Shown: positions 1 through 44,335 of the stretch, piece by piece
Layout: each line of letters starts with the position of its first letter
Numbering within the stretch: position 1 is the first letter of the stretch
Assembly (NCBI GenBank): GCA_013151235.1
Contig: JAADIO010000022.1
Location: 68,256 to 112,590, forward strand
Length of the DNA stretch: 44,335 nt
Source of the DNA: Deltaproteobacteria bacterium
GTDB lineage: Bacteria; CG2-30-53-67
Direction of reading: 5' to 3'
Position numbers and translations under genes: made by a program
Notes under the pieces: generated by a model
Databases searched by the model: none
The model's input: the letters and a program-made list of their open reading frames with translations, nothing else
Told to the model about the DNA's origin: nothing

Positions 1-135
1 GACCAGAGCGTCCGTCATAATTCCTGAAGCCTTTCCCACATTCACCCGGACGGTCTCCACCCCGGAATAGCCCTGTTCATGACAGGTGGCATCGACAAGT
101 TCAAGGATGTTCCTGGCGATAGAGAGTTCGTGCAC
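1..135 (-). CDS. hypA: HypA nickel metallochaperone, N-terminal 45 residues (cut by window edge)
   Basis: The reverse strand from 135 to the window edge reads VHELSIARNILELVD and on through 45 codons without a stop. It starts at a GTG with an AGGAGA Shine-Dalgarno seven bases upstream. The MHELSIA-type opening is the HypA signature, and the second-residue histidine is part of the nickel site in that family. HypA, usually with HypB, delivers Ni2+ to the large subunit of [NiFe]-hydrogenase. The C-terminal zinc domain lies outside the window. The gene is divergent from the hydBGDA operon, which fits a maturation role for that enzyme. It is easy to overlook because it starts with GTG and runs off the edge. 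Confidence 0.9.
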   Translation of the reverse strand, partial: MHELSIARNILELVDATCHEQGYSGVETVRVNVGKASGIMTDALV

Positions 136-199
136 GGCAAGTCTCCTGAAAACGATGGAGCGCCTTCTTCATCCGGAAGAATACCGTTCATGAGTTTGA

Positions 200-220
200 G
201 TGATGCCGGGGCGGCATCAC
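200..220. promoter_or_regulatory. Perfect 9-bp inverted repeat in the hypA leader
   Basis: GTGATGCCG at 200-208 and CGGCATCAC at 212-220 are exact reverse complements separated by three bases. The repeat lies 65 bases upstream of the hypA GTG. It could be an operator or an RNA hairpin in the hypA leader. There is no T-run, so it is not a canonical terminator. Confidence 0.4.
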
Positions 221-451
221 AGTCCACAGTCAAAGGGCAAACCCGACATGGACGAGTCAGCCGTCACCGAATAGGCCTATATTAACATGTTTCCTCGTTG
301 CTTCAATAGACAAAATCCCCTGTAGCCCGGATAAGGACCGGAAAGCTGATGGAAATAGACGGATGACGCTCAACTTTTTTCCATTATTACCGATAAAGGA
401 TAAAAGCCATCACGAACTACCCGAACAGCCGTTTCACAAATCATTGAAGAC

Positions 452-474
452 GATGATATCGTTAACATATCATC
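452..474. promoter_or_regulatory. Perfect 8-bp inverted repeat upstream of hydB, candidate operator
   Basis: GATGATAT at 452-459 and ATATCATC at 467-474 are exact reverse complements with a 7-base spacer, ending 36 bases before the hydB start codon. The symmetry and AT-rich arms look like a dimeric regulator site. The regulator is unknown; the arms do not match the FNR consensus TTGAT/ATCAA. Confidence 0.45.
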
Positions 475-510
475 CATAGCAAACCGGCTCTTTTGTAATG
501 GAGACTTTCC

Positions 511-1554
511 ATGATCTATAAAGTGATCACCAAGAGTGAATTCAGGAAGTTTGTGTCCGGACTGATCCGCGAGAACCAGACGATCGGACCCAAGCTTGTG
601 GATTCCGACAGAGAGGGCAACCCCATCTATCAATTCAAAGAAGTTAATTCCTTTGACGAGATGGACCTGGATTACACACAGGCCGACTACTCGATCAAAA
701 ATTTTTATCTCCCCTTCCGGGAAGAGCTTTCCCGGTTCGATTATTCCAACAGCGACTGGGAGCAGAACATCGAATACCACGTGCATCCCAGGGTGATCGT
801 CGGGGTGCGGGCCTGTGACATTAACGCCCTGACCAAGCTCGACAAGATATTCATGAAGGGGAACTTCCCGTCCCCCCATTATATTGCCCGCAGGAAGAAC
901 ACCTTTTTAATCGGCATGGACCATGAACCTCTGGACGACTGTTTCTGTAAATCGCTGAACCAGGATGTGGTGCGGCACGGTTTTAATCTCTACTGCACGG
1001 ACATCGGAAAAAGCTATTATCTGACAATCAACTCCTCCAAGGCCTTCAACTTTCTGCGGAATGTAAAGACCTCGGATCCCGGGAAGGAAGACGACAGGAA
1101 ATATATTGAACGGCGGAAGTATTTGAAGAAAAAATTTCGCACCCATGTAGAGGTGACCGGGCTTCCCGCCCTCATGGACATCGAGTTTCAATCGGACGTC
1201 TGGAAAAAATGGGGGGACAAGTGCTTGAATTGCGGTTCCTGTGCCATGGTCTGTCCCACCTGTTACTGCCACGGCGTTGAGGAAAACATTGAGGTAAATC
1301 TGAAACGATCACGCAAGGAAAGAGTGCAGTACTCCTGCAGTATCGTGGATTTTGCCGAAGTCGCGGGAGGGCACAATTTCAGGCCCCTGAAAGAGGATCG
1401 TCTCAAGTACAGGTTTTATCATCACTACAGAGGGTTTGCCGAGAACGCAGACGAGCAGATTTGTGTGGGCTGTAACCGGTGCGGCCGTGCCTGTCTGGCC
1501 GGCATCAACCCCAGGGATGTCATCAACGACCTGAGAATGGAGAGCGAAGAATGA
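511..1554 (+). CDS. hydB: Sulfhydrogenase beta subunit (4Fe-4S electron-transfer protein)
   Basis: This 347-residue protein is the iron-sulfur subunit of a soluble four-subunit hydrogenase. The C-terminal third holds a double 4Fe-4S ferredoxin-type region, with one CxxCxxCxxxC motif starting at Cys238 ([11 protein letters not shown]) and a second at Cys318 ([11 protein letters not shown]). The N-terminal two thirds resemble the HydB/AsrA-type domain of sulfhydrogenases and anaerobic sulfite reductase. A GGAG ribosome site stands seven bases before the ATG. The gene is the first of four and overlaps hydG by four bases (ATGA). The expected role is passing electrons between HydG and HydD in the cytosol. 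The subunit name rests on the operon order as well as the sequence. Confidence 0.88.
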
Positions 1555-2459
1555 GCTACAAAATCAAGAAGGAAGATATCAATCTTGAACCCTTTATGAC
1601 CCAACCGCCCCAGTACAATCTCAAAACCGTTGTCATGAAAACGGACAAGGTTTATAAATGCGAGATCATTAACATGATCGAGCTAACGCCCATGGAAAAA
1701 CTTTTTCATCTCAGGATTCTCGATCCTGCCGAACGTGACCTCTTCTCTTTCAGGGCCGGCCAGTTTGTCATGGTCGAGGTCCCCGGCTTCGGCGAGGTCC
1801 CGATCTCCCTCTCGAGTTCTCCAAACAACCGGGAGTTCATGGAACTCTGTATACGAAAAGCGGGGCAGACCACCAACATGCTCCATAAAGCACGGATCGG
1901 ATCCAGGGTCGGCATTCGCGGTCCTTTCGGCACGGCATTCCCCATGGAACAGATGGTCGGGCACAATCTTCTTTTGATCGCAGGCGGACTCGGTCTCGCC
2001 CCTCTCCGGGCTCCGATCTATTGGGTCACGGACCACCGTTCCGATTACCGGGATGTTCATATCCTTTACGGAACCAAGGAGCCCTGGCAGATGCTTTTCA
2101 CCTATCAGTATGAAGAGTGGGAACGGATTAATCATATCCGGATGCTGACGATCGTGGAAAAGGGGGATGAGAACTGGAAAGGCAACACGGGAATGATCAC
2201 CGAACTTTTCAACGACATCACCATTGACCCTGCAAACACCTATGCCATTGTCTGCGGTCCACCGGTCATGTTTAAGTTCGTCTGCAACCACATGGACAAC
2301 CTGGGCATCCCCATGAATCACATGTTTGTCTCCCTGGAACGGAGAATGCACTGCGGTATGGGAAAATGCTGTCGCTGCATGGTGGGGTCCACCTTTACCT
2401 GTGTGGACGGGCCGGTTTTTGATTACTGGTCCGTCATGAATTTAAAAGAAGCCATTTAA
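1551..2459 (+). CDS. hydG: Sulfhydrogenase gamma subunit (FAD/NAD(P)/2Fe-2S reductase)
   Basis: This 302-residue flavoprotein belongs to the ferredoxin-NADP+ reductase / dihydroorotate dehydrogenase electron-transfer family. An FAD-binding barrel covers about residues 30-130 (PISLSSSP near 84). The NAD(P)-binding domain begins at the GGLGLAP loop (145-151). A C-terminal 2Fe-2S motif has Cys268, Cys273, Cys276 and Cys284. It is the diaphorase end of the hydrogenase and exchanges electrons with NAD(P)H. An in-frame ATG lies further upstream inside hydB, but the start at 1551 has a GGAG site and the ATGA overlap with hydB, so I chose it. Confidence 0.88.
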
Positions 2460-2470
2460 GGAGGCCGGTC

Positions 2471-3292
2471 TTGAAGTATCTCGGAATCGATATTGTCAAA
2501 CCCAGGCTCGCAGTTTTTGATTTTACGGGTTGTGAGGGATGTGAACTTCAGTTGGTCAACAAGGAAGAAACATTAGTCGACTTCCTGTCCCTTTTCGAAG
2601 TCGTCAATTTCAGGGAAGCCTCATCGGACAAAAGCGATGCGTACGATATTGCTTTAATTGAAGGATGCATTTCCAGACAGGATGAAGTGGAACGCTTAAA
2701 AGCGATCCGGGGCCGGGTCAAAATCCTGGTTGCGCTGGGCTCCTGCGCTTGTTGCGGCGGGGTGAATCATCTCAAGAACGGATTCCCGATAGAGGATGTT
2801 GTCCGGCAGGTCTACGGAGACCGGAAGATCGAAACCGAAAAAGTCAGGAGCCTCAAAGAGGTGGTACAGGTGGACCTGGAAATTCCGGGATGTCCGGTAT
2901 CCAAGGCGGAGGTAGAGAGAATCGTCATCGCTCTGGTCACCGGGGCGGAGATCCGGATGCCCAAATATCCGGTTTGCGTGGAGTGCCGGCAGCAACTCAA
3001 CACCTGCCTGTTCGATTTCGGGGAGATATGTTTGGGGCCGATCACACTTGCAGGATGCGGAGCGGTCTGTCCCTCGGGCAAGGTCGGCTGCCGGGGCTGC
3101 CGCGGTCCCGCAGATGATGCAAATTATGAATCGTTTATCGATGTAGTTGTCGACAAGGGCTTTACTGAAGCTGAGATCCGAAAAAAGATCGAGTTCTTCA
3201 ATGCCTTCGAAGGACCGGCAAAAGATACTATCGCCTCCTTGATCCAGAAGAGAATCAAAACATTTAACGCATTCAGCGGGGTAAGAGCATGA
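2471..3292 (+). CDS. hydD: Sulfhydrogenase delta subunit ([NiFe]-hydrogenase small subunit)
   Basis: This 273-residue protein is a NADH:ubiquinone oxidoreductase 20-kDa / hydrogenase small-subunit family member. The proximal cluster ligands are visible: Cys21 and Cys24 in GCEGCE, a cysteine in GSCACCGG (91-97), and Cys141 in PGCPVS. Eight more cysteines between 169 and 210 ([22 protein letters not shown]) probably bind two further clusters, as in group 3b small subunits. There is no twin-arginine signal, so it is cytosolic. The start is TTG, preceded by AAGGAGG with good spacing. The stop overlaps the hydA ATG (ATGA). Confidence 0.88.
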
Positions 3293-4563
3293 AAGTGAAT
3301 ATGAACATCGATGTTCATCATGTGACACGAGTCGAGGGTCACGGGAATATCCGGATTGAGGTGCAAGACGGTCGTCTTGTGGAGGCAAAATGGGAAGTCG
3401 TTGAAACACCTCGTTTTTTTGAAGCCATTCTCAAAGGGATGCCCCATGACAACGCTCCCACCCTGACTTCAAGAATATGCGGGATCTGTTCCATCGGCCA
3501 CACATTGGCATCGCTCAGGGCGGTGGAGCGTGCGATGGATGTCGAGGTCCCGGCGACCGCGCAGAAACTCAGGCTTCTGGCCAAACATGGCGAGACGCTG
3601 CAGAGCCATTTTCTACACCTCCTCTTTCTGGTGGCGCCGGACTTCCTGAATGTGGGGAGTGTCATTCCGTTGGTGGATTCCCATCCCGACCTGGTGGCCA
3701 AAGCTGCGAGACTCAAGGGTATGGCCAATTCCATGTGTGACCTCATTGCAGGCCGCACCACCCATCCGGTGAGTCTGGTAGTGGGTGGGGTGAGCAAGGC
3801 CCCGGATAAGCGGCAGTTGGCGGAACTCAAAAAGACCATGGAAGACCGGATGAGGGACGCCGCAGACGTGCTGGAGCTTTTCAAGACGCTGGCCCTTCCT
3901 GACTTTGAAAGAGAGACCGAGTTTGTCTCCTTGAAGGGTGACAAAACCTATCCCTGGATCGGCGGGGACCTGGTCTCCTCGGACGGCGTCATCAAGCCTG
4001 AAGATCAATATCTGGCGATGAGCAATGAGTATCAGGTCAATTTTTCCACATCGAAATTCACAAAACTGAGCCGAGACAGCTTTGCCGTGGGGGCGCTGGC
4101 CCGCCTCAACAACAATTACGATCTCCTTCACGGCAAGGCAAAAGAGGTTGCGGAAACCCTGGGTTTGGAGCCGATGAACTACAACCCATACATGAACAAC
4201 ATCGCGCAACTTGTGGAGTGCTTTCATGCTCTTGCCGAGTCCCTGGACCTTATCGACGAAATGCTGGACGGCGGCATGAACGACCTTCGCCGCCGCTATG
4301 AGGTGCAGGCCGGAGTCGGCATTGGTGCGGTGGAGGTGCCCAGGGGAATACTTTATCATCACTATAACATCGACGAAAAGGGAATGATCACCCATGCCAA
4401 CTGTATCATTCCAACCACGCAGAACAATGCAAACATCCACTACGACCTTGCCGAACTAGTCAAACAGGAAGTGAAAAAAGGCTCAGACGATCAGGAGGTG
4501 AGAAAACTCTGCGAGATGCTCGTGCGGGCCTATGACCCCTGCATCTCCTGTTCCGTTCACTAA
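3289..4563 (+). CDS. hydA: Sulfhydrogenase alpha subunit ([NiFe]-hydrogenase large subunit), no C-terminal tail
   Basis: This 424-residue protein is the catalytic subunit that binds the Ni-Fe(CN)2CO centre. The N-terminal motif RVEGHG (14-19) and the L2 motif RICGIC (Cys64, Cys67) are present, and the C-terminal motif is DPCISCSVH with Cys418 and Cys421. The operon order beta-gamma-delta-alpha and the diaphorase subunit point to group 3b, a reversible NAD(P)-linked cytosolic hydrogenase that in some species also reduces sulfur. Unusually, the stop codon directly follows the histidine of DPCxxCxxH. Most large subunits carry a short extension there that a dedicated endopeptidase removes after nickel insertion. 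This one is encoded in the already trimmed form. Confidence 0.92.
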
Positions 4564-4600
4564 TTCGTTTCTTGAAACTGACACAGCGAAGGGAAGGATA

Positions 4601-4629
4601 GCCTCCCTGCGGCAATACCGCAGGGAGGC
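4601..4629. terminator. Perfect 12-bp hairpin between convergent hydA and rubrerythrin genes
   Basis: Arms 4601-4612 and 4618-4629 (GCCTCCCTGCGG and its exact complement) enclose a five-base loop. The position between two convergent stops suggests a bidirectional terminator. Neither strand has a T-run after the stem, so it may instead protect 3' ends or need Rho. Confidence 0.6.
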
Positions 4630-4648
4630 ATGGGGTAGTTGGGGGGTA

Positions 4649-5071
4649 TTACACGAAGTATCTTTTCAGTAGCCCTTCCAGGGAGCGGGCGTGCCGTCCT
4701 TCATCCCGGGAGGATTCATCGAAGAAGTCATGGGCCGGGTCGATATTGTTCTCCTTGGCCAGGACTGCGGCTTTGCGCTTTCCCTTGTTGGCCATCTGCT
4801 CCCCTTTCAGCATCTTCTCGATATTTTCCTTCGTCGATTCGGAAATCAATCCATTTAATTCGGCAAATTGCGCCGCATGGCCCGCCTCGTCCATGGCGAT
4901 CTCCCGGAGGGAAACGGCCACCTCGGGATAACCTTCCCGCTGGGCCTGTCGGGCCATGGCGAGATAAAGCCCGACTTCGGCGGTCTCTCCCTTGAAATTC
5001 GCCATTACATCCTCTTCCACTACGGTACCTTTGGCAACCCCGATCGTGTGTTCATTGACCAATTCGCTCAT
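4649..5071 (-). CDS. Rubrerythrin-like di-iron protein (no rubredoxin domain)
   Basis: This 140-residue ferritin-like four-helix protein has the di-iron ligand pattern of rubrerythrins: Glu29 in KGETAEV, ExxH at Glu62-His65 in the MDEAGH segment, and ExxH at Glu124-His127 in RDEGRH. Rubrerythrins reduce hydrogen peroxide in anaerobes. The usual C-terminal rubredoxin (CxxC pairs) is missing, so an outside electron donor is needed. The start follows GGGAGAG by a few bases; a longer frame reaching to 5200 overlaps perR and lacks support. It sits just downstream of perR on the same strand, so it is a likely PerR-controlled gene. Confidence 0.85.
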
Positions 5072-5147
5072 TTTTTCTCTCCCTTTAATGATAAAAACAG
5101 TTGCAATGAATGATAAAAAAATTTTTCCCTCCTCGTCATCACCTCCT

Positions 5148-5582
5148 TTACTTTCGGTTTTGATGGTTTCCCGAACCCCGGCAGTCCGCACAGCGTCCAT
5201 AGTAGGAAATCCTGTACCCGGTGAATTCGAAATTCCCGTTCCCTTCCGGAACAGGCAGGACCGTCTCGTCCATCACATCTTCCACGGTCCCGCAGGAGGT
5301 ACAGACCGCATGGGAATGGGGCGTCGTCTCCGGATCGTAATGCCGCCGGTCGCCCGCCAGGTGAAGTTCCATAAGCGCTCCGTCCTCCTTCAGGATCTTC
5401 AAGGTCTGGTAAACCGTCGCCAGGGTCAGGGTCGGATGCCGGGCCACAAGGAGACGGTAGAGATCCTCCGCCGTCGGATGTGCGATATTCCCTTCGAGGG
5501 CCTTGAAGATCGCCAGCCGCTGAGGTGTCACCCGGCGCCCCTTCTCACGGAAATCATTTATTAAATCAACTACTTTCAACAT
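5148..5582 (-). CDS. perR: PerR-type peroxide-sensing repressor (Fur family)
   Basis: This 144-residue Fur-family regulator has a winged helix (recognition segment [12 protein letters not shown]) and a structural zinc site Cys94/Cys97 with Cys131/Cys134. The metal-sensing residues line up with Bacillus subtilis PerR at a constant offset of two: His35, Asp83, His89, His91 and Asp102 correspond to His37, Asp85, His91, His93 and Asp104. Aspartate at the last position, where Fur has glutamate, favours PerR. The ATG at 5582 is ten bases after GAGAG; an in-frame TTG at 5588 is possible. Candidate operators overlap its own promoter, so it is probably autoregulated together with the rubrerythrin gene. 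Confidence 0.87.
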
Positions 5583-5614
5583 AATCAAAAAACTCTCTTT
5601 ATTAATAACGTTTC

Positions 5615-5631
5615 ATGATTAATTGAATCAT
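5615..5631. promoter_or_regulatory. PerR/Fur-like operator over the -10 box
   Basis: ATGATTAA and TGAATCAT flank a central T at 5623, matching as inverted repeats at seven of eight positions. The site overlaps the -10 hexamer of the perR promoter, where a repressor would block polymerase. Confidence 0.55.
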
Positions 5632-5655
5632 ACCAGTCGCGTTTTTGATTGTCAA
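5627..5655 (-). promoter_or_regulatory. Sigma-70 promoter of perR
   Basis: On the reverse strand TTGACA (5650-5655), a 17-base spacer and TATGAT (5627-5632) make a near-consensus promoter. Transcription should begin near 5620, about 38 bases before the perR ATG. Confidence 0.8.
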
Positions 5656-5657
5656 GC

Positions 5658-5680
5658 AAAATAATTATGATAATAATTTT
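5658..5680. promoter_or_regulatory. 23-bp near-perfect AT-rich palindrome upstream of the perR promoter
   Basis: The sequence is symmetric about G5669 with ten of eleven arm positions matching. Its core TAATTATGATAATAA agrees with the PerR box TTATAATNATTATAA at 11 of 14 specified positions. It lies directly upstream of the -35 box and could serve perR or a rightward transcript. Confidence 0.6.
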
Positions 5681-5682
5681 AG

Positions 5683-6045
5683 TACTGTATAGATCTATTG
5701 TTTTGAAAAGATTGATTTTTCCTTCTCACCATTGACAGGAAGAGAACCATTTGATACAAACAGACTAACGGCTCAGGTCGCCTCTCTTTTTCCGCATGAC
5801 TGGTTACGCCTTCGGCGTGCCCCGCCTTAGATTTATCTTTGCCGCTTTCAGCGGCTCTGATGAATAAGGGATCTTGGATCTTGGGGTGTTGCGGTGCTCA
5901 AATCCTCAACGTATGAACCTATGCGCCTCCGGTTTTGCGCTCCTAACGCCTTGTCCTGCAACAAAATAGAAGTAACCTGAACCGTTACCAAACAGAAAAT
6001 ATTTCGCTGTAAATTTCGTAATGAGCATTATAGGAGGGCTGAAAG
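5683..6045. other. Non-coding stretch between perR and the phosphofructokinase gene
   Basis: No credible gene is visible here. The stretch contains small hairpins such as GCCGC-TTTCA-GCGGC near 5849 and GCCTTCGGC near 5809. The block around 5880-5970 reads like a worn intergenic repeat, but no second copy occurs in this window. The last 20 bases carry a GGAGG ribosome site for the next gene. Confidence 0.4.
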
Positions 6046-7275
6046 ATGGCTGAAAAAGTCGCAATCGTCGTAGGCGGCGGTCCGGCTCCGGGAATCAACG
6101 GAGTGATCGGTGCCGTTGCCATTGAAGCGATCAATCAGGGCAGAGAGGCGATCGGGATCATGGACGGGTTCAAATGGCTCTCGAAGGGGGACGCAAGCCA
6201 CACCGTTTCCCTGAACCTGGGTCATGTTTCGCGTATCCACCTGAAGGGCGGATCGATCCTTCGGACCTCCCGGGAAAACCCCACGAAGAGTCCGGAAAAG
6301 ATGGCCAATGTCGTTCGTGCTCTCACCGAACTCGGCGTCCGTTACCTCGTGACCATCGGCGGCGACGACACGGCCTATACCTCCAGCCGGGTGGAAAAGG
6401 CGGCCGAAGGAAAGATCTCCGTCTGCCATGTCCCCAAGACCATCGACAACGATCTGCCGTTACCGCCTGGGGTCCCGACCTTCGGCTATGAAACCGCCCG
6501 GGAGGTCGGCGCCAATCTGGTCGCAAATTTGATGGAGGATGCCAGGACCGCCGCACGATGGTACTTCGTGATCGCCATGGGAAGATCCGCAGGACACCTC
6601 GCCCTCGGCATGGGAACGGGTGCAGGCGCCACGATGACCCTCATCCCCGAAGAGCTGGGTGAAAAATTTTCTCTCCGGCGGGTTCTCAATATCCTGGAAG
6701 GCGCCATCATCAAACGGCTCTCCCAGGGGAAGGACCACGGCGTGGCCGTCATCGCCGAAGGGGTGGCGGCCCGGCTTGATCCGGAGTCCTGTTCCTTCGT
6801 CAAGGACGCCCCCCGCGACGAGCACGGAAATATCCGCTTGGCCGAGATCCCCTTCGGAACGGTTCTTAAAAACGAAGTGGGCAAGGAGTTGAAAGAGATG
6901 GGGGTCAAGATGACGATCGTGGCCAAGGATATCGGCTACGAACTCCGATGCAGCCCGCCAACGGCCTTCGACCGCCAGTATACAAGAAATCTGGGATACA
7001 GCGCCATTCGTTTCCTCCTCGACGGAGGCTCGGGCGCCATGGTCCTCTTCAAGGACGGCAAGACCGCTCCGATCCCCTTTGCCGAGATTACCGATCCCGC
7101 AACCGGGAAGACCCGAATCCGCACGGCCGATATCAATTCCGAGATCTATCAGACGGCCCGGCGCTACATGATTCGCCTCAATCCCGAGGACTTTGAAGGG
7201 GAGACCCTGACCCGTCTGGCGGAGACGGCAAAGATGAGCCCCGGGGAATTCACGAAACGGTTCAGTGAAATCTAA
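6046..7275 (+). CDS. Phosphofructokinase, probably pyrophosphate-dependent
   Basis: This 409-residue PfkA-superfamily enzyme phosphorylates fructose 6-phosphate in glycolysis. Two residues decide the phosphate donor. The GGDDTA loop (105-110) has Asp where ATP enzymes have Gly, and PKTIDND (130-136) has Lys where ATP enzymes have Gly. Both are the known marks of PPi-dependent enzymes (EC 2.7.1.90), which work reversibly. The length also fits the longer PPi-type clade. GGAGG stands eight bases before the ATG. The gene is alone, ending in a strong terminator hairpin. Donor specificity is inferred from motifs only. Confidence 0.85.
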   Translation: MAEKVAIVVGGGPAPGINGVIGAVAIEAINQGREAIGIMDGFKWLSKGDASHTVSLNLGHVSRIHLKGGSILRTSRENPTKSPEKMANVVRALTELGVRYLVTIGGDDTAYTSSRVEKAAEGKISVCHVPKTIDNDLPLPPGVPTFGYETAREVGANLVANLMEDARTAARWYFVIAMGRSAGHLALGMGTGAGATMTLIPEELGEKFSLRRVLNILEGAIIKRLSQGKDHGVAVIAEGVAARLDPESCSFVKDAPRDEHGNIRLAEIPFGTVLKNEVGKELKEMGVKMTIVAKDIGYELRCSPPTAFDRQYTRNLGYSAIRFLLDGGSGAMVLFKDGKTAPIPFAEITDPATGKTRIRTADINSEIYQTARRYMIRLNPEDFEGETLTRLAETAKMSPGEFTKRFSEI

Positions 7276-7302
7276 AGGATAGAATAACCTGCATGGATGA
7301 AG

Positions 7303-7337
7303 AAGAGGGAGGCCCGGCAATCCAGGCCTCCCTCTTT
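7303..7337 (+). terminator. Rho-independent terminator after the phosphofructokinase gene
   Basis: A perfect 12-bp stem (7303-7314 with 7325-7336, arms AAGAGGGAGGCC and its complement) and ten-base loop are followed by only a short T-run. Confidence 0.7.
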
Positions 7338-7464
7338 GATGAAGTCGTAAAAAGTCCGTTCGACCCTTCGACATGCTCAGGGCGAACGGTGTAAGTGATT
7401 GATATTCCGTTCGTGGTGAGCTTGTCGAACCATGAACGGAATCCGGAAAACGACTTTTTACGAC
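7338..7464. mobile_element. Small inverted-repeat (MITE-like) element, copy 1
   Basis: The outer ends GTCGTAAAAAGTC (7344-7356) and GACTTTTTACGAC (7452-7464) are exact inverted repeats. The inside is itself made of two imperfect palindromes bounded by CCGTTCG and CGAACGG motifs. No protein is encoded. A longer copy lies at 44119-44321 and a half copy near 40103-40166. I saw no clear target-site duplication. Confidence 0.7.
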
Positions 7465-7523
7465 CTTTAAATTCCGGATGAAAAATCGACTACGTTCCAC
7501 AGGTAAGATTTCACGGAGCCGCC

Positions 7524-8477
7524 ATGACCTTCCTCTTCCTCTTTGCATTGTTCGTCCTCGGCCTGTTTCTGATGGTCTACGGCGCCGATCGGCTGGTGGA
7601 GGGAGGCTCCGCCATCGCAGTGCACTTCAGGATCTCTCCCCTCGTCATCGGGTTAACCATCGTCTCCTTCGGGACCTCCTTCCCGGAATTCGCCGCCAGC
7701 CTCGTCGGCGCCCTCCACGGAAAGACCGATCTGGCCATGGGCAATGTCATCGGGAGCAATATCTGCAATTTGGGACTGGTTCTCGGCGCGGCGGCCCTGA
7801 CCCGCCCGATCCGGGTCCGGGGAAGCCTGATCAGAAAGGAGATCCCCTTCCTGCTGCTGATTTCCGCCATCACATGGTGGATGGCCCGGGATCACCGGAT
7901 CGGCAGAGGAGAAGGCCTCTTTTTCGTTGTTCTTTTTGTTCTGTTTGTCTATTACTGCATCCGCACCGCCCGGCAACGGGGCGATGCCTTGCCGCCGGGG
8001 CTGCCTCCCGGCAAGTTCATCTCACTCCCCCGGAGCTTTGGCGCACTCACCTTCGGTCTACTGCTCCTTTTTTTCGGCGCGGACCTGACGATCCGGGCGG
8101 CCGTCTCTATTTCGGGAAGGATGGGGATCTCTCAGGCCGTGATCGGTCTCACCGTCGTCGCACTGGGGACCTCACTACCGGAACTGGTAACCAGCGTCAT
8201 GGCCCTCCGGAAGGGGGAAGGGGATATCGGCCTCGGAAACGTTCTGGGGAGTAATATCTTCAATCTCCTCTTTGTGCTGGGAGTCACGGCAACGGTCCAT
8301 CCCATCCCCTCCTCTCCTCAGTTCTTCCGCTTCGACATCCCCGTTATGCTTGCATTCACGGTCCTTCTGATTCCCTTTGCCGGAAGCCGACTTCAAATCA
8401 GCCGAAGAGAAGGAGGACTCCTCCTTGCCGCTTACTGCGGGTACATCCTCTACCTCGGCCTCCATCACATTCTTTGA
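7524..8477 (+). CDS. CaCA-family sodium/calcium-type cation antiporter
   Basis: This 317-residue membrane protein has two inverted alpha repeats, the hallmark of Ca2+:cation antiporters (YrbG-like). Repeat one has GTSFPEF around Glu55 with GNVIGSN at 73-79. Repeat two has GTSLPEL around Glu220, followed by GNVLGSN. The two acidic residues bind the transported cation. Around ten hydrophobic segments can be seen. A GGAG site lies five bases before the ATG. It stands alone downstream of the inverted-repeat element. The ion carried cannot be told from the sequence; Ca2+/Na+ or Ca2+/H+ exchange is likely. Confidence 0.88.
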   Translation: MTFLFLFALFVLGLFLMVYGADRLVEGGSAIAVHFRISPLVIGLTIVSFGTSFPEFAASLVGALHGKTDLAMGNVIGSNICNLGLVLGAAALTRPIRVRGSLIRKEIPFLLLISAITWWMARDHRIGRGEGLFFVVLFVLFVYYCIRTARQRGDALPPGLPPGKFISLPRSFGALTFGLLLLFFGADLTIRAAVSISGRMGISQAVIGLTVVALGTSLPELVTSVMALRKGEGDIGLGNVLGSNIFNLLFVLGVTATVHPIPSSPQFFRFDIPVMLAFTVLLIPFAGSRLQISRREGGLLLAAYCGYILYLGLHHIL

Positions 8478-8529
8478 ACATGTTTCAGGCAAAGCCAACG
8501 GTTCTCCGACCCGGCCCGGAAGACCGGGT

Positions 8530-9861
8530 TCACTTCGTCGCAAAGGCCGGTTTGATCTTCTCAAAGACCCTCCAGGCCTTCAAAAGGTCGACGGCCTGCT
8601 GAAGCTGGTAATCCTGGGGGCTCTTCTTTTCCGCCTCAGGGCCTTCCTCCGCGGAAGGGCTGGATTCCTTTTTCTTTGCCGGAGGGGCCGCCTTCACATC
8701 CGGATTGTCAAGGTGGTTCTTCAAGTCCGCCTCCTTGATATGATGGAATTCGTCCGGCGCCGCTTTGACAATGACATTTTCTTCCACCACGATATCGGGT
8801 GTAATTCCCACATTCTGGATCGATTTGTCTCTGGGCGTGTAATACTTGGCTGTCGTCAACCGCAGACCGGAACCGTCACTCAAGGGCACGACGGTCTGGA
8901 CCGACCCCTTGCCGAAGCTCTGGGTCCCCATAATAATGGCCCGCCCCCAATCCTGCAACGCACCGGCCGTAATCTCACTGGCGCTGGCGCTCCCGCCGTT
9001 GATCAGAACCACCATCGGAAGCCGGGGATAATCAAAGGCCCCCCTCACTTTGTAGTCGTGACGCCCCTGCGCCCGTCCCTTGGTATAGACCACCAAGGTT
9101 CCCTTCGGTAGGAACTTCCCACAAACTTTGACAGCCTCATCAAGGAGCCCGCCCGGGTTATTCCGCAGGTCAAGGATCAGGCCGTGAATTTTCTCCTCCT
9201 TCAGGAGCTTCTGCATCCCGTTTCCGATCTCCTTCCCGCTGTCCTGCTGAAACTGGGAAAGACGGAGGTACCCGATTCCTCCTTCAAGGAGTTTATATTT
9301 CACGCTTTTAACCTTGATCACGGCCCGGGTAATCTTGAACTTCTTCGGCCTTTTGAATTCCTTTCGCATGATCGTCAGCGTCACCCGGGTTCCCGGTTTT
9401 CCGCGCATCAGCTTCACGGCATCCATCAGGCTCAGATCCTTCGTCCACTCGTCATCCACTTTCAGGATCACGTCCCCCGCCTTGAGCCCGACCCGGTCTC
9501 CCGGGGTGTCCTCAATCGGGGCAATGATTGTCAACTGCTTGTCCCGAATGGAGATCTGTATCCCGATACCCCCGAACTTGCCCCGGGTATCAACCTGCAG
9601 CTCCTTGTAGGTGTCGGGCTCCATGAAGCTGGAATGAGGATCGAGGGCATTGAGCATCCCCTTAATAGCCCCATAGACCAGTTTTTTGGTATCCACCTTC
9701 TCCACATAGTTCTGCTGAACCATGTGGAGAACCTCGGAAAAAATGTTCAACTGCTCGTAGGTTTCCCCCTTGGCCTGTACCCCACTTTCGTGGGTCACAC
9801 CAACGACAACCAGGATAAAAAGGGACAGAAACAGGGTCCATGCAAATGACTTTCTTTTCAT
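8530..9861 (-). CDS. ctpA: C-terminal processing protease CtpA (S41A family)
   Basis: This 443-residue periplasmic serine protease has an N-terminal hydrophobic signal (about residues 8-22), a PDZ domain around 95-170 (GGIGIQIS start) and an S41 catalytic core. The Ser/Lys dyad is visible as Ser293 in GGSASASE and Lys318 in SFGKGS, the 25-residue spacing known for this family. The C-terminus is a low-complexity Pro/Lys/Glu segment. A GGAGG site precedes the ATG at 9861; a TTG five codons earlier is unlikely. It lies just downstream of the FtsEX and EnvC-like genes, so a role in trimming envelope or peptidoglycan-hydrolase proteins is reasonable. Confidence 0.92.
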   Translation of the reverse strand: MKRKSFAWTLFLSLFILVVVGVTHESGVQAKGETYEQLNIFSEVLHMVQQNYVEKVDTKKLVYGAIKGMLNALDPHSSFMEPDTYKELQVDTRGKFGGIGIQISIRDKQLTIIAPIEDTPGDRVGLKAGDVILKVDDEWTKDLSLMDAVKLMRGKPGTRVTLTIMRKEFKRPKKFKITRAVIKVKSVKYKLLEGGIGYLRLSQFQQDSGKEIGNGMQKLLKEEKIHGLILDLRNNPGGLLDEAVKVCGKFLPKGTLVVYTKGRAQGRHDYKVRGAFDYPRLPMVVLINGGSASASEITAGALQDWGRAIIMGTQSFGKGSVQTVVPLSDGSGLRLTTAKYYTPRDKSIQNVGITPDIVVEENVIVKAAPDEFHHIKEADLKNHLDNPDVKAAPPAKKKESSPSAEEGPEAEKKSPQDYQLQQAVDLLKAWRVFEKIKPAFATK

Positions 9862-9914
9862 GAATGAAACCTCCAAAGGTAAGAGAACTTCTTTGACGGA
9901 AAACCGTAAAAAAA

Positions 9915-11090
9915 CTACCGCCCGGCAAGCCAGAGCAGGGGGTCCTGAGGCTCCCCATGGTAGCGGATTTCGAAATAGAGCGCCGGCCCTTTCAAAGAAC
10001 CCGTTTCGCCGGCCCGGCCAACCGGCTGTCCTTCCTCAACAATCTCTTTTACGGAGACGAGCAGTTTGGAAAGATGAGCATAGACCGAATAAAACCCCTT
10101 TCCATGGTCCAGGATTACCATTCGTCCATAGCCTTTGAACCAGTCGGCAAAAAGTACCGTTCCGTTGTAAATAGACTTGACCTTCGCTCCCGGTACGGCC
10201 GCGATATCGATCCCCCTTGAAAAGATATAGGTGTTGAACTTTTCATGCTTGTGCTTCCCGAAGCGGGTCAACACCTTCCCCTCAAGGGGCCAGGAGAGCC
10301 TCCCCCGATATTTCTCGAACCCGCCGGCAAGGGTCTGCTTTTGACGGATCAGCTCCTCAATGGTCTGCTGCAACGATCGCGCAGAAGACTGCAGCTCATT
10401 CAGCAACTCTTTCTGCGAGGCCTTCTCTTTCCGGATCCGTGCCAGAAGGCGGGTACGCTCCTCCCGTTTGGCAATAATTTCCCTATTTTTCTCCTTGAAG
10501 GCGTTCTCGAGAGAGAGGACCTTCTTTTCCCGCTCCGCCAGCTTTGCTTCTTTCCGCTTCAGCGCGGCATAGACCTCCCGGTAACTATCAATACTCTTCT
10601 TGTCTTCCCGGGCCAGCACCTGTATGTAACGATACCGTTTCAGCATCCCGGCGTAATTCCCGGCGGAGAAAATTGCCTTTACATAGGAATATCCGCCATA
10701 CTTGTAGAGCTGCAACACCTTGTAGGCGAGAAAATTCTGATACTGCCCCAACTCCGCCTTCAGGTCCGAAACCTCCAGTCCCAGTTGGGTCTTCTCCGTT
10801 CGCACCTTCTTTAAGGCGATATCATAAGACTCCAACTGTTCCCCCTTCAAAGCGAGTTTCCTGTCGATAGCCTCAATCCGGGCGAGGAGTCCCTGCTCCT
10901 TCCCGGCAAGACGCCGCAACACTTTCTTCTTTTGAGAAATATTACGCCGAACCTCCTCCAGAGTATTTTTGTTCGAGTCGATCCGGCCCTCCATCTCCCG
11001 GAGACCGGCAGTCACATCGGTAACCAACGCCGCCCACAGAAAAAGCAGGACCATCCAAACCGGCCGGGAAGAGCGTTTCACTCCATACAT
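9915..11090 (-). CDS. envC: EnvC-like murein hydrolase activator (coiled coil, degenerate LytM domain)
   Basis: This 391-residue protein has an N-terminal signal anchor (about 11-28), a long Lys/Glu-rich coiled coil (about 30-255) and a C-terminal M23/LytM domain (about 265-388). Active LytM enzymes bind zinc through HxxxD and HxH. Here the first histidine is lost (FSRGID replaces the HxGxD pattern) and the last is tyrosine (LYFEIR for the usual LHFEIR), although the AHL histidine remains. Such degenerate domains activate amidases rather than cutting peptidoglycan. The gene is four bases from the ftsX stop, matching the E. coli pathway in which FtsEX controls EnvC from across the inner membrane. 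Confidence 0.85.
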   Translation of the reverse strand: MYGVKRSSRPVWMVLLFLWAALVTDVTAGLREMEGRIDSNKNTLEEVRRNISQKKKVLRRLAGKEQGLLARIEAIDRKLALKGEQLESYDIALKKVRTEKTQLGLEVSDLKAELGQYQNFLAYKVLQLYKYGGYSYVKAIFSAGNYAGMLKRYRYIQVLAREDKKSIDSYREVYAALKRKEAKLAEREKKVLSLENAFKEKNREIIAKREERTRLLARIRKEKASQKELLNELQSSARSLQQTIEELIRQKQTLAGGFEKYRGRLSWPLEGKVLTRFGKHKHEKFNTYIFSRGIDIAAVPGAKVKSIYNGTVLFADWFKGYGRMVILDHGKGFYSVYAHLSKLLVSVKEIVEEGQPVGRAGETGSLKGPALYFEIRYHGEPQDPLLWLAGR

Positions 11091-11094
11091 CCTC

Positions 11095-11997
11095 TCAGAT
11101 TTTCAGAAAACGGCCCAGAGACATGAGGCTCCCGAAGAGCCCCAGGGCCATCCCTGCCGTAACGATCCAGCAAAGCATGGAGACGGAAAGAAAGGAGATG
11201 GAAATCTCCTGCATCAGCAGAACCCCCGCGCGGTGCGTGAGTCTCGGGACCCAGTAATAGTAGATTCCGAAGAGAGCAATCAATGAGAGTACCGCCCCAA
11301 TCAACCCCTGGAAGAGTCCTTCGATGAGAAAGGGTCCACGAATAAAGTTGTTCGTGGCGCCGATCAGGCGCATGACCGCCAGTTCATCCCGGCGGGCATA
11401 AACGGTGAGACGCACCGTATTGGCAATAATAAAAAGAATCGCCACACCGAGAAGCCCCCCGAGGATCAACCCGATGAGTCGGAGAATATGGAGAAATGTC
11501 ATCAGACTCCGGGTCCACTCCTTTCCGTATTGAATCTCCTCGAAATCGGGGATTCTCGAAAGTTTCCGGACCAGTTGATCCACGGCCCCCTGGGACCGGG
11601 CGGATTTGGACAGACCGATCTCAAAGGACGCCGGCAGAGGATTCCCCTCCAGTCCGTCCAGCAGGTAGGCTGCTTTCTTATGACCGGATCGAAAACGGGC
11701 CAGTGCTTCTTCCTTGGAAACAAACTCCACCCGGGAAATTTCAGGGTTGCGCCAGAGGATCTTCTTGATCTCTTCAACACGGTCCGGGTCGAAACCACCC
11801 TTGAGATAGGCCGTCACCTCCACCTGCCGGACCCAGCCGTTGGTCATGTGACTTACGTTGGTATAGACAATCAGAAAAGCCCCGAAGATCATCAGGGCAA
11901 AAGCAATCGTCACGATCGCAACGATGCTGATGAATTTGTTGTGCCGGACACTCCGGGCGCCTTCCTGTACAAAATAAGCCAGATCGGCAAACATCAT
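11095..11997 (-). CDS. ftsX: Cell-division ABC transporter permease FtsX
   Basis: This 300-residue protein has four predicted membrane segments: one near residues 22-45, then a periplasmic loop of about 120 residues, then three between about 165 and 295. That topology and the FtsX/MacB permease sequence (RRDELAVMRLIGAT) identify FtsX. The periplasmic loop is the part that contacts EnvC-type activators. The gene starts with two consecutive ATG codons behind AAGGAAGGG, the second being better spaced. It lies 18 bases after ftsE. Confidence 0.92.
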   Translation of the reverse strand: MMFADLAYFVQEGARSVRHNKFISIVAIVTIAFALMIFGAFLIVYTNVSHMTNGWVRQVEVTAYLKGGFDPDRVEEIKKILWRNPEISRVEFVSKEEALARFRSGHKKAAYLLDGLEGNPLPASFEIGLSKSARSQGAVDQLVRKLSRIPDFEEIQYGKEWTRSLMTFLHILRLIGLILGGLLGVAILFIIANTVRLTVYARRDELAVMRLIGATNNFIRGPFLIEGLFQGLIGAVLSLIALFGIYYYWVPRLTHRAGVLLMQEISISFLSVSMLCWIVTAGMALGLFGSLMSLGRFLKI

Positions 11998-12015
11998 CCC
12001 TTCCTTATTCTCGAA

Positions 12016-12723
12016 TCAGACCCGGCCGACCCCTGCGGAATCGGTCACCGGAAGATCGGAGAGAGTGGAGTCGGCAACACAACGGCCGTTCTCCAGCCGG
12101 ATGACTCGTTTCTTCATCCGTTTGACCATCTCCATGTTATGAGTTGCCACGAGGACCGTTGTCCCCCGCAGATGGATCTCCTTGAGAATCTCCATAATTT
12201 CTTCCGCCACTCCGCCATCGAGATTCCCCGTCGGTTCATCGGCAATGAGGATTACGGGATCGTTGACCAATGCCCGCGCAATGGCCACCCGCTGCTGCTC
12301 CCCACCGGACAGGCGCAACGGATAGCTGTTGATCTTGTGCTGCAATCCGACCCGCCGCAGGACATCCCAGGCCCGTCGTTTCATCTCTTTTTTTGTCGTC
12401 CCGATCACCCGGAGGGCAAAGGCAATATTATCAAAGACCGATTTTGAACGGATCAGTTTAAAGTCCTGAAAAACAACTCCGATATTTCGTCGAAGATAGG
12501 GGACGCTGCCGCGCCGAAGTCGGGAGAGATTGAGTCCGTTCACCCGGATCTCACCCCGGTCGGCCTGCTCTTCACAGTAGATCAGTTTCAACAGTGTTGT
12601 TTTTCCGGCGCCACTGGGTCCCGTAATGAAAACAAATTCCCCCTTCTCCACATGGAGAGAGACCCCTTTCAGGGCACTGTAGTCCTTCTGATAGTGTTTG
12701 TGTACGTCAACCATCCGGATCAT
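12016..12723 (-). CDS. ftsE: Cell-division ABC transporter ATPase FtsE
   Basis: This 235-residue ATPase has Walker [10 protein letters not shown], the Q-loop VVFQDFK, signature LSGGEQQ, Walker [14 protein letters not shown] and the H-loop ATHN. The MIRM-type start is where FtsE proteins normally begin. A longer frame from a TTG at 12771 exists but adds 16 residues unlike the family. With FtsX it forms the complex that links ATP hydrolysis to septal peptidoglycan splitting. No strong ribosome site is seen before the ATG. Confidence 0.92.
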
Positions 12724-12814
12724 CGGCGGCTCACAGGGTTGGGTGGACTCGTTGAGTGTCCCCGTTCGCAAATAGGGCGGCGTTGGAGGGCGCAGTATTT
12801 ACGAACAGAACCAC

Positions 12815-13156
12815 TTACGGATCATCACCGTCCGAAAGGTAGTCCAGGATAATCTCATCCAGACTTGCTTCTTCCGAAGGTTCCGCGGCTTGGGGATCCT
12901 TCGTTTTTTCTTCAAACCTGCCGTCACGAAGGTCCATGATCATCTGTTTGTGCTGTTCCTTCATCAGGTTCCGGATCACATTCTCCAAGCAATCGGCCTT
13001 CAGGATGTCGGCATAGCTCAATTTGCGGGAACAGAGGATCTTGCCTTCTTTATATAGGAGGGTTACAATTACAGGATTCTTGATACCGTTATCTTCCGTC
13101 TGGACATGAAAATTGTTGTCCTTGTAGACAAAATCGGTATTATACCCCGTCAGCAT
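12815..13156 (-). CDS. Conserved hypothetical protein upstream of ftsE
   Basis: This 113-residue soluble protein has an N-terminal block, TGYNTDFVYKDNNFHVQTED, followed by a segment NPVIVTLLYKEGKIL. I recall this block from uncharacterised delta-proteobacterial proteins, but I know no function. The C-terminus is acidic (Asp/Glu-rich). There is no signal peptide or membrane segment. It precedes ftsE on the same strand with about 90 bases between and a plausible promoter upstream at 13218-13247, so it may be the first gene of the ftsEX-envC-ctpA unit. Confidence 0.7.
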   Translation of the reverse strand: MLTGYNTDFVYKDNNFHVQTEDNGIKNPVIVTLLYKEGKILCSRKLSYADILKADCLENVIRNLMKEQHKQMIMDLRDGRFEEKTKDPQAAEPSEEASLDEIILDYLSDGDDP

Positions 13157-13217
13157 CCGTGGTTCAGCTCCCTTACAACGTACTGTGCATAACCGGAATT
13201 ATCCCTTGGATTCCGGA

Positions 13218-13247
13218 AATATAGCATAGATAAATCCGGAGTTGCAA
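13218..13247 (-). promoter_or_regulatory. Candidate promoter for the 113-residue gene and ftsEX unit
   Basis: Reverse strand: TTGCAA (13242-13247), 18-base spacer, TATATT (13218-13223). Four to five bases of each hexamer fit sigma-70. Confidence 0.5.
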
Positions 13248-13424
13248 GACATAAAAACCCCGAAGTCCCCCCGAAAATGGTGTCTCTCCGGATCCAATGC
13301 ATTGAGAAGATTGAAAATTGACAATCCTCATCGAAACTCATATGATTCAGAATCGTTAAGAATACAGGAAAACATAAACCGGAATTCACCATTTGCCGAC
13401 CAAAGAGAAGGGGCCAAGCCGAAC

Positions 13425-14801
13425 ATGGGAAAAATCAACGAAAAAAAAATGAACGATTTTATTACAAAAACCCGAAAACCCTTTGAGAACCTGTTGGCAA
13501 AATGGGTGGCCCTTCCCACGATCAGCGCCGAATCCGCCCACAAAAGCGACATTGCAATGGCCGCTGAAGAGGCAGCCGGACTGCTGAAGGGGCTGGGGGG
13601 ACAAACTGAGACCATCGAGACCGAGGGCCATCCTTTGGTCATCGGGAACATCCGGAAATTTCCCGATGCCCCCACGGTCCTGATCTACAACCACCTCGAT
13701 GTACAACCGGCGGAGCCGGAGGACTGGGAAGACCCGCCCTTTCAGCCGACGCTGAAAGACGGCCGCTACGGAGGCCGGGGAAGTACCGATAACAAAGGAC
13801 CGGCGCTCACGGCCTACTTCGCCGTGCAATGTGCCGTGGAGCAGAAGATCCCCCTCAATTATTGTTTTGTCTGGGAATTTGAAGAGGAGATCGGCAGTCC
13901 TCATTTTAACACTGCGTTAAAGAGCCGGAAAGAATTTATCCGGGCCGATTCCATCCTCGTCTCCGATACGGTCTGGATCGCCCGGGACAGGCCGGCCATA
14001 CCCTTCGGCATCCGGGGACTCCTCACGGCCACCCTGACCCTCGAAACGGGGGAACGGGACGCCCATTCGGGGCTGGTCGGAGGGGCGGCCCGCAATCCGG
14101 TCGGGGAACTCTGCAACCTCATCGCACAATGCTATGACCCCGTAACGGGCGATGTGCATCTGCCCGGTTTTTACGATGATCTTCTGACGTCAAGCGGTGA
14201 GGAAATGGAAGGATTCCTTGCATCGGGTTTCAAGGTCGCCGTTTTTAAAAAGGCCCACGGACTGAAGAGTCTGCGGTTCAAGGAACCGGCAAAGGTGATT
14301 GAATCGATCTGGTCGAAGCCGACCTTTGAAGTCCACGGCCTGGCCGGAGGCTACACAGGTCAGGGAGTGAAAACCGTTGTCCCTCCCCGGGCGGAGGCCA
14401 AGATCAGTATGCGTCTGGTCCCCCGCCAGACCCCGAAAAAGATCTTTTCCGCTTTGCGGGATTTTGTAAAGGAACGGAATCCAGACGTAAAGGTAAGATT
14501 GGAAGCGATCCTGGATCCCTACCTGGCCTCTCCCGCGGGAGAATATTTCCAGGCAGGGGTGGAGGCAATGACTTTCGGGTTTCAGACCCCGCCCGCCCTG
14601 ATTCGGGAGGGAGGATCGATCGGCGCCGTGGTTACCCTGAACCGGTTACTGAAGGTCCCGGTTACTTTTCTCGGACTCTCGCTGCCGGAACACGGGTATC
14701 ATGCACCGAATGAATATTTCGAATGGCGTCAGGTCCGGGGAGGGATCCGGACCTTTCTACACTACTTCAACCGAATCAGCCGGATACCGGAACCCATTTA
14801 G
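13425..14801 (+). CDS. M20-family metallopeptidase (dipeptidase type)
   Basis: This 458-residue zinc peptidase resembles carnosine/dipeptidase-type M20 enzymes. Metal and catalytic residues are visible in order: HLD in YNHLDVQP, Asp in GRGSTDNKGP, the Glu-Glu pair in WEFEEEIGS, Asp in SDTVWI, and the last histidine in PEHGYHAPNE. A dimerisation domain sits in the middle. It probably hydrolyses dipeptides in the cytosol. The frame stays open for 61 codons upstream, but those residues look non-coding. I start at the ATG at 13425 preceded by AGAAGGGG. Confidence 0.87.
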   Translation: MGKINEKKMNDFITKTRKPFENLLAKWVALPTISAESAHKSDIAMAAEEAAGLLKGLGGQTETIETEGHPLVIGNIRKFPDAPTVLIYNHLDVQPAEPEDWEDPPFQPTLKDGRYGGRGSTDNKGPALTAYFAVQCAVEQKIPLNYCFVWEFEEEIGSPHFNTALKSRKEFIRADSILVSDTVWIARDRPAIPFGIRGLLTATLTLETGERDAHSGLVGGAARNPVGELCNLIAQCYDPVTGDVHLPGFYDDLLTSSGEEMEGFLASGFKVAVFKKAHGLKSLRFKEPAKVIESIWSKPTFEVHGLAGGYTGQGVKTVVPPRAEAKISMRLVPRQTPKKIFSALRDFVKERNPDVKVRLEAILDPYLASPAGEYFQAGVEAMTFGFQTPPALIREGGSIGAVVTLNRLLKVPVTFLGLSLPEHGYHAPNEYFEWRQVRGGIRTFLHYFNRISRIPEPI

Positions 14802-14829
14802 AGATGATATTCCATTCCTTTTGGTCTTG

Positions 14830-14913
14830 CCCCTTCATGTACTTCATGGTGAAAGCTTATTGCCTTTGCGTTTGATTTTACTCTGTCCCTCTGTGCCTTT
14901 GTGCCTGAGGAGT
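14830..14913 (-). repeat. Degenerate intergenic repeat related to sequence near 40355
   Basis: Read leftward, this contains CACAAAGGCACAGAGGGACA followed by GAGTAAAATCAAA. A similar string (CAAAGGCACACAGGCACAGA, then GTTTAAGATCAAAATC) occurs at about 40365-40400. It looks like worn non-coding repeat. Confidence 0.45.
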
Positions 14914-15054
14914 TTACTTTTCCGGATTCACAGCAGCTTCCTTTTCACTCCGTCTTCTCGAAGCCACCGTCACCACATCGGATTTTTTCTGCCGGGCCAG
15001 CTTGGCCGCCTTCCGGGCCTGAATCGCCTTTCTCTTTTTTGTATTGGATGCCAT
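14914..15054 (-). CDS. Small basic protein of 46 residues, function unknown
   Basis: The reverse strand has ATG at 15054, an AAGGAG ribosome site six bases upstream, and 46 codons ending in TAA. The protein starts MASNTKKRKAIQARKAAKLA and is rich in Lys, Arg and Ala in its first half, with no hydrophobic stretch. The first half should form a charged helix that may bind nucleic acid or the ribosome, which is inference only. The excellent ribosome site and the alanine/lysine-rich composition argue that it is real despite its size. I do not recognise a named family. Confidence 0.65.
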   Translation of the reverse strand: MASNTKKRKAIQARKAAKLARQKKSDVVTVASRRRSEKEAAVNPEK

Positions 15055-15148
15055 GTTCTTCTCCTTAACGTCAATTTAAGAGGTTGAGAAAAGCCCCGGA
15101 TGCAGAATACTTAAAGCCTGACCACCGGAACCGCGTTTTACAAAACCA

Positions 15149-15436
15149 TCAATACTTCACCTGAAAGTGATCAAACTCTCCTTCATACATCTCATCCCGC
15201 ACATCAATACGAATCACATGAGATCCCGACGGACCCTGCCTGCACCAGACAATCAGTTCCTGAAGGGCATGCATCGGACCTTCCGCCACAACTTCTACGG
15301 AGCCGTCCGGCAGGTTGCTGACCCACCCCGTCACGTTCAACTCGCGGGCACGGTCCAGGGTGCCGGCCCGGAAGCAAACGCCCTGTACCCTGCCGTAAAT
15401 CGTCAGATGGACCCGACTCTGTCCCTTTGTCGCCAT
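15149..15436 (-). CDS. acyP: Acylphosphatase
   Basis: This 95-residue protein is full length for acylphosphatase, which hydrolyses carboxyl-phosphate bonds. The signature GRVQGVCFRAGT carries catalytic Arg23, and GWVSNLPDGSVEV carries catalytic Asn41. The ribosome site (GGGGG well upstream) is weak. It lies between the 46-residue gene and tatA on the same strand. Confidence 0.93.
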   Translation of the reverse strand: MATKGQSRVHLTIYGRVQGVCFRAGTLDRARELNVTGWVSNLPDGSVEVVAEGPMHALQELIVWCRQGPSGSHVIRIDVRDEMYEGEFDHFQVKY

Positions 15437-15485
15437 TTGTCAACCCCCGGGAGACTCCTTCCGCCGGGCCCTTTGTGCACCGAAA

Positions 15486-15683
15486 TTATTTCTTCTTTTC
15501 TTCTTCCAGTTTTTCCCCGTTTTCCGGTGTAATATCAATCTCGTCTTCACCTTTCGTGGCCTTTTTGAAATTCCGGATTCCCTTTCCCAGTCCGGAACCG
15601 ATCTCCGGAAGTTTCCCCGCACCGAAGATAATCAGAACAATCACCAGGATAATGACCAACTCCATCCAGCCTAATCCAAACAT
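15486..15683 (-). CDS. tatA: Twin-arginine translocase subunit TatA
   Basis: This 65-residue protein starts [20 protein letters not shown], a single short membrane helix. [10 protein letters not shown] forms the hinge, an amphipathic helix ([12 protein letters not shown]) follows, and the tail is acidic. This is the TatA/E arrangement that forms the pore for folded proteins. AAGGAGG precedes the ATG at 15683; the frame is open for eight more codons that overlap mobA. No tatC is present in the window. Confidence 0.93.
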
Positions 15684-15703
15684 GGATCCCCTCCTTTGAT
15701 GAC

Positions 15704-16309
15704 TCATCTTGCCCCATCGGCAATCAGGGTCTGATAATCTTCCACCGTATTGATGCTGACGAAAGATGAAAGGTCCGGATCCATCCGGGCCATCTCCCCT
15801 TCTTCCAGGAACCTTGTATTCAGGGATCGAAGGACTCCCTGCATTCCGCGGCGTCCCTCACGCAGATGCCTGCCCATCACCGGGAGGCACCGTTGATCAT
15901 AAACGGCATGCAATGGCTGCGGAACGGAAGGACGGTCCTCTCGGGAAGATCCTCGGATCACAGCAACCAGGGCATCGGCGGCCCCGGCCCGTCGCATCAT
16001 ATACTGGACCAGCTCCGTCCGAACCATCGGCATATCACAGGCGACACAAAAATTCTTCGGATCCCGGGAGGCCGAAAGTCCCGAGAAAATCCCCGTCAGA
16101 GGACCACGCTCCGGGTACAGATCACAAACAACCTTGACGGGAAACCCGGCATAACGTTCCGGTTCCCGGGTCACCAGGAGAATCTCCCGGAAGAGCGGTG
16201 ACAAGGCCCCGATGATATACCAAAGAAAGATCCGGCCCTTCCATGGGAGAAACGCCTTGTTGCGCCCCATACGCCGGTTCTCTCCGCCGGCAAGGATGAT
16301 AGCCGCCAT
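15704..16309 (-). CDS. mobA: Molybdenum cofactor guanylyltransferase MobA
   Basis: This 201-residue nucleotidyltransferase begins with the signature [20 protein letters not shown]. It continues with the GPLTGI loop and the metal-binding VACDMPM segment of the MobA/NTP-transferase family. It joins GMP to molybdopterin to make the bis-MGD cofactor used by formate dehydrogenases and similar enzymes. The ATG at 16309 has AGGGGG upstream; a GTG seven codons earlier is less likely. Molybdoenzymes with this cofactor are common Tat substrates, which fits tatA next door. Confidence 0.9.
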
Positions 16310-16338
16310 CGGTTCCGCCCCCTGATCCACAAAGTCCT

Positions 16339-16698
16339 TTATTTCGCCGTGCGAACTTTGAGCAGAGAGATCACCTTCTTCACGCCCGTAACGCCTTTCG
16401 CAATCGTCACGGCCCGATTGATCTCATCCTGCGATCCGAGGTACCCGTTCAGGGTGACTTCGGCAAGATTGGTGTCCACATCGATATTCAGGGCATGAAC
16501 GTGTGGATCTTCCAACAGTTTGCCCTTGACCATCGAAGTAATCCGAAGATCTTCCGCCGATTCCGAAATTGTTTTTTCATCCGTTCCGATCTTGTATCCG
16601 GCGGTTGCGGCGCCTCCAATGAGCAGGAGTTCACAACCTGTCGTCATCAACGCGGCAATACTCATCACTCCAACCACCCATTTTTTCCAAGATGACAT
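16339..16698 (-). CDS. BON-domain periplasmic protein, probable lipoprotein
   Basis: This 119-residue protein has a short N-terminal signal with a lipobox-like end (MTTGC, Cys22), although Thr at -3 is not typical. A glycine/alanine-rich stretch and a BON domain (about 52-116) with the repeating pattern of TSMVKGKLLED, LAEVTLNGYL and GVKKVISLLKV follow. BON domains bind membranes or envelope components and occur in OsmY-like stress proteins. The start at 16698 is chosen because the signal begins there. Confidence 0.82.
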   Translation of the reverse strand: MSSWKKWVVGVMSIAALMTTGCELLLIGGAATAGYKIGTDEKTISESAEDLRITSMVKGKLLEDPHVHALNIDVDTNLAEVTLNGYLGSQDEINRAVTIAKGVTGVKKVISLLKVRTAK

Positions 16699-16869
16699 CC
16701 TTGCCTCTCTTTCTGCCGACGGCCCTGCCCCATCCCCTCGCGGGATGATGCAAGATAACAATTCTGCGTTTTATTGTCAACGGTTTTGGCGCTACCGGTA
16801 TTGACACCGCTGTTCCCCTTTGTTATCTTGTCTGCACGAAAAGAACCTCGGGACTTCAAGGGTCGGCCG

Positions 16870-17340
16870 TTGAAATTTTTCATTCCCATATTCCTGATTT
16901 CTTGCCTGATCTCTTTGTCGTCCCCGGCTGCGGAATGGGGTCCCGGATCCTTCGGGCCCGTATCACAAAAGGGAGAAACCTTTCGCTCTTCCACCGCGGC
17001 AGCGTCCAATCTTCCGGAAAGAAGCCCTTTCGCGAAGTTTCTCGTCGTCGGGGTCCGCTTCTTTCAGAAGTTCATCTCACCCGTTGACGGCGACCGCTGT
17101 ACCATGGACCCCACCTGCTCGCACTTTGCACTTCAATCCATCGAAAAACACGGGGCCTTGCTCGGCTTCATGATGACGGCGGACCGGATCGTCCATGAAT
17201 ATGAAGAACATCGCTTCGTCCGTGCCCGGTGGGACGGCAAGTCCTATCGTTTTCCGGATCCCGTCAAGAATAACGACTTCTGGTTTCCCTCTTCCGCTGC
17301 CGCATCCCCCGGGCGGACCAAGAGGAGCAAACAACCATGA
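16870..17340 (+). CDS. YidD-like membrane protein insertion factor with N-terminal signal
   Basis: The C-terminal half (about 55-120 of 156 residues) carries the YidD signature FFQKFISPVDG with DPTCSHFA, two of the family's conserved cysteines, and a HG...G...R pattern. Usual YidD proteins are 70-85 residues with no signal. Here a hydrophobic N-terminus (MKFFIPIFLISCLIS) and a linker come first. I start at a TTG at 16870, eight bases after AAGGG; there is no ATG. LISC could be a lipobox but sits very early. The stop overlaps the next ATG (ATGA), so the two genes are translationally coupled. A role in membrane assembly is inferred. Confidence 0.72.
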   Translation: MKFFIPIFLISCLISLSSPAAEWGPGSFGPVSQKGETFRSSTAAASNLPERSPFAKFLVVGVRFFQKFISPVDGDRCTMDPTCSHFALQSIEKHGALLGFMMTADRIVHEYEEHRFVRARWDGKSYRFPDPVKNNDFWFPSSAAASPGRTKRSKQP

Positions 17341-18230
17341 CAAAGACGCGCAAACGGTTCTTCTGCATCCTTCTGGCCGGATTTCTTCTGCGGCTCCCCT
17401 TCATGCCGTTGTCTGCATACGCCTCGACTCCGGGAGAGGCGGACCGCCTCTTCACTTTTGCCGAAAAACTCGCGGATCAGCAAGACTATTATCGGGCCAT
17501 CACGGAGTACAAACGATTTCTCTCCTACTTCCCCGACGACGCACGAGTTCCCCTCTGCCGGTTCGGAATCGCCCATGCCTACCGTATGGGAGGGAAGACC
17601 GACCAAGCCGTCCGGGAGCTTGCAACCCTGGAGAAAGATTACGCCGGAAGCGATACGGCAGAGGAGGCAGCCTTCGAGATCGGCCGTACCTACTTTTCAG
17701 CCCGCCGCTTTGAGGAGGCTGAACCAGCCGACGAAGCCTTTCTCCGTCGTTATCCCAACTCCCGGCATCATGACGAGGCACAGGCCCGCCTCGGCTGGTC
17801 CCTGCTCTACCTTGCGAAATACAAAGCCGCCGCCCGGGCCTTTTCCTCCGTCAACGAAAAGAGCCCCTACGGCCCCTTCGCCGCCGCCCTTGCGGAGGAG
17901 CTCTCCGCCGGAGTCCGGATCCCCCGAAAGTCACCGGTTACCGCCGGGGTCCTGTCGGCAGTTCTTCCCGGGGCCGGACAATTTTATACCCGACGTCCCA
18001 CGGAAGGAATCAGCTCTTTCCTGCTCAACGGCTCCTTCATCTGGGCCACCGTCGAACTTTTTAATCGCGGAAGCGAGGTTGCCGGAGTCCTTCTCGGTTT
18101 TTTTGAAACCGGCTGGTACAGTGGGGGAATCTTCGGTGCGGTAAACGATGCACACAAGTTCAACCGAAAGGCACGAAAGGATTTTATCGAGGAATTGCAG
18201 AACCGCTACCCCCTCCCGGCAGGGCAATAA
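17337..18230 (+). CDS. TPR protein with C-terminal membrane domain
   Basis: This 297-residue protein has a signal peptide (cleavage about residue 29, AYA-S), then four to five tetratricopeptide repeats (about 33-185) such as AEKLADQQDYYRAITEYKRF and YLAKYKAAARAF. The C-terminal region begins with SAVLPGAGQFYTRRP and has two hydrophobic segments; that SVLPGxGQ motif is typical of DUF5683-like membrane proteins. The TPR half resembles BamD/YbgF-type outer-membrane assembly proteins. It is coupled to the YidD-like gene by a four-base overlap. Function unknown, envelope assembly likely. Confidence 0.75.
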   Translation: MTKTRKRFFCILLAGFLLRLPFMPLSAYASTPGEADRLFTFAEKLADQQDYYRAITEYKRFLSYFPDDARVPLCRFGIAHAYRMGGKTDQAVRELATLEKDYAGSDTAEEAAFEIGRTYFSARRFEEAEPADEAFLRRYPNSRHHDEAQARLGWSLLYLAKYKAAARAFSSVNEKSPYGPFAAALAEELSAGVRIPRKSPVTAGVLSAVLPGAGQFYTRRPTEGISSFLLNGSFIWATVELFNRGSEVAGVLLGFFETGWYSGGIFGAVNDAHKFNRKARKDFIEELQNRYPLPAGQ

Positions 18231-18257
18231 AAAAGGGGCCATAAGGTCCCCTCTTTA
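18231..18257. terminator. Bidirectional terminator between convergent TPR gene and lpxC
   Basis: AAAAGGGGCC, an ATAA loop and GGTCCCCTCTTT form an imperfect stem with A-run on one side and T-rich sequence on the other, just where two convergent genes end. Confidence 0.6.
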
Positions 18258-18288
18258 ACAGGTACGGGTTTTCCTGTATGATGATCCT

Positions 18289-19221
18289 TTATGCGGTGGC
18301 CCGCACAATCGTCGGCATCGGCACGGGGGTCTCTTGCGCGGCCGGCACGGCGGAATAGAGTTCGTCGGTACGAGTCACATACTTCCACTTCCCGGGACTC
18401 TCCAGCAGATGATGGACCAGGGAAGCATGGGTGGCATGGCCCGATTTGAAGGTCTGCACATGGCCGAGGATCGGACATCCGGCCAGGCTCAGATCGCCGA
18501 TTGCATCGAGGATCTTGTGCCGGACAAACTCATCCGGGTAGCGCAACCCTTCGGAATTCAAAACCCGGTAATCGCTGATCACGATGGCGTTATCCAGGGA
18601 CCCCCCCAGGGCAAACCCCTGAGACTGGAGATATTCCACCTCCCGAAGGAACCCGAAAGTACGTGCCCGGGCGATTTCCCGGACAAAATCATCTTCGTTT
18701 GCCCGATAATGGTACCGCTGATTTTTCAGCATGGGGTGGTCAAAATCGATTTCGCAGGTAATTTCCAAACTCTCCGATGGATAAAGAGCAGCAAATCGAT
18801 CGCCGTCTTTCACTTCGATCGGTTCCAGGATCTTGATAAAACGCTGCAGTTTGCTCTGCCGCCGGATCCCGGCCGAGGTCAAAAGAAAGATATAGGATGC
18901 GGCACTTCCATCCATGATGGGGACTTCCGGAACATCGAGTTCGATCACAGCGTTCCCGATCCCCAGTCCGGCGAGGGCCGCCAGAAGATGTTCCGACGTT
19001 TTGATCAGAGCCTGCCCCTTGCCGAGGGTCGTGTTGAGGCTGGTATCAACAATGTGTCCGGCATCCGCCGGAATCTCAAAACCATCATCAAGATCGACCC
19101 GCCGGAAGAGGATGCCCGTATCCTCCGGCGCCGGCAGGATCTTCATATTCACCTTCAACCCCGTGTGCAGGCCGATCCCGGCACAGGAAATGGGCGAAGC
19201 GATTGTTCTTTGATATCTCAC
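18289..19221 (-). CDS. lpxC: UDP-3-O-acyl-N-acetylglucosamine deacetylase LpxC
   Basis: This 310-residue zinc enzyme catalyses the committed step of lipid A synthesis. Motifs seen are GIGLHTG (16-21), the TSLNTTLG segment, zinc His78 in KTSEHLLAAL, the second site HKILDAIGDL (His and Asp), and the catalytic GHATH near the C-terminus. The reading frame runs 60 codons further upstream, but the family length (about 305) and a perfect AGGAGG seven bases before a GTG at 19221 fix the start. Its presence shows a Gram-negative outer membrane. The C-terminal 20 residues are a Pro/Ala-rich extension. Confidence 0.95.
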   Translation of the reverse strand: MRYQRTIASPISCAGIGLHTGLKVNMKILPAPEDTGILFRRVDLDDGFEIPADAGHIVDTSLNTTLGKGQALIKTSEHLLAALAGLGIGNAVIELDVPEVPIMDGSAASYIFLLTSAGIRRQSKLQRFIKILEPIEVKDGDRFAALYPSESLEITCEIDFDHPMLKNQRYHYRANEDDFVREIARARTFGFLREVEYLQSQGFALGGSLDNAIVISDYRVLNSEGLRYPDEFVRHKILDAIGDLSLAGCPILGHVQTFKSGHATHASLVHHLLESPGKWKYVTRTDELYSAVPAAQETPVPMPTIVRATA

Positions 19222-19441
19222 GGTCTTGCCTCCTGGAGAGTATGCGTATAGAGATTGGAAGCTTGTACATGCAACCAGCATGCCAAATAAAAACAAGCAT
19301 AAAGGATCTTCTATAACCGCCTGTAAAATCAACTTGTTACACAGCCGCCTCAAGCAGATCTCCTGTGCAGGGAGGATGGGTGTGTTGCAATAAAACCTCA
19401 CTCCGTCACATTTTGTGTTGTTTTTTCAAAGGAAAAAGGAA

Positions 19442-20569
19442 ATGTCCCCCGTCGTCGCCATCAGGAAGTGCACTTCCTACGCCCGGTATGAAGTAGAGAA
19501 AGCGGTACACCGCCTCTTTCATGATTCAGGAGGAATAGAGCAACATATCCGACCGGGCATGTCGGTCCTGATCAAACCGAACCTGCTGGCTCCCCGGAAG
19601 AGAGAAGAGGCCGTCAATACCGACCCGGCCGTGGTCCGGGCCGTGCTCAAGGAAGTCCTGCGAACCGGTGCAAAGGCGGTTATCGGTGACAGTCCCGGTC
19701 TGGGGAAAGCGGTAAAAAATGCCGACCGGTGCGGTATCGGAGCCGTAGCTGCGGAATTCGGGGTTCCGATCATTGAGTTCAGGGACTCCATCGTCGTCGG
19801 GAAGACCCGGGAAGGAGGATTTCCCCTGGAACTTGCACGGGAGGCCCTGGAGGCGGAAGTAATCATCAATCTCCCCAAGCTGAAAACCCATGCCCAGATG
19901 CTGATGACCCTCGGCGTTAAAAACCTCTTCGGTTGTGTGGTGGGAAAGCGGAAGCTGCAGTGGCACTTCAAGGCCGGCGTCAACCGGGAAGCCTTCGCCC
20001 GCATGCTTGTGGAAATCTATGCCGCCCTGAAGCCAGCGTTGACTCTGATCGACGGGATCGTCGGAATGGAAGGAAACGGCCCGGGGAGCGGCACGCCGAA
20101 ACCCTTCGGGATCCTGGCCGCCTCGACCGATGCCATCGCTCTTGATACCGTCATCATGACACTCATGGGGATGAAACCTTCCCGGCTGGCTACGATCCGG
20201 GCGGCCGGGGGAATCAACGCAGGAGAGACATCGCTCAAAAAGATCGAGGTGCGCGGTGATTCCATGGAATCACTGCGGATTCCCGACCTGGAGGTCCCCC
20301 AATCCTCCGATCTTGAATGGCCCCTTCCAGGCTTTCTCCGGAAAATCCTCAAAAGCAGTTTCACCGCTTATCCGGAGCCCGACCCGAAACAGTGTAACCT
20401 TTGCCGTATCTGCCTGGAAGCCTGCCCGCAACAGGTGATCTTTGTGGAGAAGGAACAACTGGCTATCAACACCCGCCGGTGTATCCGATGCTTCTGCTGC
20501 CAGGAACTCTGCCCCCGGGGAGCCATGAAAACCCGGCAGGGATGGCTGCTAAAGCGGCTGCAGAAATAG
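19442..20569 (+). CDS. DUF362 protein with C-terminal double 4Fe-4S ferredoxin domain
   Basis: This 375-residue protein has a DUF362 domain (about 5-260; typical segments VLIKPNLLAP, GDSPG, NLPKLKTHAQMLMTLGVKNLFG). The C-terminus carries two ferredoxin motifs, CNLCRICLEACP and CIRCFCCQELCP. Proteins of this type are common in anaerobes, with no firm biochemical role. The starting ATG at 19442 follows AAAGGAAAAAGGAA. It heads a same-strand group with tusA and a DsrE-like gene, so electron delivery to a sulfur-handling step is a reasonable guess. Confidence 0.85.
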   Translation: MSPVVAIRKCTSYARYEVEKAVHRLFHDSGGIEQHIRPGMSVLIKPNLLAPRKREEAVNTDPAVVRAVLKEVLRTGAKAVIGDSPGLGKAVKNADRCGIGAVAAEFGVPIIEFRDSIVVGKTREGGFPLELAREALEAEVIINLPKLKTHAQMLMTLGVKNLFGCVVGKRKLQWHFKAGVNREAFARMLVEIYAALKPALTLIDGIVGMEGNGPGSGTPKPFGILAASTDAIALDTVIMTLMGMKPSRLATIRAAGGINAGETSLKKIEVRGDSMESLRIPDLEVPQSSDLEWPLPGFLRKILKSSFTAYPEPDPKQCNLCRICLEACPQQVIFVEKEQLAINTRRCIRCFCCQELCPRGAMKTRQGWLLKRLQK

Positions 20570-20686
20570 GAAAGGCGCCCGGTTACCTTCAATGAAATTT
20601 TGTTTGACATGCAGGAATCATTCAGATTATTATGCGAAATCTATTCATCTTGTCACCCACGATACGGACACAGGAGGGAACGCAGC

Positions 20687-20917
20687 ATGGTAACAGCCGA
20701 CAAAACCATCGATTGCACCGGATTGAATTGCCCGCTCCCGGTTTTAAAGACCAAAAAGGCCATGGATGAATTAACACCCGGTCAGACCCTGGAGATGCTT
20801 TCCACCGATCCCGGTTCCAAAAATGACATTACCGCCTGGGCGAAACGGACGGGGAACGAGCTGGTCGAAACTGTGGAAGACAGCGGCGTATTCAAGTTTT
20901 ATCTCAAAAAATCCTGA
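20687..20917 (+). CDS. tusA: TusA-family sulfur carrier protein
   Basis: This 76-residue protein has the TusA signature: DCTGLNCPLPVLKTKKAM, with the persulfide-carrying cysteine in the CPLP motif. The length is right for the family. An AGGAGGG ribosome site stands eight bases before the ATG. TusA carries sulfane sulfur to partner proteins in tRNA thiolation, molybdenum cofactor or dissimilatory sulfur pathways. The next gene encodes a DsrE-like protein, a usual partner class. Confidence 0.9.
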   Translation: MVTADKTIDCTGLNCPLPVLKTKKAMDELTPGQTLEMLSTDPGSKNDITAWAKRTGNELVETVEDSGVFKFYLKKS

Positions 20918-20984
20918 TCCCCTTCGGACCGCCTTTGCACAGCTTTCATCGGCATTCCGGATCGTTGCGTAAAAGAGAGAGTGC

Positions 20985-21359
20985 ATGAGTGAGCAGACAA
21001 GGCTTTTAATCATCCAGACAAGTGGCATTGAGACGCCGGAAAGGATTCCCGCTGCCTTTTTTATCGCCTCCACGGCTGCGGCAATGGACATGGATGCCAC
21101 GGTCATTTTTACCGTCAACGGTGCAACCATCGTGGAGAAGCATGCAGCGGAACGGACTACGGTCAAGGAGGGTGGGGCCACGGTTCAAACCTTCCTGGAC
21201 CAGGCGGTCGCGGCCGGAGTCAAATTAATGGTCTGTCACCAGAGCCTTGATCTCCATGACCTGGAGCCGGACAACCTGATTGACGATGTGGAAGAAATCG
21301 TTGGTGCAGCGGCTCTTCTCGACATGACCCTGGATGCCGATGTGGTCCTGACCTTCTGA
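20985..21359 (+). CDS. DsrE/DsrF-like family protein
   Basis: This 124-residue protein has the alternating hydrophobic strands and helices of the DsrE-like fold (LLIIQTSG, ATVIFTVNG, GVKLMVCHQSLDLH, DADVVLTF). One cysteine, in the MVCHQSL segment, is at the place where DsrE-like proteins bear a reactive cysteine. The family transfers sulfur, often from TusA. It lies 67 bases after tusA and ends before a strong terminator. Its exact subfamily is uncertain. Confidence 0.78.
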   Translation: MSEQTRLLIIQTSGIETPERIPAAFFIASTAAAMDMDATVIFTVNGATIVEKHAAERTTVKEGGATVQTFLDQAVAAGVKLMVCHQSLDLHDLEPDNLIDDVEEIVGAAALLDMTLDADVVLTF

Positions 21360-21387
21360 GACGGTACGAACCCCCGCAACAGCGTCA

Positions 21388-21420
21388 CCCCGACGGACCG
21401 ATTCCGGCGGGGTTTTTCTT
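21388..21420 (+). terminator. Rho-independent terminator after the dsrE-like gene
   Basis: CCCCGACGG (21388-21396) and CCGGCGGGG (21404-21412) pair with one A-G mismatch around a seven-base loop, followed by TTTTTCTTT. Confidence 0.85.
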
Positions 21421-21446
21421 TGATGATTTCCCGCAGGACAATCCCT

Positions 21447-23711
21447 TCAACGGCTCTCCCGCTCCTGGGCATCGACAACGGCCACGGCCGTCATGTGGAC
21501 GATCTCATTCACGCTGCAACCCGCCTGCAGAACATGAATCGGTTTGTCCAGCCCCATGAGGATCGGTCCCACCACCTCCGCCCCCCCCAAATGCTGGAGC
21601 AGCTTGTAGGCGATATTTCCCGAAGCAAGGTCGGGAAAGATTAGAATGTTGGCATCTCCGGCAAGACGGCTGAAGGGAAAGAGACCCTTTGCCAATTCCG
21701 GGTTGACGGCCGTATCCGCCATGACCTCCCCATCGATGATCAGACCGGGCTGCTCCTTTTGTGCAATCTCCACGGCCCGCCGGACTTTTTCCGCCCGGTT
21801 GTCCCGGACCGATCCGAAATTGGAGTACGAAAGCATGGCCACCCGCGGCTCCAGATTGAAACGTCGGGCCAGGCGGGCGCTTAATATCGCGATCTCGGCC
21901 AGTTCCTCCGACGTCGGCACAATATTGACCGTCGTGTCGGCAAAGAGGAGAACCCGGTTTTTGAAGATCATCAGGAAGAGGCCCGAAACACGGCCGATCC
22001 CCTCTTCCGTCCGGACGATCTGCAGGGCCGGCCGGAGCGTCTCCCGGTAACGCTGGGAGACACCGGAGATCAGACCGTCGGCCTCTCCCCGATGAACCAT
22101 CATGGTGCCGAAGTAATTCGGGTTGGCCATAAGCTTACGGGCATCATCAAGACTGACTCCCTTCCGCTTCCGCATATCGTAGAATGCCCCGACGTAGTCG
22201 GGATACCGTTTGTCCCGGACGACATCAACGATTTCAATGTCCGGAAGGTCGAGTCCGTGTTGCCGGATCTCCGCCCGGATCCTGGCGGCGGCACCGAGAA
22301 GGACGGGACGCGCGATCTTCTGATCGATCAGGGTCTGGCAGGCCTTGAGGATACGGGGATGATGCCCCTCCGGAAAGACGATCCGTTTCGGTGCATCGCA
22401 GGCCCGGTGAATCACGGAACGCATGACCACATAGGTCTTGCCGAGCAAAGCCTGCAAGGATTCCCGATAGGCCTCAAGATCATCAATGGGTGCGCGCGCC
22501 GCACCGCTTTCCATCGCCGCCCCGGCCACGGCCGGCGCAACCGAAAGCAAAACCCGAGGATCAAAAGGCTTGGGAATCAGGTAATCCGGACCGAAATGAA
22601 ACTCCCGCCCCCCGTAGGCGCTGGAGACCGTTTCGGGCACCCCTTCCCTGGCCAGGGCGGCCAGTGCATGGACGGCGGCAATTTTCATCTCATCATTAAT
22701 GGCGCATGCGCGGACATCAAGGGCCCCGCGGAAGATGGAAGGAAAACCGAGAACATTGTTCACCTGGTTCGGAAAATCACTCCGTCCCGTTGCCACCAGA
22801 GCATCCGGCCTCGCCGCCCGGGCTTCCTCGTATCCGATCTCCGGTTCCGGGTTCGCGAGGGCAAAAATGATCGGGCGCTCTGCCATCGACCGGATCATCT
22901 CCGGACGGAGGAGCCCGCCCGTGGAGAGCCCTACAAAGACATCGGCATCCTGTAAAGCCTCCTTTAGTGTTCGCAGCGGAGTCTCCACGGCCACCAGCTC
23001 CTTGTAGGGGTTCATCCCCTCCTTCCGTCCCGCGTAAATGACACCGTGACGATCGCAATAAAGGATCTTTGCCGGATCGGCACCGAGTTTCCGGTAAAGC
23101 CGGCCGCAGGCAAGGGCGGCCGCTCCGCTGCCGGAAAAGACAATCCGGCAGTCCGGCAATGTCCGGCCCGTAAGTTCAAGAGCGTTGATCAGGGCGGCCC
23201 CGGAGATGATCGCCGTACCGTGCTGGTCGTCGTGAAAAACAGGGATCTTCATGGTCCGGACCAATTCCTCTTCGATCCGGAAACATTCCGGCGCCTTGAT
23301 ATCCTCGAGATTGATCCCTCCGAAGGTCGGCTCCAGTGCCCGGATGATCCGGATGATCTCTTCGGGATCGTCGCTATCGAGTTCCAGGTCGAAGACATCG
23401 ATATCGGCAAACCGTTTAAAGAGGATCGCCTTGCCCTCCATCACCGGTTTGCCCGCAAGGGGCCCGATCTTCCCGAGCCCCAAAACCGCACTGCCGTTGG
23501 TCACCACGGCCACAAGGTTCCCCCGTGCCGTATAGGTATACGAGGCCTGCGGATCCTTTCCGATTTCCCGGCAGGGCTCCGCCACCCCAGGCGTGTAGGC
23601 CAGGGCGAGATCAAGCTGGGTGCTGCAGGGCTTGGTGGCATTAACCTCGATCTTTCCTTTTCTTCCTTTCTCATGATAGGCAAGCGCTTCTTCTCTCCGG
23701 ATCGGCTTCAT
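21447..23711 (-). CDS. maeB: NADP-dependent malic enzyme with phosphotransacetylase-like domain (MaeB type)
   Basis: This 754-residue fusion has a malic enzyme N-terminal half (about 1-425) and a phosphate acetyl/butyryltransferase-like C-terminal half (about 430-754). The first half shows the YTPGVAEPC substrate loop, catalytic region [19 protein letters not shown] metal segment, and the nucleotide loop [10 protein letters not shown]. The second half includes [10 protein letters not shown] and [20 protein letters not shown]. MaeB decarboxylates malate to pyruvate with NADPH formation; the second domain usually lacks transacetylase activity and senses acetyl-CoA. AAGGAG precedes the ATG. The length matches E. 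coli MaeB. Confidence 0.93.
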
Positions 23712-23824
23712 TGATCTCCTTCCGCGAAAGGGGGGTTTGACTCACAGGGGGACCCTATTGTAGACTGAAACTATACTGCACACCGAAGGAATCTACAAAT
23801 TAATTCATCAGGAGAGGAAACTTA

Positions 23825-24484
23825 ATGGGGCTGACGGGGGAAATTAAAACCATGCCGCTCACCGATCTGCTGCAGTGGATCGAAACGACGCGAAAATCGG
23901 GAATTGTGGAATGCCGTGCCGGCACGGAGTGGAAGAAGATCTTCTTTCAGGAAGGACAGATCATCTTTGCATCTTCGGCACGGGAGTCGGAAAAACTCGG
24001 TCAGCACCTCATCCGGCAGGAACGGATCAGGGAGTCCGACCTGATCGGCTGCCTTCATGAAAATGAACAGACGGGCAAGAAGTTGACTCAGATCCTTGAA
24101 GACCGCGGTCTCATCTCCCACGACGACCTGTACGGGGAGGTCGTCATCCTGATCAAGGAGATTCTCTTTGATCTTTTTCTCTGGGAGGAAGGACTCTTCC
24201 AGTTTCGGGACCGGGAACTCCCCGACTCCATGATCAGCCCGCTGGCCCTGAAAACAGGTCAGGTCTTGTTCGAGGTCTTAAACCGGATCGATGAAAACCG
24301 GCGGGACGGCATCCTGCCCGAGAAAGGAGCTACTGCCGGGCCAACGAAGTCGACAGGGATCAAGGTGAAGGGACGGATCATCTTCAAGGTGGATGATAAA
24401 AAGTTTACCCTACCCGGAGCTTATGAAAAAAGAGAGATCCCGAGCTTTCGGAAAGACGAGGAAGCCGAAGGAAATAAAGATTAG
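23825..24484 (+). CDS. DUF4388 (PatA-N-type) signalling protein
   Basis: This 219-residue protein begins MGLTGEIKTMPLTDLLQWIE, the start of the DUF4388 domain, continuing with RKSGIVEC and a KKIFFQEGQIIFASS strand pair. This domain is frequent in delta-proteobacterial gliding and signalling proteins. A second helical part (about 60-150) follows, then a charged C-terminus rich in Lys and Glu. AGGAGAGG lies upstream of the ATG. It is convergent with the receiver gene next door. The molecular function of the domain is not known. Confidence 0.8.
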   Translation: MGLTGEIKTMPLTDLLQWIETTRKSGIVECRAGTEWKKIFFQEGQIIFASSARESEKLGQHLIRQERIRESDLIGCLHENEQTGKKLTQILEDRGLISHDDLYGEVVILIKEILFDLFLWEEGLFQFRDRELPDSMISPLALKTGQVLFEVLNRIDENRRDGILPEKGATAGPTKSTGIKVKGRIIFKVDDKKFTLPGAYEKREIPSFRKDEEAEGNKD

Positions 24485-24522
24485 GAATTGAATTGAAAGG
24501 AAGGGCCCGGTAACGGCTGCCG

Positions 24523-24918
24523 TCAACTATTGAGGTGTTTGGCAATCATGGCCATTACCAGATTCGGATCGTAGGGTTTCAGGAGGAAGTCGTCAGCGCC
24601 AGCCTTGAAGCTCTTCTCCTCGAATTCCACCTGCCCCTTGGCCGTCAGCATGATGATCACAATATCCCGGGTATCGGCATTCTGCTTGATCTCCTGACAG
24701 ACCTCATAACCGTTCTTGTTCGGCATATTGATATCGAGAAAAATGATATCCGGTTTCTCCTGGGAGACCATTTCCAGGGCCTCCTCACCGTCGGTTGCCG
24801 TCGAGCAATCGAAGCCTTCCTTTTCCAGCATAAAGGCCAGAGAACGGGAGATATAAAATTCGTCGTCAACGATCATGATCTTTGCGGTCATCTGCACATC
24901 CTGAGTATCGGCACTCAT
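24523..24918 (-). CDS. Single-domain response regulator (CheY-like receiver)
   Basis: This 131-residue receiver has acidic residues Asp18-Asp19 (VDDE), phosphorylatable Asp62 in IIFLDINMP, the Thr of IIMLTAKG and the Lys of FLLKPYDP. No output domain is present, so it must act through protein contacts. AAAGGAG eight bases before the ATG fixes the start. It has its own promoter and is followed by nothing on its strand until the gene end at 24523. The neighbouring HD-GYP and HDOD proteins are candidate partners. Confidence 0.92.
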   Translation of the reverse strand: MSADTQDVQMTAKIMIVDDEFYISRSLAFMLEKEGFDCSTATDGEEALEMVSQEKPDIIFLDINMPNKNGYEVCQEIKQNADTRDIVIIMLTAKGQVEFEEKSFKAGADDFLLKPYDPNLVMAMIAKHLNS

Positions 24919-24963
24919 CGGGATAACTCCTTTGACTTCCTGACACAGACTGAAAGTAATATT

Positions 24964-24992
24964 AATCTATTACAAGCTCGGGTAAATGTCAA
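24964..24992 (-). promoter_or_regulatory. Sigma-70 promoter of the receiver gene
   Basis: Reverse strand: TTGACA (24987-24992), 17-base spacer, TAGATT (24964-24969). It lies 46 bases ahead of the start codon. Confidence 0.7.
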
Positions 24993-25000
24993 TTATTTAT

Positions 25001-27025
25001 TTAAGTAGTCATGACACTTTCGGCCTTCTGCCTACAGATCGGAGTCCGCAAAAAGGCATCCACCACCTCCGGCGAAAACTGCGTCCCGCTGCACCGTTTC
25101 AACTCTTCCACGGCAAACTCATGGCCCGGCCCCTTTCGGTAGGGCCGGTCCGAGGTAATCGCATCATAGGTGTCGGCCACGGCAAGGATACGGGCCAGCA
25201 GGGGGATCGCGTCCCCCGTCAATCCTTCCGGATATCCTTGCCCGTCATACCGTTCATGGTGATACTTCATTCCCGGCAGGATGACTTCCATCTCCCGGAT
25301 GTGCTCCACGATCTTTACCCCGCAAAGGGGATGAGTTTTCATAATTTCGAATTCCTCACGGGTGAGCCGATCCGGTTTGTTCAGAATCGATTCCGGAATG
25401 GCGATCTTGCCGATATCATGCAAAATGGCGGTCCGCTCCAGTATTCCCATTTCCTCGGCGGACAGATTCATCTCCTGCCCGATAAGCCCGGCATAATAGG
25501 CAACCTTCCGGGAGTGGTTATGTGTATAGGGGTCCTTGGCATCAACGGCGGCGGCAAGAGCCATGATGGTATTGAGAAAGAGCGCCTTCTGGTCGGCAAT
25601 CAGTTTGGCGTTTTCCACGGCATTGGCGACCTGGTTCCCCAGGGTCGTCAGCAGATCCTGATCCTCCTCGCCGAACCGTTCTCCGGCTCGTTTGTTTACC
25701 ACGGCAATCGTCCCGATCGTCTTCCCCTTACTCACAAAGGGAACCCCGAGAAGGTTCTCAATATGCACGCGTCCCTGTTCTCCGAAATCGAGGTTAAGTG
25801 CCTCTGCCTGAGGCTGCTCCAGGACGACCGGTTTTCCGGAGAGCAGGATCCTATCGAAGAACCCCTGCGTTTTGTCATCCTCCCCAAGATCACGCACGGC
25901 CGGGGATTCGGAAAGCAGCCGATGCCGATCCGGCGGTGACGCAACCGTCCCGGGATCTTCGGGACAATAAACCACCGCTGCTTCGGCATTGGTCAGGGTT
26001 TTTGCATAATCGCGAATCTTTGCAAAGAGCTTTTCCAGATCAAGTGTGGCGTTAATGGAAAGAGCAATCTTGTTGAGCTGGTCGATAAAAACCGCCCGTT
26101 TTTCCAAATCTTCATAGGTCTGCATTAACTCCTGGAGTGTCTTATTCAGTTTTTCCTCGGAATGGGTCAACTCCTTGAGGACCTGGGCATTGGCAATCAC
26201 CACGGCGGCCTGCGACGTCAGAGCATTCAGGAGCTTCAGATCATTCGACTTGAAACTCTCCGCCGCCAGCTTGTCGGAAAGGTTTAGGACCCCCAGAATC
26301 CGTTTTTCATGCTCCCCCCGCACCGTCTGAAGGGGGAGCGAGATGAACGATCCGGTCTTGTAGTTCCCTTTGGAAAAAGCAGAGAGTTCAGGATGACTCC
26401 GAATGTCCTCCACGATCAGGGGCTTGCCGCTTTCTATCACCTTGCTACAGAGAGTGTCGGCAACATCAAAGGTCTCGGAATCAAGATTATCTCGGGAAAA
26501 GCCGTACGCCGCTGCAACATGAAAATATTTGGCCTCCTTGTCCAGGAGCAATACCGAACCACGCTCCGCATGGGTGATGGCAACAGCCTGATGGAGGATA
26601 ATCGATGCCACACGGTTCACGTCCTGAATATTCCCCAGTGCATCGGCCACCCGGTAAAGCATGTTGATGATCTGGTAGTTGTCCAGCACTTCACGGGAGA
26701 AGCTTTCGATCTCCGCCTGGTTCTGAAGATATTCCCGAAGGACATCATGCAGGTGCCGCACCGCCTGCTCCGCACGAGACGGGTCCTCCGCGTACCCCTG
26801 AACCAGGAGAAGCGGTGTACTCCCGATTCGAAGTTCCGTTGATGCCGCCGGTGCCGGGAGAGCCGCCGGATGAACGGCCCGTGAATTCAGAAGCCTTTCA
26901 TCGGTCGGAAGGTAGTAAACCTGCAGAATGACGGAGGCAATCGACCCGACTTGTTCAAGAAGGGACGAGATATGCTCTTTGATTTTCTTGTTCCAGGGAA
27001 TTCGTATGCCCTGATTGTACATCAT
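25001..27025 (-). CDS. GAF-GAF-HD-GYP cyclic-di-GMP phosphodiesterase
   Basis: This 674-residue protein has an N-terminal region of unknown type (1-130), a GAF domain (about 140-290), a coiled coil (about 295-340), a second GAF domain (about 345-480) and a C-terminal HD-GYP domain (about 490-660). HD-GYP motifs are complete: HNHSRKV, HDIGK, HPLCG and HHERYDGQGYPEGL. Such domains hydrolyse cyclic di-GMP. There are no membrane segments, so it senses a cytosolic signal through the GAF domains. The start at 27025 has GGAG five bases upstream. The frame is open to a TTG at 27085, with no ribosome site there. Confidence 0.9.
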   Translation of the reverse strand: MMYNQGIRIPWNKKIKEHISSLLEQVGSIASVILQVYYLPTDERLLNSRAVHPAALPAPAASTELRIGSTPLLLVQGYAEDPSRAEQAVRHLHDVLREYLQNQAEIESFSREVLDNYQIINMLYRVADALGNIQDVNRVASIILHQAVAITHAERGSVLLLDKEAKYFHVAAAYGFSRDNLDSETFDVADTLCSKVIESGKPLIVEDIRSHPELSAFSKGNYKTGSFISLPLQTVRGEHEKRILGVLNLSDKLAAESFKSNDLKLLNALTSQAAVVIANAQVLKELTHSEEKLNKTLQELMQTYEDLEKRAVFIDQLNKIALSINATLDLEKLFAKIRDYAKTLTNAEAAVVYCPEDPGTVASPPDRHRLLSESPAVRDLGEDDKTQGFFDRILLSGKPVVLEQPQAEALNLDFGEQGRVHIENLLGVPFVSKGKTIGTIAVVNKRAGERFGEEDQDLLTTLGNQVANAVENAKLIADQKALFLNTIMALAAAVDAKDPYTHNHSRKVAYYAGLIGQEMNLSAEEMGILERTAILHDIGKIAIPESILNKPDRLTREEFEIMKTHPLCGVKIVEHIREMEVILPGMKYHHERYDGQGYPEGLTGDAIPLLARILAVADTYDAITSDRPYRKGPGHEFAVEELKRCSGTQFSPEVVDAFLRTPICRQKAESVMTT

Positions 27026-27089
27026 CAACACTCCGTACTTGTTCGGAACCGACCATCGATCGGGGCGATACCGGGAACCTTTCAAGTTT

Positions 27090-27962
27090 TTACGGATGGC
27101 TCATTTCCACGATCGTCGCCTTCGATTCTTCCACCATCCGGATCGTGTATGCAAGATGTTCTTCCGTCAAGTCAAGATCCCCCAACAGGTCGTCCTCAAT
27201 AACGGGTTCGCAGGGATTCCCACCGTTCCCGATTCCCATCCGCCGGATGGTCAGATCGGCCAGAGTCAAAAGCTTTGCCAGCGGATCGGTGGTATCTCCG
27301 GGAAAATGATGGTCCTGAATGGCCCTTACAAAGATGTCCGGCAGACCCCAGGTCTCAACCAGCCACGCCCCGGCATCAGCATGATCCAGCCCTAAAACTT
27401 CCCGTTCAATCTGCCGGATCTCGGTCTGTTTGTCCCGGGCAATTTCGAGGATATTATTGTAGTTCAGATCCAGCAGTTTAATCAGCACCATCTTTCCGAT
27501 GTCATGGAGCAACCCTCCCAAAAAGGCCGGTCCACGGTCACAACGATGGCTGATTTGGGCAAACCGGTCCGCTGCAAAACCAACCGCAAAAGAGTGAAGA
27601 TAAATCGCATTAACCCGGGTCGATAACGGGCTGTAGGGGTCATGGAAACAGGAGAAGACGGAAAGTCCGATGGTGATATTTTTCACGGCGTTGAACCCAA
27701 TGAGGGAGATCGCACTACCCAGATCGACGACATGCCGCTGAAATCCATAGTAGGGTGAGTTCGCGAAGGCGACTACCTTGGCGGAGATTGGAGGATCATG
27801 GATAATGGCCATTTCCAGATCCCTCGCCGTGGCATCGGGATCATCGGTAACGGTCAAAACATTTCCGAGAATACCGGGCAGCGTCGGCAATTGATCGATT
27901 TTTTCGACCAACAGCTTGATTTTGTCCGGGGCGTGACACGGGATGTGACCCATTGTCTCCAC
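27090..27962 (-). CDS. HDOD-domain signalling protein
   Basis: This 290-residue protein is a single HDOD domain, starting near DQLPTLPGILG and including LLHDIGKMVL and LDHADAGAWLVETWGLP. HDOD domains are catalytically silent relatives of HD phosphohydrolases that act in signalling. An AGGAGG site abuts an in-frame ATG at 27968, too close to use it; the GTG at 27962 is six bases away and is my choice. It lies 64 bases ahead of the GAF/HD-GYP gene on the same strand, probably co-transcribed. Confidence 0.85.
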   Translation of the reverse strand: METMGHIPCHAPDKIKLLVEKIDQLPTLPGILGNVLTVTDDPDATARDLEMAIIHDPPISAKVVAFANSPYYGFQRHVVDLGSAISLIGFNAVKNITIGLSVFSCFHDPYSPLSTRVNAIYLHSFAVGFAADRFAQISHRCDRGPAFLGGLLHDIGKMVLIKLLDLNYNNILEIARDKQTEIRQIEREVLGLDHADAGAWLVETWGLPDIFVRAIQDHHFPGDTTDPLAKLLTLADLTIRRMGIGNGGNPCEPVIEDDLLGDLDLTEEHLAYTIRMVEESKATIVEMSHP

Positions 27963-28355
27963 GTTCATCCTCCTGCCGCAAGCATTCCGGAATTCATGAC
28001 TGCGACCCAATCAATATCAAATCAGGGGAAAATCAATGCGGTACCTGATTTACTATCGGCCGAACGGAAAAAGTTCTTTAACGAAAAAACGTATAAATAT
28101 AGATGTTTCTTCCGGGACGGACATAAAACACCTAAAAACAGGGCTATTGCCGGGGAAAGGGCCGGAACATACTTCTTCTCCAAAACCGACCATAAAAAAC
28201 CCGCTCCGAAGAGTTGAATACGCCATAACCCCTTAAAAAACAAAGCCTCTTGACAAACAGACCCGCTCCATCTATAATTTTTTATAGGTAGAAAAAGAAA
28301 AGATTCGGACATCATCGTCGCCGATACCTCCAAACCCCGAAACAAAGGAGAGACC
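27963..28355. other. Divergent intergenic region, HDOD gene / LysM gene
   Basis: About 390 bases with no gene I can support; reading frames here lack ribosome sites and look random. It is AT-rich near 28060-28130. The only clear element is the LysM-gene promoter at 28250-28278. Confidence 0.5.
28250..28278 (+). promoter_or_regulatory. Perfect sigma-70 consensus promoter of the LysM gene
   Basis: TTGACA (28250-28255), 17 bases, TATAAT (28273-28278). Transcription should begin near 28285, giving a leader of about 70 bases before the ATG. Confidence 0.88.
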
Positions 28356-29426
28356 ATGAAAAGAGTACTTCGAAGGATCATGCTGGGGACCTTCCTTGTT
28401 TTCCTGTGCGCCATCCTCGGTACTGCAGCCACGGTCTTCGGTGCAAACGGCCGGGTCCACAACGTTGTCAAGGGAGATACCCTGTGGGATGTGACACAGC
28501 AGTATCTGGACAATCCTTTTTTTTGGCCGAAAGTTTGGCAGTACAATCCCCAGATCAAAAACCCCCATTTGATTTATCCCGGCGAGGAAGTCCGGATTCC
28601 CTCCCCGGAGGAGCTGGCCAACATAGGGACGGCTACGGTTTCCACCCCCAAGCCCCAAATCGAAGCTCCCCGAACAGTCGTCGGCCGGCATATTGTGGAA
28701 CGAGGTCTCTTTGAGTCGGCCGGTTTTATCCTCCCGGCCGACCAGAAAGATTGGCCGGGAGCCATCGTCTCCACGTGGGAAGAAAAAACCTTGCTCGTCG
28801 CACGGGACGTGGTGGAAATAAACCGGGGGAAATCCGACGGGGTCAACGAGGGGGAGCTCTTTCAGATCATTCGAATCGGAAACGAGACTGTCCATCCGAA
28901 AACGCATAAGAAAATGGGCAGACAGGTCACGATACAGGGGATCCTGAAAATCAATTCCGTCGGTCAAAAAATTTCCAAGGCAACAATCATCAAGTCTTAC
29001 AACCCCATCCGGGTGGGAGACAGGATCCGGCCTTACCATCCCATGCCCCTGGTCGGGACCGAGGACCTGACGACGGAAGACAAGAGTATCGGAGGGGTCA
29101 TCGTCATGAACACCCGGGGCAAAGCAAACCTGGCCTCACGGGATACGGTCTACCTTGATGTAGGATCCAAAGATGACGTCCTTCCCGGAGACCGCTTTCT
29201 CATCTACCGTGACGGCATCCCCTTCCAGGTCAGTGCGAAGAATGCCGCCGGGATTGAACCGGCCGATTATCCCCCGGACATTATGGGAGAATTAGTGGTC
29301 CTGAACACCATGGACCAGACCTCGACTGCAGTAATTGTGGAAGAACTCTATGAGATCAAACCGGGCGACCGGATCAAGTACATTCCCCGTTCTCTACCTT
29401 CAATCAAAAAATACAATATCGACTGA
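28356..29426 (+). CDS. LysM-domain secreted peptidoglycan-binding protein
   Basis: This 356-residue protein has a signal peptide (cleavage about residue 29, VFGA-N) and one LysM domain (about 33-83: VVKGDTLWDVTQQYLDNPFF, LIYPGEEVRIP). A long C-terminal region (about 105-356) of beta-strand-rich sequence follows, with repeated segments GRKSDGV-like and DRIRPYHPMP / DRIKYIPRS that resemble an internal duplication. LysM binds N-acetylglucosamine in the cell wall. AAAGGAG five bases before the ATG plus a perfect promoter suggest high expression. No catalytic domain is seen, so a structural envelope role is likely. Confidence 0.85.
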   Translation: MKRVLRRIMLGTFLVFLCAILGTAATVFGANGRVHNVVKGDTLWDVTQQYLDNPFFWPKVWQYNPQIKNPHLIYPGEEVRIPSPEELANIGTATVSTPKPQIEAPRTVVGRHIVERGLFESAGFILPADQKDWPGAIVSTWEEKTLLVARDVVEINRGKSDGVNEGELFQIIRIGNETVHPKTHKKMGRQVTIQGILKINSVGQKISKATIIKSYNPIRVGDRIRPYHPMPLVGTEDLTTEDKSIGGVIVMNTRGKANLASRDTVYLDVGSKDDVLPGDRFLIYRDGIPFQVSAKNAAGIEPADYPPDIMGELVVLNTMDQTSTAVIVEELYEIKPGDRIKYIPRSLPSIKKYNID

Positions 29427-29471
29427 GACCCTCGTCCCCGGAGAAAAATCTGTTTGCAGAATGTATTCTCC

Positions 29472-29500
29472 AAAAGCCCCGCCTGAAGGCGGGGCTTTTT
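29472..29500. terminator. Strong bidirectional terminator between the LysM gene and comF
   Basis: AAAAGCCCCGCC, loop TGAA, GGCGGGGCTTTT: a perfect 12-bp stem with A and T runs, serving the convergent genes on both sides. Confidence 0.9.
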
Positions 29501-30275
29501 ATTCCATGAAGGCTCCGGCCAGGGCTAAAAACCGGACCGTTTCCGCTCCCGCATTCTTCAAAGTTCGCGCACACTCCTGCGCCGTTGCACCGGTGGTCAA
29601 GACATCATCGACAATGAGCAGATGCCGTCCACGGATCGCTTCCCCCGAAAGAACGGTAAAACAGCCCCGGATATTACGTCTCCGCTCCTTTGGATGAAGG
29701 CCGACCTGCGGCCGCCCGCCTTTCAGACGAACGAGTTGCCCCAGGAGCAAAGGAACAGAGAGCCCTTCCGACACCGCCCGCGCCAACACCGTGGCCTGGT
29801 TGAAACCACGGTTGCGAAGACGTGACGAATGAAGCGGGACCGGCAGAACACCCTCCACCTCCGTAAGCGCCGGCAGCAGCTCTTTCAGCCGGAAATCGAT
29901 CAGCCCGCGGCCCAGTTTCCAGTATCCGGAATATTTAAATAGGTGAACCGCCTCCCGCAGGGCCCCCTGAAACAGGAAGAGGGTTTGAACGGCATCGAGG
30001 AGAGGCGGACCGGGGCGGCACTCCCCGCAACGAAAACGCGGATTCATTTCGAGGAGAGAAGGTTCCGGCAGAAGCCGTCCGCAGGTAGGACAGCGGGGGC
30101 CTTCCACCCTGCGAAGAGAAGAGATACATTTTTCACAAAGAGGAACCCCCGAGGCGGATTTTTCCCCCTCCCCGCAGAGGGGGCACCGGGGGGGCAGGAG
30201 CAGATTGAGAAAGACCCGGGCACTCCGGATCATGGGTGCCGCAACGGCAGCCGGTCTTTCAATGCGCGTTCTCAT
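29499..30275 (-). CDS. comF: ComF-family phosphoribosyltransferase-like protein
   Basis: This 258-residue protein has an N-terminal zinc ribbon (CPLCG, CEKC, CPTCG, CGEC) and a C-terminal PRTase domain whose PRPP loop reads [16 protein letters not shown]. ComF proteins take part in DNA uptake or recombination of incoming DNA. The ATG at 30275 overlaps the end of gpmI by 17 bases; the ATG at 30233 gives the more usual length (244) but neither has a good ribosome site. It is the last gene of the long leftward run. Confidence 0.88.
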
Positions 30276-31818
30276 CCAGGATCAGACTCCGTCCGGTCAT
30301 TTCGGGAGGCTGTGGAATTCCGAGCAGTTCCAGCAGGGTCGGTGCAATATCGGCCAGGATTCCGTTTCCTCGAAGATGAATACCTTTTCGGGTGAGAACC
30401 AGCGGCACCGGGTTTACGGTATGGGCCGTAAAAGGCTCGGAACTCCCCGGTTCCCGCATCATTTCACAATTCCCGTGATCCGACGTAATCAGGAGCGTCC
30501 CTTCCTTACGATCCAGAACTTCAAAGATCCGGCCGACACAACGGTCGACGGCCTCCACGGCCGAAACGGCGGCCTCATAAACCCCGGTATGTCCCACCAT
30601 ATCCCCATTGGCAAAGTTGAGAATGATCACATCGAAGGCATCCTCTTTGATTCCCCGGATCACGGCATCGGTGACCTCGGGGGCACTCATCTCCGGTTTC
30701 TCGTCATAGGTGGCAACTTCACGGGGAGACGGGATCAGGATCCGTTCTTCACCGGGATACTTCTTCTCCTCTCCACCGTTGAAGAAGAAGGTCACATGAG
30801 CGTACTTCTCCGTTTCCGCGATCCGAAGCTGCCGAAGGCCCTGCCGGCTGATCACCTCGGCAAATATATTCTTCAGGGAATGAGGCGGAAACGCCACGGG
30901 CAGGGAAAAAGTTTCGTCATACTCGGTCATGCAGACAAAAGACGCAAGATCGATGTGCTTCCGAGCGAATCCTGAAAAGGTCTCTTCCGTGAAAGCCCGG
31001 GTGATCTCCCGGGCGCGGTCGGAGCGGAAGTTAAAAAAGATGATCCCGTCCCCGTCCCGAATGACGGCGGGAGCTTCACCCGGAGGAACGATACTCATGG
31101 GCGGAACAAATTCGTCGGTGTTCCCATCCCGGTAGGAAGCGGAGACGGCCTCTTCAACAGAGGTCCGGCAGGAACCGCCCTCCACCATGGTCCGATAGGC
31201 CTTCTCGACCCGGTCCCAGCGGGAATCCCGGTCCATGGCGTAGTAGCGCCCCATCACCGTTGCAAAACGTCCGACGCCCTTTTCCCGCAGAAAGGATTCC
31301 ACCTTCCGGAGATAACCGACACCACTGGTGGGGGGGGTGTCACGGCCATCGAGGAAGGCATGGAGACAAACCTTGGAAAGCCCCCGGTCGGCGGCAAGGG
31401 TGACCAATGCCTTCAGGTGGTCAAGATGACTGTGAACACCGCCGTCCGACACCAGTCCCATGAGATGAAGGACCGAACCCCGTTTTTTTACGGTTTCACA
31501 GATCCGGGAAAAAGCGGAATTGGAGAAGAAATTCCCATTTTCAATCGCCCGGGTGATCCTTGTAAAATCCTGATAGACGATCCGACCGGCACCAAGGTTC
31601 TGATGACCGACCTCGGAATTTCCCATCTGGCCGGGGGGGAGCCCGACATCAAGGCCGGAGGCCCCCATCAGGGTGTGGGGATACTCCCGGAACAACCGGT
31701 CAAGTACCGGCGTTTCAGCCTTCCGGACGGCATTGTAGTCGGTGGATTCCCGGTAACCCCAGCCATCGAGAATCATGAGCATCAGCGGAGTCGTGCTGTT
31801 GACCGGATGTTCAGGCAT
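30259..31818 (-). CDS. gpmI: 2,3-bisphosphoglycerate-independent phosphoglycerate mutase
   Basis: This 519-residue manganese enzyme converts 3- to 2-phosphoglycerate. It shows [12 protein letters not shown] at the first metal site, the phosphoserine loop [27 protein letters not shown], and the second metal cluster GDMVGHTG and TSDHGNCE. The length is standard (about 510). The start ATG overlaps the stop of the TPR gene upstream by eight bases (ATGCCTGA), so translation is coupled. Confidence 0.95.
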
Positions 31819-33142
31819 GAGGAACCCGCGTACTCCGTCCGGCCGGCAATTCCGGGCGGGAAAGAGAAATAGAAAATCCCTTCAGCGAGCCGCAGGCATC
31901 GCAACGGGGCGTCCATTTCTTCCGCTCATGGCCACAATCCTCACAGGCATAAGGCGCGAAAACAGGCCGCACAAAATTCACGGAGTGCTTGAATTCTTCA
32001 ATCGCCTCCGAAAGCCTCCCCCGCTTTGTATAGATATCCCCCAGGATCTGATGCAGGATGGGGGACTGCACACCCTGCCGGGAAAGCCCTTCGAAAACCT
32101 CCAGGGCATCATCAATCATCTCCAGGCGATAGTAAAATTTCCCCAAGAGAAACTTGTAGACCGGACTGTCGGGAAAACGGGAGACCGCCTGCTTGTAGAT
32201 CTTGATAATCCCTGCCGGATCTTCGTGTTTTCGATAGAATTCATCGAACTCTTCCAGAAAGACGACGGCACCGGTCTCCCGGAATCCTTTCTTCCAGACC
32301 TTGAGTGCCTCGTCGTCCTTTCCCTCTCTTCGGTAAAGATCCCCTAATTCAAGGTAGGCCGCAACAAAGGTCTTGTCCGCCTTGATCAATTCCATATACC
32401 CCTTCAGCAATCGATCGGACTCGCGTTCGGGATCGAGCCGCTTTAACCGCATCAACTGATAATAATGAAGACGTTTCTGCTCGTCGACGTCCTTTTTCAA
32501 GCCCCAGTAGCCTTTCTGCAATTCCCAGACCTTCTCCCAGGCCTGCTCCCGCTCGTAGTAAGCACGTAATTTATGGAATGCACTCACATTCCGGGGATCG
32601 ATCTTCAGGATCATCCGGTAAATCTCCGCGGCCTCTTCAAACCGGTCGCACCGTCGCAGGTCCTTGGCCAAGGCAAAAAGAATGATCAGGTTTCGCGGAG
32701 ACAGGGCGCGGGCCTTGCCGTGATACCGGATGGCCTCCTTGAAATTCCCGTTGTAACGGCAGACCTCGCCGATCCGCAGAAGAACATCCACATTCTCCGG
32801 TTCCCATTCAAGGATCTTTTTGAAACTCTTCAGGGCCTCCTCCCGCTTTTTGCTGAGCAGATCATTCACTCCCCGTCGATAGAGATCCATGATCTTCTCT
32901 TTCTTCTTTAATCGCCCCTGTTCCCGCCAACCGATCACACTGCGGCGGGTATCCCGAAGGGCCACCCCGATCATGACGAGAAAGGCCCCCAACCCCATGG
33001 AGCTGAGAATAAGCAGGCTGGTATAGATCGGGAAGGTCACGCCCGGCGCCGGATGAAACTGGATCGTCGCCGGATTCAGACTGGAAAGATAAAGCATGGC
33101 GATGATCAGAAAGAACATTCCGATGAACAGGCGGGTAAACAT
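31811..33142 (-). CDS. LapA-LapB fusion: membrane-anchored TPR protein with rubredoxin-like zinc end
   Basis: This 443-residue protein has two N-terminal membrane helices (about 4-22 and 40-62) flanking a short strand [13 protein letters not shown], which matches the LapA (DUF1049) layout. It is followed by about eight tetratricopeptide repeats (about 85-400) and a C-terminal rubredoxin-like metal knuckle [20 protein letters not shown]. In E. coli LapA and LapB (YciS and YciM) are separate proteins, and LapB guides FtsH degradation of LpxC. Here both parts are one chain. AAGGAG precedes the ATG. The homology of the membrane part to LapA is by pattern and needs a profile search. Confidence 0.8.
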
Positions 33143-33212
33143 CTCTTCTCCTTTTTTTCTGAGTGCCCTATTTCCGAATCCGGTGCGTCACACTATTTAC
33201 GAACAGGACCTC

Positions 33213-33683
33213 TTACCGGTGATACCGTTTTCCCTTCAGAATGGTGAATCCCCGGTAGATCTGTTCCAGAAGGATCAGGCGGGCCAATTCATGTGTCAAG
33301 GTCATCTGCGACAGAGAAAGCCTCCGGTCGGCCCTCGACCGCACCTCCGGGGAAAGACCTTCGGCGCCGCCGATTACAAAGGTCAGACTCCGCCCCGGAC
33401 GGCGCAACTCGTTCTCCAGAAATTCGGCAAAACCCTCCGAGGAGATCTCCTCCCCGGCCACATCAAGGACGCAGACCCGGTCACGAGGATCAAGAACCTT
33501 CAGAATCCGCTCTCCCTCCAACCGGATAACCCGGAGAATTTCCGCCCCTTTCCCGGCCTTGACTTCTTTTAAGCGGACCTCTTCGAGGAGGTGGTAGCGC
33601 CGGATCCGCTTCAGGAAACGCCCGGCACCGATCCGCACGAACTCATCCTCTCCCTTGCCGATGGAGACGAGACGAATCTTCAC
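33213..33683 (-). CDS. rlmH: 23S rRNA pseudouridine-1915 N3-methyltransferase RlmH
   Basis: This 156-residue SPOUT-fold enzyme has the family's start MKIRLVSIGK, the knot segment TFVIGGAEGLSPEV, and the C-terminal LTHELARLILLEQIYRG and KGKRYHR. It methylates m3-pseudouridine 1915 in helix 69 of the ribosome, using SAM. The start is GTG with a weak upstream site. It follows rsfS closely in a usual order. Confidence 0.93.
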   Translation of the reverse strand: MKIRLVSIGKGEDEFVRIGAGRFLKRIRRYHLLEEVRLKEVKAGKGAEILRVIRLEGERILKVLDPRDRVCVLDVAGEEISSEGFAEFLENELRRPGRSLTFVIGGAEGLSPEVRSRADRRLSLSQMTLTHELARLILLEQIYRGFTILKGKRYHR

Positions 33684-33723
33684 GGCAAAATCCGGCGGTT
33701 CTTACTCTTCTCTTCCACGCCTC

Positions 33724-34095
33724 CTATGCCTCCGTTGAGGCGTCCGCCCGGAAGTCCTCCGGAGTCAGACGCGGGGCATCTCCCCAGAGCCGTTCCAGGT
33801 TGTAATATGTCCGGGTCTCTTCCAGAAAGACGTGGACGAGTGTATTCCCGTAGTCCATAAGGATCCATCTCCCCTCGGCCTCTCCCTCGATATGGTCCGG
33901 CTCCACCTTGTGACGGGAGAGTGTCTCTTCAATCTCTTCAGCGATTGCCTTGACCTGCCGGGTGGAAGTCCCGCTCATGATGACGAAATAATCGGCAAAA
34001 ACCGTGATGGCGGACAGATCCAGAATTTCGAGATCAAGAGCTTTCTTCTCCAGACCCGCCCCGGCACTGAGCCCTGCGATACGTTGACTGTCGAT
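33724..34095 (-). CDS. rsfS: Ribosomal silencing factor RsfS, no canonical start codon
   Basis: RsfS blocks joining of ribosomal subunits by binding L14. The family's conserved body is present: ADYFVIMSGTSTRQVKAIAE, EGRWILMDYGNTLVHVF and YYNLERLWGD. The first ATG in frame is inside it (33978) and would delete the N-terminal strand-helix region. The conserved frame continues upstream through LEKKALDLEILDLSAITVFA to a stop at 34105-34107, with no ATG, GTG or TTG between. The best initiation point is ATC at 34095, six bases after GAGGG; ATT at 34101 is the other option. From 34095 the protein is 123 residues, a normal family length. Confidence 0.8.
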   Translation of the reverse strand: MDSQRIAGLSAGAGLEKKALDLEILDLSAITVFADYFVIMSGTSTRQVKAIAEEIEETLSRHKVEPDHIEGEAEGRWILMDYGNTLVHVFLEETRTYYNLERLWGDAPRLTPEDFRADASTEA

Positions 34096-34163
34096 GAGAA
34101 TCCCTCACTACGGAAATGCGTGACGGTGCGGATGCACTCCCTGGTGTCCATCCGGCATTGCAG

Positions 34164-34811
34164 TCACTGCGATTGGATATACAAATGATGCAAAAGTATA
34201 TACGATTCAACAGGCTCCGGCAAGAGGTATTTCACCGAACGACCCCCGGCAAGGGCGGTCCGAATCTTCGTGGAGGAGATCGCCAGAAGAGGAACCTCGG
34301 CAAAAAAGAGGGTATGCCCTCCGGGAAGGGCCGCCTGTGATACACCTTCGTTGGAAGAAATCCCGAAGGTGCCGGCAAGGACGCGGGAGGCCTCGGCAAA
34401 GGAAAACCCGGGGCGGGAATTGACAATGAAATGGCAGAGCCGGAGCAGCCGTTCGGGTCGATGCCAGGTCGCAAGATCGAGAAAGGCATCGATCCCCAGG
34501 ATGAAATAAAGTTCCCCCCCCTCCCCCAGGGAGTGTCGCAGGGCTTCAACGGTCTGCACGGAGTAGGAGGTCCCCTGACGGTCAATCTCGACCGTGGAAA
34601 GTTCAAAAGCTGGATTCCCCGCAATCGCCAGGCGGACCATGGCCGTCCGGTGTTCCGTACCGATCAGTCCGGGAGAGGGCTTGTGCGGGGGACGGGCGGA
34701 GGGAACAAAGAGGATCCGGTCCAGTGCAAAATCCTGGTGAAGGGTTTCCGCCGTTATCAGGTGACCGATATGAACGGGATTGAAGGTCCCGCCGAAAATA
34801 CCGACCCGCAT
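34164..34811 (-). CDS. nadD: Nicotinate-nucleotide adenylyltransferase NadD
   Basis: This 215-residue enzyme makes nicotinic acid adenine dinucleotide in NAD synthesis. It has MRVGIFGGTFNPVHIGHL with the HIGH-type motif and the C-terminal ISSTKIR motif. The start at 34811 has GGAGG eight bases upstream and lies at the family's usual first residue; a longer frame overlapping proA by 23 bases is not supported. Confidence 0.94.
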   Translation of the reverse strand: MRVGIFGGTFNPVHIGHLITAETLHQDFALDRILFVPSARPPHKPSPGLIGTEHRTAMVRLAIAGNPAFELSTVEIDRQGTSYSVQTVEALRHSLGEGGELYFILGIDAFLDLATWHRPERLLRLCHFIVNSRPGFSFAEASRVLAGTFGISSNEGVSQAALPGGHTLFFAEVPLLAISSTKIRTALAGGRSVKYLLPEPVESYILLHHLYIQSQ

Positions 34812-34878
34812 ATTTTTTCCCTCCGGAAAAAAATATAATAAAAACCTCGTTGCAAGAGCAAAACCATTAAAGGACCAT

Positions 34879-36135
34879 CTATTCCCGGGTCTGGCCGTCA
34901 CCTAAGATGATATACTTGTAGATCGTCAATTCTTCCAGGCCCACCGGCCCCCGGGCATGGAGCCGGTTCGTGCTGATTCCGATTTCCGCGCCGAAACCGA
35001 ACTCGAAACCGTCGGTAAACCGGGTCGAGGCATTCACGTAGACGGCCGAAGCATCCACCTCGGCAAGGAACCTTCTCGCCCGGCGATAATCTTTCGTGAC
35101 GATCGCCTCGGAATGCTCCGACCCGTACCGGGTAATATGCTCCACCGCCTGGGTCATGGAATCGACGACACGGATCGAGAGGATCAGGTCGTTGTACTCC
35201 GTCGTCCAGTCCGCCTCCGTCGCCTCCCTGCAACCTTTGATCCGCTTTTGCGTCTCGGGACAACCCCGGATCTCGACTCCGGCAGCAGCAAGATCGCTGC
35301 CGATTTCAGGCAGGAAAGTGTCGGCCACTTTTCTGTGAACGAGGAGGGTCTCCATGGCATTGCAGACGCCGGGACGCTGGCACTTGGCATTCAGGGCAAT
35401 CCGGCGGGCCATCTCGAGATCGGCGTCGGAATCGATATAGGTGTGGCAAACCCCCTTGTCGTGCTTGATCACGGGGATGGTGGAATGCTCGCAGACGGTC
35501 CGGATCAGCCCCTCGCCTCCCCGGGGGATAATCAGATCAATGTATCGGTCCATCTTCAGCATCTGCATGACGGCCTCCCGGTCGGGGACATCGATGAACT
35601 GGACGGTCCCCTCCGGCACCCCGGCATCCACGGCCGAATCGGAGAGGATCCGGGCAATGACGGAATTGGAATGAATCGCCTCGGAGCCTCCCCGAAGGAC
35701 CACGGCATTGCCCGCCTTCAGGCAGAGCCCGGCGGCATCGGCGGTGACGTTGGGACGCGATTCATAGATGATGCCGATCACCCCGATGGGGACGCGGATC
35801 TTGCCGATCCGGAGATCGTTCGGCCGCTTCCACATCCGCAGCACCTCTCCCACCGGATCGGGGAGCGCCGCCACCTGCCGCAATCCTTCCGCCATTCCGG
35901 CGATCCGGGCATCGTTCAGCTCCAAACGGTCGAGGAGAGCCGCGGTCAGCCCCTTCTCCCGGCCAGCGGCAAGGTCTTTCGCATTCTCCTGCTTCAACAA
36001 CGCGCTCTCCGCCACCAGCCGGTCGGCCATCCGCAGGAGTGCCTTGTTCTTGATCGCCGAACCCAGACGCGCAAGCCCCCGGGAGGCATTTTTGGCCCCG
36101 GTGACCTTCTTTTCCACCTGTTCCCTGATTTCCAT
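34879..36135 (-). CDS. proA: Gamma-glutamyl phosphate reductase ProA
   Basis: This 418-residue aldehyde-dehydrogenase-family enzyme performs the second step of proline synthesis. It has the catalytic cysteine in KCQRPGVCNAMETLLVH, plus IGVIGIIYESRPNVT and VVLRGGSEAI for NADPH binding. The length is typical. AGGGGAG lies six bases before the ATG. It follows proB with 41 bases between. Confidence 0.96.
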   Translation of the reverse strand: MEIREQVEKKVTGAKNASRGLARLGSAIKNKALLRMADRLVAESALLKQENAKDLAAGREKGLTAALLDRLELNDARIAGMAEGLRQVAALPDPVGEVLRMWKRPNDLRIGKIRVPIGVIGIIYESRPNVTADAAGLCLKAGNAVVLRGGSEAIHSNSVIARILSDSAVDAGVPEGTVQFIDVPDREAVMQMLKMDRYIDLIIPRGGEGLIRTVCEHSTIPVIKHDKGVCHTYIDSDADLEMARRIALNAKCQRPGVCNAMETLLVHRKVADTFLPEIGSDLAAAGVEIRGCPETQKRIKGCREATEADWTTEYNDLILSIRVVDSMTQAVEHITRYGSEHSEAIVTKDYRRARRFLAEVDASAVYVNASTRFTDGFEFGFGAEIGISTNRLHARGPVGLEELTIYKYIILGDGQTRE

Positions 36136-36176
36136 CGTTTTCTCCCCTGTTGCAGGAGTCCCTCCGGTCGGTCCCC

Positions 36177-37328
36177 TTAACCGGCAGGAACCCGCAGAAC
36201 AACCAGATCGTTACGGTGAATCACTTCATCATAATACTTGTAGCCGAGGATCTCTTCAATCTCCCGTGTCTTGTGCCCCAGGATCTTCTTAATCTCCCGG
36301 GCATGATAGTTGACCAGCCCCCGGGCCACCTCCAGCCCCTCCGGGTCAAGACAGCTCACGGGATCGCCCACCTCAAAACGGCCCTCCACGCCGGTGATGC
36401 CCGAAGGCAGCAGACTTCGTCCCTGTTTCAACAGAGCCCGGACCGCCCCGGCATCGAGGGTGAGTTTTCCCTTGGCGCTCAAGGTATAGGCAATCCAGTG
36501 CTTCCGACTGGTCAGCCGGTCCCGGCCGGCGAGAAAGAGGGTTCCGATTTGCTCACCGGAGAGGGCCGCTTTGATCACGCCCCGCTTGTGGCCGTTGACC
36601 ACGAGGGTGGGAGTTCCAAAGGCGGCCGCCGTTTTTGCCGTCTTCACCTTGGAGCGCATTCCCCCGGATCCTGCGTCGTGGTAGCTCTCACCGGCCATCC
36701 GGAGGGTTTTCTCCGTCACCTTCGGAACCAGGGGGATCCGTTCCGCATGGTCATCCAGATGGGGATCTCCGGTATAGAGCCCGTCAATATCGGAGAGAAT
36801 GAGAAGGAGATCGGCGCCGATCAGGTTGGTCACCAGGGCGGAGAGTCGATCGTTATCACCGAATTTCATCTCTTCCACCACGACCGTATCGTTTTCATTG
36901 ATGATCGGAACCACCTGATAATGAAAGAGTGTCTCCAGGGCGTTCCGGGCGTTCAGAAAGCGTCGCCGGTGCTTCAGATCATCCGCCGTGAGAAGGATCT
37001 GCGCCACCTTCCGCCGGTGTCTTAAAAAAGCCTGCTTATAGCACCAGATCAACCGCCCCTGCCCCACGGCGGCGGCGGCCTGTTTGACGGGAATCTCGCG
37101 GGGGCGTGACTTGAGGCCGAGACGCCCCATCCCCGCCGCCACCGCCCCGGAGGAAACGATGGCAATTTCAATCTTTTTCTCCTGCAGGACCGACACCACT
37201 TCATCCACCAGTTCCACGATCCGGGCGGAATTCAGACCGCTTTCCCCCTCCGTCAGGATCGTACTGCCGATCTTGATGACGACGCGGTGAACCTTCTGCA
37301 GGATCTTTCTCCGGTCATCCATTTCCAT
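36177..37328 (-). CDS. proB: Glutamate 5-kinase ProB
   Basis: This 383-residue enzyme catalyses ATP-dependent phosphorylation of glutamate, the first step of proline synthesis. The amino-acid kinase domain (about 12-260) has VVIKIGSTIL, VSSGAVAAG, INENDTV and DIDGLYTGDP. A C-terminal PUA domain (about 285-370) has KGKLTLDAGAV. The start overlaps the obgE end by 14 bases, with GGAGGGAG just before the ATG. Confidence 0.96.
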   Translation of the reverse strand: MEMDDRRKILQKVHRVVIKIGSTILTEGESGLNSARIVELVDEVVSVLQEKKIEIAIVSSGAVAAGMGRLGLKSRPREIPVKQAAAAVGQGRLIWCYKQAFLRHRRKVAQILLTADDLKHRRRFLNARNALETLFHYQVVPIINENDTVVVEEMKFGDNDRLSALVTNLIGADLLLILSDIDGLYTGDPHLDDHAERIPLVPKVTEKTLRMAGESYHDAGSGGMRSKVKTAKTAAAFGTPTLVVNGHKRGVIKAALSGEQIGTLFLAGRDRLTSRKHWIAYTLSAKGKLTLDAGAVRALLKQGRSLLPSGITGVEGRFEVGDPVSCLDPEGLEVARGLVNYHAREIKKILGHKTREIEEILGYKYYDEVIHRNDLVVLRVPAG

Positions 37329-38406
37329 TTTCTCCCTCCGCCGCCTCTTCCCGGCGAAGCCGGGTCACCATGGACGACAATTCCCGCAGGAGCGCCTCGA
37401 TTCCTTCACCGGTCACGGAGGAGATCATCCGCAAAGGAAATCCCTGCTCGACGCAAAAGGATTTCAGGGCTGCCACGCGCATGTCTTCCTGCAGGGCATC
37501 GATCTTCGTCGCGGCGATAAGGCTCTTCTTTTGAAGCATGGAGGGGTTATACTGCTGCAATTCCTCCTGAAGCGTCAACACCGCCGCCACCGGGTCCGAC
37601 GGTCCCGCGGGCGAAACATCGATCAGATAGAGCAGAACACGGCATCGCTCGACATGGCGAAGAAAAATGTCCCCCAGACCGCAGCCGTCGTGAGCCCCAC
37701 GGATCAGCCCCGGGATATCGGCCACCACGAGAACATCGGAAGAATCGATCTCCACCGTACCGAGATGGGGCGTCAGGGTCGTAAAGGGATAGTCGGCAAT
37801 CCTGGGGCGAGCTGAAGAAATCCTGGAGAGAAAGGTCGACTTCCCCGCGTTGGGAAAGCCCACTAATCCCACATCGGCCAGCAGCTTCAGCTCCAGAATA
37901 ATCTGAAGGGTTTCCCCCTCTTCTCCGGGTTGGGAGAGGCGCGGGGTCTGGTGGGTCGAGGAGGCAAAGTGGGCATTCCCCTTTCCGCCCCGCCCGCCCC
38001 GGGCCACAATCACCGATGCACCGTCTTGTGTCAGATCGGCCAGCACCTCATCCGTTTCCTGATTCCGGATCAGGGTGCCGCAGGGAACGGAGATGACCCG
38101 GTCTTTCCCGTTCCGTCCGGTTCTCCGCTTGCCGCTCCCCGGCCGGCCGTTTTCCGCAGCATAGTTTTTCCGGTAACGATGGTCGATCAGGGTATGGATA
38201 TTCCGATCCGCCCGGACCACAACATTGCCGCCCCATCCGCCGTCTCCGCCGTCCGGCCCCCCGCGGGGGACATATTTCTCCCGGCGGAAGCTGACGCATC
38301 CCGCCCCCCCGGCACCGGAGCTGACCTTCAGGCGGGCATAATCGATGAATGCCGTCTGCTTCCTTGAAATTCGGGAACGGGAGGATGACATGGCGGATCG
38401 TTGCAT
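37315..38406 (-). CDS. obgE: Obg/CgtA ribosome-associated GTPase
   Basis: This 363-residue GTPase has the glycine-rich Obg fold (about 20-175; GGPDGGDGGWGG, GRGGKGN) followed by a GTPase domain: P-loop GFPNAGKST, DIPGL, TKID and SSVTGEG. The G4 motif is ATKID rather than NKID. It works in 50S assembly and the stringent response. Start is uncertain: AAGAAGG abuts the ATG at 38406, and the ATG at 38391 lacks a site. The conserved region begins at FIDYARLKV. Confidence 0.95.
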   Translation of the reverse strand: MQRSAMSSSRSRISRKQTAFIDYARLKVSSGAGGAGCVSFRREKYVPRGGPDGGDGGWGGNVVVRADRNIHTLIDHRYRKNYAAENGRPGSGKRRTGRNGKDRVISVPCGTLIRNQETDEVLADLTQDGASVIVARGGRGGKGNAHFASSTHQTPRLSQPGEEGETLQIILELKLLADVGLVGFPNAGKSTFLSRISSARPRIADYPFTTLTPHLGTVEIDSSDVLVVADIPGLIRGAHDGCGLGDIFLRHVERCRVLLYLIDVSPAGPSDPVAAVLTLQEELQQYNPSMLQKKSLIAATKIDALQEDMRVAALKSFCVEQGFPLRMISSVTGEGIEALLRELSSMVTRLRREEAAEGENGNG

Positions 38407-38431
38407 CCTTCTTGATTAACGACTGTGCAAT

Positions 38432-38478
38432 AAAAAAGGGGATACGGCTTCATCCCTCTCGGAAAACCCGATCCCCTT
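38432..38478 (-). terminator. Terminator or attenuator after rpmA, ahead of obgE
   Basis: Reverse strand: AAGGGGAT (38471-38478) pairs with ATCCCCTT (38436-38443), enclosing a smaller CGG/CCG hairpin, and is followed by a T-run. It separates the ribosomal genes from obgE, so only part of the transcript should continue. Confidence 0.7.
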
Positions 38479-38514
38479 ACAACCCTCAAGCCGGTCTTTT
38501 GACTGCGAGGTCAA

Positions 38515-38772
38515 TCAGCCGGCCGAATAGACACTGACTTTCTTCTTGTCTCTTCCCAACCGTTCAAAGGTCACCACCCCGTTGATCAGGGAAAAAAGGG
38601 TATCATCCTTACCTTTTCCCACATTATTGCCGGGATGAATCTTGGTGCCCCTCTGGCGAACCAGGATACTCCCGGCCGTAACGGACTGACCACCGAATCG
38701 CTTCACTCCCAACCGTTTGGAGTGGCTCTCTCTCCCGTTTCTGGAACTTCCACCCGCTTTTTTATGTGCCAT
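38515..38772 (-). CDS. rpmA: 50S ribosomal protein L27
   Basis: This 85-residue protein starts [20 protein letters not shown] and includes [19 protein letters not shown], the L27 pattern. The glycine- and lysine-rich N-terminus reaches the peptidyl-transferase centre. GGGAG stands seven bases before the ATG. It follows rplU, as in nearly all bacteria. Confidence 0.98.
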
Positions 38773-38784
38773 TGTACACTCCCG

Positions 38785-39099
38785 TCAGGACGCAATCTGT
38801 AAGATCTTGAGGCCGGTCCGCTGCTGCCGGTGCCCCTGTTTTTTCCGGTACCCTTTACGCCGTTTCTTCTTGAATACCATGATTTTCCTGTCCCGGTCCA
38901 TGGAGATCACCTCCGCCTTGACGCGGGCGCTTTCCAGATAGGGGGTTCCGGCCTGAAGCGGCTCCTCCCCACCGATCGCCACCACCCGGTCAATCTCCAC
39001 CGTATCGCCGACTTCGGCCTTCAGACGCTCAACCTGGACGACATCCCCTTCGGAAACCTTGTACTGCTTTCCGCCTGTCTCAATAATTGCATATTTCAT
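38785..39099 (-). CDS. rplU: 50S ribosomal protein L21
   Basis: This 104-residue protein starts MKYAIIETGGKQYKVSEGD and ends with the basic KKKRRKGYRKKQGHRQQ and TGLKILQI segments of L21. The ATG at 39099 is preferred to a GTG two codons upstream because it is the normal start of the family; GAGG lies about ten bases before it. Confidence 0.98.
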   Translation of the reverse strand: MKYAIIETGGKQYKVSEGDVVQVERLKAEVGDTVEIDRVVAIGGEEPLQAGTPYLESARVKAEVISMDRDRKIMVFKKKRRKGYRKKQGHRQQRTGLKILQIAS

Positions 39100-39145
39100 A
39101 AGCACTTTCCCTCACAACGAGAACCGTTTCGATATCGAAATGGGA

Positions 39146-39175
39146 AATTTAGCAAAAAGAACGCCCCCCTGTCAA
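39146..39175 (-). promoter_or_regulatory. Promoter of the rplU operon (extended -10)
   Basis: Reverse strand: TTGACA (39170-39175), 18-base spacer ending in TGC, TAAATT (39146-39151). The TG before the -10 box helps a non-consensus hexamer. The predicted leader is about 40 bases. Confidence 0.75.
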
Positions 39176-39231
39176 GGATTTTTATGTTTTCAGGACTTTT
39201 CCGACTTTGCAGGAAGCATTTGGGCAGGGCA

Positions 39232-39291
39232 AAAGACAAAGCAGGAAACGAAAAACATTCAACCACGGGGAACTCGGGGAATCACGGAGAA
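39232..39291. repeat. 60-bp direct repeat, copy A
   Basis: Reads AAAGACAAAGCAGGAAACGA onward and matches the copy at 40286-40345 over most of its length. The two flank the hicBA locus in the same orientation. Confidence 0.75.
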
Positions 39292-39330
39292 AACAAAAGC
39301 ATAAGAAAACCAGCCTGTCCCCTTTATTTC

Positions 39331-39552
39331 TCAAAGCATTTCTTTAAACTGTTCTACCGTCATGCCTGAGTCTTTGATCAATCGTTTAAGCAGCGGTTCT
39401 TTGAGGGACTTGTGATTGGGGACGGAAAGGGTCGCCCTAAATCCTGTCCGGGTCAGGATCATGTGGCTTCCCTTTTGGCGCTTGAAGACCCAGCCGTTCT
39501 TTTCAAAAACGCGCCGAACCTTCATGCCGGATACAGAGGGGAGTTGGGTCAC
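39331..39552 (-). CDS. hicA: HicA-type mRNA interferase toxin
   Basis: This 73-residue double-stranded-RNA-binding-fold toxin has the HicA pattern: a start region SGMKVRRVFEKNGWVFKRQ, the active-site histidine in KGSHMIL, and PNHKSLKEPLLKRLIKDSG. HicA cleaves mRNA. The start is GTG overlapping the hicB stop (GTGA), so the toxin is made only after the antitoxin is translated. The order antitoxin-toxin is opposite to that of E. coli hicAB. Confidence 0.92.
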   Translation of the reverse strand: MTQLPSVSGMKVRRVFEKNGWVFKRQKGSHMILTRTGFRATLSVPNHKSLKEPLLKRLIKDSGMTVEQFKEML

Positions 39553-39758
39553 ACTGCTACCTCAAGGACCTCGGCATCGTCTCGATCCGACTGTGCCTGC
39601 TCGTTGAGGACCTCAAGACACCCTTCAATCGCCTCCTTGATATTGGTCATAGCTTCTTTTTTAGTCTCTCCCTGGGAATGACAGCCGGGAATGGCCGGGC
39701 AGGAGATGACATAACCTCCTTCATCGCATGGCTCTAAGACAACTTTATAGACGGACAT
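39549..39758 (-). CDS. hicB: HicB-type antitoxin, short form without DNA-binding domain
   Basis: This 69-residue protein has the partial RNase H fold of HicB (VYKVVLEPCDEGGYVISCP, PGCHSQGETKKEAMTNIKEAI). It stops right after, with no C-terminal ribbon-helix-helix or HTH domain, so it probably cannot bind the operator by itself. AAAAGGAG five bases before the ATG gives the start. The XRE gene directly upstream, now broken, may have supplied DNA binding. Confidence 0.9.
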   Translation of the reverse strand: MSVYKVVLEPCDEGGYVISCPAIPGCHSQGETKKEAMTNIKEAIEGCLEVLNEQAQSDRDDAEVLEVAV

Positions 39759-40100
39759 AAGATCTCCTTTTCTCACTCTTCAAAACCCCTTCCATCTGAT
39801 GCCTCTTAATTATGTAAGCATCAACCAGGGATTTGATTACCAGCTTGTCTTCTTCATCCATCTTATCCACCGCCTCAAAATTTTTCAAGAGGCTTTTGTC
39901 CCGGATCTCTGCCGACGCTGCCGGTTCCGAATCATCAAACAAAAGGTAATCCACGGAGGCATCGAAGATCCGGGCGATCTTCATGATCGCTTCAGCCCCG
40001 GGCATCACGTGGCCGTTTTCGTGTTTACCGATATGTCGTCCATGCATTCCCAGTTTCCGGCCAAGCTAATCCTTAGGCCAAACTTTCGAAAAGTTTAATG
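39745..40100 (-). pseudogene. XRE-family regulator, 5' end broken
   Basis: From the ATG at 40047 an open frame of 100 codons gives the last part of an HTH_3 domain (HIGKHENGHVMPGAEAIMKI, then FDASVDYLLFDD) and a typical XRE C-terminus (KMDEEDKLVIKSLVDAYI). The normal first half of the HTH is not in frame: upstream is KLG and then a TAG. The missing SLA of helix two lies in the next frame (RISLA), so a frameshift separates the two parts. Further upstream the sequence runs into a half copy of the inverted-repeat element. I read this as a decayed regulator of the hicBA operon; a short product from 40047 remains possible. Confidence 0.65.
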
Positions 40101-40102
40101 GA

Positions 40103-40166
40103 CCGTTCGTGGTGAGCTTGTCGAACCATGAACGGAATCCGGAAAACGACTTTTTACAACACCATC
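40103..40166. mobile_element. Inverted-repeat element, half copy (copy 2)
   Basis: From CCGTTCGTGGTGAGCTTGTC onward it is nearly identical to the right half of copy 1, ending in GACTTTTTACAAC (40148-40160). The left half and left end are missing. It sits between the XRE remnant and the likely promoter of the locus. Confidence 0.75.
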
Positions 40167-40183
40167 GAACTTGTATTGAAACA

Positions 40184-40212
40184 TTAATAATATAAAGTTG
40201 AGATATTGTCAA
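40184..40212 (-). promoter_or_regulatory. Candidate promoter of the XRE-hicBA operon
   Basis: Reverse strand: TTGACA (40207-40212), 17-base spacer, TATTAA (40184-40189), pointing through the half element into the XRE remnant. Confidence 0.55.
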
Positions 40213-40548
40213 ATTTTGGGACTGCTATCGGGGTTATGCGAAGTCCGATAAACGGAGAAAAACAGAACATGAGAAAGGCACGGTCAAAGACAAAGCAGGA
40301 AGCGAAAAACATTCAACCACGGGGGACTCAGGGTGTCACGGGGATAGACCAAGGGGCAAAGTGTCAAAGGCACACAGGCACAGAGTTTAAGATCAAAATC
40401 AACTGCAAAATCTGTCCGCGCACCATTTGGGGTCGCAAAAGTCAAAAGCAAATTGATCAGAAGACCGAATAAAGTGATTGACGGCACTCCTTCCGCCGAT
40501 TATGGTAATCATCCGGTCCGTTTCATATGGCAATAGGGAAGAACTGCC
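40213..40548. other. Gene-poor stretch with repeats before the EamA gene
   Basis: About 335 bases without a supportable gene. It contains the second copy of a 60-bp direct repeat and a CACAGAG-type worn repeat around 40360-40400. Confidence 0.5.
40286..40345. repeat. 60-bp direct repeat, copy B
   Basis: Partner of the copy at 39232-39291, with ATTCAACCACGGGG shared exactly and scattered changes elsewhere. The two copies lie 1,054 bases apart in the same orientation. Confidence 0.75.
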
Positions 40549-41403
40549 ATGGCAATTCTCTACATGCTCCTCGCTTCAGCATCCTTTACGACCATGTCGG
40601 CGCTGGTCAAAACCATTGGGCAACAGATTCCTCCTCTGGAACTGGTCTTTCTCCGCTGCTGCCTTGCCATCCCGATTCTCTATTTCATCGTCCGGCACAG
40701 AAAGCGCCCCCTCATTGTGAAGGCGAAAAAGGTCATCCTGCTGCGCTCCCTCTTCGGTACCGTGGCCATGACCGGTTTTTTCTACGCTCTGGCACATATG
40801 CCCCTGGCCGAGTGTATCTTCATCGGCCGGTCCCAACCCCTGATCCTTTCTCTCCTCGCCCCCGTCATCATCGGTGAGCGGGCGCCCCGTTCGGCCTGGT
40901 TCGCCATCCTGGCCGGGCTCATCGGGGTCGTGCTGATTATGAAACCGGCCATGGCCTGGCCCCTGGCCGCCTGGGTTGCTCTGGGTGCGGCCGCCTCCTC
41001 GGCACTGGCCCATCTTCTCGTCCGGCGGCTGAACGCAACCGACTTTCCTCTCGTCATCGTCTTTAACTTTACGATCCTGACGGCCCTCTTCACCGCCTTC
41101 GGGGTCCTTCCCTTTTTTGTTCCGCCGGCCCCGATGCAATGGATGCTCATCGCCGGGGTCGCCCTTTTCGCCAGCACGGGCCAGCTCCTCATGACCCTGG
41201 CTTACCAGAAAGACCGGGCCCCCGTCGTGGCCGCTGCGAGCTACGCATCGGTGATTCTCTCCATCGTCTACGGCTACTTCTTCTGGGGCGAGGTCCCCCA
41301 GCCTCTGGCCTGGCTCGGCGGTGGACTGATCGTGGCCGGGGGACTGTTTCTCCTCCGGGCCCGGTTCCATGTAACGGAGCCGGCCTCACCGGCGGCAACC
41401 TGA
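40549..41403 (+). CDS. EamA-family (DMT) transporter
   Basis: This 284-residue membrane protein has ten hydrophobic segments in two EamA repeats, with FLRCCLAIPIL and LAGLIGVVLIMKP in the first, and the family motif YGYFFWGEVPQPLAWLGG near the C-terminus. Members export amino acids, metabolites or drugs; the substrate cannot be told. The ribosome site GGGAAG is moderate. No obvious partner gene. Confidence 0.88.
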   Translation: MAILYMLLASASFTTMSALVKTIGQQIPPLELVFLRCCLAIPILYFIVRHRKRPLIVKAKKVILLRSLFGTVAMTGFFYALAHMPLAECIFIGRSQPLILSLLAPVIIGERAPRSAWFAILAGLIGVVLIMKPAMAWPLAAWVALGAAASSALAHLLVRRLNATDFPLVIVFNFTILTALFTAFGVLPFFVPPAPMQWMLIAGVALFASTGQLLMTLAYQKDRAPVVAAASYASVILSIVYGYFFWGEVPQPLAWLGGGLIVAGGLFLLRARFHVTEPASPAAT

Positions 41404-41445
41404 ACGTTTCCCGGTCTTTCCATTGCCCAAGAGGGATTCACGGAG

Positions 41446-41474
41446 TTGCACAGGATCCGGCTTTGGGGTAAGAT
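41446..41474 (+). promoter_or_regulatory. Promoter of the arsS-like gene
   Basis: TTGCAC (41446-41451), 17-base spacer, TAAGAT (41469-41474), about 50 bases before the start codon. Confidence 0.6.
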
Positions 41475-41522
41475 ATTTTTCAATCCGTCGATGAACCGAT
41501 TTTCAGATCACAGGAGGCGTTG

Positions 41523-42482
41523 GTGAATCATAATCTTTTTGAAGAAAAAATCGCTTCGATTACCGGGGAAGGACTCTTTTCCGACGGGATTGAGATCCTG
41601 CAGGTCAACCTGGGTCTCAAGTGCAATCAGGCCTGCAGCCATTGTCATGTTGATGCTTCTCCGCTGCGCAAGGAAGAGATGAGATGGCCGACGATGGAAC
41701 GGGTCCTCGAAACGGCCGGGACCGTGCATCCCTCCGTCATCGATCTGACCGGCGGCGCGCCGGAGCTGAACCCTTTCTTTCGAAAATTCGTGACGGCCCT
41801 TCGTGCCCGGGGGCATTTCGTCCAGGTCCGCTCCAACCTGACGGTCGCGACGGAGCCGGGAATGGAGGACCTGCCGGAATTCTTCCTGAAACACGGCGTC
41901 GGTCTCGTCGCCTCTCTTCCCTGCTACCTGGAAGAGAACGTCCGCGCCCAGCGGGGTCCCGGCGTCTATGAGAAGAGTATTGCAGTCCTTCAGCGACTCA
42001 ATCGGATCGGATACGGAATCGACGATGACAAGCCGCTGAACCTTGTCTATAACCCCGGCGGGGCCTTCCTTCCCCCGGAGCAGGGAAAACTGGAAGCCGA
42101 CTACCGGCGGGAATTGCAGCAGCGCTTCGGAATCTCTTTCACCCATCTTCTGACCATTGCTAATATGCCGATCGGCCGGCTCGGCGGAAAACTCCGGCAG
42201 GCGCATGAGGAGCAAAAATATTTCTCCCTCCTCCGGGAGTCTTTCAACCCGGGGACGCTTTCCGGCCTGATGTGCCGACACCAGATCAGTATCGCCTGGG
42301 ACGGCCGGGTCTACGATTGCGATTTCAATCTTGCTCTGGGATACCCCGTGAATCACGGCGCCCCGGACCGGATCGAGGACTTCGATAAAACCGTCCTTGA
42401 AAAAAGACGAATCGTTACCGGCAATCACTGTTTCGGCTGCACCGCCGGTTCCGGTTCCTCCTGTGCAGGAGCACTGGTCTGA
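41523..42482 (+). CDS. arsS: ArsS-type radical SAM protein (arsenosugar biosynthesis family)
   Basis: This 319-residue radical SAM enzyme has the cluster motif CNQACSHC (CxxxCxxC) within LQVNLGLKCNQACSHCHVDA and the GGAPELNP segment of the SAM core. The C-terminal domain has MCRHQISIAWDGRVYDCDFN and ends with HCFGCTAGSGSSCAG. This combination is that of the ArsS family (DUF3641 C-terminus), linked to arsenosugar synthesis; some relatives carry selenocysteine, but all cysteines here are TGC/TGT. GTG at 41523 is five bases after AGGAGG; TTG one codon earlier is too close. No ArsM is visible nearby, so the arsenic role is unproven here. Confidence 0.87.
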   Translation: MNHNLFEEKIASITGEGLFSDGIEILQVNLGLKCNQACSHCHVDASPLRKEEMRWPTMERVLETAGTVHPSVIDLTGGAPELNPFFRKFVTALRARGHFVQVRSNLTVATEPGMEDLPEFFLKHGVGLVASLPCYLEENVRAQRGPGVYEKSIAVLQRLNRIGYGIDDDKPLNLVYNPGGAFLPPEQGKLEADYRRELQQRFGISFTHLLTIANMPIGRLGGKLRQAHEEQKYFSLLRESFNPGTLSGLMCRHQISIAWDGRVYDCDFNLALGYPVNHGAPDRIEDFDKTVLEKRRIVTGNHCFGCTAGSGSSCAGALV

Positions 42483-42534
42483 AAAGAGGGCGACCCCGGA
42501 ATTTCGACACAGTACGGAAGGAAGGAGAATCCCC

Positions 42535-44055
42535 GTGACTCATCGTTCTGAGGTCCTGCCCGAAGACCAATACAACCACACGCTCGTCGCCAATGTTCAT
42601 CCCACAGACTGGATCAATCCGGAACCGGCTCCCCGGTACAATCTGGTCGTCATCGGCGGCGGCACGGCCGGCCTCGTCACGGCGGCCGGCGCCGCAGGCC
42701 TGGGCGCCAGGGTTGCCCTCATCGAGCGCAACCTCCTGGGCGGAGACTGTCTGAATGTCGGGTGTGTTCCCTCCAAATGCCTGATCCGCTCCTCCCGGGT
42801 CGCAGCCGATGTGCAAAGCGCCGCCGATTTCGGAATCCATGTCCCGGAGGGTTCCGGCGCGGACTTTGCCGCTGTCATGGAACGGATGCGAAGGCTTCGA
42901 AGCCGAATCAGTCACCACGACTCGGCGGCACGCCTCCGGGACTTGGGTGTGGATCTCTTCTTGGGAGAAGGAAGGTTCTCCGGTCCCGATACCATCGATG
43001 CGGAAGGAAAAACCCTCCGTTTCAGGAAAGCCGTCCTTGCCACCGGCGCCCGGGCCTATCACCCCCCGATCCCGGGACTTTCCGAGGCGGGGTTTCTGAC
43101 CAACGAAACGGTCTTCTCCCTGACCGAACGCCCGCCCCGTCTCGTCGTCTTCGGCGCGGGTCCCTTGGGGTGCGAACTGGCACAGACCTTTCAGCGCCTC
43201 GGATCAAAGGTCACCATCATCGAGCGGGCCGCCCAGTTTCTCACCCGGGAAGACCCGGATGCGGCAAGACTCATCTCCGATGCCTTCGCCCGGGACGGAA
43301 TCGACGTCCGCCTCAATACGGTAGTCGAAAAGGTCGCCCGGCGGGGAGAGGAAAAGGTGATCCACCTGAAGACCGATGGAAAAGAGGAGAAACTGATCGT
43401 CGATGAAGTTCTCGTCGGGGCGGGACGGGCACCGAACGTGGAGGGGCTGAACCTCGAGGGAGTGGGGGTCGAATACGATATCCGGCGGGGGGTAACGGTC
43501 AATGATTTTTTACAGACGACAAACCCGCGAATCTATGCGGCGGGGGACATCTGCCTTGCCTATAAATTCACCCATACCGCCGACGCCGCAGCACGGATCG
43601 TCATTCAGAATACCCTCTTTATGGGACGCAAACGGCAGAGCAGACTCACGATTCCCTGGTGTACCTATACCGACCCGGAGATCGCCCATGTGGGAATGTA
43701 TGAAAAGGATGCCGCAGCGAAAGGGATCGCCGTCGACACCTTCACCCGCCTGATGAGCGAGGTCGACCGGGCGATCGCCGACGGAGAAGAGGAAGGATTT
43801 GTGAAGATTCATGTGAAAAAGGGGAGCGACAAGATTCTGGGAGCCACGATCGTCGCCCGTCATGCCGGAGAGATGATCAACGAGATTACCCTGGCCATGG
43901 TCGGCGGGATCGGCCTGTCAAAGCTGGCCAACGTCATTCACTCCTACCCCACGCAGGCGGAAGCGGTCCGGCAGACGGCCGATGCCTATAACCGGACCCG
44001 GCTGACCCCCTTCGTGAAAGGCCTCTTTTCCCGCTGGCTTGCCTGGACCCGATGA
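42535..44055 (+). CDS. Mercuric-reductase-like FAD/NAD(P) disulfide oxidoreductase
   Basis: This 506-residue flavoprotein has an FAD-binding start LVVIGGGTAGLVTAAGAAGL, the redox disulfide GGDCLNVGCVPSKCL, an NAD(P) loop FGAGPLGCELAQTFQRLG, and a pyridine-nucleotide-disulfide dimerisation domain ending HSYPTQAEAVRQTAD. It groups with MerA-like enzymes but lacks the N-terminal metal-binding domain and the C-terminal Cys pair required for Hg2+ handling, so mercury reduction is doubtful. GTG at 42535 follows AAGGAG by seven bases; the frame upstream overlaps arsS. It is 52 bases after arsS, probably in the same operon. Confidence 0.87.
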   Translation: MTHRSEVLPEDQYNHTLVANVHPTDWINPEPAPRYNLVVIGGGTAGLVTAAGAAGLGARVALIERNLLGGDCLNVGCVPSKCLIRSSRVAADVQSAADFGIHVPEGSGADFAAVMERMRRLRSRISHHDSAARLRDLGVDLFLGEGRFSGPDTIDAEGKTLRFRKAVLATGARAYHPPIPGLSEAGFLTNETVFSLTERPPRLVVFGAGPLGCELAQTFQRLGSKVTIIERAAQFLTREDPDAARLISDAFARDGIDVRLNTVVEKVARRGEEKVIHLKTDGKEEKLIVDEVLVGAGRAPNVEGLNLEGVGVEYDIRRGVTVNDFLQTTNPRIYAAGDICLAYKFTHTADAAARIVIQNTLFMGRKRQSRLTIPWCTYTDPEIAHVGMYEKDAAAKGIAVDTFTRLMSEVDRAIADGEEEGFVKIHVKKGSDKILGATIVARHAGEMINEITLAMVGGIGLSKLANVIHSYPTQAEAVRQTADAYNRTRLTPFVKGLFSRWLAWTR

Positions 44056-44118
44056 AAAATTCCTTCCGGCACTCTCCCGAAATCGGGCTTGCAAACGGAG
44101 GACAAGCAGGATATATTT

Positions 44119-44321
44119 GATGGTGTCGTAAAAAGTCACGCAGCCCTTCGACCCTTCGACCAGCTCAGGACAGGCGTGCTCAGGGCGAACGGTGTAAGTG
44201 ATTGATATTCCGTTCGTGTGGTTCGGCAAGCTTCCGAGCATGGTGAGCTTGCCGAACCACATGCTCGGAAGCCTGTCGAACCATGAACGGAATCCGGAAA
44301 ACGACTTTTTACGACTTCATC
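44119..44321. mobile_element. Inverted-repeat (MITE-like) element, long copy 3
   Basis: Ends GTCGTAAAAAGTC (44125-44137) and GACTTTTTACGAC (44303-44315) are exact inverted repeats, extended by GATGGT and TTCATC. It shares the core GCGAACGGTGTAAGTGATTG exactly with copy 1 but is longer because of extra nested palindromes with GTGGTTCGGCAAGC / GCTTGCCGAACCAC arms. No gene inside. Confidence 0.75.
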
Positions 44322-44335
44322 ATATTTGAGTCAGT

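Follow-up and report, generated by a model that had tools for sequence, protein, structure and literature searches.

The question raised by this locus is whether a [NiFe]-hydrogenase can mature when its large subunit carries no C-terminal extension to be cut off. In tailed enzymes, the extension forms a strand that keeps Cys-4 off the active site; once nickel has been inserted, the protease permits closure (PMC12134894, PMC6769069). The window, i.e., the whole stretch of 44,335 nucleotides analysed here, from a Deltaproteobacteria bacterium, encodes a hydrogenase large (catalytic) subunit of 424 residues, hydA/shyA (3289..4563, + strand; open reading frame, profile and structure matches), which lacks such an extension. 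Its last residue is His424 of the L2 metal-binding motif DPC418-ISC421-SVH424 (4534..4560, +), and the TAA stop (4561..4563, +; TGA or TAA in relatives) comes directly after it, so the original prediction read the end of this gene correctly. Our preferred reading, with a probability of roughly 83% and based on sequence comparison, is that HydA is made at its mature length and would be matured by the Hyp proteins without an endopeptidase, the tail and the protease having been lost in the ancestor of its clade.

The operon and its catalytic subunit

The gene hydA is the last of a four-gene operon (511-4563, order B-G-D-A). It is preceded on the same strand by hydB/shyB, a 4Fe-4S (AsrA-like) electron-transfer subunit (511..1554; NF040829 7e-62, Fer4_22), hydG/shyC, a FAD / NAD(P) (AsrB-like) subunit (1551..2459; NF040830 2e-73, PRK08345 2e-82; NAD_binding_1, FAD_binding_6 and DHODB_Fe-S_bind), and hydD/shyD, the hydrogenase small subunit (2471..3292, with TTG as the first start listed; NF040831 5e-52, Oxidored_q6), while Pfam assigns HydA itself to NiFeSe_Hases. 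In NCBIfam the four products score best against the models ShyB, PRK08345/ShyC, ShyD and ShyA, which describe Thermococcales NAD(P)-linked sulfhydrogenases, each score lying well below the equivalog cut-off. For HydA, the Thermococcales ShyA/HydA models gave 288 and 262 bits where 700 and 880 are required, which does not exclude group 3b, since these models are narrow equivalogs of named enzymes. Among solved structures the closest homologues are HyhL of T. kodakarensis and SHI of P. furiosus, and in the tree HydA groups with these two, apart from the group 3c/3d-like outgroup (ingroup branch 100). The four genes that characterise group 3b (AsrA-like Fe-S, AsrB-like FAD/NAD(P), small and large subunit) are all present, and their order is conserved in relatives. 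Taken together, the operon families, the ShyBCDA matches and the homology to HyhL and SHI identify a group 3b hydrogenase, as had been proposed; judged by its sequence, the operon encodes a four-subunit, SHI-like, NAD(P)H-linked [NiFe]-hydrogenase, with the coupling predicted from the FAD/NAD(P) domains. Downstream, two minus-strand reading frames (4649-5200 and 5148-5588), which look like a ferritin/rubrerythrin-like protein and a Fur/PerR-like regulator, converge on the operon.

It could be argued that a large subunit without a tail never receives its NiFe centre and is a sensor, a scaffold or a decaying pseudo-enzyme, as some engineered tail-less enzymes are nickel-free, at least in the second-hand account of them. 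We consider this improbable, because HydA keeps its four cysteine ligands along with the other residues that do not vary across 60 group 3b rows, the four-subunit operon is conserved, and selection is strongly purifying. The ligands C64, C67, C418, C421 and H424 are invariant in alignment A1, as is the whole L1 metal-binding motif R62-I-C64-G-I-C67 (3472..3489, +), giving the CxxC of L1 and the DPCxxCxxH of L2. Between the window and locus L046, dN is 0.20 and dS 1.9; several other pairs have saturated dS, so that strong purifying selection on HydA is indicated by codon comparison where dS can be estimated. The AF2 model of HydA (pLDDT 95.5) superposes on mature SHI with a TM score of 0.93, versus 0.76-0.82 on the immature HyhL-HypA complex.

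Extent and origin of the tail-less end

A search with HydA covered 386 genomes of the domain and gave 99 matches in 98 of them; further phyla were added, and the matching loci were read past the L2 motif to score tails. Group 3b is represented in the tree by 81 rows (79 loci plus SHI and HyhL), 16 of them tail-less and 65 tailed, mostly with 4-21 residues after the L2 histidine; the tailed rows include L092, which is cut by a contig end after one residue. Tails of approximately 22-27 residues are present in all group 3c/3d-like homologues. Four loci with 71-72% identity to HydA (L010, L011, L012 and L046) stop after the same histidine with TGA or TAA, which establishes that the ending in the window is real, and the same end is found in L047-L049 (52-63% identical) and L201-L203 (60-63%). 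The missing tail is therefore encoded, and is neither chance nor a sequencing slip.

The codons after TAA do read Phe-Val-Ser-stop (TTC GTT TCT TGA, 4564..4575, +), as was originally noted, as would be expected if a short tail like F-V-S had lately been cut off in a single strain by a nonsense mutation, or only seemingly so by a base-call error. This explanation is refuted by the relatives and we regard it as extremely improbable: ten other clade members, 52-72% identical, end at the same histidine with differing stop codons and unrelated downstream sequence, while in the nearest tailed relatives (about 50% identical to HydA) the tail is of the MLDVEF / FLDVKF type and 7-9 residues long. The post-stop codons are unrelated among the relatives compared, so that nothing in them speaks for 4564..4575 as a former tail, and readthrough or a hidden tail was ruled out, since the downstream codons are unconserved and the stop codons vary. 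The proposal that a single-base change of a sense codon to TAA removed a four-residue tail is thus contradicted by an 11-member clade that spans at least four phyla; had the relatives all been tailed, the prediction of a genuinely tail-less subunit would have fallen, and the opposite was found.

An 87-row tree was built with the tails excluded, and a second, careful tree was made as well. The window and its ten relatives form one clade in both (SH-aLRT 100 in the former, UFBoot/SH-aLRT 100/99 in the latter), distributed over the small phylum of the window, those of genomes G014 and G093, and Planctomycetota (Sedimentisphaerales). This clade sits within a 40-row clade (99/100), the other 29 members of which are all tailed, and such a position inside a tailed group is best explained by loss, although the exact sister of the clade is uncertain (73/91 for the group with MLDVEFxx tails). 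The tail was probably lost, together with the operon's own protease gene, in the clade ancestor, as far as can be judged from the tree and the gene neighbourhoods.

Other tail-less group 3b branches are L090/L091/L097 (DPCFSCSVH), L108 and L113. Like the window enzyme, these belong to group 3b, stop right after the L2 histidine and have no adjacent protease, but they lie on separate branches, and a shared single origin is rejected: parsimony needs four changes, and the AU test rejects one tail-less clade with p = 8.8e-8. The tree thus suggests at least two, and probably four, losses in group 3b, the cautious count being due to the unsure, long-branch placement of L113.

The residue before the terminal L2 histidine (4555-4557 in the window) is valine in 16/16 tail-less rows versus 20/65 tailed rows, the others having T (33), A (8) or C (4), and apart from this valine no convergent substitution is common to all four tail-less lineages. 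The valine could be ancestral rather than adaptive. No relatives were found on viral contigs. Five group 3b enzymes encoded on plasmids of named isolates were inspected as well; all five are tailed, and four adjoin an annotated maturation protease.

Several observations from the survey stand on their own. Genome G108 has both a tail-less group 3b hydrogenase (L097, DPCFSCSVH-stop) and a tailed one (L088, LIDLRPEAERG), which makes a natural within-cell comparison. Two group 3b large subunits, L085 (G017:C1:753020-766270) and L107 (G165:C1:387561-400805), have an in-frame TGA in place of the codon for the first cysteine of L2, with the ends RAYDP-TGA-IACAVH followed by the tails QFGGEDNKLISIIRK and QFGGEFETVRVIRR, respectively; this TGA is a probable selenocysteine codon. 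In the small phylum of the window (8 species) group 3b is patchy: it is missing from G005, of the same genus, and from G004, G006 and G007, while G001 and G002, of the same family, have a distant group 3b enzyme (36-38% identical), which in G002 carries the tail FLKLKVDRI and has a protease and in G001 is cut at a contig end. This distribution suggests gene transfer.

Proteases beside the operons and in the host genome

With an HMM built from 28 HycI-family proteins of the surveyed genomes, a protease was found within 3.5 kb of hydA in 42/57 tailed versus 0/16 tail-less group 3b loci (Fisher p = 5.7e-8, not corrected for kinship). No more than 3-4 independent losses underlie this association, and only three independent pairs are supported, none in the wrong direction, a number with which a sign test cannot reach 0.05. 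As 15/57 tailed loci also have no nearby protease, a missing one proves little for any single locus. Around the window hydA there is no maturation protease within about 6 kb on either side, and rescanning the tail-less loci with the HMM filters off and with a motif scan gave no credible candidate. A replacement maturation gene was not found either: when the genes surrounding the 16 tail-less operons were clustered, nothing beyond the four subunits proved to be conserved.

The tail-less enzyme of G266 has no protease nearby; in its phylum, each of the 16 other group 3b enzymes has a tail, and for 15 a protease lies no more than 1.5 kb away. G266 has no PF01750 match, none even beside its tailed second hydrogenase, and the sensitivity of Pfam is too low for absence to be claimed. 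G014 was considered as a protease-free natural knock-out and dropped, since a divergent HycI-like gene (L216:6949-7479; PF01750 16.9 bits against a cut-off of 23) adjoins its tailed group 3c-like hydrogenase; because the genome search missed this gene, PF01750 absence calls are unreliable.

Searching the genome for endopeptidases, as had been suggested, gave none near hydA and one elsewhere. The host genome (G000, 2.62 Mb, 99% complete) contains one PF01750 protease by genome profile search, on contig C59, beside a group 1 hydrogenase with the tail VIDPEGKEVIRVKVI. HypC, HypD and HypF are encoded on that same contig, elsewhere than the window operon, so cofactor assembly is available in the host. 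The retained protease would allow that a HycI-family protein encoded elsewhere is still needed by HydA, acting without cleavage as a chaperone or checkpoint while the cofactor is inserted; a Salmonella maturation protease can bind a peptide-free large subunit, and for the protease a function other than cleavage was proposed (PMC7654741). However, the gene for the host protease belongs to the operon of the group 1 hydrogenase, where the tailed large subunit appears to be its obvious client, and the tail-less group 3b operons examined all lack an adjacent protease gene, which makes this explanation unlikely, though less so than a non-catalytic HydA.

Proposed maturation without a tail, and known systems

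In the preferred protease-free maturation, the Hyp proteins would first supply Fe(CN)2CO and then nickel to the open apo-large subunit, after which the C-terminal strand with Cys421 would close over the site, unaided or gated by HypC/HypA, as proposed for the tail-less HoxC of the regulatory hydrogenase, and no HycI/FrxA-type endopeptidase step would occur. That no protease step should be needed was also anticipated by the original prediction, and it is still the best inference, with no cleavable tail encoded. By analogy, the window enzyme most likely matures like the tail-less HoxC or MBH. In vitro, HypCD transfers Fe(CN)2CO to tail-less HoxC in the presence of ATP, and models suggest displacement of the last cysteine by the metal-bound state itself (PMC11565642). 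The tail-less R. eutropha MBH has the activity of the native enzyme at lower abundance (PMC7294309). According to work cited in PMC7294309, engineered deletion of the tail of E. coli Hyd-2 and of R. eutropha SH gives nickel-free enzyme, so there are backgrounds in which the lack of a tail does harm; on that summary of the work, removal of the tail inactivates Hyd-2 and SH while MBH stays active.

The sequence survey indicates that the protease step, thought to be standard for group 3b, has probably been lost several times. A broader proposal, which we hold to be evenly balanced, is that group 3b lost the tail and the linked protease at least four times, that Hyp-dependent NiFe assembly in these lineages runs without a proteolytic checkpoint, intrinsic small-subunit proofreading or HypC/HypA gating taking its place, and that the valine before the terminal histidine may mark a permissive sequence. 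Tail-less group 3b enzymes are not mentioned in the open-access papers searched, and group 3b is absent from the lists of tail-less groups of 2020 (PMC7294309) and 2025 (PMC12134894). The naturally tail-less enzymes recorded so far fall into groups well apart from that of SHI, the soluble model enzyme. Group 3b, for its part, holds tailed and tail-less members, mature (SHI) and immature (HyhL-HypA) structures and several independent losses, and with solved structures, about 50% identity between HydA and its nearest tailed relatives, and repeated losses inside one group, matched pairs or a tail-swap test of the checkpoint model become possible. If the enzyme is protease-free, a soluble NAD(P)-linked hydrogenase would be simpler to produce in other hosts.

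What the original prediction overlooked is that tail-less [NiFe]-hydrogenases were already recorded, in groups 2b, 2d, 4c and 4e (PMC7294309, PMC12134894) and also 4g (PMC7294309). The H2-sensing regulatory hydrogenases (HoxC, 2b/2d) and the CO-linked (4c), Ech (4e) and 4g enzymes share with the window enzyme the natural absence of the extension, and their maturation is attributed to the canonical Hyp machinery (PMC7294309, PMC12134894). Unlike these, HydA would be a cytosolic NAD(P)-linked enzyme whose tail was lost inside a tailed group; in the tree it lies outside groups 2b, 2d, 4c, 4e and 4g and is nested in group 3b with SHI/HyhL. With SHI and HyhL (PDB 9nf0, 9e15, 5yxy) it shares the four subunits, the fold (TM 0.93) and the same mature C-terminal end. 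The statement that the Pyrococcus group 3b extension is only about four residues long agrees with the literature, in which the SHI tail is VVRL, removed by FrxA (PMC2865534). SHI is thus made with a tail that is then cut, whereas HydA, 34% identical to it in structural alignment, is made without one.
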